A stretch of 64,000 nt of DNA, taken from assembly GCF_015169395.1 (NCBI RefSeq), contig NZ_CP063458.1:5518001-5582000 (forward strand), given 5' to 3'. This DNA is from Humisphaera borealis. Its GTDB lineage: Bacteria; Planctomycetota; Phycisphaerae; Tepidisphaerales; Tepidisphaeraceae. The number at the start of each line of letters is the position of its first letter. The first letter of the stretch is position 1. The notes beneath the pieces were generated by a model that ran no database searches, was not told the origin of the DNA, and was given only the letters and a program-made list of their open reading frames with translations. This document shows, one piece after another, positions 1 to 64,000 of this stretch. A program made the position numbers and the translations under genes.

Positions 1-201
1 CGGCGAAGAGTATCCCGAACCGGCGATCGGAGTCTTCCACTTAAAACCCTCCGAGTCCGACCATTTGATCGGCGGCTTGGCGGCGGGGTCGGCGTGCCCG
101 TTCCTCTGGGGCCCGCGGAAATCCGTCCAGGACGGTTCGGCCCCGAGAACACCGGCCGACAGACAAAGAAGTGCGATCGCGAAAGAGCGGTGGTAGATCA
201 T
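1..201 (-). CDS. PQQ-binding-like beta-propeller protein, N-terminal part (runs off the window)
   Basis: Only the first 67 codons are present; the gene continues past base 1. The start is the ATG whose complement lies at 199-201. It begins with a signal peptide (MIYHRSFAIALLCLSAGVLG, then A-E-P). The mature protein then reads WTDFRGPQRNG, followed by PPIKWSD, WKTPIAGSGYSSP. The W-x-x-F-R-G-P-x-x-x-G opening and the 'W..pi.G.GySSP' step are typical of planctomycete exported PQQ/quinoprotein-like (BamB-like) beta-propellers, inferred from family knowledge. These proteins are exported, and the function of most is unknown. A longer reading frame in another phase overlaps this stretch but has no recognisable protein. 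Confidence 0.75.
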   Translation of the reverse strand, partial: MIYHRSFAIALLCLSAGVLGAEPSWTDFRGPQRNGHADPAAKPPIKWSDSEGFKWKTPIAGSGYSSP

Positions 202-271
202 GAGTGGGGTAGTGTAAGGGGAACCTGAACAGTTCGCTTGGGGATATACCCCTGTTAACGTCATCCCGTTT

Positions 272-562
272 GGCCAAACGAACCCGAGAATCGAGATCGC
301 GCCACCCGGCGTCCACGTCGGCGGATCGCCATGGTTGAACTCGCCGAACGAACCCCGAATCCAACCGCACGGTCAGCCCGATTGCCAAACGAACCCAAGG
401 CGATCCCGCCGAACGAACCCGAGCCATCTGAGTTGGACGATCTCAGCACCCCACGGGCGGCCCGGTTAGCGGTCGCACCGCAGGTGCACTCTTGTCTCGC
501 GCCACCCGCCCGGGACGATTTCGCCGAACGAACCCAAGGCGCTTCCGCCGGACGAACCCGAG
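272..562. repeat. Cluster of six AACGAACCC-core short repeats
   Basis: Six copies of a short word with core (G/C)CC(G/A)AACGAACCC occur at about 272-288, 342-358, 382-399, 405-423, 522-538 and 545-562; the last has GGACGAACCC. The pairs 382-423 and 522-562 are two copies of one ~40 nt module in which two cores are spaced ~23 nt apart. The copies fall in different reading frames relative to each other, which argues against a coding repeat. The rest of 202-976 has no convincing gene. A 25 nt word at 469-493 (GCGGTCGCACC then GCAGGTGCACTC) recurs at 20564. Confidence 0.7.
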
Positions 563-976
563 GCCTTGCCTGTCGTGACGGCGCGTCTACTCGGTCGGCG
601 TTGCCGCCGCGACAACAAGACTACCCGGCCGATCAAGGCGATCGGTCGGGACTTAGTGCGCCGTAGCTCGAAGATTTTTGTACAGTATATGTTAGGTCTC
701 AGGCCGCGGGTGTCAAGCCTTTCCTTGGCGGTCGGTCGCGAGCCGGGAACGCGCTAGGCGTTCCGAATCACACACCCACTTGCCAGATGAGGTCGATCTT
801 GCGAAACTCTGCCGCAATCCGCTCGCCAGCCAACCGATCCGACACCTCCCATTGCCCGAACCAAGTTTTCATCAATTTCGAAACTTCTGAGACTCGGGAC
901 GAACGCTCACTCCTTCTTTATACTTCTGCCGGCGTCGATGTGAGGCACAACCTCCACCGCCCGACCCGGAGCACCC

Positions 977-1984
977 ATGACCAGCGCCTTGGCGTCTCTA
1001 ACCGAACTCATCCGCCCACAACTCGCGGCTGTGGAAGATCTCTTCCACAGCGAGCTGTCGTCGGACCTTAAGTGCGTCAACACGCTGGTGAAGCACGTCA
1101 GCCGATTCCGCGGCAAGATGCTCCGCCCGTGCCTGGTGCTGCTGACGGCCAAGGCGGTCAACCCGACCGGGCAGCTGACGGCCGACCACGTGAAGCTCGC
1201 CACCGTCGTCGAGATGGTTCACATGGCCACGCTCGTTCACGACGACGTCCTGGATGAAGCAGAGCTTCGCCGCAAGGGCGCGACGATCAACCACCTCCGC
1301 GGGAACGAGGCGGCGGTCATCCTCGGCGACTACCTCATCAGCCACAGCTACCACCTCTGCTCCGACGTCGACAACGCCAGCCGCGGCCTGCCGTCGCAGT
1401 ACGCCAGCCGACTGATCGCCAAGACCACCAACGATGTCTGCTCCGGCGAGCTGCTGCAGCTCGACAACCGAAACAACCTCGACCTCGACGAGCAGACCTA
1501 CCTGGAAATCATCAAGCGCAAGACTGCCGTCCTGACGGCGGTCTGCTGCCGCCTGGGCGCCGCGTTCGCCGGCGGCAGCGAAGCGGTTACCGAGGCGATG
1601 GAGCTGTACGGCCTGTCGCTCGGCGTCGCGTTCCAGATCCAGGATGACATCCTCGACCTCGTCGGCGACGCCGGCAGCGTGGGCAAGACCCTCGGCATCG
1701 ATATCGAGAAGGGGAAAATGACGCTGCCGCTGATTCACTTCATGCGCACCGCGCCCGCCGAGCATCAGGCGCTGCTGCGTTCACTTTTGAGTGAAGGCGG
1801 GGCGGCCGACCGGGCGGAAAAGATCCGCAATCTGGTCATCCCCAGTGGAAGCCTGCAATACGCCCGCGACCGGGCCAGAGCCCTCGTCGATCGCGCCCGC
1901 GGATGCCTGAGCGGCTTGCCCGACAGCGAGGCGAAGCGTGTGATGGACACGATGGCGGAGTTCGTCGTGACGCGGCCAATGTGA
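977..1984 (+). CDS. Long-chain polyprenyl diphosphate synthase (IspB/HepT-type)
   Basis: 335 aa. Chain-elongating trans-prenyltransferase that condenses isopentenyl diphosphate onto allylic diphosphates, probably making the side chain of a quinone. The first aspartate-rich motif is HDDVLDEAE (about residue 88) and the second is QDDILDLVGD (about residue 223). FRGKMLRPCLVLL is the usual substrate-binding segment, and KGKMTLPLIH follows the second motif as in octa/heptaprenyl synthases. Length is normal for the family. The ATG at 977 is preceded by GGAG at 967-970. The gene stands alone and converges on the small minus-strand genes downstream, with a palindromic repeat between them. Product chain length cannot be read from sequence alone. 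Confidence 0.93.
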   Translation: MTSALASLTELIRPQLAAVEDLFHSELSSDLKCVNTLVKHVSRFRGKMLRPCLVLLTAKAVNPTGQLTADHVKLATVVEMVHMATLVHDDVLDEAELRRKGATINHLRGNEAAVILGDYLISHSYHLCSDVDNASRGLPSQYASRLIAKTTNDVCSGELLQLDNRNNLDLDEQTYLEIIKRKTAVLTAVCCRLGAAFAGGSEAVTEAMELYGLSLGVAFQIQDDILDLVGDAGSVGKTLGIDIEKGKMTLPLIHFMRTAPAEHQALLRSLLSEGGAADRAEKIRNLVIPSGSLQYARDRARALVDRARGCLSGLPDSEAKRVMDTMAEFVVTRPM

Positions 1985-1986
1985 AC

Positions 1987-2064
1987 GTAGGGTCCGCCTT
2001 GGCGGACGCGTGGGCTGCGGCGTTACTCTCGATTCGAGGAGATCGCGTCCGCCAAGGAGGACCC
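1987..2064. repeat. Palindromic intergenic repeat, family A copy 1
   Basis: The arm GTAGGGTCCGCCTTGGCGGA at 1987 is matched by its near-complement CGCGTCCGCCAAGGAGGACC at 2044-2063. The element starts 2 nt after the polyprenyl synthase stop codon and ends 5 nt before the stop of the convergent gene. The same arms occur at 29944-30010 and 47602-47691. It could act as a two-way transcription terminator, but no T-run is present. Confidence 0.85.
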
Positions 2065-2068
2065 CGCT

Positions 2069-2353
2069 TCAAACCTTCGCGGTGGCGTGGTCAAAGATGG
2101 TGAGGGCGGACCGGCATTCGGGAACACGATCGGCGAGTTCGGCCAAGGCCTCTCGAAACTTAGAGGTCTTGTCGTCCGGGGATGCAATCAGGGTGGGCAG
2201 AAGTTCGATCCAATCCAGCGCGTCCGCGATGTCCACATGATCGGCATTGTTCAATGCCATGAATCGAACGTGGACGATCGCCCGGTGCAGGGCTTCGCAT
2301 GCCTGATCATGGTGGGATGGATCGATCATGAGACCAAACTCGAATTCACACAT
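2069..2353 (-). CDS. Small protein of unknown function, possible immunity partner
   Basis: 94 aa, starting at the ATG whose complement lies at 2351-2353; this overlaps the TGA of the upstream ParB-like gene (ATGA junction), which indicates translational coupling. The protein is acidic and helical-looking: MCEFEFGLMIDPSHHDQACE, then ALHRAIVHVRFMALNN. No family was recognised. Stop-to-start coupling to a ParB-like domain gene suggests an immunity protein or an accessory to it; that is inference. A longer upstream extension in the same frame reads through the other gene's DNA and is unlikely to be used. Confidence 0.55.
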   Translation of the reverse strand: MCEFEFGLMIDPSHHDQACEALHRAIVHVRFMALNNADHVDIADALDWIELLPTLIASPDDKTSKFREALAELADRVPECRSALTIFDHATAKV

Positions 2354-2640
2354 CAAAGCCGTACGATCACATCTGCAATCAGAACTCCTCGGTCGCCCAG
2401 CCTGATAACTATCGGCGGCAGCAAGTCCGGTTCTGTAGCCATCGCGCTGAAAACGCTTTCCCACCGTGCGTGGCTGGTTTGGCTCTGCGCATAGATTGAG
2501 GATCGCGGCGAGCGAAGCGTGTTGATTACCACGCGGAATTCGATCTCAGTATCGGCAATCACCGCCCATATGGAGCCCAGCCCGAGCAATTGGGCTGCCT
2601 TGGCACGGCGTACGCCATCTACGATCTCGAACGTGTCCAC
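2353..2640 (-). CDS. ParB-like (ParB/sulfiredoxin fold) domain protein, short
   Basis: 95 aa from a GTG start. The opening DTFEIVDGVRRAKAAQLLG matches the 'D.feIvDG.hRa.Aa..lG' core of ParB-like nuclease folds, in which the G-x-R-R segment is the catalytic or binding motif. The usual N-terminal strand is missing: an in-frame TAG lies at 2665-2667, only eight codons upstream of the GTG. It may therefore be a stand-alone toxin domain or the C-terminal remnant of a larger polymorphic toxin. The TGA overlaps the ATG of the next gene. Domain assignment is moderately sure; the toxin role is inferred. Confidence 0.55.
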   Translation of the reverse strand: MDTFEIVDGVRRAKAAQLLGLGSIWAVIADTEIEFRVVINTLRSPRSSIYAQSQTSHARWESVFSAMATEPDLLPPIVIRLGDRGVLIADVIVRL

Positions 2641-2670
2641 AGGGTCCCGGGTGTTGCGCCGACTCTAAGC

Positions 2671-2922
2671 TCATTTGGGATCGTTGCGGAGCGGAATGTC
2701 AGATCCGGGCGGATCAGCCGGGAACGGTTCCGGCCTTGGCCAGCCCGGACTCTTTCCGCCAAACAACTTCCTCTTTAATGACGGTCGGGCCAACTTCATC
2801 AGCAGGGCTACCTCTTCATCGTTCGGCGGACGATCAAGCTGGTGCAGATGCTCCACCAGCTTCCGCAGTTCGTCCGGGATGGGATTCGGACGGCTTGAAT
2901 CTTCATCCGTTGAATCGGCCAT
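2671..2922 (-). CDS. Small charged protein of unknown function
   Basis: 83 aa, ATG at 2922. The sequence is proline- and charge-rich: PNPIPDELRKLVEHLHQL, then PPNDEEVALLMKLARPSLKR, with a C-terminus rich in P, D and R. No family was recognised and no signal peptide or membrane segment is visible. It is followed 30 nt later by the ParB-like gene on the same strand, so the three small genes may form one transcript. Codon use looks normal for the window, and an antisense frame over the same DNA has no recognisable features. No clear ribosome binding site was found. Confidence 0.45.
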   Translation of the reverse strand: MADSTDEDSSRPNPIPDELRKLVEHLHQLDRPPNDEEVALLMKLARPSLKRKLFGGKSPGWPRPEPFPADPPGSDIPLRNDPK

Positions 2923-2991
2923 GAATAGGATGGTACCGCACAGCTAATCGTGGAACCAAAATTTATGTCGATACTAGTCGGCCATGTCTGC

Positions 2992-4746
2992 TCAGCCGAC
3001 GGCCACTGGCTCGGCTGCTGTCGCCCTAGCCAAGTTCTTTTTCTCAAACTCCTTGCACCACCCCTTCACCTGTAGGTCGTTGAAGATCTTCGACATCACC
3101 CGGCGCAGCAGGCCCTTCAGGCTGGCGTTCTCGAGGTAAGTCAGCGTCTTGATCGCCTCTTCCTTGTACCCTTCGTACAGGTTCTGGCACCGCTCGTCCG
3201 ATCGGCTGTCGGTGATGATCTTGCGGATGCGGTCGCTGATTTCGATCGGCGTTCCCTCATCGGCGAGTTGCCGCCGCCAGACGCGGTCCATGAACGGCTT
3301 CTGGTCCTTCGCCCGCTCATGGGCGACGGCCAATAGCAACGACGGCCGCAGCGCGGCGATGTCGTCCGGGGCGTGGCCTTCGGTGCTCAAATCCTCCAGG
3401 TCGTCGTGGATCTGGTACGCGATGCCGAGCTTCTCGGAATAGTTGGCGATCACATCGTGGACTTCTTCGTCCGCGCCAGCGTAAAGGGCGCCCAGGCGAA
3501 GGGCGACCTCGAATGCCGGGGCCGTCTTCTGGCGGAAGATGTCCAGCACCTCGACCGGCGACAGCGGCTTGGGGTTGCGAGCCCAGCACAGCTCCGCGCC
3601 CTGCCCGAGCGACAGCGTGCGATGGCCGATCGCCGCCACGCGGAGCATTTCGACCTTGTTCATCGGATCGGCGGCGCACTCGGCGAGCAGCCGGTAGCCT
3701 TCGCCGAGCAGGTAGTCGCCGACGTTCAGCGCCACGCCGACACCGTGGGTTTCGTGCAATGTCGCGTCGCCGTAGCGCAGGGCGTCGTTGTCTTCGATGT
3801 CGTCGTGGATCAGCGACGCCTTGTGGAAGCACTCGACCGCGGCGGCGACCTTCCGCAGGTCGCTGGGGATCGGGGCGTCGGCGTCTTCTTTACGCAGCGC
3901 CTTGTACGCGCAGACCGTCAGGAACGGCCGCCAGCGCTTGCCACCCTTGTTGAGCCACTGGCGAGCGATGTCGTCGGTTTCGCCCCCCATCCCCGGATGC
4001 CTCTTGCCCATGATGTCGGCGAGGTTTTCCGGCGTGAACCAGCCGTCGACTTCGTCGCGGATGGCGTCGAGGTTCAGCCGGTGGGTCTTGTCGTCGCTGG
4101 TCAGGTGGATGACTTCCCACACCCAGTCCATGTCCACGTTGGTATCGACGCAGTCGTCCTGCAGCAGCGGGATGGCGATGCCGGGGATGGCCGCCGCTTC
4201 CATGAACGGGAACGACTTTTCCAGCACCGACAGGCAGGAAACGCCGACGATCGCTTCGATCTTGCCGGTCTGGATGATCGACATGACCAGCTGCGAACCC
4301 TCGGCGACCAGGACCGCGTAGCCGAGTTTTTCGGCTTCGCCTTGCAGGTCCTGGATGCTGCACAAGCCGCAGTTTTTGCAGAGCAGGCCGAACTCATCGA
4401 ACGGGGCGGGGCATTTCTCTTCGATCCGCATACACTTGGGCATGAGGAGCAGCCGCCGCTCGAACGGCACGGTCGCCAGGTGCTCGCGCCAGGCCTGGTT
4501 GTTGATGAGGATGGCGGTGTAGTCGCGGAAGATCGGGTCGAGCCCGGCCATCTCGATGCACTTGTCGGCGTGGACCTTGAGCTCTTCCAGCGGCATCGGC
4601 GGGACGGGGTTGTACGTGGCGACGTACTCGCGAACGATGCGCGCAAGCTGGTCGCGTTCCTGCCGCGTCTGCGGAACGTTGTCCTGCGGCTTGCGCATCT
4701 TCTGCATCGGCACAGCCTGCGGAAGCGTGATCAGGGGCATACCCAT
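2992..4746 (-). CDS. DUF116-polyprenyl synthetase fusion protein
   Basis: 584 aa. The ATG at 4746 is preceded by AAGGAG seven nt upstream; a longer frame that begins inside the repeat at 4780 is rejected. Residues ~55-250 form a DUF116 domain with Cys residues at CMRIEEKC and CKNCGLC, a likely Fe-S site, followed by EAIVGVSCLSVLEKSFPFME. Residues ~265-560 form an isoprenoid synthase domain with GGKRWRPFL, first aspartate motif HDDIEDND (~313) and second motif IHDDLEDLS (~446). Both DDxxD motifs are intact, so prenyl transfer is likely. The fusion of a redox-type domain to a prenyltransferase suggests a modified isoprenoid product. It is the last gene of the radical SAM cluster that begins near 10476. 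Confidence 0.85.
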   Translation of the reverse strand: MGMPLITLPQAVPMQKMRKPQDNVPQTRQERDQLARIVREYVATYNPVPPMPLEELKVHADKCIEMAGLDPIFRDYTAILINNQAWREHLATVPFERRLLLMPKCMRIEEKCPAPFDEFGLLCKNCGLCSIQDLQGEAEKLGYAVLVAEGSQLVMSIIQTGKIEAIVGVSCLSVLEKSFPFMEAAAIPGIAIPLLQDDCVDTNVDMDWVWEVIHLTSDDKTHRLNLDAIRDEVDGWFTPENLADIMGKRHPGMGGETDDIARQWLNKGGKRWRPFLTVCAYKALRKEDADAPIPSDLRKVAAAVECFHKASLIHDDIEDNDALRYGDATLHETHGVGVALNVGDYLLGEGYRLLAECAADPMNKVEMLRVAAIGHRTLSLGQGAELCWARNPKPLSPVEVLDIFRQKTAPAFEVALRLGALYAGADEEVHDVIANYSEKLGIAYQIHDDLEDLSTEGHAPDDIAALRPSLLLAVAHERAKDQKPFMDRVWRRQLADEGTPIEISDRIRKIITDSRSDERCQNLYEGYKEEAIKTLTYLENASLKGLLRRVMSKIFNDLQVKGWCKEFEKKNLARATAAEPVAVG

Positions 4747-4779
4747 TCGTTTAACTCCTTCGAACCGATGCAACTCATT

Positions 4780-5365
4780 CACCACGGAGGCACGGAGACA
4801 CGGAGGGCAATCCGTACTACCGCGCATCTTGCGAAACGTCAGTCTTTCCGTCCCAAACCAAGCAAGTCAGCAAACTCGTCGAAACTCTTGGCACACACAA
4901 CCCACTCGTTCTTATCGCCGCGCTCGGACCACTTGAGCCGTCGTACTTTAGGGCTGCCTAACGCGTCGCGATAATCAAGAATGATAGGTGAATCGGTCCC
5001 CGGGCCGAAGTCACCGATCACTGTTGCCTGCTCAGCCACGAGTTGATCAACTGCGCCCTGCTCTTTCCAGAAGTTGTAACCTTCTGCCAAACCGTCGCGC
5101 CGCAATCCGTGCTCCACCTCGTACTGTGCTACTGTTTTGAATGGCGGCGAACAGAAGTAGATTTCCGATTCGTCACTTGCGATCTGTCGCACTCGGTCGG
5201 CGGAAACCGCTATCCGCAGTCCCCAGCCACATTGTTCACCTTCAACTGCCCAGGTACCGCCTTGCAGCAGTTCTTGCAGGCGGATCGGGATTGGAAGGTG
5301 CTTCGACGCCAATTCTCGCCCTCCGATTTCCGAACGACCCTCCGTGTCTCCGTGCCTCCGTGGTG
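4780..5365. repeat. 28-nt perfect inverted repeats flanking a cargo gene
   Basis: The word CACCACGGAGGCACGGAGAC and eight more bases (4780-4807) is repeated exactly as its reverse complement at 5338-5365. The two copies enclose the gene at 4839-5312 and little else. The unit sits between the radical SAM gene and the DUF116 fusion gene, so it appears inserted into the cluster. No transposase gene is present, so it would have to be moved in trans. Confidence 0.8.
4839..5312 (-). CDS. SMI1/KNR4 (SUKH)-like protein
   Basis: 157 aa from a TTG start, so the start is uncertain. The C-terminal half reads GDFGPGTDSPIILDYR, then SPKVRRLKW and SFDEFADLLGL. This pattern (G-x-D-S-P-I-x-L-D-Y-R, P-x-V-x-x-L-x-W, S-F-x-E-F) is typical of SMI1/KNR4-superfamily proteins, many of which are immunity proteins or stand-alone proteins of unknown role. 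Recognition is from pattern only. It is flanked by 28-nt inverted repeats and separates two genes of a metabolic cluster, so it looks like cargo rather than part of the pathway. Confidence 0.6.
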   Translation of the reverse strand: MASKHLPIPIRLQELLQGGTWAVEGEQCGWGLRIAVSADRVRQIASDESEIYFCSPPFKTVAQYEVEHGLRRDGLAEGYNFWKEQGAVDQLVAEQATVIGDFGPGTDSPIILDYRDALGSPKVRRLKWSERGDKNEWVVCAKSFDEFADLLGLGRKD

Positions 5366-5381
5366 ATCTCTTCTTTGCCGG

Positions 5382-6581
5382 TCACCCGTAAGCCCCGAAC
5401 CCGAAGAAGTAATGCTTCTTCGCGAACCGGTAAATGAAATTCTCCTCCGGCACTTCGTTGCCTGGGTTGTGCTGGCTGTTTCGCGGCGTCATCGCTTCGA
5501 TCTCGGCCATGCCTGCACCGGGTTCGCGGTGCGTGGTGTCTTTTGCACCGTGCTTCAGCACCAGCGCCTTCACGATGTCCGGGCGTTCCAGCACGATGCA
5601 GCCTTGCGTCGACTGGGCGGCGGCCTTGCGGAAGTCGGCGAGGTACTCGCTGTCTTTGAACACGTGCAGCAGGTTGCGCTCGTCGTGGACGGTTTCCTTG
5701 GCGAACTGGATGATCGGGCAGGGCTCGATCTCGCCCCACGGGTTGATGTGATGGCTGATGCCGGTCGCCATCGGGCAGAGCGCGCCGCCTTTGTCGTCCC
5801 AGTAGGCATCGATCACGCCGATCGGCTTGGTGTTTCGCAGGTGGACGATGAACTTGCGAATCCGCAGCACCTGGTCCGGCGAGAGTGCCAGTTCAGGGTG
5901 CGGATCGGCTCCCACCGGGCGGTAGGTGTGATACCAGACGTAATGCGCGCCCATCTCGATCAGCCGATCAACCCACGACTCCTGCACGAGGTCGTCGATG
6001 TTCGTCTGGCAGACGCTGGTCGCGACGCCGGTGATGAGCCGATTGCGGATGCACGCTTCGAGGCCGCTCAGCGTGCGATTGAGCACGTTCAGCCGGCCGC
6101 GGCGTTCGTTGGAGATGATCTCGGTGCCTTCGATGCTCACCAGCGGCGTGATGTTGCCGAGCTTGCGCATCTCGGCGGCGATCTTGTCGGTGATCAACTG
6201 CCCGTTGGTGAAGATCTGGAAGTAGCAGTCGGGGTGGCGGCGGACGATCTCCAGCAGTTCCGGGTGCATGAACGGCTCGCCGCCGAGCAGGCCGAAGAAC
6301 GCGTTCCCCTGCTTCTTGGCGTCGCCGATGATGCGGTCCATCTTCCCGGCGTCGAGGTAATGCCGCGGGCCGTCGACCTTCACCCAGCACCCCTGGCAGC
6401 GCAGGTTGCAGGAGTTGATCACCGAGATGTAAAGGAACGGCGGGAAGTAGTCGCCCTTCTTGATCCGTTTCTTGAACTTCTGGACCGAGCGCATGCCCTT
6501 GTAGCCGAAGTTGTAGGCGAACTTCCACATGACCTTGGGGTCGGTGGTGGTGAGCATTCGCTTGGAGAGGGTGAACAGCAT
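5382..6581 (-). CDS. Radical SAM protein with SPASM-like C-terminus
   Basis: About 399 aa. The ATG at 6581 is chosen over a GTG nine nt upstream. The radical SAM cluster motif is CNLRCQGCWVK (CxxxCxxC) after PPFLYISVINS, followed by GLLGGEPFMHPELLEI as the SAM-binding GGE motif and VSIEGTEIISNERRG. The C-terminal region has CPMATGISHHINPWGEIEPC and a later GCIVLE, resembling a SPASM/Twitch auxiliary Fe-S site. It cleaves S-adenosylmethionine to start radical chemistry; the substrate is unknown. Upstream in the cluster lie the ferredoxin (possible electron donor) and GTPase, and downstream the DUF116-prenyltransferase, which points to an isoprenoid or lipid substrate (inference). Confidence 0.88.
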   Translation of the reverse strand: MLFTLSKRMLTTTDPKVMWKFAYNFGYKGMRSVQKFKKRIKKGDYFPPFLYISVINSCNLRCQGCWVKVDGPRHYLDAGKMDRIIGDAKKQGNAFFGLLGGEPFMHPELLEIVRRHPDCYFQIFTNGQLITDKIAAEMRKLGNITPLVSIEGTEIISNERRGRLNVLNRTLSGLEACIRNRLITGVATSVCQTNIDDLVQESWVDRLIEMGAHYVWYHTYRPVGADPHPELALSPDQVLRIRKFIVHLRNTKPIGVIDAYWDDKGGALCPMATGISHHINPWGEIEPCPIIQFAKETVHDERNLLHVFKDSEYLADFRKAAAQSTQGCIVLERPDIVKALVLKHGAKDTTHREPGAGMAEIEAMTPRNSQHNPGNEVPEENFIYRFAKKHYFFGFGAYG

Positions 6582-6611
6582 AACGACCACTCGGGTGACG
6601 ATGACGGGACA

Positions 6612-7127
6612 GAGAACACGAAGGCGCGAAGGATCACGAAGAAATCAGGGACTGTGGATCACTCGCTTGATCCCATCGGCTAATCGTTCGACGTTAAAGT
6701 TGATGACCAATCCAAGTTGGAGCTTCAGAAGTCGGAGGTACTTCAGGCATTGAGCCTTATGGACCGGAGAGATCGCATCGACTGCCTTGAGTTCCAGAAC
6801 AAGCATATCTGCGACCAGGATGTCGATACGCGCCTCCCCGACTTCCTTCCCTTTGTAACTGATTACAACGGGAACCTCGCATCTAAACGGAATCCGTCGC
6901 AGCTCAAGCTCGTAGCAAAGTGCCAGAAGATACGATCGCTCAGGCATACCGGGTCCAAGCTCTTTGTGAACTTCGATCGCCGCCCCGATCACCTCAGAAG
7001 CAAGTCGCTCGACCGCCGGATCAACCGACGATTCAGACCGCATTCGTGTTCGGGAATCGAACGGACCCATCTCCAACTCCTTGTCTTCACTTCGCGATCC
7101 TTCGTACCTTCGCGCCTTCGTGTTCTC
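6612..7127. repeat. Near-perfect inverted repeats flanking a GxxExxY gene
   Basis: The left arm 6612-6641 (starts GAGAACACGAAGGCGCGAAG) is matched in reverse complement at 7099-7127, differing only by a small mismatch and indel in about 30 nt. The arms enclose the GxxExxY gene at 6645-7076 with only a few spare bases. The unit lies between the ferredoxin and radical SAM genes of the cluster. The architecture matches the neighbouring unit at 4780-5365, but the arm sequence differs. Confidence 0.8.
6645..7076 (-). CDS. GxxExxY protein (PD-(D/E)XK-like fold)
   Basis: 143 aa. The signature G-M-P-E-R-S-Y appears in HKELGPGMPERSYLLALCYE. It is followed by the core EARIDILVADMLVLELKAVD, with D and E-x-K placed as in a PD-(D/E)XK nuclease fold. 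PVHKAQCLKYLRLLKLQLGL and a short VINFNVERL end are also typical of the family. The biochemical role of GxxExxY proteins is not established. Near-perfect inverted repeats abut both ends, so the gene is probably carried as a mobile unit inserted between two genes of the cluster. The start may lie a few codons downstream. Confidence 0.85.
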   Translation of the reverse strand: MEMGPFDSRTRMRSESSVDPAVERLASEVIGAAIEVHKELGPGMPERSYLLALCYELELRRIPFRCEVPVVISYKGKEVGEARIDILVADMLVLELKAVDAISPVHKAQCLKYLRLLKLQLGLVINFNVERLADGIKRVIHSP

Positions 7128-7143
7128 TTCGCCGGCGAGGGGG

Positions 7144-7977
7144 TTAAGAGTTCGCGGTCGCCGCCGCGGCCGCTTTCGCCTTGATCATGTCCATGCTCGG
7201 CAGCGCGTTCATCACCTCCGCCGGAATATCGAGCGCCTCCTGCAACGTCTGCTGAAGTTTCGTCAGGCACGCTTTCCGCTCGGCGATGGCGCGCTTCTCA
7301 TCGCGTTCCTTGCTGAAGCGGGCCTTGGCGTCGGTGCTCCGCTGCCGCAGGGCGGCGTAGATGTCGCCGCCCAGCAACGCGCTGATGTCGATCTTCATCT
7401 TCTCACGGCTGATATCCGCCTCGCGGACTTCGTCGCCGTTGATCGGGCCGGCTTTGTACTTGGGGAAGAGAATCGCGACTTCCGGGCAGACGCGGCTGCA
7501 CGCCGGGCAGTCGGTCTTGCAGTTGGCGGGGTTCTCGACGCCGATCTTTCCGCCAGGCGCGCCGTAGACATCGAACAGGCAGAACGACAGGCACTGCATG
7601 CAGTTGGTGCAGCGCTGATAGTCGATGACGGGGAACCAGGGCTTCCAGGGCTTGGCGGGGGTACCGCCGCGCACTTCGTCGACGATCTTGCCGACCTGGT
7701 CGACGCTCAAGCCGGCGATATCGCGGAAGCGGACGGTGACGCCGTTCTCCCCTTCGGCTTCGTTGGGCTTGGCTTCGTTGAACCGGCCGAGGACCAGCAA
7801 CTGTCCGCCGGGCGGAGGCGTGACCGATCGGCCCGGCCGAATGCACGAGATGGCGACGCCTTTTTCGAGCAGCGACTTGAGAATCGCGCCGCGATCGACG
7901 GCGGACAGCTCTTCGCTGCCGGCGCCTTCGTACAGCGCGACCTTCATCATCGGGGTTTTGGTGGTCGGTGCGGCCAT
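7144..7977 (-). CDS. 4Fe-4S ferredoxin-domain protein
   Basis: About 277 aa using the ATG at 7977; an upstream in-frame start reads lysine-rich sequence unlike a protein N-terminus. The Fe-S part is PVIDYQRCTNCMQCLSFC, then NCKTDCPACSRVCPEVAI, which gives two cysteine sets (CxxCxxCxxxC and CxxxCxxCxxxC) for two [4Fe-4S] clusters. The first ~130 residues form a separate domain of unknown fold, and the C-terminal ~70 residues look helical and charged. It probably passes electrons within the cluster, for example to the radical SAM protein (inference). Its neighbours are the HdrA-like gene upstream and the GxxExxY cargo downstream. Confidence 0.8.
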   Translation of the reverse strand: MAAPTTKTPMMKVALYEGAGSEELSAVDRGAILKSLLEKGVAISCIRPGRSVTPPPGGQLLVLGRFNEAKPNEAEGENGVTVRFRDIAGLSVDQVGKIVDEVRGGTPAKPWKPWFPVIDYQRCTNCMQCLSFCLFDVYGAPGGKIGVENPANCKTDCPACSRVCPEVAILFPKYKAGPINGDEVREADISREKMKIDISALLGGDIYAALRQRSTDAKARFSKERDEKRAIAERKACLTKLQQTLQEALDIPAEVMNALPSMDMIKAKAAAAATANS

Positions 7978-8116
7978 GCGGTTGAATTTCTTATAACTTT
8001 CGAGCTTCTGAACCTTTGATCTGTGCTCGTTCGTCAGTACATCATCGGCGAGGCGGTTTTTCGCCACCTCTTGGTTGCGCCTCACACATCAAAGCCTTCC
8101 AAGGCACGTCTGATCT

Positions 8117-8198
8117 GGGTGGCATGGGCAAGTACTCTTGCCCGTGGCGAACACCAATCGACGTCCCGCACGGGCAAGAGTACTTGCCCATGCCACCC
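8117..8198. repeat. Palindromic intergenic repeat, family B copy 1
   Basis: The arm GGGTGGCATGGGCAAGTACT and following bases from 8117 is answered by its reverse complement ending at 8198, around a ~25 nt centre. Related copies occur at 61100-61189 and, more decayed, at 40322-40410. It lies in the 242 nt gap between the HdrA-like gene and the ferredoxin gene. Confidence 0.85.
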
Positions 8199-8219
8199 AA
8201 GGCGATGCCATATCGTTCA

Positions 8220-8606
8220 TCACACCGCCGCCGGTTCTTCTTCCGGCGGGGCGGGCTGGTCCGTCGGGCGGCCGTTGAGCAGGATCTGCACGATCGGTTC
8301 GGCCTGCTCCACCCGCATGTTGACGACTTCCAGGCCTTCCGGCCAGGGCACCTTCGCCGCGTTAAACAGCCATTTCACCGCCCGCGGGTAACACGCGGCG
8401 ATGCGGAGTTCATTACCCGGGCCGACGCCTTCGACGAGCTGGTTCAACGCCGGGTCGCGCTTGGCCGACAGTTCGCACAGGTCGGCGACCGCGTCGAAGG
8501 CGACGCCGCTCTCGGCAAGACGGCGCAACACGTCGTTCTTCACCTCGTCCGGTACGACCTTGGCGTACGCACAGTGACAGTAGAGGATGCGAGCGTTGTC
8601 GGGCAT
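8220..8606 (-). CDS. Small HdrA-like cysteine protein
   Basis: 128 aa from the ATG at 8606. The order ARILYCHCAYAKVVP, then FDAVADLCELSAKRDPAL, then LRIAACYPRAVKWLF resembles the short segment of HdrA/QmoA-like proteins in which 'C.C' opens the domain and 'aaCsPR' closes it. Four cysteines (C-H-C, D-L-C and A-C-Y) could bind a metal cluster. The rest of HdrA (FAD domain, ferredoxin domains) is absent. It lies between the G3E GTPase and the ferredoxin on the same strand, so a redox role in the cluster is likely. The family link is by motif only. Confidence 0.55.
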   Translation of the reverse strand: MPDNARILYCHCAYAKVVPDEVKNDVLRRLAESGVAFDAVADLCELSAKRDPALNQLVEGVGPGNELRIAACYPRAVKWLFNAAKVPWPEGLEVVNMRVEQAEPIVQILLNGRPTDQPAPPEEEPAAV

Positions 8607-8648
8607 TCGGTATTCAAGTGGCACGGGACAGGCGTACGTGCGGCGATG

Positions 8649-9758
8649 TTACGCCTCGGCCAGACGGTGCGTCGGTTCCGGCTTGCCAGGGCGGAAGTGC
8701 TCCAGGTGCTGAACGCTCAGCTTCAGGCCTTCCGTTTCGATCATCAGTTCCTCGATCGCTTCGACTGTAGCATCCTTCAGGGCTTCGGGGTCGGCCTCGG
8801 CGCGAAGATTTACGATCAATTCCCCGGCGTCGATCTCCGCCGCCAGCTCGTGTGACAGCTCGGCCGAGCCGTCGGTGCGAACCAGGTTCAGCACTGCGAT
8901 ATCACTGCCGGCGTCGGGGGTGAGCGTCATCTTCAGATGCGCCACCTCGGCGCTCTGCCCGGCCAGCCGGGCGTGGATCCTGGCCGCCAGGTCGCGAAGC
9001 AGCCTGTTGCCATCGGTCGGCGATTGAGCGGCAACCGACACCGTGCAATTCATCCAACCCAGCAGAGCCTCGCCCTCGGCGTAAATCTCGTAATCGACCT
9101 CCATCGACGGCTCAAATCCCAGATCGCTGCCGGCGATCAGGTCGAACCAGGTCTGCATGCCTTCGCCATGCCGGGCGGACATCAGCACGACCCTGGCCTT
9201 GGGGAACCGCGACGTCAGCGCGCCGACCAGCCGGGCCTGGCGATCGGGCGGCAGCAGGTCCATCTTGTTAACGGCGATGACCTCCGCCTCTTCCAACTGC
9301 TTCTCGTAAACGTAGACGACCTTTTTCGTAAACGCCTTGCCGACTTCCAGACCCAGGATGCGTTCGGCCCGGATCGGATCGACCAGCACCGACAGCGGGG
9401 CGACGGAATAGGCATCACCATACATCCGCCGAAGCGGGTAACTCACGGACGCCTTCAGGTCGGTGCAGCTGCCGACGGGCTCGGCGATGAATACTTCCGG
9501 CCGTGACGCTTCGGTCAGCCGGTCGGCGGCGTCGGTCAGGCTGTTAAACCGGCAGCAGAAGCACCCGCCGGTGATTTCTTCGGTGGCAAAACCGTGGGAA
9601 GACAGCATCGCCGTATCCACCAGGCCCACGGACTGATCATTGGTGATCAGCCCGACGCGCTTCCCCTGCGACCGAAGGTGCTCGGCCAGCTTAAGGATGG
9701 CGGTCGTCTTCCCGGCGCCCAGGAAACCGCCGATCATGATGTAACGGGAGGGGGTCAT
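8649..9758 (-). CDS. G3E family GTPase (CobW/HypB-like)
   Basis: 369 aa. The Walker A motif is GGFLGAGKTTAI at residues 9-20. The metal-binding signature of COG0523/CobW proteins is present as GGCFCCRFNSL (CxCC), and EVFIAEPVGSCTDL fits the Walker B/switch region. AVNKMDLL is the N-K-x-D guanine motif. Such proteins load a metal or cofactor onto a client enzyme using GTP. The client may be another member of this cluster (inference). The C-terminal half lacks an obvious CobW C-terminal domain and instead reads as an alpha/beta extension. The gene is followed 40 nt later by the HdrA-like gene. Confidence 0.88.
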   Translation of the reverse strand: MTPSRYIMIGGFLGAGKTTAILKLAEHLRSQGKRVGLITNDQSVGLVDTAMLSSHGFATEEITGGCFCCRFNSLTDAADRLTEASRPEVFIAEPVGSCTDLKASVSYPLRRMYGDAYSVAPLSVLVDPIRAERILGLEVGKAFTKKVVYVYEKQLEEAEVIAVNKMDLLPPDRQARLVGALTSRFPKARVVLMSARHGEGMQTWFDLIAGSDLGFEPSMEVDYEIYAEGEALLGWMNCTVSVAAQSPTDGNRLLRDLAARIHARLAGQSAEVAHLKMTLTPDAGSDIAVLNLVRTDGSAELSHELAAEIDAGELIVNLRAEADPEALKDATVEAIEELMIETEGLKLSVQHLEHFRPGKPEPTHRLAEA

Positions 9759-9767
9759 GGTTGTTTG

Positions 9768-9895
9768 TCACTGGTCACTGGTCACTGGTCACTGGTCACT
9801 TGTCACTTGTCGCCCGTTAGGAATTGCTCGGTCGTACCTGTCCTGCCGGTGCCGTCCAATTGGTTACCAGTGACAAATGACCAGTGACCAGTGAC
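9768..9895. repeat. Tandem TCACTGG heptamers with an inverted partner array
   Basis: Four copies of TCACTGG followed by two of TCACTTG run from 9768 to 9809. The opposite orientation (CCAGTGAC, GACAAATGACCAGTGACC) returns at 9866-9895. The two arms could form a long stem around a 56 nt centre. The element fills the 145 nt gap between the GcvH-like gene and the GTPase gene. It is too short and too regular for a CRISPR. Confidence 0.85.
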
Positions 9896-9903
9896 GAATT
9901 CCT

Positions 9904-10476
9904 TCATCCGAGCATCTTGTCAATCGTCGCGTCCAACACCTGCATATACCCGTCGACGGCGGTGCTGTTGGGGTCGGGCGTTCCTCGCGCAAGATAAAGC
10001 CAGCCAGCGTAATACGGATCTTTGTCGATGCGCGACGGGTCGTCGTTCAGTGTGGTGTTGGCTCCCTCGAACGTGCCGTCGATCACGCCATAAACATCCG
10101 ACAGTGCCTTAAACCCTTCGACCCAGCCGAGGGTTTGCCCGACGGTGATCGCACTGCCGGGCTTGGCTTCGAATCCCTGTTCGACGATCTCACCGAGCAT
10201 GCGGGTGGCGAAGCGGGTGAAGCCGACCTTGTAGAGGGGGGCTTTGCCGTCCGACGCCGGTTCCAGCTCTTCGAGCCAGAAGTGGGAACGGGTGTAGAGG
10301 AACTTCCGTGGCAGGCGGCTCTGAAAACGGTTCCGCTTGTACAAAATGACGGTGGCGGGGTCGAAGGGGGTCTTCGACACAGGTGCCGGGGTGGCCGACA
10401 GTGGGTTGGGGTCGCATTCCATGCCGCGCTCAAGCGTAGTCGGCCCGCGGCCGGTTGTCATATTGTCGAACGTCAT
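9904..10476 (-). CDS. GcvH-like lipoyl carrier protein
   Basis: 190 aa using the ATG at 10476; another ATG at 10422 and a TTG at 10485 are possible. Residues ~85-175 form a glycine cleavage H-protein-like domain: VGFTRFATRMLGEIVEQGF, then GQTLGWVEGFKALSDVYG, then DPYYAGWLYLARG. The Lys in E-G-F-K-A-L-S-D (about K123) aligns with the lipoylated lysine of GcvH. It is longer than classical GcvH (~130 aa) because of an N-terminal extension. No gcvT or gcvP gene is nearby; instead it leads the GTPase/ferredoxin/radical SAM cluster. It may be a dedicated lipoate carrier as in the sHdr system (LbpA), which is an analogy only. Confidence 0.82.
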   Translation of the reverse strand: MTFDNMTTGRGPTTLERGMECDPNPLSATPAPVSKTPFDPATVILYKRNRFQSRLPRKFLYTRSHFWLEELEPASDGKAPLYKVGFTRFATRMLGEIVEQGFEAKPGSAITVGQTLGWVEGFKALSDVYGVIDGTFEGANTTLNDDPSRIDKDPYYAGWLYLARGTPDPNSTAVDGYMQVLDATIDKMLG

Positions 10477-10590
10477 TGCCGGCAAATGACAAGCGGTTGA
10501 AGACTTATCACGTTTGCATTGGACAAACGACCCGGCTTGGGTTCTAATCCTCGTACCACCACCGCGCTCCCCACGATCGGGGAGAGCTTC

Positions 10591-11364
10591 ATGACGCGCC
10601 TGTCCGAGCCGGTACGGCCATCTTTAGTTCCGATGCATGCAGTCGCATCGGTCGATTCCATCCGGGGAGAATCCCCCAAGCTTTCTGTATCAACTTCAGG
10701 CAGCAACCACGGTTCGTCCGAAAGAACCGGCCAGGCTTTCTCGCCGATGGGTCAATCGTTGCCGGCCACGCCGCCGGTGCCTAGTTCCGTTGTCGCTGCC
10801 CGTCTGCGCTGGTTCCGCACCGAGCGGGGTTTACGCCTCGAAGACGTCGCCAAACGGGCCGGATACACCAAGGGATTTCTGAGCAAGATCGAGCACGGCA
10901 AGGCGTCGCCGCCGATGACGACGCTGCTTCGCGTTGCCGCCGCGTTGGGTGTGGAGGCTGACGTTCTGTTCGCCCCGGACGCGGGCGTCGCACCCGACGC
11001 GACGGTGCACACCAGTTCCGGCGCGGGCGTTCACGTGCGTGACGACACCGCCGGCCCCGGCCGCACCTTGCTCGCTGTCGCCGCCAACCGGCATCACAAG
11101 TTGATGGAGCCGTTCGTTGTAACCCTCGAACCGGGACAGACTTCGACCGAGCGCCGGCTGACCTACCCGGGCGAAGAGTTCGTCTACGTACTGGAAGGCG
11201 AGATCGATTACACGGTGGGAGAAGAAACCTTCACCATGAAGCCGGGCGACGGGCTTTACTTCAACTCGACCCGCCCGCACGCCGCGATCAGCAGAGGCGG
11301 CAGGGCACGCATGGTGCGGGTCTTCTGCGCGTCGCCGGCCCGGCGGAACCGGGGAGAAGAGTAG
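10591..11364 (+). CDS. XRE-family transcriptional regulator with cupin domain
   Basis: 257 aa. The ATG at 10591 is preceded by GGGGAG eight nt upstream. An N-terminal ~70 residue Ser/Pro-rich region precedes a helix-turn-helix domain (RLRWFRTERGLRLEDVAKRA, GYTKGFLSKIEHGKASPP) at about 75-130. Residues ~160-250 form a cupin_2 domain: LTYPGEEFVYVLEGEIDYTV, then MKPGDGLYFNSTRPHA. The layout matches the small-molecule-sensing XRE-cupin regulators (PuuR/SutR-type). It is divergent from the GcvH-like gene across a ~115 nt gap, so it could regulate that cluster. This is inference; no operator was identified. Confidence 0.9.
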   Translation: MTRLSEPVRPSLVPMHAVASVDSIRGESPKLSVSTSGSNHGSSERTGQAFSPMGQSLPATPPVPSSVVAARLRWFRTERGLRLEDVAKRAGYTKGFLSKIEHGKASPPMTTLLRVAAALGVEADVLFAPDAGVAPDATVHTSSGAGVHVRDDTAGPGRTLLAVAANRHHKLMEPFVVTLEPGQTSTERRLTYPGEEFVYVLEGEIDYTVGEETFTMKPGDGLYFNSTRPHAAISRGGRARMVRVFCASPARRNRGEE

Positions 11365-11365
11365 C

Positions 11366-12013
11366 CTAGATGTCAGAGCGCTTCTCGCCCTGCCAAGGAA
11401 TCGCTTCCTTGCGAGTTCTTTTGCGTCTTGCGATTCGGAGCCCGCACTCGGGGCAACGAATCTTGCTTTCCCGAAGATCATAGCCGCATTTCGGACAATG
11501 CCCGACCGGATGTCCTGTCTGGGTTAAGCCGTGAATCATCCACCTCGCGAGGCGGAGCCCCGGGAAGATTCCAAGCACCACGGCCATCTGCCAAAACGGA
11601 ACGACGAGACTCCAACTCCGAGTGTGGATCTCTCGGCCGTTTACAACGGAGATGAGTTCAAATTCCGATGGATGGTGGAATCGAAAGCCCCTTGCACCCA
11701 AGACCGTCCGCCCCCGCGCACCGTCGTCGAAGTACGAAAGCATATGTGACATTTCGCTGGAACTGGGGGCACGAATGAGAAACTCTGAGGAGTACGCCTC
11801 AAACGCATCTCGATCCCAGCTGATCCCCCTTTCAACAACAACTGCTTGAGTTTCAGACTCTCGAGTGATGACCCGGGGCCAACGCGGCGCACCCACGTAT
11901 TGAACAGAAAGCCAAAGACCGCAAACCACGAAAAGAAGGACGGAAATCACAATCCGGCATACACGCCTACCGCGAGCAACGAAAGATGCCGCAAAACCGG
12001 TGAGATACCGCAT
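11366..12013 (-). CDS. Membrane protein with C-terminal double zinc knuckle
   Basis: 215 aa, ATG at 12013. One membrane segment lies near residue 20-40 (RIVISVLLFVVCGLWLSV) and a second at ~140-155 (SLVVPFWQMAVVLGIFPGL). Near the C-terminus it ends HCPKCGYDLRESKIRCPECG, a pair of CPxCG knuckles that would bind one zinc. This tail is very common on otherwise unrelated planctomycete membrane proteins (family knowledge). The extracellular middle part has no recognised domain. It follows the thioredoxin-like gene by 15 nt on the same strand, so the two may be co-transcribed. Function unknown. Confidence 0.75.
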   Translation of the reverse strand: MRYLTGFAASFVARGRRVCRIVISVLLFVVCGLWLSVQYVGAPRWPRVITRESETQAVVVERGISWDRDAFEAYSSEFLIRAPSSSEMSHMLSYFDDGARGRTVLGARGFRFHHPSEFELISVVNGREIHTRSWSLVVPFWQMAVVLGIFPGLRLARWMIHGLTQTGHPVGHCPKCGYDLRESKIRCPECGLRIARRKRTRKEAIPWQGEKRSDI

Positions 12014-12028
12014 CAACGCATACCTACT

Positions 12029-13186
12029 TCATTCGGCGAGCAGTTTCGGGATCAGTTCCTTGTAGTTCTCCCGGGCCGTGACCGATCGCACGACGCCTTT
12101 CTTGTCGATCAGGAACATTGTCGGGATGCCGTCGATGCCGAACTCTTCGGCGAGCGGATGCCAGCCGGGCTTGCCGGGCTCGAAGAGCTGCGGCCAGGGC
12201 ATGTCGGCGTTCTGTGACAGGAAACCCTTGAGGTCGTCCACGTCGCGGTCACACGAAACGCCAACAATCTCAAGCCCCTTGGCGTGGAACTCGGCATAGA
12301 CCTTCTTCACTTCGGGCAGCTCGGCGCGGCAGGGCGGACACCAGGTCGCCCAGAAATCGACGAGAACAACCTTGCCCTTCCAGCCGGCGGTGCTGAACTT
12401 GCTTCCGTCCAGCGCCGCACCCTGAAGCACCAGTGGCTTGTTCACCAACCCCTTGAGCTTTCGTTTCCCCGCCAGCGTCTGCGCGATCTGCTGCGCGACC
12501 GGCCCCTTGAGATCTTCCGAAACAATCTTCTCGGCCTGCTCGGCCAGGGTGGCGTTGGCGGCGGTCTCGGTCATCACCGCGGCGACCTGCGCGATCGTGG
12601 GGTTGTCGCGGCGAACCTTGGCCAGCTCGGAAAGTTCCAGAGCGAGCTTCTCCTGCGAGAGGGCCTCGTTGCGGGCCCGAACCCAGCGGACCAACACCGA
12701 CCAGGCCTTTCCGCCGGTGGCAATTTCGTCTTCCGGCGAAACGGTCAGGCGCTTGATGTCGTCGTCGGCGGCCTTGTCACCGAGAACAGCCATCCAGGCC
12801 TTGAGCTCCATTGAAGCGCGACCGATCTGGATCGCCGATCGCGGCTCGGCCTTGACGTATTCGTCAAGCAGGCGGCTCAACCGGCGCATCGCCGGAAGGG
12901 CCGTGACGGCGGCCTTGTCTCGCTGTGCCGGATCGTAGAGAGCCTCCATCGACGGAACGGCCTCGGACATCGCCTGTCCGGCCTCGTTCAGCTCCTTTTG
13001 GATTTCTTCGATGCTGCGCACGGGTTCAACCGTGACGCCGGGTGCCTGGCCGAAGGCCGGCCGCGACGGCATTACCCAGGTGCCGCCGGCGACGGCAAGT
13101 ACCATTAGAAGCCTGCGCGATAAACGCATCGCCATCGCGAGTCGAAGCGCCGGGTCACGGGGAAGGGGTGAGGAGGATAGCTGCAT
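12029..13186 (-). CDS. TlpA/ResA-like thioredoxin-domain protein, exported
   Basis: 385 aa. A signal peptide is seen in LSRRLLMVLAVAGGTWVM followed by PSRPAFGQA. Residues ~45-245 are a helical domain of unknown role. Residues ~250-385 are a TlpA/AhpC-TSA thioredoxin fold: WKGKVVLVDFWATWCPPCRA (CPPC active site), GLEIVGVSCDRDVDDLKGFL and FGIDGIPTMFLIDKKGVV with the cis-proline. It probably reduces disulfides of exported proteins. The ATG at 13186 is used because GGA lies 7 nt upstream; ATGs at 13135 and 13129 would give a shorter leader. Confidence 0.9.
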   Translation of the reverse strand: MQLSSSPLPRDPALRLAMAMRLSRRLLMVLAVAGGTWVMPSRPAFGQAPGVTVEPVRSIEEIQKELNEAGQAMSEAVPSMEALYDPAQRDKAAVTALPAMRRLSRLLDEYVKAEPRSAIQIGRASMELKAWMAVLGDKAADDDIKRLTVSPEDEIATGGKAWSVLVRWVRARNEALSQEKLALELSELAKVRRDNPTIAQVAAVMTETAANATLAEQAEKIVSEDLKGPVAQQIAQTLAGKRKLKGLVNKPLVLQGAALDGSKFSTAGWKGKVVLVDFWATWCPPCRAELPEVKKVYAEFHAKGLEIVGVSCDRDVDDLKGFLSQNADMPWPQLFEPGKPGWHPLAEEFGIDGIPTMFLIDKKGVVRSVTARENYKELIPKLLAE

Positions 13187-13299
13187 ATGAGTTTCCGATG
13201 TCCGTTTGCCGACCGGCAGATAACAAAGGGCGACGAGAACAATCCCGGTGGCAACAGGAACAAGTCTAGCCGCGCCGAATCATCGCGCGGCTATACTTT

Positions 13300-14748
13300 T
13301 CACTTATACTTCTCCTGGTACTTCTTCCAAAGCCGGGTGTGACGGCTGGTCAGATCAACGGGCCGGCCCTGGATGAACGCAAGTTCAACCTGCGTCGGTG
13401 TTTCCAGCACATCGCCGGACGTGACGATGAGCGTGGCGTCCTTCCCTTTTTCGATCGAGCCGACCCGGTCCGCGACGCCCAGGATCGTCGCCGCGTGCAG
13501 CGTGATCGACCGAACCGCCTCATCGGCCGGCAGCCCGAAAGCGACGGCCTGCCCGGCGTGATACGGCAGGTTGCGGACGTTCGACGCGAAGCGGCCGCTA
13601 TAGCTGATGCAGTAGGTGACGCCCGCTTTGTGCAGGCGCGCCGGCAGGGCATAGGCTTCGTCGTAGTCGGCGTCGCGACGCTGCGGCACGCGCTGGGTCC
13701 CGCTGACGACCACCGCCACGTTATTCCGCTTGAGCAGATCGGCGCATCGGTCGGCATCGTACCCGCCGACGATAACGAGCTTCACCTTCTGCTTCGCGGC
13801 GAACGCGACCGCCGACTCGATCTGCCTGAGCTCGTCGGCCCAGACGAAGATCGGGAGATCGCCTTTAACAACCGGGACCATCGCCTCCAGGCGTGCGTCG
13901 AATCCAGCCGGCGCTGGTGCCCGGGGACCGGCGGGCCGGGTCGTCGGTCCGGAAGCGACGGTTCGCCCGGCGGCGTAAGCGCGGGCCTCGTCGAAGAGCG
14001 CTTCCAACTCCCTCAGTTGATCGCCCCGACGTGAAACTTTGTCTTCTTCCTCGCCGGCGGCGGCGCCCCTCCGTGCCTGCGACATACGCGGCCAGGCGAT
14101 GTGCATGCCGACCGGCGCCTTGAGCGTCATGTCTTCCCAGGTCCACCCGTCCAGTTGCAGCAAGACGCTTGTCCCTGTGACCAAGCCGCCGGACGGCGTG
14201 GTCAGGTTCAGCAGCACGCCGTTGGCCCGGGTGACGGGAATCAGTTCGCTGTCGGGATTCACGCCGCGTTCGGCGCGTACGTTGGCATTAAGCTGCCCGG
14301 CTTCGGAAGCGTCGCGCGACGCGCGGACGGAGGGGATCTCTACCAATCCAAGCTCGTTGCCGATCGCGATCAGGCCGGGATAGACGCGCTTTCCCTTGAT
14401 GTCGATCGCACGGCCGCCTTCCGGCAGTTTTGGAGGCGCATCTTTCCCGAGGTCGGCAATCTTGCCGTTCTCGATGAGAACCCAACCGCCGAGGATGACG
14501 TCTCCCGATACCGTGTGAATGTCACCGCCGTGCAGTAGAAGCGGACCGGGCAGCGGCTTGCCTGGTATCTGGTCGTTACCTGACGCATTCGAGATGGCAA
14601 TCCCCAGCGTCGCGACGAGGACTGCAATCAGTGACACACATGTCCAACGACTCTTCGTTTGGATGTCACGCGAGTCCGGCAATCGACGCGAGCCCACCCC
14701 TTCGGGGATGGCGCTAAAAGATGATTGCATGTTCTGAATCCGGTTCAT
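13300..14748 (-). CDS. Amidohydrolase-like protein without the HxH metal motif
   Basis: 482 aa. The ATG at 14748 overlaps the TGA of the upstream amidohydrolase gene, indicating coupled translation. An N-terminal membrane or signal segment (WTCVSLIAVLVATLGIAI) precedes LLLHGGDIHTVSGDVILGG and GKRVYPGLIAIGNELGLVEI. In active amidohydrolases the last stretch would read 'PGlID.H.H'; here both histidines are missing. The C-terminal part retains the fold: LHAATILGVADRVGSIEKGK and DATLIVTSGDVLETP. Probably a non-catalytic partner, or a catalyst with other ligands, of the coupled 1095 aa protein. Confidence 0.85.
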   Translation of the reverse strand: MNRIQNMQSSFSAIPEGVGSRRLPDSRDIQTKSRWTCVSLIAVLVATLGIAISNASGNDQIPGKPLPGPLLLHGGDIHTVSGDVILGGWVLIENGKIADLGKDAPPKLPEGGRAIDIKGKRVYPGLIAIGNELGLVEIPSVRASRDASEAGQLNANVRAERGVNPDSELIPVTRANGVLLNLTTPSGGLVTGTSVLLQLDGWTWEDMTLKAPVGMHIAWPRMSQARRGAAAGEEEDKVSRRGDQLRELEALFDEARAYAAGRTVASGPTTRPAGPRAPAPAGFDARLEAMVPVVKGDLPIFVWADELRQIESAVAFAAKQKVKLVIVGGYDADRCADLLKRNNVAVVVSGTQRVPQRRDADYDEAYALPARLHKAGVTYCISYSGRFASNVRNLPYHAGQAVAFGLPADEAVRSITLHAATILGVADRVGSIEKGKDATLIVTSGDVLETPTQVELAFIQGRPVDLTSRHTRLWKKYQEKYK

Positions 14749-17700
14749 CACTTGCCCCCTTCCACGCGGCAGCCGCAGTACAGGTCTTCCCGGGCCCACT
14801 TGTCGCGCTCGCGCGGTTCCTTGTCCTTGTCGTCGGCGACGGCGGCGTCGCCGGAGAGGATCTTTTGAATCAACGTCGTCCGCCGCTCGGCGTCGCGCTG
14901 GCGCATCTTCTGGTCGTCGGTGCGGCTGAAGTAGAGCCGGCCGTCGATCCAGGTTTCGTTGACGCGGCTCATCGTCGAAAGGGGGGAGCCGCTCCAGAGA
15001 ACCAGGTCGGCGTCCTTGCCGGGCTCGATCGACCCGACGCGATCGTCGATCCGGAGCTGCTTTGCCGGGTTGAGTGTCACAAACTTGAGCGCTTCCACCT
15101 CCGGCACGCCGCCATACTTCACCGCCTTGGCGGCCTCCAGGTTCAATCGCCGGGCCATCTCGGCGTCGTCGCTGTTGAAGCTCACCAGAACGCCGGCGTC
15201 ACGCAGGAGCTGGCCGTTGTAGGGGATGGCATCGTAGACCTCGAGCTTGTACGCCCACCAGTCGCTGAAGCTGCTGGCCCCGGCACCGTGTTTGGCGATC
15301 GCGTCGGCGACCTTGTAACCCTCTAGGATGTGCTGCAGCGTAGCGATCTTCACGCCGAACTCTTCGCACACCCGCAGTAAGGCAAGAATCTCATCCTGCC
15401 GGTAGCTGTGGCAGTGGATCAGCCGCTTGCCGCTAACGATCTCCCACATCGCTTCCAGCTCCAGGTCGATGCGTGGCGGAACTCCGACCGCAGTCGATTT
15501 GTAACGCTCGTGGGCCTGGTGGTACTCGCGGGCGGCGGTGAATCGGTCTCGGATGATCTGCTCCACGCCCAGCCGCGTCTGCGGATACCGGCTGGTGAAC
15601 TTTTCGCCCCAGTTGGCCTGCTTCACGTTTTCGCCGAGGGCGAACTTCACGCCCGGCGCCGCGTCCTGGAACTTCATCTGTTCCGGACCGGCACCCCAGC
15701 GGAGCTTGATGACCTGGTTCTGCCCACCGATCGGGTTCGCCGAGCCGTGAAGGATGTTGGACGACGTCACGCCGCCGGCGAGTTGGCGGTAGATGCTGAT
15801 GTCGTCGGGGTCGATGAAGTCGCCGATGCGGACATTACAGGTGACGGCCCGCCCCGACTCGTTGATGCCGCCATCGGTCGCGATGTGCGAGTGACAGTCG
15901 ATGATGCCCGGGGAAAGGTGGAGCCCAGTACAATCGACCACCTTCAGGTTCGCGTCGGGCTCGGGGAGCGAGCCGTTCTCAAAGACCGTTACGATTCTGC
16001 CGTCTTCGATCAATACACTCGCACTGGCAAGCTTCCCCTTGGGGCCGCTCGTCCAGACGGTTGCGTTCTGGAACAAGACGCGCCGCTTCTGCGGCGGTGT
16101 GGTGGTGCCCCGACTGCCCAGCGGGTAGTTGATGTCGAACGACGAAGGACGCGTTGTCGGATCGTTCTTCGACTGCGGCGCGGGTCCTGACGCCGCCTGC
16201 GACTTTGCGCCTTCGGCGCTCTCGGGATCGACCGGCTTCTTGTCACCCTCCTGAGCGGCGGAGGTGCGTTTGCCCGCCAGCGGGAATGTCGTCCCGTCGG
16301 GGAGCACCATCCGGCCCGACCATTCGTCGCCGATGATCGTTCCCGACACCTGGGCAACGCCGGCCATCCCCAGCCGATCGAACGCTTCGCCGGAGCGTTC
16401 TGCCTTGATCGTGAAGGTGATCTGGCCCGGCGCGTAATCGATATGTGCCAGTGCGGTGGGGGAAGGGCGTGTGGCGGCGGCGGCACCGGTGGCGACGGCG
16501 GTCGGTGCGCGAGCCGGCCGGGTGGCCGCTTCGCCCGCTGCCAGCGTGGTTAAGACGATCGTTCCGGCCAGCTTTACAGCGGTGCCGGTGATCCGTACCG
16601 ACAGTGTGCGCTTGGTGTCGCCGGCGCCCCAGTTCAGCACCCAGACGCCGCGTGGGTCGGGGCTCAGCGACGGCGTCACCTCGTGCCGCCGACCGTCAAC
16701 CCAGGTGGCCAGGACGAGTGTCTTGTCGGCGAAAAGATCGCCGTCAGTGACGAGGAAGCTTGCCGACTTCCCGCGATCGATCGAGCCGTGCGTTTTGTCG
16801 ATACCGATCAGTTCCGCCGGCGTCGCGGTCAGCGAGCGCAGCGCCGCCTCCCGCGGCAGACCGCGTTTCACCGCCTTGCGGACCGCGGCGAGAAACCCGG
16901 ATTTGTCTTTCAGCCCGTGTGACGTCAGTGCGATCTTGACGCCGGCCTTTTCGAGCCGGGCGGGATTCTCGGGCTGTAGATCCCAGTCCATCAATTCGTC
17001 GAGTGAGACCGCCAGTGCCGCCTCCGGCGATGCGACATTGGGCGCCTTCGCAAAGTTCACCGGGACGATGACGGCGCGCTTGGCGTCGGCGATGAGCTGC
17101 AGCCGGCGGTACTCCTGGCCACTGCCACGGATCACGATAGGGATTTCGAACTCCTTCCCCAGCAGGTCGGCACGCAGTGCGTAAAGCTCGTCGGGGGCGT
17201 CGACAAACAGGGGCATTTTCCCCTTCGCCGCCGGCACCAGCGCCGCCAGCGCGTCGTTGTGTTCCGGTCGGGAGAAAGATCGGTCGGTGTCCCACGCGGA
17301 CCGCGTCTTGTCGTACCAGCGGGCGTCGAGGATCGCCTGTCGAACCAGCGACAGTGCGCCCATCGGCGAGTTGGGATAGACCCGATCGTCGCCACGCTTT
17401 GCCGCGGGTGTCAGTCGAACGTGCATGCCGACCATCGGTTGCAGGACGGTGTCAGTAGACGGGGAATCGTCGGTGGTGACGGCGACGCTCGAACCCTTGA
17501 CGATCTGCCGCGATGGAACGACCAGCCTTGCGACGACGCCTTGCGACCGCAGCTTCTTGTTGGTTTCGGGGTCGCTCTTGTAGGCGTCGGAAGCGCGAAA
17601 CTGCGGCGTGACGAAAGGATTCCAGTAACCCGCGCCGCCGACGGGACGCAGCATTTCGCCTGGAGGCGTATCGGCGTCGGGCGGTGTGTCGGAAAGCTCG

Positions 17701-18035
17701 CTGTACGCGTCGATCAGACCCGGATAGACCGTCTTGCCGGTCAGGTCCCAGATGCGAGCATCGGCAGGGGGTTTGATGTCGTCGCCCACGGCTTCGATGA
17801 CACCGTCGCGGAAGACGACCGTCCCCTTCTCGACAACGCGGCCGGCCGACAGCACGAGGCGGGCATTGACGAAGGCGTGGACCGACGGAGGGTTCTCCTG
17901 CAACCCTTCCGGCGATGCGGATCGTTCCGCACGATCGCCGCGGGCAATCAATGCGAGAAACGCCGCGCACAGGGCTGGCAGAAGAAACAGCCCGGCGACA
18001 GCCAGCGGCCGACGGCGGCGCGGTGGAGAGTGCAT
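14748..18035 (-). CDS. Two-domain amidohydrolase (imidazolonepropionase-like), exported
   Basis: 1095 aa. A signal peptide (LAVAGLFLLPALCAAFLALI) starts the protein. Domain 1 (~50-480) has VYPGLIDAYSELSDTPP, lacking the HxH motif, and ends GIDKTHGSIDRGKSASFLVT. A linker with a small beta domain (~490-640) carries a Pro/Ala-rich patch. Domain 2 (~655-1050) has LSPGIIDCHSHIATDGG with HxH at ~712-714, then LAGGVTSSNILHGSANPIGG, LIHCHSYRQDE and VSFNSDDAEMARR, so it keeps the catalytic histidines and aspartate. Hydrolysis of a cyclic amide or peptide-like bond is expected; the substrate is unknown. It is translationally coupled to the shorter amidohydrolase-like gene. Confidence 0.88.
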   Translation of the reverse strand: MHSPPRRRRPLAVAGLFLLPALCAAFLALIARGDRAERSASPEGLQENPPSVHAFVNARLVLSAGRVVEKGTVVFRDGVIEAVGDDIKPPADARIWDLTGKTVYPGLIDAYSELSDTPPDADTPPGEMLRPVGGAGYWNPFVTPQFRASDAYKSDPETNKKLRSQGVVARLVVPSRQIVKGSSVAVTTDDSPSTDTVLQPMVGMHVRLTPAAKRGDDRVYPNSPMGALSLVRQAILDARWYDKTRSAWDTDRSFSRPEHNDALAALVPAAKGKMPLFVDAPDELYALRADLLGKEFEIPIVIRGSGQEYRRLQLIADAKRAVIVPVNFAKAPNVASPEAALAVSLDELMDWDLQPENPARLEKAGVKIALTSHGLKDKSGFLAAVRKAVKRGLPREAALRSLTATPAELIGIDKTHGSIDRGKSASFLVTDGDLFADKTLVLATWVDGRRHEVTPSLSPDPRGVWVLNWGAGDTKRTLSVRITGTAVKLAGTIVLTTLAAGEAATRPARAPTAVATGAAAATRPSPTALAHIDYAPGQITFTIKAERSGEAFDRLGMAGVAQVSGTIIGDEWSGRMVLPDGTTFPLAGKRTSAAQEGDKKPVDPESAEGAKSQAASGPAPQSKNDPTTRPSSFDINYPLGSRGTTTPPQKRRVLFQNATVWTSGPKGKLASASVLIEDGRIVTVFENGSLPEPDANLKVVDCTGLHLSPGIIDCHSHIATDGGINESGRAVTCNVRIGDFIDPDDISIYRQLAGGVTSSNILHGSANPIGGQNQVIKLRWGAGPEQMKFQDAAPGVKFALGENVKQANWGEKFTSRYPQTRLGVEQIIRDRFTAAREYHQAHERYKSTAVGVPPRIDLELEAMWEIVSGKRLIHCHSYRQDEILALLRVCEEFGVKIATLQHILEGYKVADAIAKHGAGASSFSDWWAYKLEVYDAIPYNGQLLRDAGVLVSFNSDDAEMARRLNLEAAKAVKYGGVPEVEALKFVTLNPAKQLRIDDRVGSIEPGKDADLVLWSGSPLSTMSRVNETWIDGRLYFSRTDDQKMRQRDAERRTTLIQKILSGDAAVADDKDKEPRERDKWAREDLYCGCRVEGGK

Positions 18036-18086
18036 GCTTTTCCTGAGGCAAAGGTCGGGAGATCGGGTGGGGCGATGATACCACGA

Positions 18087-19433
18087 TCAGGTCGGACCGT
18101 GATGATCGCCGAAGACCGCCTGGTGCAGGATCTCCACCGGATGGACGACTTTCAGGGGCTGGCCGGCCTGTCGGGCGGCGGATTGCATGTGCATCGAACA
18201 ACCCACGTTGCCGGCGATACAGACCTTCGCGCCGGTCGAGGCGACATACCGCAGCTTGCGGTCGGCCAGATCCGACGCCATTGCCGGCTGCGTCAGGTTG
18301 TAGGTGCCCGCAGCGCCGCAGCACATGTCGGACTCGGGCAGTGGAACCAGCTTGAGCCCCGGAACACTGGCCAACAACGCCCGCGGCTGGGCGGCGACCT
18401 TTTGCGCGTGGATCAGGTGGCAGGCATCGTGATAGGTGGCGGTCATTTCGACCGGATGCGCCATCGCCGGAAGTCCGATCTCGGCGAGGACTTCGGTGAT
18501 GTCCCGCACGCGGGCAGCGAACTGCTTGGCCCGCTCGGCGTATGCCGGATCATCGCGCAGCAGGGTGCCGTAATCGCGCAGCATCGCTCCGCAGCCGGCG
18601 ATATTGGTGACGATGTACTTGGGAAGTTTTGCCGCCCCAATCGGCAACGTCTGATCGATGACCTGCCGTGCCATGGCTTCGGCGTCGCCGTGCAGACCAT
18701 TGTGGTGATGGATGGCACCGCAGCACCCGCCTGAGGGGGCAATCACCGTGCAGCCCGCGGCCTGGAGCAGATCGACCGCCTGCTGGTTCACGCGGGCAAA
18801 CATGATCGAACCGACGCAACCCGGGAACATCGAGACCTCGGCCGTCTCGGATCGGTTGGTCGATGGAACCGATGATGGTGGAAGGCTGACGGCAACCGCA
18901 CGGGGCCAGAGTGGTCCGTCGTCCGGCAGCATCGCCTCCATTTTGCGCAAGCCCGCGGGGAGCAGGTTGAACAGTCCAGACCTCCGAAGCAACGCGTAGA
19001 CACCAATCTTCTGCAGCAATCGCGCCGGCAGGAGCGCGAGCTTGAGTCGGGTTGGTTTGGTGAGCACGTGCAAGAACATCCACCGCACGATCCGATCCTG
19101 CACGCTCATGTGTGCCGGCGGAAGCTTGGCGCGGGTTTCCTCTATCAGCTCGTGATAAACGACATTGCTCGGACAGGCGGTCTCGCAGGCACGGCAGTCG
19201 AGGCAGAGATCGAGATGATGACGGACGGTTTCCGTGGCTTCGATCTTGCCTTCGTGCAGGCCGAGCATGAGCTGGATGCGGCCGCGCGGCGAATCAGCTT
19301 CAAGGCCATTCTGCGTGTACGTGGGGCAGACGGGCAGGCAGAGCCCGCAGTGAACACAGGACAAACCGCGATCGAGGGTTCTCGGATCGAGCCGAAGGGC
19401 GGAAGGATTTACCTGGGCGAGCGGAGCGGTCAT
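18087..19433 (-). CDS. glcF: Glycolate oxidase iron-sulfur subunit
   Basis: 448 aa. Two ferredoxin motifs lie at the N-terminus: LSCVHCGLCLPVCPTYTQNG and LDLCLDCRACETACPSNVVY. Two CCG domains follow, with APSGGCCGAIHHHNG near the middle and DMCCGAAGTYNLTQP near the C-terminus. This is the GlcF arrangement; the subunit passes electrons from glycolate or lactate oxidation to the quinone pool at the membrane. glcE lies immediately upstream on the same strand, with a palindromic repeat in the gap. The FAD/substrate subunit glcD is not in the window, so the partner must be encoded elsewhere. Confidence 0.92.
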   Translation of the reverse strand: MTAPLAQVNPSALRLDPRTLDRGLSCVHCGLCLPVCPTYTQNGLEADSPRGRIQLMLGLHEGKIEATETVRHHLDLCLDCRACETACPSNVVYHELIEETRAKLPPAHMSVQDRIVRWMFLHVLTKPTRLKLALLPARLLQKIGVYALLRRSGLFNLLPAGLRKMEAMLPDDGPLWPRAVAVSLPPSSVPSTNRSETAEVSMFPGCVGSIMFARVNQQAVDLLQAAGCTVIAPSGGCCGAIHHHNGLHGDAEAMARQVIDQTLPIGAAKLPKYIVTNIAGCGAMLRDYGTLLRDDPAYAERAKQFAARVRDITEVLAEIGLPAMAHPVEMTATYHDACHLIHAQKVAAQPRALLASVPGLKLVPLPESDMCCGAAGTYNLTQPAMASDLADRKLRYVASTGAKVCIAGNVGCSMHMQSAARQAGQPLKVVHPVEILHQAVFGDHHGPT

Positions 19434-19477
19434 TCGGTCTCACAGATCAATATCGCTTCGAGTAACCGGGAAGCATC

Positions 19478-19545
19478 ACGCCCACGGACAGCAGTCCGTG
19501 GGTCTACTCATTGCAGCTATCCCACGGACTGCTGTCTGTGGGCGT
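19478..19545. repeat. Palindromic repeat, family F, overlapping the glcE stop
   Basis: Two 25 nt arms, 19478-19502 (ACGCCCACGGACAGCAGTCC...) and 19521-19545, are nearly exact reverse complements, and each arm is itself a small hairpin. The element supplies the last codons and the stop of glcE. Confidence 0.85.
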
Positions 19546-20512
19546 TCGCGTATGTGGTCGGGATGGGGTTCAACATCTGCGCCCCGTCAAATGCCCGCTT
19601 GAGTTGTTCCAAAACGTCTCGTTCTTCCGGCGAGAGTCCCGAAAGCACGGTCGATGAATCCCTCGAGTGATCGTTGAGCGACAGACGTCCGCCGACGGAC
19701 TCGACCGCCGAGACCAGCTGCGCGACATCGTCCGGTATCGGGCCGACGACGATGCCGAATGCCGCGTCGGCAGTCCACCTGGAGTTGCCGGAGGCCAGTC
19801 CCGATGACGCTGTAAATGTCAGCAGCTTCGCCGGTGGTAGCGTCGCCCGAAATGCCCGGTCGCCGTGAACCCAAAGCGATCGCCGGTCGGCGATGTCGTC
19901 GTCCACCGTCCGCTCGACAATTCGCTTCGGCGAGAGTGAGGGTAGGTGCTGACGGTAGTAGTCGAGTGTTCGCTCGTCGCCGAGATAGCCCAGCCGCAGT
20001 GAATCCGCGGTCAGCACCTCCCATTGCGGCCGCAGGGGCGTCGGGAGCAGATCGTTGATCTTTAGGGGCTCCGGTGGAAGGTCGATCGCGATCGCACCGG
20101 CGGGACGGCGGTAGGTACGGGTCGTCAGCGTCATCAGGCGGCCGAAAACGCCGCGCTGACCGACCATGAACTTCGTCAGGTCGTAGCCGGCGACGTTTTT
20201 GACGGTTCGGCCGCCGGCGGTAATGAGATCGCCGCCGCCGTTGGTGAATTGAACGCCCAGCAACAGGTCGCGCCAGGCGCCATAGCCGAGGCGAAGGGGC
20301 CCCGTAGAGTTCTCGTTCACCAGTTGTCCGAGGGACAGTTCGGGATTGCCGTCGATCGGCAGCCACTGGCCGATCTCCGCCAGGCGCGACTGGGCTTCGG
20401 CGAGCGTGACATCGGCGCTGAACGTGGCGGTCATGTCCCGTTCGTGCAGGTCGATGCCCCCGGGTGGCACGAGCGGCGTTCGCGGCGGGCGGCTGTGGGC
20501 GTGGGAATCCAT
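19517..20512 (-). CDS. glcE: Glycolate oxidase subunit GlcE-like, FAD-binding
   Basis: 331 aa. The ATG at 20512 is chosen because a longer frame would start inside the hairpin at 20564-20636. FAD_binding_4-type sequence appears as ADVTLAEAQSRLAEIGQWLP, then LGYGAWRDLLLGVQF, then DLITAGGRTVKNVAGYDLTK. This last is the strongly conserved GlcE/GlcD flavin motif. The C-terminal domain is less conserved. The final ~8 residues (AHRQQSVG and stop) are encoded by the family F palindrome, so the native C-terminus has been replaced. It pairs with glcF downstream. FAD is probably bound but the true oxidase subunit (GlcD) is not seen here. Confidence 0.85.
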   Translation of the reverse strand: MDSHAHSRPPRTPLVPPGGIDLHERDMTATFSADVTLAEAQSRLAEIGQWLPIDGNPELSLGQLVNENSTGPLRLGYGAWRDLLLGVQFTNGGGDLITAGGRTVKNVAGYDLTKFMVGQRGVFGRLMTLTTRTYRRPAGAIAIDLPPEPLKINDLLPTPLRPQWEVLTADSLRLGYLGDERTLDYYRQHLPSLSPKRIVERTVDDDIADRRSLWVHGDRAFRATLPPAKLLTFTASSGLASGNSRWTADAAFGIVVGPIPDDVAQLVSAVESVGGRLSLNDHSRDSSTVLSGLSPEERDVLEQLKRAFDGAQMLNPIPTTYANAHRQQSVG

Positions 20513-20563
20513 CTGGCGGGATGATAGCGGGGAGATGTCGAGAGCGAGAAGCGTCCCCGATTC

Positions 20564-20636
20564 GCGGTCGCACCGAAGGTGCACTCTTTCCGTTGCACGC
20601 TCCTGTCGGAGAGGCGTGCACGTGCGGTGCGACCGC
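20564..20636. repeat. Palindromic repeat, family D, between glcE and the channel gene
   Basis: GCGGTCGCACC at 20564-20574 is exactly complementary to GGTGCGACCGC at 20626-20636. Inside lie GAAGGTGCACTC and GCGTGCACGTGC, which can extend the stem imperfectly. The left arm and following bases recur at 469-493. It sits upstream of the glcE start and just downstream of the channel gene. Confidence 0.8.
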
Positions 20637-20661
20637 TAATCTGGAACGAGATCTTTGGTGT

Positions 20662-21123
20662 TCACGTTTGCGGAGTCTGAACTTCTGCCGCGGACGTTGC
20701 TGCGGGCGGCAGGCGATCGAGGATCGATTGCAGGGTTTTCAAAATGTCCTGCTGGATCGCATCGGCCCGGCCGACCGTGTCGTCCTGCGCCTGCCCGTCG
20801 AGTGCCCGCGCTGCCAGCGCCGGACCGGCGGTCATCAGAATGGTGCCGATCAGCTTTCCGATCGGCGTTCGCGGAAAAATGTCGGCGTAGCCGACGCTCA
20901 GGCACGTCGAGCAATAGATCATCGCATCGTAGATGTCGTTGACCTTCGGATTGTGCCCCCGCTCGGCGGCCAGGAACGCCGCCGAGCTGACCGCGATCAG
21001 TGCGGCCGAGTTTCGCAGCGGCGCGCTGGCGAGTTTGGGAGCGAGCGCGTCGAGCGGCATCGTCTCGGGGATCTTGATCCCGAAGGCGGCCAGGCCGTAA
21101 TTGAGGTCGTCTTTCCAGCCCAT
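20662..21123 (-). CDS. Minimal potassium-channel-like (2TM) protein
   Basis: 153 aa, using the ATG at 21123 (GTG at 21141 is possible). The pore signature is CSTCLSVGYADIFPRTPIG, which aligns with the 'T.tTvGYGD..P.T' filter of Ion_trans_2 channels; S replaces T and A replaces the second G. One hydrophobic segment precedes it (AALIAVSSAAFLAA) and one follows (KLIGTILMTAGPALAARAL). The tail has DAIQQDILKTLQSIL, a likely helix. The altered filter could change ion choice or conductance, or the protein may not be a channel. Its neighbours (glcE, flotillin) do not explain its role. Confidence 0.6.
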   Translation of the reverse strand: MGWKDDLNYGLAAFGIKIPETMPLDALAPKLASAPLRNSAALIAVSSAAFLAAERGHNPKVNDIYDAMIYCSTCLSVGYADIFPRTPIGKLIGTILMTAGPALAARALDGQAQDDTVGRADAIQQDILKTLQSILDRLPPAATSAAEVQTPQT

Positions 21124-21160
21124 AACTGGCTCATTTCTCACTGACGGATGTCATTGTCAG

Positions 21161-21260
21161 TGACACCGGCTTCCAGCCCGTGCGCGTTGCAACGGAGGCG
21201 CAGGAAATCGAGAATTGCCCGAAGCCCTGCGCATCCGGCACGGGCTCGAAGCCCGTGTCA
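21161..21260. repeat. Inverted repeat, family G, upstream of the channel gene
   Basis: TGACACCGGCTTCCAGCCCG and three more bases (21161-21183) is matched, with two mismatches in 23, by the reverse complement of 21238-21260. The right arm is also a perfect short hairpin (CACGGGCTCGAAGCCCGTG). It fills most of the gap between the flotillin stop and the channel gene. Confidence 0.8.
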
Positions 21261-21286
21261 CGGATGCACCAGGCGACGCCAGCCGC

Positions 21287-23194
21287 TTACGTCCGTTTCG
21301 GCTTCTTGTCCTGCGTGACGTCCGTTGCCGACTTGGCTTCGGCCGTCGCGACCGGCGTGCTGTGGCCGTTGCCGGTGGTCGGAGGTGCCGATGCGTCGGT
21401 ACTCGACGGCGTCAGGCTCGATGCGACACTCCCGACCACCTTGGCCAGTAGTTCCTGCCCGCCTGTCGGCAGCGTGCGCATCAGGCCGTCGGCGGCATTG
21501 CCGAGGCTGGCGGCTCGCATGAACTGCTGGCTCATGGTCGCCATCGTGCTCGGGTCGCCGAAGATCTGCATCTGCGCCTTGGAGAACATGTTCGCCATCG
21601 CCTGGGCGGCGGCGATTCGGACTTCCTTCTCCATCTGGATGCGGAGCTTTTCGAGTTCGAAATTGAGTGCGGCCGCTTCGAACTCCTGCTTGTTCGACAG
21701 GCTGAGGCGTTCGACGTCCACCCGCGCCTGCTCGACGTTCACCAGCTCCCGCTGCACCGTGACGTCGACCATTTTCAGCGCCCGCTCACCTTCGGCGCGC
21801 TTCGCGGCCGACTGGGCGTCGGCGTCGGCGACACGCAGCTTGGCTTCGTACTGCATCTCGGCCGCCGTCCGCTGACCTTCGGCTTCCTTGACCGCCATGT
21901 AGGCCATCACGTCGGCGTTGGTCTGCTCGCGGATCTTGCTTTCGTTGATCGACTGCTGGGCGGCGATCAGCTTCTTCTGCGCCTCGCGTTCGGCCTCGCT
22001 GGTGACCGTGACGGTGACGATCTTCTGTTTTTCGCGTTCGGCCTCGGCCTCGGCGGCAAGCACCTGGCCGATCGCCGTTGCACGTTCCCGCTCCTTTTCC
22101 GCCACCGCCACCTGCTTGGTCCGCTCGGCGACTTCGACCGCCTGCTTCTTCAGAATGTCGGCGGTTTCCTGCTCCTTCATCTTGGCGATGATCGCCACCC
22201 GCTTGGCGATCTCGGCCTGCTCGACGACCAGTCGTCGCTCGACTTCGCTCGTCTCGACGGCCTTGAGCTTCTCGATGTCGCGCTTGGCGATCGCCTCGTC
22301 CTGGGTGATCTTGAACTCCGCCACCTCGCGGTCGCGGGCCGCCTTGACGTTGGCCACCTTCATCCGCTGCTCGGCTTCAAACTCCGCCTGGTCGCGCTGC
22401 AGGTCGAGCACCTTCTTGGAGGTCGCCACGTTCTTTTCGACCACGGCCCGTTCGGCTTCCCGTTCGATTTCGTTCCGTTCGATGCGGGCTTTCTGCGTGA
22501 TTTCGGCGATCTTGCGCAGGCCCTGGGCGTCGAAGACGTTCCGCTCCTGAAGCGCCGAGGTGTCGGTCTGGTCCAACGCCGAGATCGTCACCGATTCAAG
22601 GGACAGGCCGTTGCTCGCCAAATCGTGCTGAACGATCTCCTGCACACTGGAAGCGAATTCGTCGCGCTTGCTGTGCAGTTCGACGAGGTCCTTTGTAGCG
22701 GCGACAGTGCGCAAGGCGCTGACGAGCTTCTCTTGGACCAGTTCGCTCACGGCCTCCGGTTGGATGTTCTTGCCACCCAGCGACCGCGCCGCCTGCAGGA
22801 TGTTGTCGGCGTCGGACTGCACCTTGATGTAGAACTCGGCCGACAGGTCGACGCGCAGATTGTCCTTGGTGATCAGGGCGTGCGGTCCGCGTCGTTCGAC
22901 GTTGAGGCGCATCGTTTCGAGCGAGACCGGAATGACCTGATGGATGACCGGAATCACCAGCGTGCCGCCGTCGCGCACGACGCGGACGCCGCCCATGCCG
23001 GTTCGAACGAAGGCCATGTTCGCCGACGCCTTGCGGTACAGCCGGGTGATCAGCAGGCAGACGCAGCCGATCAGAAGCAGTACGAAGCCAGCGATGGACA
23101 ACGCCACTTTAACCGTGAAGTCGAACTGTCCCTGCGTCAGCCAGGGGCCGATGGTCAGGGCTGCACCGATGAGAATGAGGACGACGATGGGCAT
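21287..23194 (-). CDS. Flotillin family protein (SPFH/band 7)
   Basis: 635 aa. The ATG at 23194 has GGAG six nt upstream; a TTG 15 nt upstream is less likely. Two membrane segments lie at the N-terminus (IVVLILIGAALTIGPWL; VALSIAGFVLLLIGCVCLLI). The SPFH domain spans ~45-230, with GGTLVIPVIHQVIPVSLETM and DNLRVDLSAEFYIKVQSDAD. Residues ~230-570 are a long Glu/Ala/Lys-rich coiled coil typical of flotillins. The C-terminal ~60 residues hold TGGQELLAKVVGS and a disordered tail. Flotillins organise membrane microdomains. The NfeD/YqiJ-like gene lies upstream on the same strand, the usual partnership. Confidence 0.92.
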   Translation of the reverse strand: MPIVVLILIGAALTIGPWLTQGQFDFTVKVALSIAGFVLLLIGCVCLLITRLYRKASANMAFVRTGMGGVRVVRDGGTLVIPVIHQVIPVSLETMRLNVERRGPHALITKDNLRVDLSAEFYIKVQSDADNILQAARSLGGKNIQPEAVSELVQEKLVSALRTVAATKDLVELHSKRDEFASSVQEIVQHDLASNGLSLESVTISALDQTDTSALQERNVFDAQGLRKIAEITQKARIERNEIEREAERAVVEKNVATSKKVLDLQRDQAEFEAEQRMKVANVKAARDREVAEFKITQDEAIAKRDIEKLKAVETSEVERRLVVEQAEIAKRVAIIAKMKEQETADILKKQAVEVAERTKQVAVAEKERERATAIGQVLAAEAEAEREKQKIVTVTVTSEAEREAQKKLIAAQQSINESKIREQTNADVMAYMAVKEAEGQRTAAEMQYEAKLRVADADAQSAAKRAEGERALKMVDVTVQRELVNVEQARVDVERLSLSNKQEFEAAALNFELEKLRIQMEKEVRIAAAQAMANMFSKAQMQIFGDPSTMATMSQQFMRAASLGNAADGLMRTLPTGGQELLAKVVGSVASSLTPSSTDASAPPTTGNGHSTPVATAEAKSATDVTQDKKPKRT

Positions 23195-23223
23195 ACGAAC
23201 TCCGATCAAGAGTTGCGAGCATT

Positions 23224-23263
23224 GCAGGCGTCACGCCTGCGGATCACAGGCCTGAAGCCTGTG
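23224..23263. repeat. Two small adjacent hairpins, family H
   Basis: GCAGGCGTCACGCCTGC (23224-23240) and CACAGGCCTGAAGCCTGTG (23245-23263) are each self-complementary with a short loop. They occupy the gap between the NfeD-like gene and the flotillin gene. Confidence 0.75.
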
Positions 23264-23277
23264 GTGTGTTTTGTTTG

Positions 23278-24078
23278 TCAGGACGCGAAGACTTTCTGGG
23301 CTTCCACAGCCTCGGGGGCGACCACCCTGTAGAGATTCTCCCTCGCGTTGTAGGCGACCAGTACGACCGGCTGATTCTTAGCGATCGGTCCGTGGCCGTC
23401 GGCGACGCGACAGGGCACCTGGTGCAGTTCCCCGCGGTCGTCACGGAGGGTCACCATACCGAATTTGTCGCTGATGTCGTACAGCGCCACGCCGCGGAGC
23501 CCGAGCAGGTCGTGTCGGCGACGGGCGGTGGTTTCGTCCAGCGGTAACCAGCGGTCGATCGATCGGACGACCAGCCGGGTGACCAGCAGCGACAGGAGCA
23601 CCGCCGCCGGCAGCGAAACGAAAGTCACCTGCCAGGGGCGTTCGAAATAGTCGCGGAAGCTCTGGTTGAAGAGAAACCCGCTGACGCCCCACGTCAGGCA
23701 AAGGACCATGAGCAGGATGCTCAGCGGCACCCGACCGACGCCAATCCAGATCAGCGCCGTCTTGAGCGCGCCCGGATCGGGCGCAATCGAACCATGGTCG
23801 GTCGTCGGCGGCGAACCGTGGAAGAGGTCGCCGGTCCCGCCCGCATGGCCGGCGGATGCTGGGGCGACGGCGGTGTCGGTGCCGTCGGCATCCAAGTCGG
23901 CGTCGTGGTCGATGTCCGCCTCGGCGTCGACGTCGGTGTCGGCGGAGAAGTCGTGATCGGCATCGGCATCACCAAACGTGATACCACTGACCGCATACAG
24001 CAGGAGGTACGTGAGGGCGACAGCGAACGGCACGATGAAGACGAGATTTTGCCAGCCCAGAAGCCATTCAGATGTCAT
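23278..24078 (-). CDS. NfeD/YqiJ-like membrane protein with OB-fold
   Basis: 266 aa. The N-terminus has a membrane segment (LVFIVPFAVALTYLLLYAV), then an acidic repeat region of Asp/Ala (DADADHDFSADTDVD and continuation) to about residue 65. Further membrane segments follow (LILIGVGRVPLSILLMVL-like; VTFVSLPAAVLLSLLVTRLV). The C-terminal ~85 residues resemble the NfeD/YqiJ OB-fold: LLGLRGVALYDISDKFGMVT then QPVVLVAYNARENLYRVV. It is upstream of, and in the same direction as, the flotillin gene, matching the conserved YqiJ-YqiK pairing. The acidic repeat could bind cations. Confidence 0.82.
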   Translation of the reverse strand: MTSEWLLGWQNLVFIVPFAVALTYLLLYAVSGITFGDADADHDFSADTDVDAEADIDHDADLDADGTDTAVAPASAGHAGGTGDLFHGSPPTTDHGSIAPDPGALKTALIWIGVGRVPLSILLMVLCLTWGVSGFLFNQSFRDYFERPWQVTFVSLPAAVLLSLLVTRLVVRSIDRWLPLDETTARRRHDLLGLRGVALYDISDKFGMVTLRDDRGELHQVPCRVADGHGPIAKNQPVVLVAYNARENLYRVVAPEAVEAQKVFAS

Positions 24079-24202
24079 AGGTTCGTCCCCTTGTCAGGGG
24101 TGTCAGGCTTGTGAGCCGACATTGTACCTATTCCTGCGGCGTGTGGTGGTATAACCGGCCCCAATGAATGTAACCGCCTGTGGCGACAGCACGTGTGGGC
24201 GT

Positions 24203-25267
24203 TTATTGGTGCGTTCGTTGGGGGCGTCTGAACCCCGCGAGGAGAAGAAGCGGAGCCACTAGAAGAGCGCCCGGTTCCGGGATCGCTCGAAGGCCGACCT
24301 CTGCGCTGCGCACGTTGCCGACGACCGACGATCCGGCGGCCGAGCCGCCCGCCCCGAGGCTTAACCCCTGTTTCGTCAGGAAGGAGATGTTGCGGGTGTT
24401 GGCCAACGAAGCGTAGATGCTGACGTCGCCGTACTGGAAATCCTGGCCCTTCTTGTTGAACCCGCCGTTGAGCACGCCGACGATGTTCCAGGCGTTGTTT
24501 CCGAAATCGGCCCAGAGGGCGCTACCGCTGTCGCCGCTGGCCGTCGTTCCCTCATAGGTCAGGGGCGTGGACGGACCGAAGGTGCTGGTATTGCCGGTCG
24601 GGCTATCGAAATCGGTTTGGTAGGTGCCGTCACGGAGGATGGAGATTTCGTTGAACGCGCCGAGCTTGTTCGCGGCACCCGGGACGCTAAGGCCACGCCC
24701 GGTCCCCTGAAAGCCGTAGCCGACCATCGCGCCGCGCTTGCCGACGGCATCCCTGGACGACATACGGCCTGGCGTGACACCATTGACGGGGGATGACAGC
24801 GTGATGACTGCCAGGTCGAACGCCGCCTTTCCACCCTTGTACGCCGGGTTGATCTTGATCGACTTCACATTTGCCGACAGCGCCGACGGAATGTTGGTTT
24901 GCGTGCCGAAGGTCAGATACTTGAACGCCCGCGGGCGATCGACGGCAAGGTCGCCGTCGTCGTCGAACACGTGTGCAGCGGTCAGGATCTTGGTGGGGGA
25001 GACGAGGGTTGCCGACCCGATTTCGAAGCCGTCACGGCTGTCGGCGAGGTAGCCGGATGCACCGAAGGTCGGCCGTGCACCGATGGCGTTGTAATCGCCG
25101 ACCGAACGGTCGTGCCGGATGTAAACCGCGCGGGCAGGCAGTGTCGGCAGGGCGATTACCAGGAGCGCGAGCGCTCGCAGGAAACCGCGAGTGAACTTGG
25201 TACGACCCGTCGCGACTGTCGAAGCACCCGCGACCGACCGGCTAATCGTGACGCCCGATGAGCGCAT
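24203..25267 (-). CDS. Trypsin-like serine protease with PEP-CTERM anchor
   Basis: About 354 aa using the ATG at 25267; an upstream start would push the signal peptide to residue ~50. The signal peptide is RALALLVIALPTLPARA. The catalytic triad is readable: His in KILTAAHVFDDD, Asp in FDLAVITLSSPV, Ser in TASGDSGSALWADF. The C-terminus is IPEPGALLVAPLLLLAGFRR, a PEP-CTERM sorting signal: P-E-P, then a hydrophobic helix and arginines. The protein is therefore exported and anchored or released by an exosortase. Nothing else in the neighbourhood points to its substrate. Confidence 0.9.
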   Translation of the reverse strand: MRSSGVTISRSVAGASTVATGRTKFTRGFLRALALLVIALPTLPARAVYIRHDRSVGDYNAIGARPTFGASGYLADSRDGFEIGSATLVSPTKILTAAHVFDDDGDLAVDRPRAFKYLTFGTQTNIPSALSANVKSIKINPAYKGGKAAFDLAVITLSSPVNGVTPGRMSSRDAVGKRGAMVGYGFQGTGRGLSVPGAANKLGAFNEISILRDGTYQTDFDSPTGNTSTFGPSTPLTYEGTTASGDSGSALWADFGNNAWNIVGVLNGGFNKKGQDFQYGDVSIYASLANTRNISFLTKQGLSLGAGGSAAGSSVVGNVRSAEVGLRAIPEPGALLVAPLLLLAGFRRPQRTHQ

Positions 25268-25818
25268 ATACCGGAGACGGTACTCCTGGGGGTCGAGATA
25301 GGCCAGACCAAGGGGTTCGATAATCAGCGTCATCAGTTGGTAGAACCGCTCCGGGGAGTTTCACAGTTCGGATATGCCATATAGACGTCACAACCGGTGC
25401 GGTCGTTCGCCGGCGTCTACACCGCACAACCGGACGTCCGATAATACCTCGGCAGGCAGGCTGTTGCCCCAAGCGGCAGGGCGGCAGTCCCTAACACCGC
25501 GGTAACTGCAAGAAGCATAAGCATTTACGGATTTTGTTCGGGCTTCGAAGTGACCCACCAGAAGTCCCCCGTTTGTCCACGTCTGATAACCGTTACGGAT
25601 TGGGGTTTCAGCCTTTGCGTCGCGGAATTTCGCAAGCGGTTTCCCGGCATGGCCGATCCTTCTTAAGGCAGTTTACGCAACGCTCGTTTTATCGGGTCAG
25701 TCATGTCCGGCTGATCCGGGTCCGAGAAGGCGTTCTGTTCCCGACTGGCGAAGCCCCGGCATTTCGTTACCTGCCGGTGGTTCAAGTGGGTCGACCTCTG
25801 TTTTTGGTGGGCTTGGTC
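25268..25818. other. Gap between divergent genes, no gene supported
   Basis: About 550 nt between the protease gene and the PGRP-like gene. A plus-strand frame in phase with the PGRP-like gene starts at 25534, but its extra N-terminal ~95 residues are Arg-rich and of no recognisable type. I see no clear promoter, repeat or terminator in this stretch. It presumably holds the promoters of both divergent genes. Confidence 0.4.
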
Positions 25819-26571
25819 ATGAGTGCAGCAGTCATCGCAAAACCGGGCGTCCGAGGGAAGACCGGCCGCGCGTCGGTTCGACCGACCAGTCGCAAGGCGT
25901 CACCCGATCAGGCGACACCGCGTCGAACCAAGTCGGCGCCTCGCGCCCAAGCCCCGGCAGCAGCCACCAGCCGTCGGCGCAAGGTCATCGTTTTCGCCGG
26001 GCTTGTGGGGGTGATGACCATCACTGGCGCACTGCTGATGGCGATGCAGCCCACGCCGCTGAGCCCCGACATGTCCAAGAGCCTGATGTCAGTAGAGACT
26101 TCGGCCCAGGTCGAAGCGCTCTTCGACACGCAGGTTCCCGTGAACGTGAATCGCTGGAAGTACATCTACGTGCATCACAGTGGTGCGGCGACTGGCAATG
26201 CATCGATCGTCGCAGATGCTTCAGGATCGTCTGCGACACTGCCGGACCACTTTGTCGTAGGCAACGGCCTGGGCGCTGGTGACGGCGAAGTGCAGGTCGG
26301 CCAGCGGTGGAACGCTCAGCAGCCGGCGGGTAAGACCGTCGGGCTCGACCGGGTTGACAGCGATTGCATCAGCATCTGCGTGGTCGGTGATCTGGACCGG
26401 GCACCGGCAACCCCGCGACAACTCGAACAGCTTCAGCGGCTCGTCACCGCCCTCCAGGATCGACTGAAGGTGAGCCGGGACCGGGTATGGGTCGTTGATG
26501 CGGCCGGACTGCCGGCCGGCTGCGGCCGGTACTTTCCACGGGAAGCGTTTCGGACCGGTCTTTTGCCTTGA
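25819..26571 (+). CDS. PGRP/amidase_2-like membrane-anchored protein
   Basis: 250 aa from the ATG at 25819. A basic N-terminal region (Arg/Ser/Pro-rich) leads to one membrane segment (VIVFAGLVGVMTITGALLM). Residues ~120-250 resemble a peptidoglycan-recognition/N-acetylmuramoyl-alanine amidase fold: WKYIYVHHSGAATGNASIV, HFVVGNGLGAGDGEVQVGQRW and DSDCISICVVGDLD. The first zinc-ligand His (in YVHHSG) is present. Near the end, where amidases have a His followed by a cysteine, the sequence is DRVWVVDAAGLPAGCGRYFP: the Cys is kept, the His is not. It may bind peptidoglycan without cutting it. The terminator at 26597 follows. Confidence 0.75.
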   Translation: MSAAVIAKPGVRGKTGRASVRPTSRKASPDQATPRRTKSAPRAQAPAAATSRRRKVIVFAGLVGVMTITGALLMAMQPTPLSPDMSKSLMSVETSAQVEALFDTQVPVNVNRWKYIYVHHSGAATGNASIVADASGSSATLPDHFVVGNGLGAGDGEVQVGQRWNAQQPAGKTVGLDRVDSDCISICVVGDLDRAPATPRQLEQLQRLVTALQDRLKVSRDRVWVVDAAGLPAGCGRYFPREAFRTGLLP

Positions 26572-26596
26572 TGACCAGCATATTTGTCAAATCAGA

Positions 26597-26628
26597 GTGC
26601 CTGCGGATGTCCGTCCGCAGGCACTTTT
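26597..26628 (+). terminator. Rho-independent terminator after the PGRP-like gene
   Basis: GTGCCTGCGGA (26597-26607), six loop bases, then TCCGCAGGCAC (26614-26624) form an 11 bp perfect stem followed by TTTTCG. It lies 26 nt after the stop codon. Confidence 0.85.
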
Positions 26629-27034
26629 CGTTTCAAACAATCTGATTTGCGCGCCGAATGCCGCATCGTCACCCATAGACATCACGAAGAATGCCCTGTT
26701 CCCTGGTGTCCGGTCGGTCGGGCGGGGGACTAGGGATTGTCTTGCTTTCGCAAGACGTTTTCTCTAGGCTTGATTGGGAATACGTAAAGGCCGATGGCTT
26801 GGCGGCAAACGCGAGTGGGGATTTAGAAAAGTCATATATCGAGTCAGGTACTGGCTTTCGGTGGCACCTCAGTGTTGTTGTTGCCGTGGAACACCTGTCC
26901 GGTATCGAGTAGCGAGTAGTGACGGCAATCAAAGAAAGTGGCCGCGGCCCTTAGGTGAAACACCGGGTGGCCAAGAATCTGTGATGGATCGATTGCCTCG
27001 GTTCCGCAACGGAAGTTCCCGCAACTGAAGTTCC
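26629..27034. other. Gap before the protein kinase gene
   Basis: About 400 nt without a supported gene. A 7 bp hairpin, GTCTTGC-TTTC-GCAAGAC at 26739-26756, is followed by GTTTTCTC and might be a weak terminator. Just before the kinase start, a direct repeat of GAAGTTCC lies at about 27012 and 27027. No promoter could be named. Confidence 0.4.
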
Positions 27035-27922
27035 ATGGTTCAGAAACTCCTTCAGTACGATGTACTCGGCCGCCTCGGCGAAGGTGCCAAGAGCACCATC
27101 TACAAGGTCCGAGACCCCGGAACCGGGCGCATCCTCGCCCTGAAGCACGTGGTCCGTAAAGACGAAAAGGACATCCGCTTCGTCGAGCAGATGGAAGCCG
27201 AGTTCGAAGTAGCCAAGGCCTTCCACCACCCCCACCTGCGCCGGTGCTTCGAGTTCAAAACGAACAAGACGATGATCTTCAAGGTCACCGAGGCCTTCCT
27301 CACCATGGAGTTGGTGGAGGGGCAGCCTCTGGACGTGTCGCTGCCGCGCGACATGATCGGCATCGTCGAGGTCTTCATTCAGTCGGCCGGCGCGCTGCAC
27401 GCGATGCACAAAGCCGGCTACGTCCACTGCGACATCAAACCGATCAACATCATGATCACCACCGACGGCTCGGTGAAAGTGATCGACTTCGGTCAGAGTT
27501 GTAAGAGTGGAACGGTTAAGGAGCGAATTCAGGGCACGCCCGACTACATCGCTCCCGAACAGGTCGCCCGCAAGCCGGTGACCCCCCAGACCGACGTCTT
27601 CAATCTCGGCGCGACCATGTACTGGGCAGTGACCGGGCGGACCATTCCGACGCTCTACACCGTCAACAAGGCCGGCGACAACGCGATCCTGTCCGACGCG
27701 CTGTTCCAGACCCCGCAGCAGCTGAATCCGACGATTCCCGATCCCTTTAACCGCCTGATCATGGAGTGCATTTCCACCAGCCCGAGCAAGCGGCCGGCAA
27801 CAATGGAAATGGTGATTCAACGGCTGGAGCTGGTGAAGCACATCCTGATGAAGAAGGCAGGAAAGCTTCAGGAGCAGGGCGCGGCGTCGGTTGCCCCCGA
27901 TCTTTACGAAGACGAACCCTAA
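27035..27922 (+). CDS. Ser/Thr protein kinase, kinase domain only
   Basis: 295 aa, ATG at 27035. It is almost entirely a Hanks-type kinase domain: glycine loop LGEGAKSTIYKV, ATP-binding Lys in ILALKHVV (K37), catalytic loop YVHCDIKPINIMI with D133, metal-binding DFGQS (D151), then GTPDYIAPEQVA. The residue before the catalytic Asp is Cys rather than Arg, so it is a non-RD kinase and may not need activation-loop phosphorylation. There is no membrane segment or sensor domain, unlike most planctomycete STKs. It converges on the SRPBCC gene. The substrate is unknown. Confidence 0.93.
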   Translation: MVQKLLQYDVLGRLGEGAKSTIYKVRDPGTGRILALKHVVRKDEKDIRFVEQMEAEFEVAKAFHHPHLRRCFEFKTNKTMIFKVTEAFLTMELVEGQPLDVSLPRDMIGIVEVFIQSAGALHAMHKAGYVHCDIKPINIMITTDGSVKVIDFGQSCKSGTVKERIQGTPDYIAPEQVARKPVTPQTDVFNLGATMYWAVTGRTIPTLYTVNKAGDNAILSDALFQTPQQLNPTIPDPFNRLIMECISTSPSKRPATMEMVIQRLELVKHILMKKAGKLQEQGAASVAPDLYEDEP

Positions 27923-27946
27923 ATCGCCCACCCTTCGGAAACGACT

Positions 27947-28441
27947 TCACCCGATCGACCGCACCATCACGTCCGGCTGAACTGCCCTTACCCATCCCAG
28001 GTCTTCCCCGATCACCTTCCGTCGATACCGGAAGATGTCCATCAATTGTCGCTTCACTGTCAGTGCGTGAACCAGACGCGAAACACCCGGGCCGGGAAGC
28101 TTATAGATCACGCGGTCGGTGCATTCGATCCCCTCGCCGGTAGTTTTGAACGTGTGCTGATGGTGCCAGAGCGTGTAGGGGCCCCGAATCTGCAGGTCGA
28201 TGAACTGCGTCGGCGGCGTCCAGTCGATGATCCGGGTCCGCCATTTGATCGGGATTCCCGCCCAGCGAATGGTGTAATCGAGCGTCGAATCCAGCTCGAT
28301 GTGGATCGGCTCGGGGGTTCTGTTGGTAAATTGAAGCCAGGGGGGCGTAATGCGGGGCAGGTTCTCGGCCCGGCTGAAAAACGACCAGGTCTTTTCCTGC
28401 GACGCCGCGACGACGAAATGGTCGGTCAGTTCGTAATACAT
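27947..28441 (-). CDS. SRPBCC family protein (polyketide cyclase/START-like)
   Basis: 164 aa. The pattern VVAASQEKTWSFFSRAENLP, then ITPPWLQF, WTPPTQFIDLQIRGPYTLWH and HTFKTTGEGIECTDRVIYKL is that of SRPBCC (Bet v 1-like) proteins with a hydrophobic ligand cavity. The family includes cell-division inhibitor-like SulA-associated and coenzyme Q-binding proteins; which applies cannot be said. The gene covers the whole domain and has no signal peptide. It converges on the kinase gene, with stops 24 nt apart. The start at 28441 is the only good ATG before the domain. Confidence 0.88.
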   Translation of the reverse strand: MYYELTDHFVVAASQEKTWSFFSRAENLPRITPPWLQFTNRTPEPIHIELDSTLDYTIRWAGIPIKWRTRIIDWTPPTQFIDLQIRGPYTLWHHQHTFKTTGEGIECTDRVIYKLPGPGVSRLVHALTVKRQLMDIFRYRRKVIGEDLGWVRAVQPDVMVRSIG

Positions 28442-28709
28442 GGTGGATGGTGCATGCTACGCGGCCATGTGGCTGAGATCGTTCACAAGATTTGGCGCGT
28501 CGGCATACTCGGCAAGCATGGCTTCCAGCCTCCATCTACGTTCCGGAAAGACGATCCGCGCCGCTTGGCTAACCGGCGATTGCCTGAGTGTTCGAGGGGC
28601 AGGTTGAGTTGAGATCGGGAGACCTCGCCTCATAGACGCCGATTCGCCGCTTCGTATACTCTCGGCCCCTCGGTCCAATGTCGTGAACGAGCTACTCTCA
28701 GAGATCACT

Positions 28710-29930
28710 ATGGCATCGAACGAAGCCCCCAAGAAGATCGTGTTGGCCTACTCCGGCGGACTTGATACGTCCGTCATTCTTCCCTGGCTCAAGGAGCGGT
28801 ACCCCGGCGTCAAGCTCGTGGCGTTCGCGGCCGAACTCGGGCAGGGGAGCGAGCTTAAAGGCGTCGAGGAGAAGGCTTATAAGAGCGGGGCGGACGAAGT
28901 CGTGGTGATGGACCTGCGGAAGGAGTTTGCCGAGCAGTACTGCTGGCCGATGCTCCGGGCCCATGCGATCTACGAGCAGGATTACCTGCTGGGCACCAGC
29001 ATCGCCCGGCCGCTGATCGCCGCTAAGCAGGTGGAAGTCGCCCGGCAGACCGGCGCCGACGCCGTCGGCCACGGCGCGACCGGCAAGGGCAACGACCAGG
29101 TGCGTTTCGAACTGACGTACATGGCCCTGGCGCCCGACCTGAAGATCATCGCGCCGTGGAAGGACACCAGCTTCGAGCTGCGCGACCGCGAAAGCGCGAT
29201 CGAGTATGCCGACAAGCATGGCATTCCGATCCCGGTCAGCAAGAAGAAGATCTACAGCCAGGACCGCAACCTCTGGCACATCAGCCATGAAGGCGCGGAG
29301 ATCGAGCACCCCGACGCCGAGCCGAACTGGGAAGCCTGCCTGACGATGACGGTGCCGCCGGAAAAGGCACCGGACCAGTCGGAGATCGTCGAAGTCGGGT
29401 TCGAGCGCGGCAATCCGGTCAGCGTCAACGGCAAGGCGATGGCCGGACATGATCTTCTGGCGGCACTGAACGAGATCGGCGGCAAGCATGGCGTCGGTGT
29501 GACGGTGCTGGCGGAAAACCGCCTGGTCGGAATGAAGTCCCGCGGCGTGTACGAGACGCCCGGCGGCACCATCCTGTACGAGGCCCACAAGGCCCTAGAG
29601 CAGATCTGTGTCGAGCGTGATACGGCTCACTTCAAGCAGCAGCTCGTGCTGCGGTACGCCGAGTTGGTTTACTACGGCCAGTGGTTCCATCCGCTGCGCG
29701 AGGCGATGCAGGCGTTCATCGATCACACGAATGCGACTGTCACCGGCACGGCAAAGGTGAAGCTCTTCAAGGGCCGGGCCATGCAGGTCGGCGCCAAGAG
29801 CCCGCACACGCTGTACGACCCGCAGTTGGCCAGCTTCAGCATGGAAGGCTACGACGTCACCGCCGCCCGCGGTTTCATCGATCTGTTCGGTCTGCCAATG
29901 AAGGTCGCGCAGCAGGCGAAGCGTTGGTAA
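28710..29930 (+). CDS. argG: Argininosuccinate synthase
   Basis: 406 aa, ATG at 28710; a GTG 27 nt upstream is possible. The enzyme makes argininosuccinate from citrulline, aspartate and ATP in arginine synthesis. The nucleotide-binding signature is KIVLAYSGGLDTSVILPWL at the N-terminus. ATP and citrulline site segments follow: LLGTSIARPLIAAKQVEVAR, HGATGKGNDQVRFELTYMAL and SQDRNLWHISHEG. Length and domain order match type I ArgG. No other arginine gene is adjacent. A palindromic repeat follows the stop, between this gene and the convergent MFS gene. Confidence 0.97.
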   Translation: MASNEAPKKIVLAYSGGLDTSVILPWLKERYPGVKLVAFAAELGQGSELKGVEEKAYKSGADEVVVMDLRKEFAEQYCWPMLRAHAIYEQDYLLGTSIARPLIAAKQVEVARQTGADAVGHGATGKGNDQVRFELTYMALAPDLKIIAPWKDTSFELRDRESAIEYADKHGIPIPVSKKKIYSQDRNLWHISHEGAEIEHPDAEPNWEACLTMTVPPEKAPDQSEIVEVGFERGNPVSVNGKAMAGHDLLAALNEIGGKHGVGVTVLAENRLVGMKSRGVYETPGGTILYEAHKALEQICVERDTAHFKQQLVLRYAELVYYGQWFHPLREAMQAFIDHTNATVTGTAKVKLFKGRAMQVGAKSPHTLYDPQLASFSMEGYDVTAARGFIDLFGLPMKVAQQAKRW

Positions 29931-29943
29931 GCAGGCGAGTTTT

Positions 29944-30010
29944 GTAGGGTCCGCCTTGGCGGACGCGGACGGCGTCATGCGTCACCCCCGTCCGCCAAGG
30001 CGGACCCTAC
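29944..30010. repeat. Palindromic intergenic repeat, family A copy 2
   Basis: GTAGGGTCCGCCTTGGCGGA (29944) and its exact reverse complement ending at 30010 enclose a ~20 nt centre. It lies between the convergent stops of argG (29930) and the MFS gene (30022), as copy 1 does at 1987. Confidence 0.88.
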
Positions 30011-30021
30011 ATTGCTCAGTT

Positions 30022-31533
30022 TCACCGCCCCGTCGCCCGCGTCATCTCGGCGACGCGCTCTTCGGTCATGCGGGCCGGGGCGTTGCGGGCCATCGAATAG
30101 AACCCGCACAACGCCGCGAAGCACATCGCCGCCGTCACGGCGAACACCCAGTTCCCCACGAACGCAAGCTTGAACAGCGCCACGCCAATGAACGGCGCGA
30201 TGAACCCACGCAACCCGGTCAGCATGACGTGAACCGCCATGTAGCTGCCGGCTTTCTCGGGCGGGGCGAAGTCGTTGTGGCCGAGGTTCCATGCCAGATT
30301 ACCCGCGGCATTGGATACGCCGACCACGAACTGTGCCGCGGCGATGACCCACAACTGGCCCGTCAGCGCGCCGGCCAGAAGGACGAGTTGCGCCGTCGTC
30401 GAGACAAAGCCCTGCGCGACGCGGAACACCGTGATGTGCACGCGATCGAACAGCGGCGACCAAAGCTGCGTGAAGATGATGCTCGTCACCATCGGAATGA
30501 TCTGCAGCACGATTGTCGCCAGCAGGTATTCCTTGCGCGGGTCGGTCAGGTCGCGGCTGACGAGGAACACCGTCGGCGGCACCATCATCATGAACGCGGC
30601 CCCGTTCATGAACTGCCACCACTGATAAACCCTGAAGCGGCGGTCGTCTCGAAGGATCTGCCTGGCTTCGCCGACAAAACGCCGGATCGATGCAATTGCT
30701 CCCTCTCCCCTGTACTCAGGGGAGAGGGCTGGGGTGAGGGGCCGAACGTCAGGCGTCGCCGATTTCGCTTCCGGTGAATAGTTCAGAACCTCTGATTCCG
30801 CCGTCTGCGCCAGGTCCGCATTCGGCGTCGATATCAGTTGCCTGGCCCGCTGCGCCTTGAGCAGTTTGCCTTCGCCGCGAACGCGAATCCCCGAGAACTG
30901 CCAGATGCCCACCAGTCCGAGTGCCGCCGCCATCGGGTACAGAAAGACGTACGCCGCCGGATCGCGGTCCAGCCACCACGCGCCCAGGAAGGTCGCCAGC
31001 GCCAGGACGGCCGTCGCAGTCATTGTGATACGGCCGATGATCTGGCCGCGCACCTGTCGCGGGTAATTGTGTCGCCAGATGCTGGCCCGGATCGTGATGA
31101 TGCCGCTGGCCAGTACACGGGCCAGGATGATCAGTCCGGCAAAGGCCCATCCTCCCACGGCTTCGGGCAGTGGCTTGGTCAATGCCACCGCCGCGATCGC
31201 TGTTACCACGCCCAACTGCAGCGTATTGACGAACGGGACCATGCGACGGCTCTTGGCCAATTCCGCCCAGAGCAGCGCCATGATGTTGCCGAACATCGGA
31301 GCGGCGGTGATGACGGCAAGCAGAATGGGGGAGGCGTGAAAATACTTGGTCGCGACCACGCCGGTGAACGCGCCTTCGGCAAGCGCCGCCGCCAGGGGAT
31401 AGGTCAGTGCCGACCGAATCTCCCGACGGTAGCTCAGCCGAACCATGTAGGGCTGGTGGCGCGTGCGAAACCGCAACAAGGCAGGAACTCTTCGCCGTGG
31501 GGGTGAGATGTCTTGCGTCGCCAGTTCCGCCAT
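30022..31533 (-). CDS. MFS transporter with an in-frame repeat insertion
   Basis: 503 aa with about twelve membrane segments, for example GVVATKYFHASPILLAVITA, AGLIILARVLASGIITI, AYVFLYPMAAALGLVGIW, GAAFMMMVPPTVFLV and GIALFKLAFVGNWVFAVTAA-type stretches. The central cytoplasmic loop (residues ~262-278) reads VRPLTPALSPEYRGEGA, which is the translated family C repeat at 30701-30750. The repeat keeps the frame and the second half of the transporter continues normally, so the protein may still work. The substrate is unknown; the family resembles planctomycete MFS carriers of unclear role. It converges on argG. Confidence 0.88.
   Translation of the reverse strand: MAELATQDISPPRRRVPALLRFRTRHQPYMVRLSYRREIRSALTYPLAAALAEGAFTGVVATKYFHASPILLAVITAAPMFGNIMALLWAELAKSRRMVPFVNTLQLGVVTAIAAVALTKPLPEAVGGWAFAGLIILARVLASGIITIRASIWRHNYPRQVRGQIIGRITMTATAVLALATFLGAWWLDRDPAAYVFLYPMAAALGLVGIWQFSGIRVRGEGKLLKAQRARQLISTPNADLAQTAESEVLNYSPEAKSATPDVRPLTPALSPEYRGEGAIASIRRFVGEARQILRDDRRFRVYQWWQFMNGAAFMMMVPPTVFLVSRDLTDPRKEYLLATIVLQIIPMVTSIIFTQLWSPLFDRVHITVFRVAQGFVSTTAQLVLLAGALTGQLWVIAAAQFVVGVSNAAGNLAWNLGHNDFAPPEKAGSYMAVHVMLTGLRGFIAPFIGVALFKLAFVGNWVFAVTAAMCFAALCGFYSMARNAPARMTEERVAEMTRATGR
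30701..30750. repeat. Family C repeat inside the MFS gene
   Basis: The hairpin CCCTCTCCCCTG..CAGGGGAGAGGG (30701-30728) is followed by CTGGGGTGAGGGGCCGAACG (30729 on). The same word is found at 37002-37053 and, inverted, at 37179-37228. Here it is in frame within a coding sequence. Confidence 0.88.
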
Positions 31534-31608
31534 GCCTGTTCCGGTCTCGATCTCAGGAAAACCGGATTGTAGGTGTGCCGGCGGTTGTCGTCGCCAGCTG
31601 TCACGTTT

Positions 31609-32549
31609 TCAGTTTCGCTTCGCCAACTCGCCAACGGTCCCGATGGGCGACTCGCAGAGCGTGCCTGACTTCGAGTCGTACACGTACACCAGGCGGTCCA
31701 GCTGGCCGCGGGTGTCGGCGTAGTATCGATAGAGTTCGACGTTCTTCGCCCCCAGATCGGCGGCACGGATGATCCGGGCATCATCCGGCCACGGCACGTC
31801 GACCGTATAGACAGGTTCCCCCGCGCGGATGGAAGTCGACAGGTCGAGCTTAAAGTGCACGATCGCACGCTTGGAGGGGCCGAGACGAGCTGACAGGTCA
31901 TCGAGCAGCACCTGAACGTACACCACCTCGCTTCCGGGAAAGATCGTGTGGTCTCGTTGCTTCGGATTGATCTCCGGAAGTGGGCGACGGCCCAGAATGG
32001 AATGCCTAACCAGACCGCCGGCACGTAGAAAAGTGCGGTACTTGGGAAGTATATCGAGCTGTACGTGGGATCGACCAGAAGGTTGAGTGTGTCGAAGAAC
32101 GGGCGGATTTCCGGCGGGTGCGGGGCGTGCCACAGGTAGCCCGCCGCGAGCATTCGCGCCTGGATGAGATAGCTGAACTCATCTGAGAGGCGCTGTTCGA
32201 GGAACGTCCCCTGCCAGGTCGCGGTCGTCAGCAGGTATCCACTGGAGAGAAGACCGACGGCTACGGCAGCCCGCGTCGCAGTTTTTGGGGTGGGATGGCG
32301 GACGCGATCGAATAGCCGGAGGATTGCCCGCCGCAAGGCGGGAACCCATGCGGCAATCGCAGCAGCCAGGACGAGCACGGCGGGTCTCCACCCACCAAAC
32401 TCCGCCCTTAGATTGAACACCCAAAAGGCAGCACCGATCGCAAGCAGCAGCGCGACCACACAGGGCCGCGATGTGCCACGGGCGGCGACCAAGACCGGGG
32501 TATCCGGAGCCGTGCCATCGATCGGCTTGTTGCTCGACTGCCTCGCCAT
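31609..32549 (-). pseudogene. Membrane glycosyltransferase-like gene with internal deletion and frameshift
   Basis: The 5' part, from ATG 32549, encodes a membrane protein with CVVALLLAIGAAFWVFNL, AVLVLAAAIAAWVPALRR and AVAVGLLSSGYLLTTATW. It continues to YFPSTALFYVPAVWLGIPFW, the start of a multi-pass region. Near 31975-31995 the coherent sequence shifts to another frame, which reads TIFPGSEVVYVQVLLDDLSA, DVPWPDDARIIRAADLGAKN and LVYVYDSKSGTLCE to a stop at 31609. The intact relative would have several more membrane segments between these parts, so ~600 nt or more seem lost. The first part resembles ArnT/PMT-like (GT39-type) proteins of planctomycetes (inferred). Confidence 0.7.
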
Positions 32550-32613
32550 CGCGCGGCGACTATAGAATCGGGCGTGACCCGCCGCCACTCGCAACGCAGC
32601 AGCGCGTACGTCC

Positions 32614-33279
32614 TCACACCTTCGACGACGCCTTGGAGTACATCAGCGACAGGATTTCCGATCGGCTGGCCGAGTTTTCCTTGAAGATACCGCGGAGCGC
32701 ACTGGTCACCATCGTGCTGCCGTGCTTCTTGGCCCCGCGAATGGTCATGCAGGTGTGGACGGCTTCAATGACGCATGCCGACCCGATCGGGCTGAGTTCT
32801 TCCATGATCGCGTCGGCGATCTGTGTCGTCAGTCGTTCCTGGACCTGCGGGCGGCGTGCGAACCCTTCGACAAGCCGGGCCAGCTTGCTCAGGCCGACGA
32901 CTTTGCCATCGGGAAGATAAGCAACGTGGGCCCGCCCGGTGAACGGAAGCAAATGGTGCTCGCAAAGGCTGTGGAACTCGATGTCGCGAAGCAGGACGAC
33001 TTCATCGTACCGCTCGTTGAACACGGTCTTCAGATGGCGTCGGGGGTCATCCTGCAGCCCGGCCATCAGTTCGCCGTAGGCCCGGGCGACGCGGTTGGGC
33101 GTCTTGATCAGGCCCTCGCGGTCGGGGTCCTCGCCGACGGCGATCAGGATTTCGCGGACGGCGTGCTCGATGCGTGGGATGTCCACCTTCGCCGGCGCCA
33201 TGTTGGCCGATTTCGGCTCCGTGGCGTCGTCTTCGTCTTCGAGGTCGTGGGGGTCGATGTCGCGGCGGATCGAAGCCAT
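32614..33279 (-). CDS. folE: GTP cyclohydrolase I
   Basis: 221 aa. It converts GTP to 7,8-dihydroneopterin triphosphate, the first step of folate or pterin synthesis. Key stretches are [53 protein letters not shown] (zinc Cys and His) and [14 protein letters not shown], with [17 protein letters not shown] supplying the last zinc Cys. The N-terminal ~30 residues are acidic and of no known function. The end is typical: [15 protein letters not shown]. It is a complete gene, and the broken membrane-protein gene lies downstream on the same strand. Confidence 0.97.
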
Positions 33280-33388
33280 CAGCGGGTTCTCCGGAAAGTG
33301 CGTTACGAAAGCGGCGACCGCATTATAGGCAAGCGAGCGCTGCGGTCTTGCTGGCTGCTATGATGTCTGAAAGAACCCGAACCACCCG

Positions 33389-33868
33389 ATGCTCCATCTG
33401 ACCGAAGACCAATCCCGCCAATTCGCAGAACAGGTACTGGCCGCCGCCGGCCGTCCAGAGGTCCTGGCGGCGGTGGGGGAGATCTACACCCGCGTACAGG
33501 CCGAGATCGATGCCCGACAGCCGGTCTGTCAGATTTCCGGCAGGTGTTGCCGGTTCGAGTCGTTCGGACACCGCCTGTTCGTCACGACAGCCGAGATGGC
33601 GGCGTTTCGGCGGCAGCTGCCCGTCCCAGCACCTGCGGCAATCCGGTGGGACGGCACTGGCTGCCCGTACCAGATCGCCGGTCGGTGCGGCGTACACGGA
33701 ATTCGCCCATTCGGGTGCCGGATTTTCTTCTGCGACGCCACCAGCACCGCGTGGCAGCAGGCCCAGTACGAGCAATTTCATGCTGAAATCCGCTCGCTTC
33801 ACGGGCGGTTTGAAATCCCCTATTTTTACGTGGAATGGCGCGAGGCGATCCGTGCGGTGGGCGTCTAG
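33389..33868 (+). CDS. YkgJ-type cysteine-cluster protein
   Basis: 159 aa. The cysteine pattern is QPVCQISGRCCRFESFG, then GCPYQIAGRCGVHGIRPFGC and RIFFCDATST. This is the YkgJ/UPF0153 arrangement: C-x5-CC near the N-terminus, then C-x7-C-x8-C-x4-C, believed to bind zinc or an Fe-S cluster. The function of this family is not established. The N-terminal ~45 residues are helical. The start is an ATG at 33389. It is divergent from folE. Confidence 0.85.
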   Translation: MLHLTEDQSRQFAEQVLAAAGRPEVLAAVGEIYTRVQAEIDARQPVCQISGRCCRFESFGHRLFVTTAEMAAFRRQLPVPAPAAIRWDGTGCPYQIAGRCGVHGIRPFGCRIFFCDATSTAWQQAQYEQFHAEIRSLHGRFEIPYFYVEWREAIRAVGV

Positions 33869-34044
33869 GGGTCGCCCAGACGCTTCCATGCGCTTCCGGA
33901 AAGAATGGTTTTGACTCGCTAGAGTCGCCCCGTTACAACATATCTCGGCGGCAGGAGCGATTGGGTACATCAGCTCCGCCCTTTCATCGAACGTCGCATT
34001 TGTGTTCGACGTCGATACCCCCAAGCGGTTCTCGAGGCGACTCC

Positions 34045-34251
34045 ATGACCAAGCTGCTCTCGCTACTCTCGTTGCTTGCCCTGACCCTCCTTGCCGGTGG
34101 TTGCCTGGCACCGCCAGCCTACACCCCGGTCGAGCGATATCAGCAGATTGGTCGCAATTGGGACTACGAAGGCCAGCAGGCGGTCGAGGACTGGGACCAT
34201 ATCGCGCTGCTTCGCCCGGCCAGCCGGCTGACGATCTGGAGCGTGCGGTAA
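34045..34251 (+). CDS. Small lipoprotein
   Basis: 68 aa from the ATG at 34045 (GAGG lies ten nt upstream). The signal peptide is LLSLLSLLALTLLAGGC with lipobox L-A-G-G-C at residues 16-20; the Cys would be lipidated. The mature part reads APPAYTPVERYQQIGRNWDY and QQAVEDWDHIALLRPASRLT. Many planctomycetes carry similar short lipoproteins ending in 'R.S.LT.W.'; the role is unknown. A longer in-frame start at 33835 would abolish the lipoprotein leader. A strong terminator follows. Confidence 0.78.
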   Translation: MTKLLSLLSLLALTLLAGGCLAPPAYTPVERYQQIGRNWDYEGQQAVEDWDHIALLRPASRLTIWSVR

Positions 34252-34295
34252 TTACGCTTACCCTGCTTCGTTCGTAATTCTTAGACAGATCAAAT

Positions 34296-34329
34296 GGCCC
34301 GTCTCCGTTCGGAGACGGGCCGTTCTTTT
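34296..34329 (+). terminator. Rho-independent terminator after the lipoprotein gene
   Basis: GGCCCGTCTCCG, a TTCG loop and its complement GGAGACGGGCC span 34296-34321, followed by GTTCTTTT. The stem has 11 perfect pairs with a stable UUCG tetraloop. Confidence 0.92.
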
Positions 34330-34373
34330 GTCCACCGGGATCGATGCCGTTGTGGTGCAGCCCGCACCGTTAT

Positions 34374-34553
34374 TCAGGCCACCATTCGGTCGCGGTTGCG
34401 ATCGGTTGGAACCGGTCGAGGCTGGCGCTGCCGGGCGGCGTTAAGGTGTTCGAGGTACTGCCGAAGCGCCGGCACGTCGAACCCACTCAGAAACTTGAGC
34501 GTGGCCGACGGGTTCAGCTTGCAGATGGCATCAATCAGTTGACGTTTCTCCAT
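34374..34553 (-). CDS. Small planctomycete protein, EKRQLI...RQYLEHL type
   Basis: 59 aa, ATG at 34553. It reads MEKRQLIDAICKLNPSAT, LKFLSGFDVPALRQYLEHL and then an Arg/Pro-rich tail. Short proteins of this pattern recur in planctomycete genomes (from memory), and their role is unknown; the fold is probably a small helical bundle. A long in-frame extension upstream exists but has poor composition. I place it on the pattern and on its normal codon use; confidence is moderate. Confidence 0.6.
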   Translation of the reverse strand: MEKRQLIDAICKLNPSATLKFLSGFDVPALRQYLEHLNAARQRQPRPVPTDRNRDRMVA

Positions 34554-34816
34554 GGTCAAACTACTTTCGGTTCGAAAGAACGAGAGCCGAAGTGACGGCC
34601 GGCGAATCGTGACTCCGAAGAGGCGGATCGCTGGCCTGACGTTCGGCAAGGAAGGCGGAGGTTGTTCATCGAAGCGGGTTGGCACCGTCCTTGATCGGAC
34701 CGGTTGCCATCGTTGCTTGAAACCTCCTTGAACCGGGTCACCCCAATTCAGGATCCACCCCCCAGGGCGATCGTCCGATAAGCCCGGCGACGATCTGGCG
34801 GTGTGGCGTGAGCTGT

Positions 34817-35545
34817 ATGCAGGACGCACCCCCTTCAAACTCTGCTCCCGCAACTCCCCTCGAGTACGCCTCCGGTCCCGGCATCGAAGGCCTGAGGAAG
34901 ATGTCCACCACCGCAGGACTGGGCAGCGGTGACTACGCCGCCGTCAATACGCTGGCGGTGGTGGCGTTCGTCGGGTCGCTGCTGGGCTGCCTCGCTTTGC
35001 TTGCCGACCTGCTCGTTGTGATTCCTGTGGCGGCAGTCGTTTGTGCCGTGATCGCGCTGCGGCAGATCGCCGCCAGCAATGGCACACAGGCAGGGCGATG
35101 GGCCGGCATTCTCGCAATTGTGATCGGCGTTGGTGTCGTCGGGATCCTTGTCGGCTCGCGCATTTACGTCAGTGTTCAGAACAAGCCCGACCAGCAGCAG
35201 GTGCTTTCAATCATTTCAGAGTTCGACAAGCGAATCGGCGGCCGCGACTACGCCGGCGCCTATCAACTGACCACGCCGCAGTTCCGGTCGCGCGTCAGTG
35301 AGCAGAGCTTCGTTCAGAAGATGCTGCAGTTCGAGGCCAACGCCGACACGGGCGGCGTCGCCGGGGTCACCTGGAACGGCACGCCCATCGAGTACCAGGA
35401 CGACCCCCAGTCGAGCCTGAAAACGGCCTGGGTGGGAACGGTCTTCCGGTATCGCACGACGCTTCCGCCGAACCGCATCCCGGTCAGTTTCGCCCGGCAG
35501 GACGGGAAGTGGGGCATCAATGACATCCCGGCGCTGTTCAAGTAA
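34817..35545 (+). CDS. DUF4190-like membrane protein with a C-terminal extracellular domain
   Basis: 242 aa from the ATG at 34817; a GTG at 34808 is an alternative. Two membrane helices at residues ~45-115 (NTLAVVAFVGSLLGCLALLA, WAGILAIVIGVGVVGILVG) enclose AAVVCAVIALRQIAASNGTQ. This is the DUF4190 layout, including the G-x-x-x-A-L-x-x-I step. The C-terminal ~125 residues (QQQVLSIISEFDKRIGGRDY, then AGAYQLTTPQFRSRVSEQSF) form an extracytoplasmic domain like DUF4864/DUF3887-type NTF2-like modules. Function unknown. It stands alone and converges on the CYTH-domain gene. Confidence 0.75.
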   Translation: MQDAPPSNSAPATPLEYASGPGIEGLRKMSTTAGLGSGDYAAVNTLAVVAFVGSLLGCLALLADLLVVIPVAAVVCAVIALRQIAASNGTQAGRWAGILAIVIGVGVVGILVGSRIYVSVQNKPDQQQVLSIISEFDKRIGGRDYAGAYQLTTPQFRSRVSEQSFVQKMLQFEANADTGGVAGVTWNGTPIEYQDDPQSSLKTAWVGTVFRYRTTLPPNRIPVSFARQDGKWGINDIPALFK

Positions 35546-35560
35546 TGGACGTCTGATCTG

Positions 35561-36106
35561 TCAGCCGAGCATGTCCGAGTAGGAGCCCGCGATCGTCGCT
35601 GCGGGATCGATCGCCAAGGCGTCGCACAAAGCCACAAGCCGTTGTTGGCTCGCCGCCTCGTCGGCCGCGGGGTCTTCGGCGGAGGGGTTCAGGACGGCTT
35701 CAAACTCCAGGAACGACCCGAGTCCGTCCACGTCATCCAGGTGAATCCGCACATTCTCCCATAGCAGCAGCTCCCGCCGCTTTCTGACCACCACCCGCAC
35801 GCCCAGCGCACTGGCGAGCACCGCCTTCATTGAAGCGGCGTTCGGCACCGGTGATACCGTGTAGTCGCTCCCGCGAAAGCCGATGTCGTCGGCCCGCTGG
35901 TAGGCGATCAATTCCGCAGTGTTTGTCACGGCTCCGTTCGGCAGCGTCTCGATGATCTCACGCAGTTTCAGCCGGCCGCTGGAGCATGTGAAATAGGTGT
36001 CGGTTTGAACGAGGGCCGCGGACGACCTGGCCCCAAGGCGACGAAGCGTCTCCCGCCGCGAATCGGTGAGTACAAACGGCACTTTGAGTTCGATGTTTCG
36101 GGGCAT
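35561..36106 (-). CDS. CYTH domain protein (class IV adenylate cyclase/ThTPase-like)
   Basis: 181 aa, ATG at 36106. The N-terminal RNIELKVPF is the start of the CYTH triphosphate tunnel (the E-x-K part of ExExK). TDTYFTCSSGRLKLREI gives the tunnel Arg and Lys, and VVVRKRRELLLWENVRIHLD with LGSFLEFEAVLN gives the second half with E-F-E. These features fit CyaB/ThTPase-type enzymes, which act on ATP or thiamine triphosphate with metal. Which substrate is used cannot be read here. A longer start at 36160 adds 18 residues without a ribosome binding site. Confidence 0.85.
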   Translation of the reverse strand: MPRNIELKVPFVLTDSRRETLRRLGARSSAALVQTDTYFTCSSGRLKLREIIETLPNGAVTNTAELIAYQRADDIGFRGSDYTVSPVPNAASMKAVLASALGVRVVVRKRRELLLWENVRIHLDDVDGLGSFLEFEAVLNPSAEDPAADEAASQQRLVALCDALAIDPAATIAGSYSDMLG

Positions 36107-36208
36107 CCGTTGATCGTAACGATTGGCCCGTAATGTCGCAGCCGTTCCCGCGTTATCCAAGACGACCGCCGTGCGGTCGCATCCTCAAACCGTTGCCCCG
36201 GAGCGTCT

Positions 36209-37000
36209 ATGTATCGCGCAGCTCTTTGCCTGATCGCATTTCTGATCGTTTCGGTCCCGGTCGTTGCCGGCGAACCCGCGCGGCAAACCTGGTCCGTTGA
36301 CGGCGTCGAACGCGAGGGCCTGGTCTATGCCCCGGAGTCGGCCAAAAAGAGCCCGACGCCGATCGTGTTCGTTTTCCACGGTCACGGCGGATCGATGAAG
36401 AACGCCGCCCGGCAGTTTCACATCCACGACCTGTGGCCCGAGGCGATTGCGGTCTACCTTCAGGGATTGAACACGCCCGGCAGACTGACCGACCCCGAAG
36501 GCAAGAAGCCGGGCTGGCAGTCGGGCCCGGGTGATCAGGGGGACCGCGACCTCAAGCTGTTCGATACGGTCTTGAAGTCACTCAAGGAGACATACAAGGT
36601 CGATGAGAGCCGGATCTACTCGACCGGGCATTCCAACGGCGGCGGCTTCACATATTTGCTGTGGGCCGCGCGAGGCGAGGTGTTCGCGGCGATGGCTCCG
36701 TCCGCCGCGGCCGCGGCCAAGACGTCCAACCTGCTCAAGCCCAAGCCCGTCCTTCACCTGGCTGGCGAGACCGACCCGCTGGTCAAATACGAATGGCAGA
36801 AGGCGATGATGGACTACCTTCGGAAACTGAACGGCTGCGCCGCCGAGGGCAAGAAAGAGGGGGAGCGACTCACCGTTTATCCTTCGGCGACTGGTACACC
36901 AGTGGCAACATACATCCATCCCGGCGGGCATCAGTTCACACCGGATTCGCCGGCGGTGATCGTGAAGTTTTTGAAGGAGCAAGTGAAGCCAGTGAAGTGA
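36209..37000 (+). CDS. PHB-depolymerase-like (LpqC) esterase, exported
   Basis: 263 aa. The signal peptide is ALCLIAFLIVSVPVVAG. The alpha/beta-hydrolase core reads PIVFVFHGHGGSMKNAARQF (oxyanion loop), YSTGHSNGGGFTYLLWAARG with the nucleophile Ser, LAGETDPLV with Asp, and YIHPGGHQFTPDS with the catalytic His. This is the order seen in polyhydroxybutyrate depolymerase/feruloyl esterase-like LpqC proteins. The natural substrate is not clear: it could be an ester of a plant polymer or a storage polyester. Length is normal for the family. It converges on the large cytochrome gene, and the two family C repeats lie between them. Confidence 0.88.
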   Translation: MYRAALCLIAFLIVSVPVVAGEPARQTWSVDGVEREGLVYAPESAKKSPTPIVFVFHGHGGSMKNAARQFHIHDLWPEAIAVYLQGLNTPGRLTDPEGKKPGWQSGPGDQGDRDLKLFDTVLKSLKETYKVDESRIYSTGHSNGGGFTYLLWAARGEVFAAMAPSAAAAAKTSNLLKPKPVLHLAGETDPLVKYEWQKAMMDYLRKLNGCAAEGKKEGERLTVYPSATGTPVATYIHPGGHQFTPDSPAVIVKFLKEQVKPVK

Positions 37001-37001
37001 A

Positions 37002-37228
37002 CTCTCTCTCTGCGGTACTCGGGGGAGAGGGCCGGGGTGAGGGGCCGAACGTCGGGGGCCGTGGCGAGGCGAACACCGACCATCGAAAACTGAATGCTAA
37101 ATGCCGAACGCGGGAGAACGAACTCGAACATCGAATAGTCTTAGCCTTCGAAGCGATGTCCGGCTCCTGAGACGCCCTACGTTCGGCCCCTCACCCTAGC
37201 CCTCTCCCCTGAGTACAGGGGAGAGGGG
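37002..37228. repeat. Inverted pair of family C repeats
   Basis: Copy 2 at 37002-37053 (ends GAGGGGCCGAACGTC) and copy 3 at 37179-37228, in the opposite orientation (starts ACGTTCGGCCCCTCAC), enclose ~125 nt. Together they could form a very long stem. They lie between convergent stops at 37000 and 37236. A third copy is inside the MFS gene. Confidence 0.85.
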
Positions 37229-37235
37229 ACCAGAC

Positions 37236-40200
37236 CTACTTCGGCGGTTCGCGGGTCAACAGGAAAGCAACCAGGTCCCGGAACTCCTGTTCGCTCATCT
37301 GCTGCTCCAGTCCCTCCGGCATGAAGCTGATCTCCTGCACGCTAAGTTTCTGAAGATTCGACCGCGGGATGTTCATCGTTCGGGTCTGGTCCTTCAGGAC
37401 GATCTGCGATTCGGACTCTTCGACAAGCAGCCCGGAGACGACGTCGCCGTCCTTAAGCCTGGCGACATTCACGTAGTAGGGCTTGCCGATGACCAGGTTG
37501 GGGTCCAGGACGTTGGTGAGAATCGCCGTCACGTCATCCCGGCCGACGCCGGTGAGATCGGGGCCGAGCGTGCCGCCTTTGCCGTAGATCGTGTGGCACT
37601 GGGCACAGCGGGCTTCGAAGACTTTCCAGCCGGCGCTGGCGTTGCCCTTGCCTGCTTCGACCACCTTCTTCATCCTGTCGACAACCTTCACGCGTTCGGG
37701 ATCGCGCTCGGTCTTGATGGTGCCCCAGGCGGCCTCGAGGCGTTCGGCGACCTTGCTGTTGCCCAGCGCCTGGATCGACCGCGCATGGTTGCTCGTCAGG
37801 TCGCGCGACGGGATCGTCTTGTTCTCGATCGCGGTAAGCAGCGCCGACGCGCCGCCGAGCGAGCGCGTAAGCGTGTTGATCGCGGCCGGCTTCATCTCGG
37901 CCGGCAGGTTCGCATACAGCCCGACGATGGACTTTTCACCGCCCGAATTGCCGATGGCATCAATGGCGACCTGCCGCAGACAGATCGGGACATTGCCATC
38001 TCCGGCAAGGGCGGCGAACGCAGGAATGTTGCCGGCGGCCCTGGCGTCGCCGAGGGTGCGGGCAAGGCTCAGGCGGGCTTCGAGCGGTGCGGCGGCATCG
38101 GCGACAATGAGTCGGGCCGACTCGATCGCCTTGGCGTCGTTCCACCAGAGGGCGATGGTCGTCGCGGGGATGCGGGCCGCCGGCTCGCTGTCGTTGATGT
38201 ACTTCGTAATCGTTTGCCGCACTTCCGGCTTGATCGCCTTGGCGCGGTCCTCGATCGGCAGGCTGGCCAGCCCATCAACCAGGGTGGCCATCGCCTGGCC
38301 GGCCTTCTTGGGTTCGGGGGAGGCTTTCAAGTTCTTCACGACCTCGCCGACAATCGCATCGGCACCCTTGCCGCTGGTAGCAATCGCCTGCTTGATCCAC
38401 TTGACGGTCGTTTCACCGAACGCCTTCTCGACGTCGGGGATCGCCGCAAGCCCGTCGAGGATCGCCTGCCCCTTGCTCTCGGCGAGCGGGCGGAGGTTCA
38501 TGTAGGTGATGTGCGGGATGAGCGGGTCTTTGCCGTTGGCGGGGTCCTTGAGTAACGACAGCAGGATCGGCAGGGGGTCTTCCCGCGTCAGTCGGCCGGC
38601 GGCGATCGGAATCTGCACCCGCACCGACGGCGACGGATCCTTGGTGGCCATCTCGATAAGCTTCTGAGCAATCGGCTGCGGCGCGCGACCGGCATTGCCA
38701 ACGGCCCGAACAGCCCAGGCACGAACGGTTTCATCCGAGTGAGACAACAGCTTCTGGAGCAGGTCTGCATCGATCGTGTTCTGGCTCACCAGGAGCCACA
38801 GGGCGTGCATCGCCGCGTTGTTGGCGGTGTTGGGGCCTGTCGCGAGCTTTGCGATCTTCTCGAACATCGGCGGATCCATCAGCAACTGGTGCCGCTCGTT
38901 CAGCAGCCGCTGCGCGGTCCTTCGCCACCAGACGTTGGGATGATCCAGTGCCGCCAGCAGTTCATCGGATGATGCCTTGGCCAGGTCGAACGGTTTAGCC
39001 CGCGGCGTATTGTTATGGCTGATGCGGTAGATGCGGCCCTTCAAGCGGTCGAGTCCCTGGGGGTCGCGGTTGGCGTCCTGATAGCAGTGATAGCGGTCGT
39101 ACCAGTCCATGACATAGATGCAGCCGTCGGGGCCGATCTTCTGTGCCACAGGCATGAACCAGGCGTCGTTGGCCTGCAGGAAATCGAGGCTCCCCATCTC
39201 GTCGGACAGGGGCGACTTGTCTTCCTTCCCGCCGGGGGCTTTGACGGTGGACTGTCGATAGGTGCTGCCGTTGCGCGATAGCACGTCCTGGTTCAACGCC
39301 GAGCCGTGCAGGTTGCCCATGATCAGCCGGCCGCGGTACTCCTCGGGATAGGCGTCGGCATCGTAGATGCAAAGCCCGGCATACGCCGCCGCCTGATGCC
39401 GCTGCGTGGTGATCGACGGCAACTTGGCCATCTGCACGTTCGGGGGATAGGCACCGCCCTGACGGTGGTAGTAGCCCGACTGCGTCATGTGGAACATGTG
39501 GTCGATGACGCAACAGGAGATGAACCACTCGCCGGCGCGGTTGTAGTCGAGGCCCCAGGGGTTGCTGGTGCCTTCGGCGAAGAGCTCGAACCGCTTCGTC
39601 GGCGGGTGATACCGCCAGATGGCGCAGCTGAAGTTGTAGACTTTTTCGCTGGCAGGGTCTTTGACGGTGGCGGGGTTGAACACGCCGTTCATCCCGTAGA
39701 GCCAACCGTCGGGGCCCCAGGTCAGGCTGTTGGGCAGTTCGTGCGTGTCGGCGCGGCCGAAGCCGGTAAGGATGACGGTTTCCTTGTCCGCGACGTCGTC
39801 GCCGTTGGTGTCCTCGAGGAAGAGGATGTCAGGCGCGTTGGTGACATAGACGCCGCCGTTCCCGTGGACGACGCCGCACGGAATATTCAGTCCGTCTTTG
39901 AAGATTGTGGCCTTGTCCATTTTCCCGTCGCCGTCGGTGTCGGTCAGGATCTTGACGCGATCCTGTCCTTTGCCACTGGGCTTGCGGGGGTACTCGATGG
40001 ATTCCGTGACCCAGATGCGGCCACGGTCGTCCCACGTGAAACTGGTGGGGTTGACCACCAGCGGTTCCTCGGCGACGCATTCGACTTTGAAACCGGCGGG
40101 CATTTCCATCTTTGCAATCGCCTCGGCCGACGAGAGCGCCGGCCCCGGCGGGGCTTTCTGGGCATGAGGGATGACGTCCTTGGGCGCCGGTTTGGGCGCA

Positions 40201-40283
40201 TCGGCAGCGAAAGCGGTCAACCCCGCCGCAAGCAGACCAGCCGCGACGGCTACGGATGCGACGATAACCTTCGAAGTTTTCAT
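37236..40283 (-). CDS. PVC-type membrane-bound dehydrogenase/HEAT/cytochrome c protein
   Basis: 1015 aa. The ATG at 40283 has GAGGAA upstream. The signal peptide is KVIVASVAVAAGLLAAGLTA. Residues ~50-430 form a glucose/sorbosone-dehydrogenase-like beta-propeller: FTWDDRGRIWVTESIEYPRK, HGNGGVYVTNAPDILFLED, LTWGPDGWLYGMNGVF and GCIYVMDWYDRYHCYQDANR. Residues ~470-870 are HEAT-like helical repeats. A cytochrome c domain follows, with CAQCHTIYGKGGTLGPDLTG at about 895. A PVC heme-binding C-terminus ends the protein (VARLKDGDVVSGLLVEESES, MPEGLEQQMSEQEFRDLVAF). The sugar or alcohol substrate is unknown; electrons probably go to a periplasmic acceptor. Confidence 0.92.
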   Translation of the reverse strand: MKTSKVIVASVAVAAGLLAAGLTAFAADAPKPAPKDVIPHAQKAPPGPALSSAEAIAKMEMPAGFKVECVAEEPLVVNPTSFTWDDRGRIWVTESIEYPRKPSGKGQDRVKILTDTDGDGKMDKATIFKDGLNIPCGVVHGNGGVYVTNAPDILFLEDTNGDDVADKETVILTGFGRADTHELPNSLTWGPDGWLYGMNGVFNPATVKDPASEKVYNFSCAIWRYHPPTKRFELFAEGTSNPWGLDYNRAGEWFISCCVIDHMFHMTQSGYYHRQGGAYPPNVQMAKLPSITTQRHQAAAYAGLCIYDADAYPEEYRGRLIMGNLHGSALNQDVLSRNGSTYRQSTVKAPGGKEDKSPLSDEMGSLDFLQANDAWFMPVAQKIGPDGCIYVMDWYDRYHCYQDANRDPQGLDRLKGRIYRISHNNTPRAKPFDLAKASSDELLAALDHPNVWWRRTAQRLLNERHQLLMDPPMFEKIAKLATGPNTANNAAMHALWLLVSQNTIDADLLQKLLSHSDETVRAWAVRAVGNAGRAPQPIAQKLIEMATKDPSPSVRVQIPIAAGRLTREDPLPILLSLLKDPANGKDPLIPHITYMNLRPLAESKGQAILDGLAAIPDVEKAFGETTVKWIKQAIATSGKGADAIVGEVVKNLKASPEPKKAGQAMATLVDGLASLPIEDRAKAIKPEVRQTITKYINDSEPAARIPATTIALWWNDAKAIESARLIVADAAAPLEARLSLARTLGDARAAGNIPAFAALAGDGNVPICLRQVAIDAIGNSGGEKSIVGLYANLPAEMKPAAINTLTRSLGGASALLTAIENKTIPSRDLTSNHARSIQALGNSKVAERLEAAWGTIKTERDPERVKVVDRMKKVVEAGKGNASAGWKVFEARCAQCHTIYGKGGTLGPDLTGVGRDDVTAILTNVLDPNLVIGKPYYVNVARLKDGDVVSGLLVEESESQIVLKDQTRTMNIPRSNLQKLSVQEISFMPEGLEQQMSEQEFRDLVAFLLTREPPK

Positions 40284-40321
40284 TGACGTTTCCTCGTGAG
40301 CCCCAAAGTCATCAATACGTC

Positions 40322-40410
40322 GGGTGCCATGGACTGCGGTACTCCGCTGCCCGTGGTCCGATTTCACCGCGCCAGCCCGCCACGGGCAGGCAATCCTCTC
40401 CATTGGCAGT
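40322..40410. repeat. Palindromic repeat, family B, decayed copy 3
   Basis: GGGTGCCATGGACTGCGG and GCTGCCCGTGG near 40322-40355 are answered by CCACGGGCAGGCAATCC and CCATTGGCA at 40379-40409. It resembles copies at 8117 and 61100 but with more mismatches. It lies in the 260 nt gap between the cytochrome gene and the TIM-barrel gene. Confidence 0.65.
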
Positions 40411-40543
40411 CCGGCCCGAATACGTTAACCGCGCCAAGGACTGACCGGAACAACCTACTGGACACTACCGCCGCTGTTCGGTCCAATTTACGCACCGGCG
40501 AACGAATCTTCGCAACCTCTCAGCGGCGGAAGGAAAATCTCTC

Positions 40544-41449
40544 ATGCAGACGATCTCGCGGCGACACATCCTCGGCGGTGCGGCGGCGATGGCATTGGGT
40601 GCGGGCTCGGCCCGGACACTCCTGGGCGAAGTGACCGCCACCCCGGCCACCCCGGCGGGCACACCCAAGTTCCAACTTGGCACGGTCACCTACAACGTTT
40701 CAAAGGATTATGACCTGCCGACACTCCTGAAAGTCTGCAAGAACGCCGGCATCGCCGCCGTCGAACTGCGGACCACGCACAAGCATGGCGTCGAGCCGAC
40801 GCTCTCCAAGGCCGACCGCGCCGACGTGAAGAAGCGTTTCGCCGACAGTGGCGTCGTCTGCTGGGGAACCGGTTCGACGTGCGAGTTCCACGCCGCCGAT
40901 GCCGCCACCGTGCAGAAGAACATCGAAACCTGCAAGCAGTTCATCGACCTGACGGCCGACATCGGCGGGCACGGCGTGAAGGTCCGACCCAACGGCTTTC
41001 CCAAAGACGTGCCGGAAGCCAAGACGCTCGAACAGATCGGCAAGGCTCTGGTCGAATGTGGCAAGGCCGCCGAGTCGGCCGGTGTCGAGATCTGTGTGGA
41101 GGTTCACGGCGCGGGCACGAGCCATCCGCCTCACATGAAGACGGTGATGGAGCACTGCGGGCATAAGAGCGTCGGCCTGACGTGGAACTCCAATGCAACG
41201 GACGTGAAAGACGGCAGCGTTGCCGAGTACTTCGCGATGCTCCGGCCCTGGATCAAGTCGTGCCATATCAACGACCTGTCGAAGGGCGCGGCCGGCTATC
41301 CGTATCGCGAACTGTTCAAGCTCTTCCGCGACACGGGATACGACCGCTACACGATGTGCGAAGTAGGAACCGGCTTCACCGACCCGACGGCGGGGGAGAC
41401 GTTCTATAGGCACTACAAAGCGCTTTGGACGATGCTGGCGACGGCGTGA
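40544..41449 (+). CDS. Tat-exported sugar phosphate isomerase/epimerase-like protein
   Basis: 301 aa. The Tat signal is ISRRHILGGAAAMALGAG (RR motif and hydrophobic stretch). An AP_endonuc_2/xylose-isomerase-like TIM barrel follows: LPTLLKVCKNAGIAAVELRT, VCWGTGSTCEFHAA and VEICVEVHGAGTSHPPHM with metal-site Glu and His. VGLTWNSNATDVKDGSV, IKSCHINDLSKGAAGYPYRE and MCEVGTGFTDPTAGET supply further ligands (Asp, His, Glu). Such exported TIM barrels are common in planctomycetes next to dehydrogenases of the PVC type; here the large cytochrome-dehydrogenase is divergent. The substrate is probably a sugar or sugar acid (inferred). Confidence 0.88.
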   Translation: MQTISRRHILGGAAAMALGAGSARTLLGEVTATPATPAGTPKFQLGTVTYNVSKDYDLPTLLKVCKNAGIAAVELRTTHKHGVEPTLSKADRADVKKRFADSGVVCWGTGSTCEFHAADAATVQKNIETCKQFIDLTADIGGHGVKVRPNGFPKDVPEAKTLEQIGKALVECGKAAESAGVEICVEVHGAGTSHPPHMKTVMEHCGHKSVGLTWNSNATDVKDGSVAEYFAMLRPWIKSCHINDLSKGAAGYPYRELFKLFRDTGYDRYTMCEVGTGFTDPTAGETFYRHYKALWTMLATA

Positions 41450-41492
41450 GTGGAGCTTTCTGACGTTCGATTTTCACCACGAAGGACCTTTC

Positions 41493-42500
41493 GTGACCGC
41501 ATCGCCATCCCGTCCCTCGTCCGCCGTCGGCCTGATCTATGCGATGGCGGCTTATCTGTCGTGGGGGTTCATCACCCTCTACTTTGCTGCGCTCAAAGCC
41601 GTCCCGCCGATCCTGGTGTTGGCCCATCGCATCGTCTGGTCGGTCGTTTTCCTGACGGTGCTGCTGATTGTGTTCAAGCAGGGGCCCGACTTCCGCCGGG
41701 CGGTACGGAACGGCCGGCTGCGCTGGGCGATGCTGGGCAGTACGGTCATGATCGCGATCAACTGGTACACGTTTATCTGGGCCGTCACCAACCGTCAGAC
41801 GGTGGAAGCGAGTTTCGGCTATTTCATCAACCCGCTGGTCAACGTGCTGCTGGGCGTGATCGTGTTGAAGGAGCGACTGCGGCTCATGCAGTGGATCGCG
41901 ATCGGCTTTGCCGTCGCCGGGGTGGCGGTGATGGGGTGGTATCGCGGCGGATTGCCGACGGTGTCGCTCATCCTCGCAAGCTCGTTCGGACTGTACGGCC
42001 TGATTCGCAAGACGGCATCGGTCGGCCCTCTCGTCGGGCTCTCGATCGAGACGGCGATCCTCTGTCCGATCGCGATCGGTTTTGTCGCGGTCAGCACCTT
42101 TGACGGCCGGCCGATGTTTCACTGGGGCCCGCTGGTGGGCGTGCTGCTGATGCTCGGCGGGATCGTGACTGCACTCCCGCTCATCTGGTTCGCCGCCGCC
42201 GCAAGGCGGCTTCGCCTGGCGACCATGGGATTCCTGCAGTACACCGCGCCGACATGCCAGCTGCTGATTGCCGTGCTGGTGCTCGGAGAAGCCTTCACGA
42301 TCTGGCACGGCCGGAGCTTCGGCCTGATCTGGATCGGCCTGGCGATCTACTCCGTGGATGCTGCTTTGGCGTTCGGGCGTTGGCGGTCGGACAACGCTGC
42401 CGCCGATAAGGCCGCCGCTGTCACTGCTTCCGCCGGTTCAACCCCGACCCCGACCGGCAACGATGCCGAACCAGTGGCCGTGCCGGAGTGTCAGGCCTGA
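41493..42500 (+). CDS. rarD: RarD-type EamA/DMT family transporter
   Basis: 335 aa from a GTG start preceded by GAAGGA at 41478-41483. The N-terminus shows the RarD pattern: GLIYAMAAYLSWGFITLYFA, HRIVWSVVFLTVLLIVF and NWYTFIWAVTNRQTVEASFG, then YFINPLVNVLLGVIVLKERL. Ten membrane segments are predicted from hydrophobic runs. The C-terminus carries a disordered Ala/Pro/Thr tail of ~40 residues that other RarD proteins lack. Family members export or import small metabolites and the substrate is not known. It follows the TIM-barrel gene by 43 nt, so the two may be co-transcribed. Confidence 0.9.
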   Translation: MTASPSRPSSAVGLIYAMAAYLSWGFITLYFAALKAVPPILVLAHRIVWSVVFLTVLLIVFKQGPDFRRAVRNGRLRWAMLGSTVMIAINWYTFIWAVTNRQTVEASFGYFINPLVNVLLGVIVLKERLRLMQWIAIGFAVAGVAVMGWYRGGLPTVSLILASSFGLYGLIRKTASVGPLVGLSIETAILCPIAIGFVAVSTFDGRPMFHWGPLVGVLLMLGGIVTALPLIWFAAAARRLRLATMGFLQYTAPTCQLLIAVLVLGEAFTIWHGRSFGLIWIGLAIYSVDAALAFGRWRSDNAAADKAAAVTASAGSTPTPTGNDAEPVAVPECQA

Positions 42501-42574
42501 TACCAGCCGTCCTCGGGCAGCCGAGTCGGTCCTGGCGGCAAACGTCTGGTCTCGAATCCGGTATTCTCTGGTAA

Positions 42575-45295
42575 ATGCCTTACCGACCCCAGTTGATTGC
42601 GATTGTTGTGCTGTTGGCTTCGTCCCTTCGCGCCGCTGAACCGACGGCCGATGTCTTCGTCGCGCCCAACGGCAACGACGCCTGGTCAGGAAGGCTTGCC
42701 GCCGCCAATGCCGACCGCACCGATGGTCCGCTGGTGTCGCTCGATGCCGCGCGGTTTAAGGTCCGCGACATCCGGCTGCAATCCCCCGACCGTAAGTCGC
42801 CGGTGACGGTCATGTTTCGCGGGGGCATGTATCGCCTGGCAATGCCGGTGGCATTCGCTGCCGTCGATTCCGGTAGCGGCGCTGCCTCGCCGACCCAGTA
42901 CGTTGCATACCCCGACGAAACGCCGGTCCTCAGCGGCGGCGAGATCATTGTCGGCTGGAAGGTACAACCCGACGGTCGGTGGTCCGTCAAACTCGACGAC
43001 GTGAAGTCCGGCAGATGGAATTTTTCACAGCTCTTCGTGAACGGCCAGCGACGCATGCGGCCGCGAGCGCCCAAGGACGGATACTTCCACATCGCGTCGC
43101 GCGTCGAATCGCCCAATGCCAAGCCCGGCCGCGGCGATGACCGCTTCCGTTTCACCGCCGGCGACATTCGGCCGGATTGGAAGAACCTTTCCGATGTCGA
43201 GGTGATCTCTTTCCACCCCTGGTTCACATCGATGCTCCGGATCGACAAGGTCGACCCGGCGACGCGAATCGTGAGCTTCACCGGCCATACTCGAACCGAC
43301 GCCGCATTCGGACTGCTGTCGGCCGGGATGCGCTACCTGGTCGATAACGTCGCCGAGGCGTTGGACGAGCCCGGCGAGTGGTATCTCGACCGGCCGACCG
43401 GCGTGCTGACATACATCCCGATGCCCGGCGAAACGCCCGCGACCGCGACCGTAATCGCACCATGGCTGGAGAAACTGATCACGCTGGAGGTTCCAGCCGG
43501 TCGGACGCCCATCGAGAGCCTGATGTTCAAAGGGCTCTCATTCGCTCACACCAATTGGGTGACGCCCGCCGACGGCTCGAGCATTTCGCAGGCGGCGGTT
43601 TCCGTGAACGCGGCGGTGTCCATCGCAGGCGCTCGACAGCTCGAGATTCGCGACTGCACTTTCACTCAGCTAGGGACTTACGGGCTGGAGATCGGCCGCG
43701 ATGCTTCCGACATCACGGTCGCTGACTGCCGCTTCGTTGACCTGGGAACGGGCGGTATCAAGGTCGGTACCACGGGTATCCCGGCGAAGGGTTCCAACAT
43801 CACCCATCGCGTTATCGTCAGGAATAATCTGATCGCCCACCTCGGCCGCATTCACCCGGCGGCGGTCGGTGTCTGGATCGGCCATGCCGCCGACGTGTCG
43901 GTCGAGCACAATGACATCTACGACCTCTACTACACCGGAATCAGCTCCGGCTGGACCTGGGGTTTTCGCCCGACGAAGAACAGCGGGATCCAAATCCGTA
44001 ACAACCACATCCACCACCTCGGCCAGAGCGTGTTGAGTGATATGGCGGGCATTTACACGCTCGGAGCGTCGCCATACTCGGTGCTTGAGTTCAACCGCAT
44101 CCACGACGTCACCCGCGACAAGTACGGCGGCTGGGGCATCTACTACGACGAGGGATCCGCCGGCTACGCTTCCAGCAACAACCTCCTCTATCGCACCCAG
44201 GACGGCGGGTTTCATCAGCATTACGGGGAAGACAACCGGTTTGAAAACAACGTGATCCTCGACTCGACCGAAGTCGCGTGGGGCCCGACGCGGCTGGATT
44301 CATCGCAGACACCGGGGCAAGTCCGTGAGAAGCCGGCGTTCTACTTCGAGCGGAACATTGTCAGCGGATGGGGATCAGCGTCGGTCGTCCGCCCGGAGGC
44401 CGCCGGCAAGCTGTTCATGGATCATCCGGAGCTGTTGAAGGTCGACCGCAACCTTTACTGGAACGGCGGGGCGGAGCCGCAGTTCAAGCACCTGTCGCTC
44501 GCCGACTGGCGGAAGCTGGGGCACGACAAGGCGTCGGTCGTAGCCGACCCGAAACTGGGCAATCCGGACGATGCCAATTTCCGTGTTCCTGACGACTCTC
44601 CGGCGGTCGGGCTGGGCTTTAAGCCGTTCGACATCAGCAAAGCCGGGCGGCAGAACGGCGGGCCGGCCGATCTCGATCCGAAGCGCTGGCCGCGATGGTT
44701 TCCGCCATCGACCGGCGGTCCGAAGCGGATCGCCGACGACTTCGAATCGACGCCGGTGGGATCGGTCGCGGAGTTTGCGCAAACCAGCGAAGAGCCGCCC
44801 GCCGCCACACTGCGGGTGACCGACGCCGTCGCGTTCGAGGGTAAACGGTCGCTGAAGTTTGCCGACGCGCCCAAGCTCAAGGCGGCGTTCAACCCGCACC
44901 TGTACTGGTCCCCGCACTACCGCAAGGGTGTTGTGACGGCGAAGTTTGCCCTTCGCAGCGACGGAGCAGCGATCGCCCACGAGTGGCGCGGGCCCGGCTA
45001 CCCGTACGCCACCGGCCCGGCACTCTTTCTCAGTGGCAGCGGCAAACTGAAGGTCGGCTCGACCGAATTGCTGACTGTTCCCAAGGGCACCTGGATGACG
45101 GTCGAGATTCAGTGCCCCGTCGGTACTGCCGCCGCAAAGTATGACGTGCGAATCACGCTCGCCGACGGCACAATGAAGGAAGTCAAAGGGTTGGCCTGCT
45201 CGCCGGACTTCAAGGAACTCGACTGGTTCGGGTTCTCGGCGGCGGGTGATCGCGGCGAGGCTTATCTGGATGCGCTGGAGTTGCAGGTGAAGTGA
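42575..45295 (+). CDS. Right-handed beta-helix (pectate lyase-like) exported protein
   Basis: 906 aa. The signal peptide is LIAIVVLLASSLRAAEP. The N-terminal part, ADVFVAPNGNDAWSGRLAAA and then TVMFRGGMYRL, is the opening of planctomycete and Bacteroidetes beta-helix proteins. The parallel beta-helix runs over ~320-640: IRDCTFTQLGTYGLEIGRDA, ITVADCRFVDLGTGGIKVG, VIVRNNLIAHLGRIHPAAVG and EHNDIYDLYYTGISSGWTWG. After that a C-terminal beta-sandwich/lectin-like domain (~720-906) has LRVTDAVAFEGKRSLKF. Polysaccharide binding or lyase activity is inferred. The genes around it (rarD, TIM barrel) suggest carbohydrate use. Confidence 0.88.
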   Translation: MPYRPQLIAIVVLLASSLRAAEPTADVFVAPNGNDAWSGRLAAANADRTDGPLVSLDAARFKVRDIRLQSPDRKSPVTVMFRGGMYRLAMPVAFAAVDSGSGAASPTQYVAYPDETPVLSGGEIIVGWKVQPDGRWSVKLDDVKSGRWNFSQLFVNGQRRMRPRAPKDGYFHIASRVESPNAKPGRGDDRFRFTAGDIRPDWKNLSDVEVISFHPWFTSMLRIDKVDPATRIVSFTGHTRTDAAFGLLSAGMRYLVDNVAEALDEPGEWYLDRPTGVLTYIPMPGETPATATVIAPWLEKLITLEVPAGRTPIESLMFKGLSFAHTNWVTPADGSSISQAAVSVNAAVSIAGARQLEIRDCTFTQLGTYGLEIGRDASDITVADCRFVDLGTGGIKVGTTGIPAKGSNITHRVIVRNNLIAHLGRIHPAAVGVWIGHAADVSVEHNDIYDLYYTGISSGWTWGFRPTKNSGIQIRNNHIHHLGQSVLSDMAGIYTLGASPYSVLEFNRIHDVTRDKYGGWGIYYDEGSAGYASSNNLLYRTQDGGFHQHYGEDNRFENNVILDSTEVAWGPTRLDSSQTPGQVREKPAFYFERNIVSGWGSASVVRPEAAGKLFMDHPELLKVDRNLYWNGGAEPQFKHLSLADWRKLGHDKASVVADPKLGNPDDANFRVPDDSPAVGLGFKPFDISKAGRQNGGPADLDPKRWPRWFPPSTGGPKRIADDFESTPVGSVAEFAQTSEEPPAATLRVTDAVAFEGKRSLKFADAPKLKAAFNPHLYWSPHYRKGVVTAKFALRSDGAAIAHEWRGPGYPYATGPALFLSGSGKLKVGSTELLTVPKGTWMTVEIQCPVGTAAAKYDVRITLADGTMKEVKGLACSPDFKELDWFGFSAAGDRGEAYLDALELQVK

Positions 45296-45329
45296 ATGTT
45301 GCCGTTCCGCGCCACGAAAGGAAACGAAC

Positions 45330-46250
45330 ATGAATACGAATGACGCTTCGTCGATCTCTCGCAGGACTGCGCTCACCATGGCTGCCGGAGGAACGCTGGC
45401 GGCGATGGCGGGGCGTGTCGTCGCCGATCCCGTGGCACCTGCCGCCGCGCCTGCCGCGGCCGCTGCGCTCAAAGGCAACATCAACCACTCCCTCGTGAGC
45501 TGGTGTTACTTCAAGCACTTCGACAATGACATCGACAAGTTCTGTGTCGCCGCCAAGTCGATCGGCTGCAAGAGCATCGAGCTGATCGACCCCAAGCACT
45601 GGGCCACGCTCAAGAAGCACGGCCTGACCTGCGCGATCTCCGGGAGTCACGGTTTCGTGCAGGGGTTCAACAACCCGAAGCACTGGGACAAGTGCATCGC
45701 AACCCTGACCGAGCGGATCGACCAGTGCGCTGCCGCCGGCGTGCCGAGCGTAATCAGTTTTACCGGCATGCGCGAGCCGGAGATCCCGGATGACGTCGGC
45801 GCGAAGAACTGCATCGAGGGGTACAAGAAAATTCTCGGCCACGCCGAGAAGAACAAGGTCACGATCTGCCTGGAGATGCTCAACAGCCGATACGACATCA
45901 ACATGGTCGGCCATCCCGGTTACCAGGGCGACCACATGGACTACTGCATCGACATCCTGAAGAAGGTGGGCTCGGAACGGCTAAAGGTGCTGTTCGATAT
46001 CTACCACGTGCAGATTATGGACGGCGATGTGATCACCCGCATCCGCCAACACAAGCAGTACATTGGCCACATCCACACCGCCGGCAACCCGGGTCGCGGC
46101 GAGCTGGACAACAAGCAGGAGATCAACTACCCGCCGATCATGGAGGCGCTCGTGGAGGTGGGCTACAAGGGGTATGTCGGCCATGAATACATCCCGACAC
46201 GCGAGGTGATGGCGGGGCTGAAGCAGGCGGTGGCGTTGTGTGATGTGTGA
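45330..46250 (+). CDS. Tat-exported hydroxypyruvate isomerase-like TIM barrel
   Basis: 306 aa. A Tat signal appears as ISRRTALTMAAGGTLAAMAG. The barrel resembles Hyi/AP_endonuc_2: SLVSWCYFKHFDNDIDKF, SIELIDPKHWATLKKHG and SFTGMREPEIPD. EMLNSRYDINMVGHPGYQG supplies the metal-binding Glu, VLFDIYHVQIMDGDVI the Asp and His, and GHEYIPTREVMAGL the last Glu. Hyi converts hydroxypyruvate to tartronate semialdehyde; whether this exported relative does the same is not known. It follows the beta-helix gene by 34 nt and probably shares its transcript. Confidence 0.9.
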   Translation: MNTNDASSISRRTALTMAAGGTLAAMAGRVVADPVAPAAAPAAAAALKGNINHSLVSWCYFKHFDNDIDKFCVAAKSIGCKSIELIDPKHWATLKKHGLTCAISGSHGFVQGFNNPKHWDKCIATLTERIDQCAAAGVPSVISFTGMREPEIPDDVGAKNCIEGYKKILGHAEKNKVTICLEMLNSRYDINMVGHPGYQGDHMDYCIDILKKVGSERLKVLFDIYHVQIMDGDVITRIRQHKQYIGHIHTAGNPGRGELDNKQEINYPPIMEALVEVGYKGYVGHEYIPTREVMAGLKQAVALCDV

Positions 46251-46273
46251 GCGTGGTCCGGCGAGGGTCCTTA

Positions 46274-46459
46274 ATGGTGGAGCGAGTCGTCACGTGGATA
46301 TTGGTGGCCGGCGTGGCGGGTTGCGTTCTGGGCCATGTCCTTGGAAATCGCCTGCTGTCGGCCATAGGCGCGGGGTTGATCAGCCTGATCCTCGTGCCGG
46401 CTGCGACTCTTGCGGTCATTGTCGTTCCGTTTTCATTGTGGAAGAATCGAAAACGATAG
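46274..46459 (+). CDS. Small membrane protein of unknown function
   Basis: 61 aa from the ATG at 46274, with GAGGG seven nt upstream; a GTG at 46247 overlapping the previous stop is possible. Two membrane segments are visible: VVTWILVAGVAGCVLGHVL and GLISLILVPAATLAVIVV, with a short basic tail W-K-N-R-K-R. Positive charges at the end suggest the C-terminus is cytoplasmic. No family was recognised. It fills the gap between the TIM-barrel gene and tdh on the same strand. Confidence 0.55.
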   Translation: MVERVVTWILVAGVAGCVLGHVLGNRLLSAIGAGLISLILVPAATLAVIVVPFSLWKNRKR

Positions 46460-46522
46460 AATTACAAGGTTATTTCTTTTGCGTTCGGGCGGTGCTATAG
46501 TGAGCGGTCAGCGGAGGATCTC

Positions 46523-47605
46523 ATGCCCAAATCAATGGCGGCCCTCGTCAAGCGGAAACGCGAAGAAGGCCTGTGGCTCGAACAAGTTCCCGTCCCCGAC
46601 TACGGCATCAACGATGTGCTGATCGAAGTGCTGCGCACCGGCATCTGCGGCACCGATGTCCACATCTACAACTGGGACGCCTGGGCGCAAAAGACGATTC
46701 CCGTGCCGATGGTGGTCGGCCATGAGTTCGTCGGCAAGATCGTCGCCGTCGGGTCGAATGTGCACGACTTCTCCGAGGGCGACATCGTCTCCGGCGAAGG
46801 GCATGTCGTCTGTGGCCGATGCCGGAACTGCCTGGCCGGTCGGCGGCACCTTTGTACAGACACCAAGGGCATCGGCGTGAACCGCCCGGGCGCGTTCGCC
46901 GAGTACCTGGCGCTGCCGATGACCAACGTCTGGGTGCACGAGCACCACGACGGCCCGCACTTCACGATCAAGCCCGACGAGCAGCCATCCATTCGCGACG
47001 TGCAGTCGATCTTCGATCCACTGGGCAATGCGGTGCACACGGCGTTGTCGTTCGACCTGCTCGGCGAAGATGTCCTGATCACCGGTGCCGGCCCGATCGG
47101 CTGCATGGCCGCCGCCGTCGCGCGGCACGCCGGGGCACGGTATGTCGTGGTGACCGACGTCAATCCGTACCGGCTGGAACTGGCGCGCAAGATGGGCGCA
47201 ACGCTCGCCGTTGATGTGCGCGAGCAGTCGATCGGCGACGCCCAGAAGCAACTCGGCATGAAGGAAGGTTTCGACGTCGGCCTGGAGATGAGCGGCAACC
47301 CGCACGCGTTCCGCGACATGATCGCCAACATGGCCCACGGCGGAAAAATCTCCATGCTCGGCATCCCCGAAAAAGATATGGCGATCGACTGGAACGCCGT
47401 CGTTTTCAACATGCTGACGATCAAAGGCATCTACGGCCGGGAGATGTACGAGACCTGGTACAAGATGACGGTGATGCTGCAATCGGGTCTCGACATTCGG
47501 CCGGTGATTACACATCACTACGGTTACGAGCAGTTCGAGAAGGGATTCGACGCCATGCGGTCGGGGCAGAGCGGGAAAGTCGTTTTGAAGTGGAAAGAAG
47601 GGTAG
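46523..47605 (+). CDS. tdh: L-threonine 3-dehydrogenase
   Basis: 360 aa. It oxidises threonine to 2-amino-3-oxobutyrate with NAD. A strong site, GGAGG, lies seven nt upstream. Zinc ligands are in [14 protein letters not shown] (catalytic Cys) and VVGHEFVG (His-Glu), with the structural zinc set in [20 protein letters not shown]. The NAD fold is at [19 protein letters not shown] and [15 protein letters not shown]. The stop codon TAG (47603-47605) lies inside the family A repeat, so the repeat may have trimmed or replaced the end. kbl follows, making the usual two-step threonine breakdown pair. Confidence 0.95.
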
Positions 47606-47691
47606 GGTCCGCCTTGGCGGACGCGAGAGGTTCTCGTACCGCCGACGTGCGACCGATATTCAGCCGCCGCGTCCGCCAAGGCGGACCCTAC
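47602..47691. repeat. Palindromic repeat, family A copy 3, between tdh and kbl
   Basis: GTAGGGTCCGCCTTGGCGGA (47602) and its exact complement ending at 47691 enclose a ~40 nt centre. The tdh stop TAG is base 2-4 of the repeat, and AGGA, the probable ribosome binding site of kbl, starts 1 nt after it. Unlike copies 1 and 2, it sits between co-directional genes. Confidence 0.88.
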
Positions 47692-47701
47692 AGGAATGCT
47701 C

Positions 47702-48931
47702 ATGCCCGCCTACGAACGCCTCCAGGAACACCTCTCCAAGACCCTCACCGAGATCCGCGACGCCGGTCTGTACAAGACCGAGCGGATCATGACGACGGCT
47801 CAGCAGGCTCATGTTGACACGCTGAACCGCCGCGACGTGCTGAACCTCTGCGCCAACAACTATTTGGGCCTGGCCAATCACCCCGAAGTCGTTCGCGCCG
47901 CCGAAAACGCGCTGACCAACTGGGGCTATGGCATGGCGTCGGTTCGGTTCATCTGCGGCACGCAGGAACTGCACAAGGAACTTGAAGCCGAGCTCACCGA
48001 CTTCCTGGGGCTGGAAGACACGATCCTGTATTCATCGTGCTGGGACGCCAACGGCGGATTGTTCGAGACGATCCTGACGGCCGAGGATGCCGTCATCTCC
48101 GACGAGCTCAATCACGCGTCGATCATCGACGGCATCCGCCTCTGCAAGGCGCAGCGGCATCGTTACAAGAACAACGACATGACCGATCTTGAGGAGAAGC
48201 TCAAGGCGTCGAAGGACGCCCGCTTCCGGCTGATCGCGACCGACGGCGTCTTCTCGATGGACGGGTACATCGCCAACCTGCCGGCGATCTGCGAACTGGC
48301 CGACAAGTACGATGCCCTGGTGATGGTCGACGACTCACACTCGGTCGGCTTCATGGGCAAGCAGGGACGCGGCACGCACGAACACACGGGTGTGATGGGC
48401 CGGATCGACATCATCACCGGCACGCTCGGCAAGGCGCTGGGCGGTGGCAGCGGTGGGTACACCAGCAGCCGTAAGGAGATCGTCGATCTGCTCCGCCAGC
48501 GGAGCCGACCTTACCTGTTCAGCAACAGCCTGCCGCCGCCGATCGTCGCGGCGTCGCTCGAGAGTTTGAATCTGCTCAAAACCAGCACCGAGCTGCGCGA
48601 CAAGCTGGAGGCGAATACCAGGTTCTTCCGCGGCGCGATGACCGAAGCCGGGTTCAACATCCTGCCGGGCGAGCATCCGATCACGCCGGTCATGCTAGGT
48701 GATGCCAAGCTCGCACAGACGATGTCGGCGAAGATGCTGGATCGCGGCGTCTACGTCGTGGGGTTCTTCTATCCGGTCGTGCCGCAGGGGAAGGCGCGCA
48801 TTCGCACGCAGGTCTCGGCGGGCCATTCGCAGGATGATCTGGCGTTTGCTGTCGAAGCGTTCAAAGCGGTCAGAGCAGAGATGGGAAGCGGACGCGGACG
48901 GCCGTTCGATGCGTTGCAACAGCGTCAGTGA
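47702..48931 (+). CDS. kbl: Glycine C-acetyltransferase (2-amino-3-ketobutyrate CoA ligase)
   Basis: 409 aa. The ATG at 47702 is preferred to the one at 47696 because AGGA at 47692-47695 is then 6 nt away. The PLP enzyme splits 2-amino-3-oxobutyrate with CoA into glycine and acetyl-CoA. It shows [60 protein letters not shown] and the PLP-Lys motif [18 protein letters not shown]. Length and motifs match Kbl rather than BioF. It pairs with tdh upstream, and any read-through passes the family A palindrome in the 96 nt gap. Confidence 0.95.
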
Positions 48932-48983
48932 GCCGGACCGGTCGATAAGACGTGTTGGATTTTGCGTACATCGGCGTCGAAGC

Positions 48984-49946
48984 CTACCGGCGGCTACGAC
49001 GAGCGAGTGTCGGGAACAATGCGACGCCGATCAGGATAAACGCCGACGGCTCCGGGACCAGTAGCCATCCCATGTCCTGAAACATGCCCAGGTCCATGCT
49101 GCTGTAGTTTGCCGGCCCGCTGTCGAACGGGCTCATGAGGTCGGACGGGTGGATCGTCTCGTCGAGGTGCGACAGACTGGAGCCGGAACTAAAAGTCGTC
49201 GGAGCGTAGATGCGCGGGCGAGTGCCGCCGTTGCCGGCAACGCCGTTCGCGCCATCCCACCAGAGGTCATTTCCCGTTCGCTCTGCAAGTCGCAGGGCGT
49301 CGCTCGCGAGACTCGGAAGCCTGGTCCCGCCAACGTTCGACGTGTTCAGGAATCGATCCCAGATCGACGGGAAGCTGCCATTGTACGCACCGGTCGACGT
49401 CAGGAACGAGGAAAAGCCCAGCCCATGGCCGATCTCGTGCATCGCCGTGGTAACCATGTCGATGTTTGCGCCGGGTGTACGGTTTGTGCCGTAGTACCAA
49501 CTGGTGCCGCCGAGGACGGTGCTGTTATCGACGTCGCTGTTGAAGGTGATGTCGATCTCCGCCGTGGCGCCGTTGCTGTCGCTACCAGACAGGTGATTGA
49601 CCAGGGCCCGGGGGTAGAATGTGCTCGCCTGCGAGGCCCCGGCAAAGTCTCGACCGAAGCTCGACGCGCTGGCCGACGCGAGCACTGCCGAACTTGCCGT
49701 GCCTCCGAGGGGATCAAACTTGGCACGGACGACCACGGTTTCGCCGGCGTACCGCGGCGCGAAGTAGCTCCCCACAAACCCGAGCGTGAACTCGAATGCT
49801 GCCTTTCGCTGGGCCCCGTTGACAGGATCATTGAATCCCTCACCGGCCCCTTCCAACGAATAGTCCGCAGTGAAATTGATCGCCCCGAAAGCTCTGGCCG
49901 TGAAACACAGGACCAGAACGAGCGCGCAAACTTTGAAGCGATTCAT
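48984..49946 (-). CDS. PEP-CTERM exported zinc metalloprotease (HEIGHGLGF type)
   Basis: 320 aa. The ATG at 49946 is preceded by GGAG. The signal peptide is VCALVLVLCFTARAFG. The zinc-binding motif MHEIGHGLGFSSFL (HExxHxxGF) lies near residue 170, as in matrixin-like or NF-like proteases. The N-terminal region is FNDPVNGAQRKAAFEFTLGF and VVVRAKFDPLGGTASS. The C-terminus is VPEPSAFILIGVALFPTLAR and R-R-S-R-R, a PEP-CTERM signal. It is a secreted or surface protease, probably with a sorting enzyme elsewhere. The family resembles planctomycete 'NF038122' metalloproteases (uncertain). Confidence 0.88.
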   Translation of the reverse strand: MNRFKVCALVLVLCFTARAFGAINFTADYSLEGAGEGFNDPVNGAQRKAAFEFTLGFVGSYFAPRYAGETVVVRAKFDPLGGTASSAVLASASASSFGRDFAGASQASTFYPRALVNHLSGSDSNGATAEIDITFNSDVDNSTVLGGTSWYYGTNRTPGANIDMVTTAMHEIGHGLGFSSFLTSTGAYNGSFPSIWDRFLNTSNVGGTRLPSLASDALRLAERTGNDLWWDGANGVAGNGGTRPRIYAPTTFSSGSSLSHLDETIHPSDLMSPFDSGPANYSSMDLGMFQDMGWLLVPEPSAFILIGVALFPTLARRSRR

Positions 49947-50131
49947 CCGTTCTCCGCCAGGAGTGCCATCCGCCGCCCGTTGCAGGGGGGCGGACACTCA
50001 TTCAAACGCTGAAACAGGTGTTCCGCCATCATTTTCGACAAGGGGTTACCCTCGTCTGGACCGGCAGCATCCCGCTTCAATGGATTCCCAGTCAGTGCGA
50101 CGAACCCAACAGAACTCTTGAGGCAATGATT

Positions 50132-50177
50132 TTGACAACTTCACGCAGACGGCTATCATTTCGTTATCTGGCGAAAT
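50132..50177 (+). promoter_or_regulatory. Promoter and likely ArsR operator of the ars operon
   Basis: TTGACA (50132-50137) and TATCAT (50154-50159) form a good sigma70-like promoter with a 16 nt spacer. An inverted repeat ATTTCG-N8-CGAAAT at 50158-50177 overlaps the -10 box and lies 9 nt before the arsR start, so ArsR binding there would block transcription (inferred). AGGAG lies just downstream at 50180. Confidence 0.75.
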
Positions 50178-50186
50178 ATAGGAGAT

Positions 50187-50702
50187 ATGCGACAGCTCAT
50201 TTCGGTCACCTCTGCACTTTCAGACGAGAACCGCGTCCGCGTGGTGGCCGCGCTTCACCGGCATGGCGAGCTTTGCGTCTGCCAGATCGTGGAGTTGCTC
50301 GGACTGGCTGCGAGCACGGTATCGAAGCATCTATCGCTCCTGCATTCGGCGGCGCTGATCGACGGCCGCAAGCAGGGCCGCTGGATGTACTACCGCATCG
50401 CCAGCAATGACATTCCCGAAACAGCACGCAAGGCAATCGAGTGGGTCGTCGAGGTCTTAAGCGACGATCCGCGCATGGCCGCCGACGACATCCGCGTCCG
50501 CGGCATTCTTGGTGACAACCCGGAGGATCTGTGCAAGCGTCAGACGGCCCGCATCAAATCAAATCGGACGGGCGAAAGCTCAACGTGTTGTTCCTCTGCA
50601 CCGGGAACTCCTGTCGGAGCCAGATGGCCGAAGGGTTCGCCCGGCACCTCAGGGGCGACGTCATCGAAGCGTACTCGGCGGGCGTCGACCCGCACGGAAT
50701 GA
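50187..50702 (+). CDS. arsR: ArsR-family arsenic-responsive repressor
   Basis: 171 aa, the first gene of the operon. A winged-helix domain covers residues ~1-110: SVTSALSDENRVRVVAALHR, HGELCVCQIVELLGLAASTV and SKHLSLLHSAALIDGRKQGR. The E-L-C-V-C-Q-I motif at about residue 30 is the metal-binding Cys pair of arsenite-type ArsR. The normal ArsR would end around residue 115-120; here the frame continues 172 nt into the next gene, so the last ~55 residues are an out-of-frame reading of arsC DNA with poor composition. A frameshift in the tail or a natural overlap are both possible. The start has AGGAG upstream. Confidence 0.88.
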   Translation: MRQLISVTSALSDENRVRVVAALHRHGELCVCQIVELLGLAASTVSKHLSLLHSAALIDGRKQGRWMYYRIASNDIPETARKAIEWVVEVLSDDPRMAADDIRVRGILGDNPEDLCKRQTARIKSNRTGESSTCCSSAPGTPVGARWPKGSPGTSGATSSKRTRRASTRTE

Positions 50703-51034
50703 ACCCGCGTGCGATCGCAGCGATGGCCGAGGCCGGGGTCGATATCTCCACCGCCGCCGGTTACCGATCGAAGCACGTGAACGAGCTTCTGTCCGTCGCG
50801 TTCGATTACGTGATCACGGTGTGCGGGCACGCCGCCGAGACCTGCCCGATGTTCCCGGGCAAGGCAAAGGTCGTGCACGTGGGCTTCGACGATCCCCCGG
50901 CGCTGGCCCGCGAGGCCGGTGCGACCACCGACGACGCCGCGATGCCGCACTACCGGCGCGTGCGCGACGAGATCAGGCGGTTCATCGAGCGGTTCGAAGA
51001 GACCGTCAACCCGGCGGCCCCGGCCGGCGGCTGA
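50531..51034 (+). CDS. arsC: Arsenate reductase, LMW-PTP (thioredoxin-coupled) type
   Basis: 167 aa from a GTG start that overlaps arsR by 172 nt. The active-site loop is VLFLCTGNSCRSQMAEG (CX5R), and YVITVCGHAAETCPMFPG gives the two further Cys of the thioredoxin-linked disulfide cascade. The acid/base Asp is in VGFDDPPALA. It reduces arsenate to arsenite. The first ~15 residues (MQASDGPHQIKSDGRKL) may not be part of the fold, so a later start is possible. It is followed 24 nt later by the MIP channel gene. Confidence 0.93.
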   Translation: MQASDGPHQIKSDGRKLNVLFLCTGNSCRSQMAEGFARHLRGDVIEAYSAGVDPHGMNPRAIAAMAEAGVDISTAAGYRSKHVNELLSVAFDYVITVCGHAAETCPMFPGKAKVVHVGFDDPPALAREAGATTDDAAMPHYRRVRDEIRRFIERFEETVNPAAPAGG

Positions 51035-51058
51035 TCCGAACACCGTCCACGGTCTCCC

Positions 51059-51751
51059 ATGACTTCCAACCTGAACAAGTTCGCCGCCGAGTTCATCGGC
51101 ACTTACGCGATGGTGCTCGCCGGTACCGGAGCGATCGTTGTCGATGCCGTCCGAAACGGGGCGATCGGGCATGCTGGGATTGCGCTAACTTTTGGTTTGA
51201 TTGTAATGGCGATGATCTACGCCGTCGGCGACATTTCCGGCGCTCATTTTAACCCTGCGGTGACGCTCGGGTTCTGGGCCAGCGGACGTCTGGCTGCGTC
51301 GCATATCCCGCGGTATTTGCTGGCCCAGCTCGCCGGCGCGCTGTCGGCAAGCGTTACCCTCCGGGTGCTTTTTGGCGATGTTAAATCGCTCGGTGCCACC
51401 CTACCTTCGGACGGAATCTGGCAGTCGTTCACGCTTGAAATTCTTCTCACGGCGTTGTTGATGTTCGTCATTCTGCATGTGTCGACCGGTCCCAGAGAGA
51501 TCGGGACCATGGCGGCCGTGGCGATCGGCGGGACCGTCGCGCTCGAAGCCATGTTCGCCGGCCCGATCTGCGGGGCTTCCATGAACCCGGCCCGGTCCAT
51601 TGCGCCCGCGGTTGTCTCCGGAAACCTCTCGGGGCTCTGGGCGTACGTGGTCGCACCCGTACTCGGTGCGTTGCTTGCGGTTCCAGCCTGGACGCTGACA
51701 CGCGGCACAGGGCGGGTTCCCCATCAGCAAGATGGGGCCAAACCGCGATAG
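51059..51751 (+). CDS. aqpS: MIP/aquaporin family channel (AqpS-like)
   Basis: 230 aa. Six membrane helices and both NPA boxes are present: SGAHFNPAVTLGFWASGRLA and GASMNPARSIAPAVVSGNL. Start and leader are short: NLNKFAAEFIGTYAMVLAGT. In ars operons of this type, an aquaglyceroporin exports arsenite (AqpS) instead of an ArsB/Acr3 pump, and no such pump gene is seen here (inference from position). The filter residues suggest a glycerol-type pore, which fits arsenite. It is 24 nt after arsC and 50 nt before the pstS-like gene. Confidence 0.9.
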   Translation: MTSNLNKFAAEFIGTYAMVLAGTGAIVVDAVRNGAIGHAGIALTFGLIVMAMIYAVGDISGAHFNPAVTLGFWASGRLAASHIPRYLLAQLAGALSASVTLRVLFGDVKSLGATLPSDGIWQSFTLEILLTALLMFVILHVSTGPREIGTMAAVAIGGTVALEAMFAGPICGASMNPARSIAPAVVSGNLSGLWAYVVAPVLGALLAVPAWTLTRGTGRVPHQQDGAKPR

Positions 51752-51801
51752 CGGTCTCATGAAGTCGATCGGCCAAGCGAAGCTTGCGGAAAGGAACATT
51801 T

Positions 51802-52908
51802 ATGCTGACACGATTTCGCCCGGCTTTTACCAATGTCTTGGCGCTGCCGTTCCATTCCCCACTGTGCGTGACACTCCTTGTTTGTCTTGCCGTCATGCCA
51901 GGCTGCGACACGGGGACTGATGTGGGGCTACCGGCTCCCGGTAGTGGAGTGACGATCAGCGGAACTGGTTCCACCTTCGCCGATCCGCTCTACAGGAAGT
52001 GGTTCGAGGAGTACGCAAAGGTTACTCCCGACACCAGGCTCGCCTACACGCCCACCGGCTCGTCCAGCGGCATTCGTGGCGTGATGAAGGGCGAGGTCGA
52101 TTTCGGGGGCACCGATGCACCGCTGACACCCAAGCAGCAGGAGGTTTTCTTCTCGCGCTTCGGTGTCAGGTTGCTTCACATTCCCGTCGCGCTGGGTGGT
52201 GTGGTGCCCGCTTATAACGTCCCCGGCGTCGCTACCGAGCTGAACTTCACCTCCGACATTCTCGCCGATATCTTCCTGGGCGTGATCACCCGTTGGAACG
52301 ACCCCCGGCTTCTTGCGGTCAACGCCGGTGCCGCATTGCCCGACCGGAAGATCGTGGTGATGCACCGCTCCGACGGCAGCGGAACGACGTACTTGTGGAC
52401 CGATTACCTCTCGAAAGTCAGTCCCGTCTGGAAGAAGAAGGTCGGGACGGCGACGAGTGTCAACTGGCCCGTCGGGACCGGCCATGAAGGCAACTCCGGG
52501 GTTGCCAAGGCGATCAAGGAGACACCTTTTGCGGTGGGATACGTCGCCGTTTCCGCCGCCGAGAAAGCCGGAGTGCCTTACGGCAGAGTGAAGAACAAAT
52601 CCGGCCAGTTCGTGAAAGCCGAACCCGCCAGCGTTACCGCGGCGGCTGCTACGATGGCCGATGCCTTGTCGAAAGACTTTGATTTTTCGATCACCGATGC
52701 TCCGGGCGATGGCGTTTACCCCATCACCGGCTTCACCTGGATGCTCATTCCCGAACGGTTCGAAAACGCCGCCAAACGCGATGCCATGAAGGCGTTGCTC
52801 CGTTGGGGGCTTTCCAGTGGCCAGGACATGATCGAGCCGCTGGGATACGCCCGGCTTCCCGGGCAACTTGTCAAGCGTGAAGCAGAAGTGATCGGTCAGA
52901 TTAAGTGA
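51802..52908 (+). CDS. PstS-family phosphate-binding lipoprotein
   Basis: 368 aa from ATG 51802 (GGAA lies upstream; an in-frame TTG at 51784 is possible). A lipobox-like [10 protein letters not shown] gives a lipoprotein. The phosphate-binding pattern is [52 protein letters not shown] and [20 protein letters not shown], as in PstS. No pstC, pstA or pstB gene is adjacent, so it sits in the arsenic operon alone. It may bind phosphate or arsenate; related ars-cluster PstS proteins have been proposed to favour one. Which applies cannot be read here. Confidence 0.9.
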
Positions 52909-52970
52909 TAGCGGCCTTGCCCGGGGAATGGTTCCGACGCTTGCTGCTGTTCCACGTTAGGATGGATGAC

Positions 52971-53924
52971 ATGTCTATATCAACGATCCAGGAAGCAGTA
53001 CGAACCCAGTACGGCGCGGTCGCCCGCAGCAATCTGACGAACGATAGCGCCGGTGTTCGGGCGGTCGCCGAGGCCTTTGGCTACAGCGAGGGAGACCTCG
53101 CCGGTATTCCCGCCGAGGCCAACATGGGCCTTTCCTGCGGCAACCCCATCGCCAGCGCCAGCCTCCGTCCCGGTGAAGTGGTGGTCGATCTCGGTTCCGG
53201 CGGGGGGCTGGATGTCTTCCTGGCGGCGCAGCGCGTCGGGCCGACCGGCCGTGCGATCGGTATCGACATGACCCCCGCGATGATCGACCGCGCCCGTGAT
53301 GCGGCGGCCAAGGGGATTAATGGCAAACCGATCGAGAATGTCGAGTTTCATCTCGCGTCGATCGACAAGCTTCCCCTCGCCGACGCATCCGTCGATTGCG
53401 TCATCAGCAACTGCGTGATCAATCTCGCCGAAGATAAGCAGGCGGTCTTCCACGAGATCGCTCGGGTTCTCAAGCCCGGGGGTCGGCTTGCCGTCAGTGA
53501 TATCGCGCTCAAGCAGGCGCTACCGGCGGAGCTGGCCGACAGCATCAGCGGCTATGTCGGATGCATCTCCGGCGCGATCGCGATCGCCGACTATCAGTCC
53601 GGCCTGAAAGCCGCGGGCTTTGCGCACGTTCAGGTGATCGACAGCGGTGCCGATCTCAACGCCTACGCCAAGGTGGAGAATCAGTCCGGCTGCTGCTCGC
53701 CGGCGATGGTTGAATCGACGGCCGTTGCGGCGACAGCCGATGGCACTGCCGCCCCCAGGGTACGGTCACTGCAACTGGCCAAGACCGGATGTTGCTCTGG
53801 CGAGAAGCCTGTCGGCGCTGCCGAGTCCGGCGTGCATACAGGCCTGGCCGAACTCCTGACCAAATACGATGTCAACGCGTATGCGGCGAGCGTGAAGATC
53901 TTCGCCACCAAACCGGTCGTCTGA
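52971..53924 (+). CDS. arsM: Arsenite S-adenosylmethionine methyltransferase
   Basis: 317 aa. The ATG at 52971 is used because AGGA lies eight nt upstream. It methylates arsenite with [23 protein letters not shown] is the SAM site. Substrate cysteines are visible: [29 protein letters not shown] and [17 protein letters not shown]. The C-terminus holds two CC pairs ([17 protein letters not shown]), which may bind As(III). The C-terminal ~40 residues are unlike most ArsM enzymes. It is the last gene of the operon; methylated arsenic could leave as a gas. Confidence 0.93.
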
Positions 53925-53957
53925 CACAACTCTCAGACGGGTCCTGCGAAAAAGAGG

Positions 53958-55409
53958 CTATGCAAGGATCTCCTTGACGACACGTCCGGTCTGATCATTC
54001 AGCAGGGTCTGCGCCCGGCTGTTTCGCATAAATGTCAGCCGTGCCGGATCGAGGCCGAACTGGTGGAGCAGGGTGGCGTGATAGTCGTGGTGCGACACGA
54101 CATCGACCGCGGCCTTGTGGCCGACGTCGTCTGTCGCCCCGTGAACGTGGCCTCCCCGGAACCCGCCGCCCGCGAGCCACATGCTGAAGCCGTGGGTGTT
54201 GTGGTCGCGGCCGGTTTTGTCCGCGCCACCTTTCTGCACGACCGGCAGCCGCCCCATCTCCCCGCCCCAGTGCACAACCGTGGTATCGAGGAGGCCGCGG
54301 TTCTTTAGATCGGTCACCAGTGCCGCGCTGGGCTGATCGACTTTTTTGCACGCCAGCGGCAGCGACTTCTGAATCCCTAGGTGGTGATCCCAGAACTGGT
54401 TGGCCGTAAAGACCTGCACGAACCGGACGCCCCGTTCGACCAGCCGCCGGGCGATCAGGCAGCGGGTTCCGTACTCGGCCGATGCCGGGTCTTCCAGGCC
54501 GTACATCCGCTTGGTCGCAGCGCTTTCGCCGGAAATGTCCAGCGCCTCTTTTGCCGACATCTGCATTTTGGCGGCCAGTTCGTAGCTCGCGATGCGTGCC
54601 GAGAGATCGGTCTCGCTGGGGTAACGATCCTGGTGCCGCTGGTTCAGCCGATCGACCAGCGACAGGTAGCCGTCCTGGACTTCGCCGCGCAGGTTTGGCG
54701 GGGTATCGAGGTTGAGAATCCGCGGTTCCTTCGGACGGACCACCGTTCCCTGGAATAGCGACGGCAGCCAGCCGTTGCCCCAATTCTCGACGCCCATGAC
54801 CGGCAGTTGCCCAGGGTCGATCAGCGCCATGTACGCCGGCAGGTTCTGGCATTCGGCCCCCAGGCCGTAGGTGATCCAGCTTCCCAGCGACGGGTGTCCG
54901 ATCGTGATGCGGCCGGTGTTGAGCGCCTGAATCGATTGACCGTGATTATTGACGCCGGTCTGCATCGACCGGATCAACGTAATGTCATCGACGATCTTCG
55001 CGGTGTACGGAAGCAGCTCGGACAATTCCATGCCGCACTGGCCGTGTTTGCTGAACTTCCAGGGGCTGGCCATCAGCGTGCCGTCATACTGCGTCGGGCT
55101 GTCGATCTGCATCTCCCCCTTAAACTTCTGCCCGTTGAGCTTGTCGAGCAACGGCTTGGGCTCGAAGAGGTCGAGATGGCTCGGCCCGCCCTGCATGTAA
55201 AGCGAGATCATCGCCGTTGCCCGCGGCGGATGATGCGGCACCTTCGGCTTGAGATCGAACGTCGGCGGAACGAGCGCCGGCTTGGCGGGCTCGGGCGCGT
55301 CGGCAGCTTTCGCCTGCTCCCTACTCAGCAGCCAGTTGAGTGCCAGCGAACTGATACCCATGCTGCCGGCGGTCAGCAGATGTCGGCGGGAATAGCAGGG
55401 GCGTTGCAT
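53958..55409 (-). CDS. Tat-exported DUF1501 protein
   Basis: 483 aa. A Tat signal (YSRRHLLTAGSMGISSLALN) starts the protein. It then shows the DUF1501 pattern: KVPHHPPRATAMISLYMQGG, PSHLDLFEPKPLLDKLNGQK, SMQTGVNNHGQSIQALNTGR and SLGSWITYGLGAECQNLPAY. The catalytic-looking parts are VQVFTANQFWDHHLGIQKS and VVHWGGEMGRLPVV, an alkaline-phosphatase/sulfatase-like fold with metal-site His and Asp. DUF1501 proteins are exported and pair with DUF1549/DUF1553 genes, as here with the upstream gene (17 nt gap). The biochemical role is unknown. Confidence 0.92.
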   Translation of the reverse strand: MQRPCYSRRHLLTAGSMGISSLALNWLLSREQAKAADAPEPAKPALVPPTFDLKPKVPHHPPRATAMISLYMQGGPSHLDLFEPKPLLDKLNGQKFKGEMQIDSPTQYDGTLMASPWKFSKHGQCGMELSELLPYTAKIVDDITLIRSMQTGVNNHGQSIQALNTGRITIGHPSLGSWITYGLGAECQNLPAYMALIDPGQLPVMGVENWGNGWLPSLFQGTVVRPKEPRILNLDTPPNLRGEVQDGYLSLVDRLNQRHQDRYPSETDLSARIASYELAAKMQMSAKEALDISGESAATKRMYGLEDPASAEYGTRCLIARRLVERGVRFVQVFTANQFWDHHLGIQKSLPLACKKVDQPSAALVTDLKNRGLLDTTVVHWGGEMGRLPVVQKGGADKTGRDHNTHGFSMWLAGGGFRGGHVHGATDDVGHKAAVDVVSHHDYHATLLHQFGLDPARLTFMRNSRAQTLLNDQTGRVVKEILA

Positions 55410-55426
55410 GGCGGATCTCGTGGGGG

Positions 55427-58120
55427 TCAGTCGATGTACAGGAACGCGTTGGAACTCCAGAGCGCCTGGCCGAGTGTGCCCAGGGCCTGCATGGATGGTT
55501 CAGACATGCTTGGCTTGGTTGCAGGAGCCGTTTTCGCCCCAGCCGCCTTGGCGACCGGCTGCGTTGCCGGTTGCGTGCGTGCTGACGGCTTTCGGGCTTC
55601 AAAACGGGCTGTCTGCTCGGCGAGATACCGCCGAAGGTCTTCCACGTCTGCATCGCCCGGCTCGTTCCCGATCGCCAGTTGCCACGCCCGCTTCGCCTGT
55701 GCCACAGCGTCGGGACCGGCCTCCGCTCGCACACGCTCGGCAAGCTCGACAGAGCGATCGATCACGAACTCGTTGTTCATCAGCAGGAGCGATTGCGGTG
55801 CGACCGTTGATGCCTTCCGCGCCTCGCAATTCGGTTCCATCGACGGCGAATCAAACGTCGCCAGCAAACTGAGCGGCCGTGACCGCCGAAACTGAACGTA
55901 GACGCTCCTGCGGAAGTCTTCACCGTTCATCGGCAACACCGGCCCGGGGCGACCGGCGCTCAGGTTCTCCTTGCCGATCACCACCTGCCCGAACGGATCA
56001 TTCATGACCGGAACCGGCGGGCCGAACATCTTCTCGTTGAGCTTGCCACTGCTCATCAGCACGGCGTCGCGGAACTGCTCGGCATCGAGCCGTCGCAGCG
56101 ACCAGTGGCCCAGCAACTTGTTGTCCGGGTCGATTGCGTCCTGGGCTGCGTCATGCCGTGCCGACTGTCGATAGACCGTCGAGAGCATGATTTGCTTGTG
56201 TAGCCGCTTTAGCTGCCACCCGTTGGCGGTGAAATCAGCGGCCAGCCAATCGAGCAGCTCGGGATGGGTCGGCCGCTCGCCGAGCGTGCCGAAGTCGCCG
56301 GGGCTGGCGACGATGCCGCGGCCCAGGTGGTGCATCCAGAATCGATTCACCAGCACCCGGCCGACCAATGGATGCTTGCCGCTGGTCAGCCAGCGGGCGT
56401 AGGCCAGCCGCCGGCCGCTGGTCGGGATGGTTTTGTCCTTCTCCGGAATCGCGACGACACTCGGGCTGCCCAGGATGCGCAATTCCGCCGGCGTCACGGC
56501 CTGCTTGGGCTGGTCACAGTCGCCACGGTTGAAGACATGCGTCGGGGGGAGATTGCCGGGGACTTCGGTCAGTGCGGCGACAAACTCTTCGGAAGGTTTG
56601 GTCGCGCGAAGGTCGGCCGCCGCGTCCAGCCGCTTCTTCTGTTCGTCCCGCAGTTTTCCATTGGCGCTGGCGAGGTTGCCGAACTCGATGTTCGCGTTCG
56701 GATGCGCCTTCAGGAGCTTAGTCTGTGCCGCCGTCCGCTTGGCGACCGGCGTTTTGAACGCCTTCGTCAGCGGCTCGCGCAGGTTTTCCGCGATACTGGC
56801 GAGCTGCTTCTGGAACTCCGCCTCGACCAGCTCGTCCTCCCACTTCTTACGCTCGGAGTCGAGCTTCGCCGCCTGGGCTTCGATGTCCTTGCCGCGCTGC
56901 CGGTCGGCATCGCTCAGCAATGGAATGAGCCGCTGCTGCGGTAATCGCCAGGACTTGGCATCGTACGCAGGCTCAAAGATGGCGCGGAACCGGAAGTAAT
57001 CCACCTGCGGAATCGGGTCGTACCGATGATCGTGGCACTGGGCGCAACCGACCGTGAGGCCCAGTAGTGCCGTCGAGACGACCTTGATCTCGTCGGCGAT
57101 CACCTGGTTCAGGACGGCTTTCTTGTCCGCCGCGGGCGCGACCGCCGAGCCGTCGGGGGCCATGCGGAGGAATCCGGTCGCTGTCAGCTTTTCGACATCC
57201 GCCGGCGACAAGTCCTCGTAAGGTGGTTTCACCAACTCGTCGCCGGCGAGCTGTTCGACGATGAACTGGTCGAACGGCATATCCGCCTGGATCGACTTGA
57301 TGACGTAGTCGCGATAGCGCCAGGCAAACTTGCGTTCGGTATCGACCTCGTTGTACCCGTCGCTGTCGGCGTAACCGGCGACGTCCAGCCAGTGGCGACC
57401 CCACCGCTCGCCATACCGCGGCGACGCGAGCAGGCGGTCGATCACGTGCTCAAACGCGTCGGCCGAGGTGTCCGCGACGAACGCCTTCACTTCGGCCGGC
57501 GTCGGTGGCAACCCGGTCAGGTCGAACGTCGCCCGACGGATAAGCGTCGGCCGGTCGGTGTCGGGCGAGAACGTTAAACCCTTCTCTTCGAGCTTGGCCA
57601 GCACGAATGCATCGATCGGCGTTCGCACGCGATACACCCCGCGCACCGCAGGCACCTGACGGGCCACCAGCGGCTGAAACGCCCAATAGTTCCGCTCTTC
57701 GTCGGTAATCAGGTGATCTTCAGAGATCGCCTGCGGCTCCGGCCGTGCGACCCTCGCGCCCTGTTCAACCCAGCGGGCAATCAGCTCGATCTGCTGCGGC
57801 GTGAGCCTGGGTTTTTCTTCCGGCGGCATCTCTCCTTCACGGAGCTTTTGCACCAGCAGGCTTTCTGCGGGTTTCCCCGGCACGATTGCCGATCCGTGCT
57901 TCCCTCCCTGAAGTGCCAACCGCTGCAATCGAAGATCCAGGCCGGCTTTCAGTTGTCCGTCTTCGCCGTGGCAATGGAAGCAGTGCGTTTTGAAGATCGG
58001 GCGAATGTCTCGTTCGAACAGTACATCTGCCCGCGCAGCCCCTTTACCCGAAGCAGCACCCACACCGGGCGATGCCAGCAGAAGAACGATCAGGGTTTGC
58101 AGCGCACCTGCCCGAAGCAT
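55427..58120 (-). CDS. PSCyt1-DUF1549-DUF1553 protein
   Basis: 897 aa. The ATG at 58120 has GAGG eight nt upstream; an ATG 18 nt further out is possible. The signal peptide is GALQTLIVLLLASPGVGA. A planctomycete cytochrome c-like domain (PSCyt1) has THCFHCHGEDGQLKAGLDLR and KLREGEMPPEEKPRLTPQQI. DUF1549 follows with ERWGRHWLDVAGYADSDGYN and QFIVEQLAGDELVKPPYEDL, then a second CxxCH in VGCAQCHDHRYDPIPQVDYF. A coiled region is at ~420-500. DUF1553 covers the rest with NRFWMHHLGRGIVASPGDFG and THPELLDWLAADFTANGWQL. It is presumed to act in the periplasm with the DUF1501 partner. Confidence 0.92.
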   Translation of the reverse strand: MLRAGALQTLIVLLLASPGVGAASGKGAARADVLFERDIRPIFKTHCFHCHGEDGQLKAGLDLRLQRLALQGGKHGSAIVPGKPAESLLVQKLREGEMPPEEKPRLTPQQIELIARWVEQGARVARPEPQAISEDHLITDEERNYWAFQPLVARQVPAVRGVYRVRTPIDAFVLAKLEEKGLTFSPDTDRPTLIRRATFDLTGLPPTPAEVKAFVADTSADAFEHVIDRLLASPRYGERWGRHWLDVAGYADSDGYNEVDTERKFAWRYRDYVIKSIQADMPFDQFIVEQLAGDELVKPPYEDLSPADVEKLTATGFLRMAPDGSAVAPAADKKAVLNQVIADEIKVVSTALLGLTVGCAQCHDHRYDPIPQVDYFRFRAIFEPAYDAKSWRLPQQRLIPLLSDADRQRGKDIEAQAAKLDSERKKWEDELVEAEFQKQLASIAENLREPLTKAFKTPVAKRTAAQTKLLKAHPNANIEFGNLASANGKLRDEQKKRLDAAADLRATKPSEEFVAALTEVPGNLPPTHVFNRGDCDQPKQAVTPAELRILGSPSVVAIPEKDKTIPTSGRRLAYARWLTSGKHPLVGRVLVNRFWMHHLGRGIVASPGDFGTLGERPTHPELLDWLAADFTANGWQLKRLHKQIMLSTVYRQSARHDAAQDAIDPDNKLLGHWSLRRLDAEQFRDAVLMSSGKLNEKMFGPPVPVMNDPFGQVVIGKENLSAGRPGPVLPMNGEDFRRSVYVQFRRSRPLSLLATFDSPSMEPNCEARKASTVAPQSLLLMNNEFVIDRSVELAERVRAEAGPDAVAQAKRAWQLAIGNEPGDADVEDLRRYLAEQTARFEARKPSARTQPATQPVAKAAGAKTAPATKPSMSEPSMQALGTLGQALWSSNAFLYID

Positions 58121-58269
58121 GAACGAACCTCGCTTCATCACGCACGATGTGATCGCTACCACTCAACAACCATCAGAGAAATGCCGGATACTACTTCAAG
58201 ATATGCTCGTTCCGGCCGGCCGTTGCCTGCTTCCGTGAGAGAACCATTCATGACGATCAGGAGACGTTG

Positions 58270-59589
58270 ATGAACAAGGGATTCAATCGCCGAACGTTTC
58301 TTGCCGCGGCCGGATCGGCCGGACTGGTTTCGCTCAGTGCTGCGGGCTTTGCCAGTAAGGCAGAGGAGGGGCCCGCGCAAGTCAATGACAAGATCAATGC
58401 CGACCGCGCCGCCGCGATCGACATCCTGAAACCGTCGAAGACCGATCTCGAGCACGGGCTGGAGCTGCACGCCCGTTCGATCGTCGTTGACACGTACGGG
58501 TTCTCCCCTCGAGCTACACTCGACAACGCCGTACTGGCAAAGCTGATGCAGTCCGGTGCCGGCGATCAGGAACTGACCGACGCCGGCGAAGACATGGCCA
58601 TGACGCGGTGCGTGACGGATCTCGCCGAACGCAGGGAATACCTTCAGGCGTGGGAAGCCGCGGGCGTGACCTGCATCGTGCAGAACGCGGGCGAAGAGGG
58701 GAACGACCCGCTTCGGTTGCTCAAGCGGCTGGCCCGATTCACGCACGTCACCGACCACCTTCGTACGCACGTCTCCAAGGCCGTCACCGCCGACGACATT
58801 GCCACCGCGAAGCAGGCGGGGCGGCACTGCCTCTGTTTCACCACCAACGGCGTACCCCTGCTTCAGCAATGGGCGAATACCACCGACGAACTGCGGTACG
58901 TCCACACATTCTATGAGCTCGGCGTGCGCATGATGCACCTGACGTACAACCGCCGAAACCCCATCGGCGACGGTTGCGGCGAGGCAACCGACGGCGGCCT
59001 GAGCGACTTCGGGCGGATCGCCGTGGCAGAATTGAACCGCGCCGGCGTGATCGTTGATTGCGCCCACAGCGGCCCCAAGACGAGCCTCGATGCGGCCAGG
59101 CTCTCGGCTAAGCCGATGGTCGCCAGCCATGCCGGGGTGGCCGCGGTCAATCCGCATATCCGGTCGAAGTCGGATGAGATCATCAAGGCGATTGCCGATA
59201 CCGGCGGCCTGATCGGGGTGTGCTGTATTCCGAAGTTCCTGGGGGGCAATTCGGACATCGTCGCGCTGCTCGACCACATCGATCACGTCGCCCGGAAGTT
59301 CGGCGTTGAACATGTCGGCATCGGGACGGACACGGCGTATACCTCGCGGTTGAAGCCCGGTAACACGCCGCTTCCGCCGCGCGGGCCCCAACGTACGCGG
59401 TGGGAAGCGCTCTGGCCGCCGGGCTCGCTTGGCGGGGCCGGCCAGCCCAAGGCGACGGCGTCGCTGGCCTGGACCAACTGGCCGATGTTCACCGTCGGAC
59501 TCGTGCAGCGCAAGTACAGCGACGACGACATCCGCAAAATCATCGGCGAGAACATGCTGCGCGTGCTAAAAGCGAACGACCCGACCTGA
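58270..59589 (+). CDS. Tat-exported M19 (renal dipeptidase-like) protein with altered metal site
   Basis: 439 aa. AGGAG lies upstream of the ATG at 58270. A Tat signal (NRRTFLAAAGSAGLVSLSAA) precedes the TIM barrel. The M19 dipeptidase core is seen in LRYVHTFYELGVRMMHLTYN, GDGCGEATDGGLSDFGRIAV, VIVDCAHSGPKTSLDAA and MVASHAGVAAVNPHIRSKSD, with metal-site His in each of the last two. GVEHVGIGTDTAYTSRL supplies the last Asp. At the first metal motif, where M19 enzymes have 'DGHNDLP', the sequence is VVDTYGFSPR; the His and Asp are replaced. The protein may not hydrolyse peptides. It lies between the two DUF1501/1553 loci in the opposite direction. Confidence 0.85.
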   Translation: MNKGFNRRTFLAAAGSAGLVSLSAAGFASKAEEGPAQVNDKINADRAAAIDILKPSKTDLEHGLELHARSIVVDTYGFSPRATLDNAVLAKLMQSGAGDQELTDAGEDMAMTRCVTDLAERREYLQAWEAAGVTCIVQNAGEEGNDPLRLLKRLARFTHVTDHLRTHVSKAVTADDIATAKQAGRHCLCFTTNGVPLLQQWANTTDELRYVHTFYELGVRMMHLTYNRRNPIGDGCGEATDGGLSDFGRIAVAELNRAGVIVDCAHSGPKTSLDAARLSAKPMVASHAGVAAVNPHIRSKSDEIIKAIADTGGLIGVCCIPKFLGGNSDIVALLDHIDHVARKFGVEHVGIGTDTAYTSRLKPGNTPLPPRGPQRTRWEALWPPGSLGGAGQPKATASLAWTNWPMFTVGLVQRKYSDDDIRKIIGENMLRVLKANDPT

Positions 59590-59613
59590 GTAGCTTCCGA
59601 CCGGCGGAAGCGC

Positions 59614-61050
59614 CTATGCCAGGATGTCTTTGACCACCCGTGCCGGCTCGACACCGGTCAGTTTGAAGTCCAGTCCCTGGAACCGGTAAATCAGCCTCTC
59701 GTGATCGATGCCGAGCAGCTTGAGGATCGTGGCGTGCAGGTCGTGAACGTTGACGGGGTTCTCGGCGACGTTGTAGCTGAAGTCGTCCGTTGCACCGTAG
59801 GTGATGCCCGGCTTCACGCCGCCGCCGGCCAACCACATCGTAAAGCAGCGCGGGTGGTGGTCACGGCCGGCCTCGGGGCTGTCCCACTTGCCCTGACCGG
59901 CAACGCCGCGGCCAAACTCGCCGCCCCAGACGACCAGCGTGTCATCGAGCATTCCCCGGCGTTTGAGGTCTTTGATCAGCGCCGCTGTGCCCTGATCGGT
60001 GTCGCGGCATCGGGCGGTGCACCAGCTTGTCAGCCGGCTGTGGTGATCCCAGTCGGGGTGGAAAAGCTGGATGAACCGCACGCCACGCTCGGCCATTCGG
60101 CGGGCCATGATGCAGTTGGCGGCGTAGCTGCCCGCCCGACGGGAATCGGGGCCGTACAGCTCGAAGGTCGAATCCGGCTCGTCCGACAGATCGGTCAGTT
60201 CCGGCACGCTCGCCTGCATGCGATACGCCATCTCGTACTGGCGGATGCGGGTCGCGATCTCCGGGTCGCCGGCCTCGGCGAGCTTCGCCTGGTTCAACTC
60301 GGCGATCCCGTCGAGCATGCCGCGGCGCAGTTCACGAGGCAGGCCTTCGGGATCGCGCAGGTAAAGCACGGGGTCGCGCGAGTTCCTTAACTTCACGCCC
60401 TGGTAGCGGCTCGGCAGAAAGCCGCTGCCCCAGTAGTGGTCATACAACGGCTGGTCGCTCGGCCGCTGCATCTTGGAGATCATCACCACAAAGTCGGGAA
60501 GATTGCTGTTCTCGCTGCCCAGGCCGTAGCTCGTCCAGGCACCAATGCTGGGCCGGCCGGCCAGTTGATGGCCGGTCAGGAACGATGTCATCGCCGGGGC
60601 GTGATTGATCTGGTCGGTCCGCATCGACTTGATGAAACAAAGCTCGTCGGCGACCTCGCCCAGGTGCGGAAGCCACTCGCCAATCGTCGCGCCCGACTTG
60701 CCGTGGCGGGTGAACTTCACCCGCGGCGGCATGACGAGCTGCTTCTGGCTGGCGGTCATCGTCGTCAGCCGTTGACCCTGGCGGACCGATTCCGGCAGCT
60801 CAATCCCGGCCCATTTCATGAGGTCCGGCTTCTGGTCGAAAAGCTCGAGCTGAGAGGGCCCGCCAGACTGCGTCAGGAAGATGACCCGCTTAACCCGCGG
60901 CGCGAAGTGCGATGCGATGGTCGTGGCGGCGGGGGACGTCGCGGCTGAGGCGGAATGGCCCATGGTCGCGAGCGCGGCGGCACCAAGGCCGATGCCCGCG
61001 CCGCGGCCCAGGAAGTAGCGACGGGTTTCTTGGAGGCGGTCGTGTTGCAT
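59614..61050 (-). CDS. Tat-exported DUF1501 protein (second copy)
   Basis: 478 aa. The ATG at 61050 has GAGGA upstream; an in-frame extension to 61170 reads repeat DNA. The Tat signal is ETRRYFLGRGAGIGLGAAAL. DUF1501 sequence follows: RVKRVIFLTQSGGPSQLELF, KSMRTDQINHAPAMTSFL, SIGAWTSYGLGSENSNLPDF and FIQLFHPDWDHHSRLTSWCT, with LVVWGGEFGRGVAGQGKWDS. It is paralogous to the 53958 gene but the two differ widely. It lies downstream of a beta-propeller gene and a DUF1553 gene in the same direction, so it is the last gene of that locus. Confidence 0.92.
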   Translation of the reverse strand: MQHDRLQETRRYFLGRGAGIGLGAAALATMGHSASAATSPAATTIASHFAPRVKRVIFLTQSGGPSQLELFDQKPDLMKWAGIELPESVRQGQRLTTMTASQKQLVMPPRVKFTRHGKSGATIGEWLPHLGEVADELCFIKSMRTDQINHAPAMTSFLTGHQLAGRPSIGAWTSYGLGSENSNLPDFVVMISKMQRPSDQPLYDHYWGSGFLPSRYQGVKLRNSRDPVLYLRDPEGLPRELRRGMLDGIAELNQAKLAEAGDPEIATRIRQYEMAYRMQASVPELTDLSDEPDSTFELYGPDSRRAGSYAANCIMARRMAERGVRFIQLFHPDWDHHSRLTSWCTARCRDTDQGTAALIKDLKRRGMLDDTLVVWGGEFGRGVAGQGKWDSPEAGRDHHPRCFTMWLAGGGVKPGITYGATDDFSYNVAENPVNVHDLHATILKLLGIDHERLIYRFQGLDFKLTGVEPARVVKDILA

Positions 61051-61099
61051 GAATACATCCTCGAAAACGGGCGGCTCTCTCAGCGTAGCACGGGCCGCC

Positions 61100-61189
61100 G
61101 GGTGGCATGGGCAAGGGTACTCCGTTGCCCGTGTCGAACGTTCGTTGGTGACCGACACGGGCAAGCGCATATGCTTGCCAATGCCACCC
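61100..61189. repeat. Palindromic repeat, family B copy 2
   Basis: GGGTGGCATGGGCAAGGGTA (61100) is answered by its near-complement CTTGCCAATGCCACCC ending at 61189, with internal TTGCCCGTGTCG and CGACACGGGCAA pairing. It lies in the gap between the second DUF1501 gene and the beta-propeller gene. Copy 1 is at 8117. Confidence 0.85.
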
Positions 61190-61214
61190 AGGCATCATGC
61201 TTCCGGTCACATCT

Positions 61215-62303
61215 TCAACCGACTCGGTGCAGCTTGTACGGATACACCTTGTCCGCCGCCCACTGGGCGACATACAGATCTCCCTGATCGTCCACACAAA
61301 CATCGTGCGCGTTTCGGAACACCGGCTGGTCCTGCAGCAGCACCTCCAGCGCGCCGTCCGCATACTTCGGCGGTCGCCCGCCGGGGGCGGAAACCAACTG
61401 ATCCTTCTCATCCAGCACGACGACAAATCCCCGATCCTTCCACATCCGGAAATCGTTCGGCTTCATCCCGAAGCAGACGCCGCTGTACAGGTTCTTCCCG
61501 GCGATTACCGGTCGGCTGACGAACGCACCGGGCAGGTACACGCTGCGGACGAACTTGCCTTCGAGCGTGAACCAGTGGAACTCGTTTCGCAGGCGTTCGG
61601 TGCAAACCAGCAGCGGATCGGCGCCTCGGGTATCGAGTGCGACGCCGTGGGCCTGGAGAAACTTGCCCGCGTTACTGGCGATTGCACTCTTGCCGCCGAA
61701 CTTGGAAACAAACTTCCCGGCGGCATCAAACCTCAGGATGTACTGCGATCCGTAGCCGTCGGCGACATAGATATCGCCGTTCGGGCCGACGGCTGTCTCG
61801 GTCGGGCTGTAGGGCGTGTGCTCGGCATAGGCGCCGCACTTGGTCGCCGTCGGCAACTCCAGCAGGATCTGTCCGGCGAGCGTGGTTTTCACCACCTGCC
61901 CCGTGCTGGTATCCGTGACCCAGAGATGTTCCTTGCCGGCTGCGTCTTTATGCAGCGACAGGCCGTGAGCACCCTTGAAGCCCAGCGTCCAGGTCTCCAG
62001 CACCTTGCCGGATTTGTCGTAGATCAGCACATTGTTCTTCGGCTGGTTCGTCAGCAGAAAAAGCCGACCGTCGGCGACCTGAACCATCTCGTGACAGTCG
62101 TTGACCGGTGTTTTCGCCGGGTCGGCCTGGCTCCAGGTCAGATCGACCCTGTAGCGGAATCCGCCGTGCCCGATGATCGCATCCTGCAGCGGCGGTTTCG
62201 TCTTGCTGTCGGCGATCACCATCGGCGCGCCGAGCAACGATGCGGCAGCGCCGAGGCCGGCATGCTTAAGTAGCGTGCGGCGAGAGGGTTTGGGCTCATT
62301 CAT
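61215..62303 (-). CDS. Tat-exported NHL/6-bladed beta-propeller protein
   Basis: 362 aa. A Tat signal (SRRTLLKHAGLGAAASLLGA) starts it. Six-bladed NHL-like repeats follow: RLFLLTNQPKNNVLIYDKSG, GFKGAHGLSLHKDAAGKEHL, TAVGPNGDIYVADGYGSQYI, AHGVALDTRGADPLLVCTER and NAHDVCVDDQGDLYVAQWAA. Such proteins are exported and may bind a sugar or carry out a lyase reaction; the role is not known. Its ATG overlaps the end of the DUF1553 gene by 8 nt, so it is probably translated from the same message. A DUF1501 gene follows downstream. Confidence 0.85.
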   Translation of the reverse strand: MNEPKPSRRTLLKHAGLGAAASLLGAPMVIADSKTKPPLQDAIIGHGGFRYRVDLTWSQADPAKTPVNDCHEMVQVADGRLFLLTNQPKNNVLIYDKSGKVLETWTLGFKGAHGLSLHKDAAGKEHLWVTDTSTGQVVKTTLAGQILLELPTATKCGAYAEHTPYSPTETAVGPNGDIYVADGYGSQYILRFDAAGKFVSKFGGKSAIASNAGKFLQAHGVALDTRGADPLLVCTERLRNEFHWFTLEGKFVRSVYLPGAFVSRPVIAGKNLYSGVCFGMKPNDFRMWKDRGFVVVLDEKDQLVSAPGGRPPKYADGALEVLLQDQPVFRNAHDVCVDDQGDLYVAQWAADKVYPYKLHRVG

Positions 62304-64000
62304 GGGTGATTGCCTCGTCGAGGTTGAGAATCATGCTTGCGGCGAGCATGTTCGCCGCGAGAGACGGAGCGTCGAGCGCCGGATCCGCCGCCTGCTGACC
62401 GACCTTCAGAAACTTGTCGGCGTCGGTCGGATGTGCCTTGTAGTAGTCCGTCGCCCGGGCGACCTGCCGCAGGATGACACTGGTTTCGCTCTCCGTTGGT
62501 GGCCGTGAAAGCACCCTGCGGTAGATGAACGCCACTCGCGCCGCCGGGTCAGCACTGTGTCGCATCGCCAGTTGCGCCAGCTCGCGCGACGCCTCTAGAT
62601 AGCTCGCATCGTTCAGCAGTGTCAGTGCCTGCAGCGGTGTATTGGTGCGAGACGTGCGGACTTCGCAAACGCGCCGCTGGGCGGAGTCGAACAGGAACGT
62701 CGGTGCGATCGCCCGCCGCCAGAACGCATAGAGCGTTCGGCGGTACTGCGCCGCGCCTTCGCTGGGTTCGTATTTGAACCGACCCATGAACATCTCTTCC
62801 CAGACGCCGTCCGGCTGATAAGGCCGCACCGGCGGGCCGCCGATGGCGGGGTTGAGCAAGCCCGCCGACGCCAGCGGCGAGTCGCGAAGCATCCAGCTCG
62901 GCAGCCGGTACCGCGCACCGCGGGCGAGCAGTCGATTCTCCGGATCACGCGCGAGCAGCGCCGGGCTGACGTCCGACCGCTGGCGGTAGGTCTGGCTGGT
63001 AACGATCAGCTTGGCAATGTGCTTGATATCCCAGCCGCTCTCCATGAACTCGACCGCGAGCCAGTCGAGCAGTTCGGGATGGGTCGGGTGTTCCCCCTGC
63101 AGCCCGAAGTCGTCGGGCGTGCGAACCAGCCCTGCGCCGAAGTAGAGCTGCCAGAGGTGATTGACCATGACCCGAGCGGTCAGCGGGTTGTCGCTGGACG
63201 TGATCCATTTAGCCAACCCGGCGCGATCGCGCGGCAAATCTTTCGGAAAGTTGGCGACGGCGGGGGGCACACCCGGCTCGACTTTCTCCCCCTTCTTGTC
63301 CCACACACCGCGGATAAGGATGTTCGTTTCCCGCGGCGTCTTGCGCTCGGCGAGGACCATCACGTTCACGCCGCCGGCGGCCTTCTTCGCTTCGTCCAGC
63401 TGCCGTTTGGCGCGATCGAGCGACGCTCGCGCAATGCCGTACGGCCCGTGATCGGCGAGGAACTGCTCGCGAAGTCTGTCACGCAGCTTGGCGGCAATGC
63501 CGGCGGGATCTGCGGCTCTCGACACCGCAAGCTCTTCCAGCGGCGCGGCGCCCACGCTCTGAACGGTCGGACCGGCCTGATCGGTCGCGGTCACACGAAA
63601 CCGGGCGATGCTCGCGTTACCGAGGGTTGAACGATGCCGCATCTCGAAGACGAGCTCTTCATCGGCGGCCAGGGTCAGGGAATCGGCCAGGGCAAAGACC
63701 GCGGTGCGCGGCTTGGTGATATCGCTGCCGTGGCTGCTCCAGCCATTGCGGGGGTCGTCGTCGAGGGTGTCCTTCACCGCGCCGTAGCCGCCGTTCTTCT
63801 TGGGGTCGGCCGAATAATCCGCCGCCGCAGTGGCGACAGAGATGTCGCGGATTTGCGAGCTGTTGCGACGGCGGACCTGCACCTTGATGTCGGTCAGCAT
63901 GAAGTGCTTCGCCTCGCCACGGGCAAAGCCGCCATCCTTGCGGACCGGGTCGGGCAACACTTCCAGCTTCAGGCCGGTGATGCGCGGCAAAGGCGTCGTC
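62296..64000 (-). CDS. DUF1553 protein, C-terminal part (5' end beyond the window)
   Basis: The frame stays open to the end of the window, so the start lies outside. About 568 codons are seen. The N-terminal visible part (RITGLKLEVLPDPVRKDGG) is a beta-sandwich/DUF1549-linker-like region. DUF1553 is clear: LTARVMVNHLWQLYFGAGLV, THPELLDWLAVEFMESGWDI and KHIAKLIVTSQTYRQRSDVS, then RTSRTNTPLQALTLLNDASY. With the gene at 55427 it forms two parallel loci. It overlaps the NHL-propeller gene by 8 nt. Confidence 0.9.
   Translation of the reverse strand, partial: TTPLPRITGLKLEVLPDPVRKDGGFARGEAKHFMLTDIKVQVRRRNSSQIRDISVATAAADYSADPKKNGGYGAVKDTLDDDPRNGWSSHGSDITKPRTAVFALADSLTLAADEELVFEMRHRSTLGNASIARFRVTATDQAGPTVQSVGAAPLEELAVSRAADPAGIAAKLRDRLREQFLADHGPYGIARASLDRAKRQLDEAKKAAGGVNVMVLAERKTPRETNILIRGVWDKKGEKVEPGVPPAVANFPKDLPRDRAGLAKWITSSDNPLTARVMVNHLWQLYFGAGLVRTPDDFGLQGEHPTHPELLDWLAVEFMESGWDIKHIAKLIVTSQTYRQRSDVSPALLARDPENRLLARGARYRLPSWMLRDSPLASAGLLNPAIGGPPVRPYQPDGVWEEMFMGRFKYEPSEGAAQYRRTLYAFWRRAIAPTFLFDSAQRRVCEVRTSRTNTPLQALTLLNDASYLEASRELAQLAMRHSADPAARVAFIYRRVLSRPPTESETSVILRQVARATDYYKAHPTDADKFLKVGQQAADPALDAPSLAANMLAASMILNLDEAITHE

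Follow-up and report, generated by a model that had tools for sequence, protein, structure and literature searches.

What is made by a run of genes that sets a lipoyl carrier protein, a GTPase and several Fe-S proteins beside a prenyl diphosphate synthase? Such a run lies in the window, by which we mean the whole 64,000-nucleotide stretch of the Humisphaera borealis genome analysed here. We conclude that the gene set to which it belongs is widely conserved in bacteria and most likely builds a cyclic isoprenoid, apart from the hopanoid pathway of the same cell.

The gene run and its cofactor motifs

Open reading frames and family searches recovered all six genes of the original prediction, on the minus strand and in the order that it had given; two unrelated open reading frames interrupt the run. 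In transcription order, the features are the following.

2992 to about 10476-10485, minus strand: six-gene run (GcvH-like protein, CobW/G3E GTPase, HdrA-N-like protein, ferredoxin, radical SAM/SPASM protein, DUF116-prenyl synthetase)
9904..10476, minus strand: GcvH-like lipoyl carrier protein (GCV_H PF01597, 4.3e-16)
8649..9758, minus strand: CobW/COG0523 G3E-type GTPase (cobW PF02492, 6e-24; GGxxGxGKT and GGCxCC)
8220..8624, minus strand: HdrA-N-terminal-like Fe-S protein, 134 aa (CxC...C...C motif)
7144..7977, minus strand: 2x[4Fe-4S] ferredoxin-like protein (Fer4 matches)
6645..7076, minus strand: intruding GxxExxY PD-(D/E)XK protein (TIGR04256, 130 bits)
5382..6590, minus strand: radical SAM protein with SPASM/twitch-like auxiliary cysteines (Radical_SAM PF04055, 9e-15)
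4839..5312, minus strand: intruding 157-aa open reading frame with a weak SUKH-like signal (SMI1_KNR4, 14.5 bits, below the cut-off)
2992..4746, minus strand: DUF116-trans-prenyl diphosphate synthase fusion (DUF116 PF01976, 3.9e-36; polyprenyl_synt PF00348, 1.6e-44)

Comparison with orthologs places the true start of the DUF116-prenyl synthetase probably at 4746/4740 and that of the ferredoxin probably at 7977, while the HdrA-N-like protein possibly starts at 8606. When all neighbouring open reading frames were clustered, the GxxExxY protein was absent from the families conserved around the cluster, and no counterpart of the 157-aa frame was found in other loci.

It had been claimed that each of the six proteins carries a readable cofactor motif, and ortholog alignments bear this out: the lipoyl Lys126, the CxCC of the GTPase, the four HdrA-N-like cysteines, the eight ferredoxin cysteines, the radical SAM CxxxCxxC and both DDxxD motifs are 93-100% conserved. 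In the GcvH-like protein, Lys126 (codon at about 10108-10110) lies inside EGFKA, and E123, F125, K126 and A127 are invariant. The protein shares its fold family and lipoyl Lys motif with the glycine cleavage H proteins, which are also its closest solved structures, but its score against the gcvH equivalog TIGR00527 is 61 bits, below the cut-off of 115.85, and a separate canonical gcvH is found elsewhere in the H. borealis genome. The genome also has its own lipA outside the cluster. For the GTPase, Walker A and CxCC are at least 93% conserved in 68 sequences.

The HdrA-like label stands in part. C16, C18, C50 and C78 are invariant in alignments of 22-99 sequences, and the pattern CHC...C...AAC.P...N.R is as in true HdrA N-termini, but the profile similarity is not significant (hhalign P of 0.055 and 0.07 for the family against HdrA N-termini). 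The 134-aa protein gave no meaningful match in Pfam or NCBIfam, nor did its family give a significant one in a profile search of the PDB. All eight cluster cysteines of the ferredoxin are invariant in orthologs; the protein also has an uncharacterised domain at its N-terminus and a C-terminal tail that is conserved. A second planctomycete group differs: there, in an alignment read by eye, the HdrA-like domain forms the N-terminus of the ferredoxin and has none of its cysteines left, so its Fe-S cluster would be dispensable; in this group the cyclase gene described below precedes the DUF116-prenyl synthetase gene.

The radical SAM protein reaches no equivalog cut-off, and its CxxxCxxC as well as the auxiliary C272, C291 and C331 are invariant in orthologs. 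One planctomycete genome (G107) gave no match for the usual radical SAM protein; in its place lies a radical SAM frame of the B12 type, unrelated to it.

In the synthetase half of the fusion, both Asp motifs, DDIED and DDLED, are invariant in 31 sequences, and in the AlphaFold model of the fusion (pLDDT 84.7) this half superimposes on the GGPP synthase 6kd7 with a Z score of 34.3 and an rmsd of 2.4 over 318 residues; thus it has both the two DDxxD motifs and the fold of a trans-prenyl diphosphate synthase. Small residues (Ala, Ser) stand at -5 and -4 relative to the first Asp motif, which we take to indicate a product longer than C15. The DUF116 half is rich in cysteine and probably binds an Fe-S cluster; the fold search with the whole protein was filled by matches to the synthetase half. 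We tried lone DUF116 proteins as a guide to function and set them aside: in other planctomycetes they lie, as judged by eye, mostly beside def/fmt-type and rsmB-type genes, which leaves the fusion unexplained.

Gene order and co-occurrence in other genomes

Scanning the contigs of GTDB genomes, we obtained 311 relatives, and the best 80 of these come from Verrucomicrobiota (about 36), Planctomycetota (about 23), Acidobacteriota (about 14) and KSB1 (1), as counted from record titles of which a few are vague or odd. The gene order is kept in all four phyla, and the order GcvH-CobW-HdrAn-Fdx-rSAM-DUF116PPS is repeated across many Planctomycetota families, so the arrangement is far from unique to H. 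borealis. Among 99 non-redundant loci, the genes are nearly always on one strand, and the commonest order, found in 28 loci, extends this series by two genes to GcvH-CobW-HdrAn-Fdx-rSAM-DUF116PPS-toroid-SHC; many of the shorter versions end at contig ends. The gene order is conserved far more than expected by chance. Among the carriers of the set is a cultured species, Aeoliella straminimaris.

The conserved set is thus larger than the six genes seen in the window. Behind the DUF116-prenyl synthetase gene, the operon of relatives encodes an alpha-alpha toroid protein (294 aa), followed by a class II terpene cyclase of about 620 aa that belongs to the squalene-hopene cyclase (SHC) superfamily, and a cysteine desulfurase is also present at about one third of the loci. 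When all neighbouring frames were clustered, no further family came close in support, the next being found in 16 loci. Both partner genes exist in H. borealis, far from the run in the window, and the cluster is therefore split in this genome:

C1:3144505, 2.4 Mb from the cluster: toroid gene (52% identity)
C1:5328595, 0.19 Mb from the cluster: SHC-like gene (52% identity)

The expectation that the families co-occur in planctomycetes held almost perfectly for four core families. Across 199 Planctomycetota genomes we counted the fused DUF116-prenyl synthetase (scored where the DUF116 match lay in an open frame of 480 aa or longer) in 47, the SHC-like protein in 46, the toroid protein in 43 and the radical SAM protein (orthologs above 400 bits) in 41. 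All four are present in 37 genomes, one to three in 12 and none in 150, and every pair among them gives a Fisher p of about 1e-31 or lower, a value that ignores shared ancestry. The HdrA-like gene was found in 28 of the 199. In H. borealis and in three other genomes (G024, G048 and G152) the set is kept with its genes far apart; since unlinked genes still co-occur genome by genome, the association is not only one of linkage.

Of the two partners, the toroid protein, modelled with a pLDDT of 96, has a fold that resembles the beta subunit of RabGGTase. At the positions that we take to be the Asp/Cys/His zinc ligands of prenyltransferase beta subunits, an alignment of 30 orthologs, read by eye, keeps the Asp and replaces Cys by Leu and His by Tyr, and the complete zinc site is absent. 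The SHC-like protein has an invariant DxDD motif (D358-x-D360-D361, in 24-44 orthologs) and an invariant equivalent of His451 of SHC.

A proposed terpenoid pathway and its alternatives

The original prediction saw in the cluster a route to an isoprenoid, a lipid or a protein-bound product, built or modified with radical chemistry. The isoprenoid part of this idea is now strongly supported, as two further products of the operon in relatives, the class II terpene cyclase and the toroid protein with its prenyltransferase fold, co-occur with the DUF116-prenyl synthetase and the radical SAM protein even when unlinked. We consider it probable that the set encodes a dedicated, squalene-independent pathway to a cyclic terpenoid, consisting of prenyl diphosphate synthesis, DxDD-type cyclization and tailoring by Fe-S, radical SAM and lipoyl proteins. 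The six genes in the window would then account for most of a scattered pathway of eight or more proteins, joined in many relatives by a cysteine desulfurase. For its substrate, chain length and product, as for the direction of electron flow and the roles of the lipoyl arm and the GTPase, we infer the following scheme. The synthetase half of the fusion would make a prenyl diphosphate, probably longer than C15, and the SHC-like cyclase would protonate and cyclize this diphosphate, or a product of it, through the acid of its DxDD motif, while the toroid protein may bind or process the prenyl chain. DUF116, the pair of HdrA-N-like protein and ferredoxin, the radical SAM/SPASM protein and the lipoyl protein could form a reducing module of Fe-S, radical and dithiol chemistry and tailor the product, for instance removing the diphosphate reductively or forming a C-C or C-S bond. 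That DUF116 is fused to the synthase suggests that the prenyl product itself undergoes Fe-S chemistry. One member of this module probably has the GTPase as its metal or cofactor chaperone. The more specific roles that had been proposed stay conjectural: carriage of the intermediate by the lipoyl arm, metal loading by the GTPase, and electron supply by the ferredoxin, presumably to the radical SAM protein.

The hopanoid pathway offers the closest comparison, as it likewise places a class II DxDD cyclase and a radical SAM enzyme in an isoprenoid pathway. One could therefore imagine that the set tailors hopanoids or cyclizes squalene, its cyclase being a divergent form of SHC and its radical SAM protein an HpnH-like enzyme. 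The membership of the cyclase in the SHC superfamily (TIGR01787, 113 bits) is in line with this, as is the presence of squalene/phytoene synthase (SQS_PSY) proteins in H. borealis and 17 others of the 28 set-bearing genomes tested. Nevertheless, we regard this explanation as unlikely. Against the SHC equivalog TIGR01507 the SHC-like proteins score 82-88 bits (88 for the H. borealis copy) with a cut-off of 431, and the radical SAM protein scores 39 bits against HpnH (TIGR03470), where the cut-off is 225. H. borealis has a separate canonical hopanoid locus, SHC-HpnC-HpnD-HpnH, in which SHC scores 657 bits and HpnH 549, HpnC and HpnH are above their cut-offs and the HpnD-like protein is just below; squalene synthase is absent from the present cluster, and the lipoyl and Fe-S proteins of the cluster have no counterpart in the hopanoid pathway. 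Compared with SHC, the SHC-like family has Trp for F365, Phe for Y420 and lacks the 434-437 loop; these, together with H451, are presumably residues with functional roles in SHC. An SQS_PSY match is also missing in 10 of the 28 genomes with the HdrA-like gene. Seven of these 10 carry the SHC-like gene, and one of them (G057), which is 99% complete, has the full set. Its lack of a match argues against squalene as the substrate, an argument that leans mainly on this genome, as the other six are 69-90% complete. Bacterial class II cyclases that use prenyl diphosphates directly, such as drimenyl diphosphate synthase (8zg1), belong to the same superfamily, but the SHC-like profile scores about 62 bits against these versus 110 bits against SHC, and we know of no lipoyl, Fe-S or radical SAM partners in such systems.

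The dedicated carrier with its invariant Lys, together with the RabGGTase-beta fold of the toroid model, might also indicate that the product is protein-bound, a prenyl or terpenoid group being placed on the GcvH-like or another protein with the toroid as a prenyltransferase-like subunit. This seems quite improbable to us, given the Leu and Tyr at two of the three assumed zinc-ligand positions, which were read by eye, and because one would not normally expect a DxDD cyclase in protein prenylation. The original prediction had also pointed to sulfur oxidation by sHdr systems. These use lipoate-binding proteins (PMC6067878), and a GcvH-related lipoyl protein (LbpA in sHdr) beside an HdrA-like Fe-S protein is common to them and to the cluster, whose loci have cysteine desulfurases nearby in about one third of cases. 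This link is not supported: a search for HdrA with its FAD domain (NF041778) gave no match at 1e-10 in the H. borealis genome, neither HdrB/C nor lipoate ligase is among the families conserved around the clusters, and the cluster has isoprenoid enzymes instead, conserved as tightly as the rest. That the set performs sHdr-like sulfur oxidation or transfer by means of lipoyl, with the isoprenoid genes as a membrane or quinone side branch, is thus very improbable. A role in defence was set aside as well, since all that PADLOC returned were generic matches to radical SAM (viperin) and Cas4-like proteins.

Within the squalene-independent terpenoid pathway that we favour, the cysteine desulfurases deserve a separate comment. 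Three groups, differing in position and lineage, can be told apart among those near the cluster, with 57-62% identity within groups and 31-42% between them; the desulfurases could supply sulfur either for the several Fe-S proteins or for the product. Because three lineages sit at the operon in different relatives, it is tempting to speculate that the product is a sulfur-containing cyclic terpenoid, the lipoyl arm carrying the sulfur and the radical SAM/SPASM protein forming a C-S bond on the squalene-independent scaffold. We hold this to be rather unlikely; if true, bacterial lipids or cofactors would gain a new class.

If the proposed pathway is real, a widespread bacterial isoprenoid is still to be identified in several abundant soil and aquatic phyla. 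The pathway would provide the first context for DUF116, for which, as for the gene set, the open literature searched (subscription papers and most preprints lying outside it) gave no description of function, and to our knowledge it would connect isoprenoid chemistry for the first time with lipoyl carriers and with Fe-S domains of the HdrA type. Matches to the SHC superfamily alone do not predict hopanoids, which calls for caution in biomarker surveys. In one survey, no shc gene could be annotated in subdivision-6 Acidobacteria, whose two cultured members are listed without hopanoids (PMC5462960). In our GTDB contig scan, genomes labelled Vicinamibacteria carry the present gene set.

Genes beside and within the H. 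borealis cluster

Three further genes lie in or next to the six-gene cluster:
977-1984, plus strand, a separate second polyprenyl synthetase (335 aa)
6645-7076, minus strand, a GxxExxY PD-(D/E)XK protein
10519-11364, plus strand, an HTH-cupin regulator

The second polyprenyl synthetase shares 29% identity with the prenyl synthetase fused to DUF116, and the two genes are tail-to-tail neighbours. The GxxExxY protein, encoded between the ferredoxin and radical SAM genes in the H. borealis genome, is absent from the families conserved around the cluster in other loci. The regulator, which lies divergently upstream of the GcvH-like gene, is not conserved at other cluster loci.

Variation among other carriers

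Genome G107 has a 511-aa B12-type radical SAM ORF in the position of the usual radical SAM protein (locus L041, 11048-12583), and the latter was not found in this genome. In one planctomycete group, the ferredoxin ORFs carry a fused HdrA-like domain that has lost every cysteine (L149, L156, L158, L160 and L161, among others). The HdrA-like gene is also present in MAG records whose contig titles read Klebsiella pneumoniae or Akkermansia muciniphila (L073, L067, L075, L090); its gene context there resembles that of Verrucomicrobia records, and these titles seem mistaken.

Stand-alone DUF116 genes

Lone DUF116 genes of other planctomycetes (L174-L183, L185) mostly adjoin def/fmt-type and rsmB-type genes, neighbours, identified by eye, that would tie DUF116, by gene position, to translation start.
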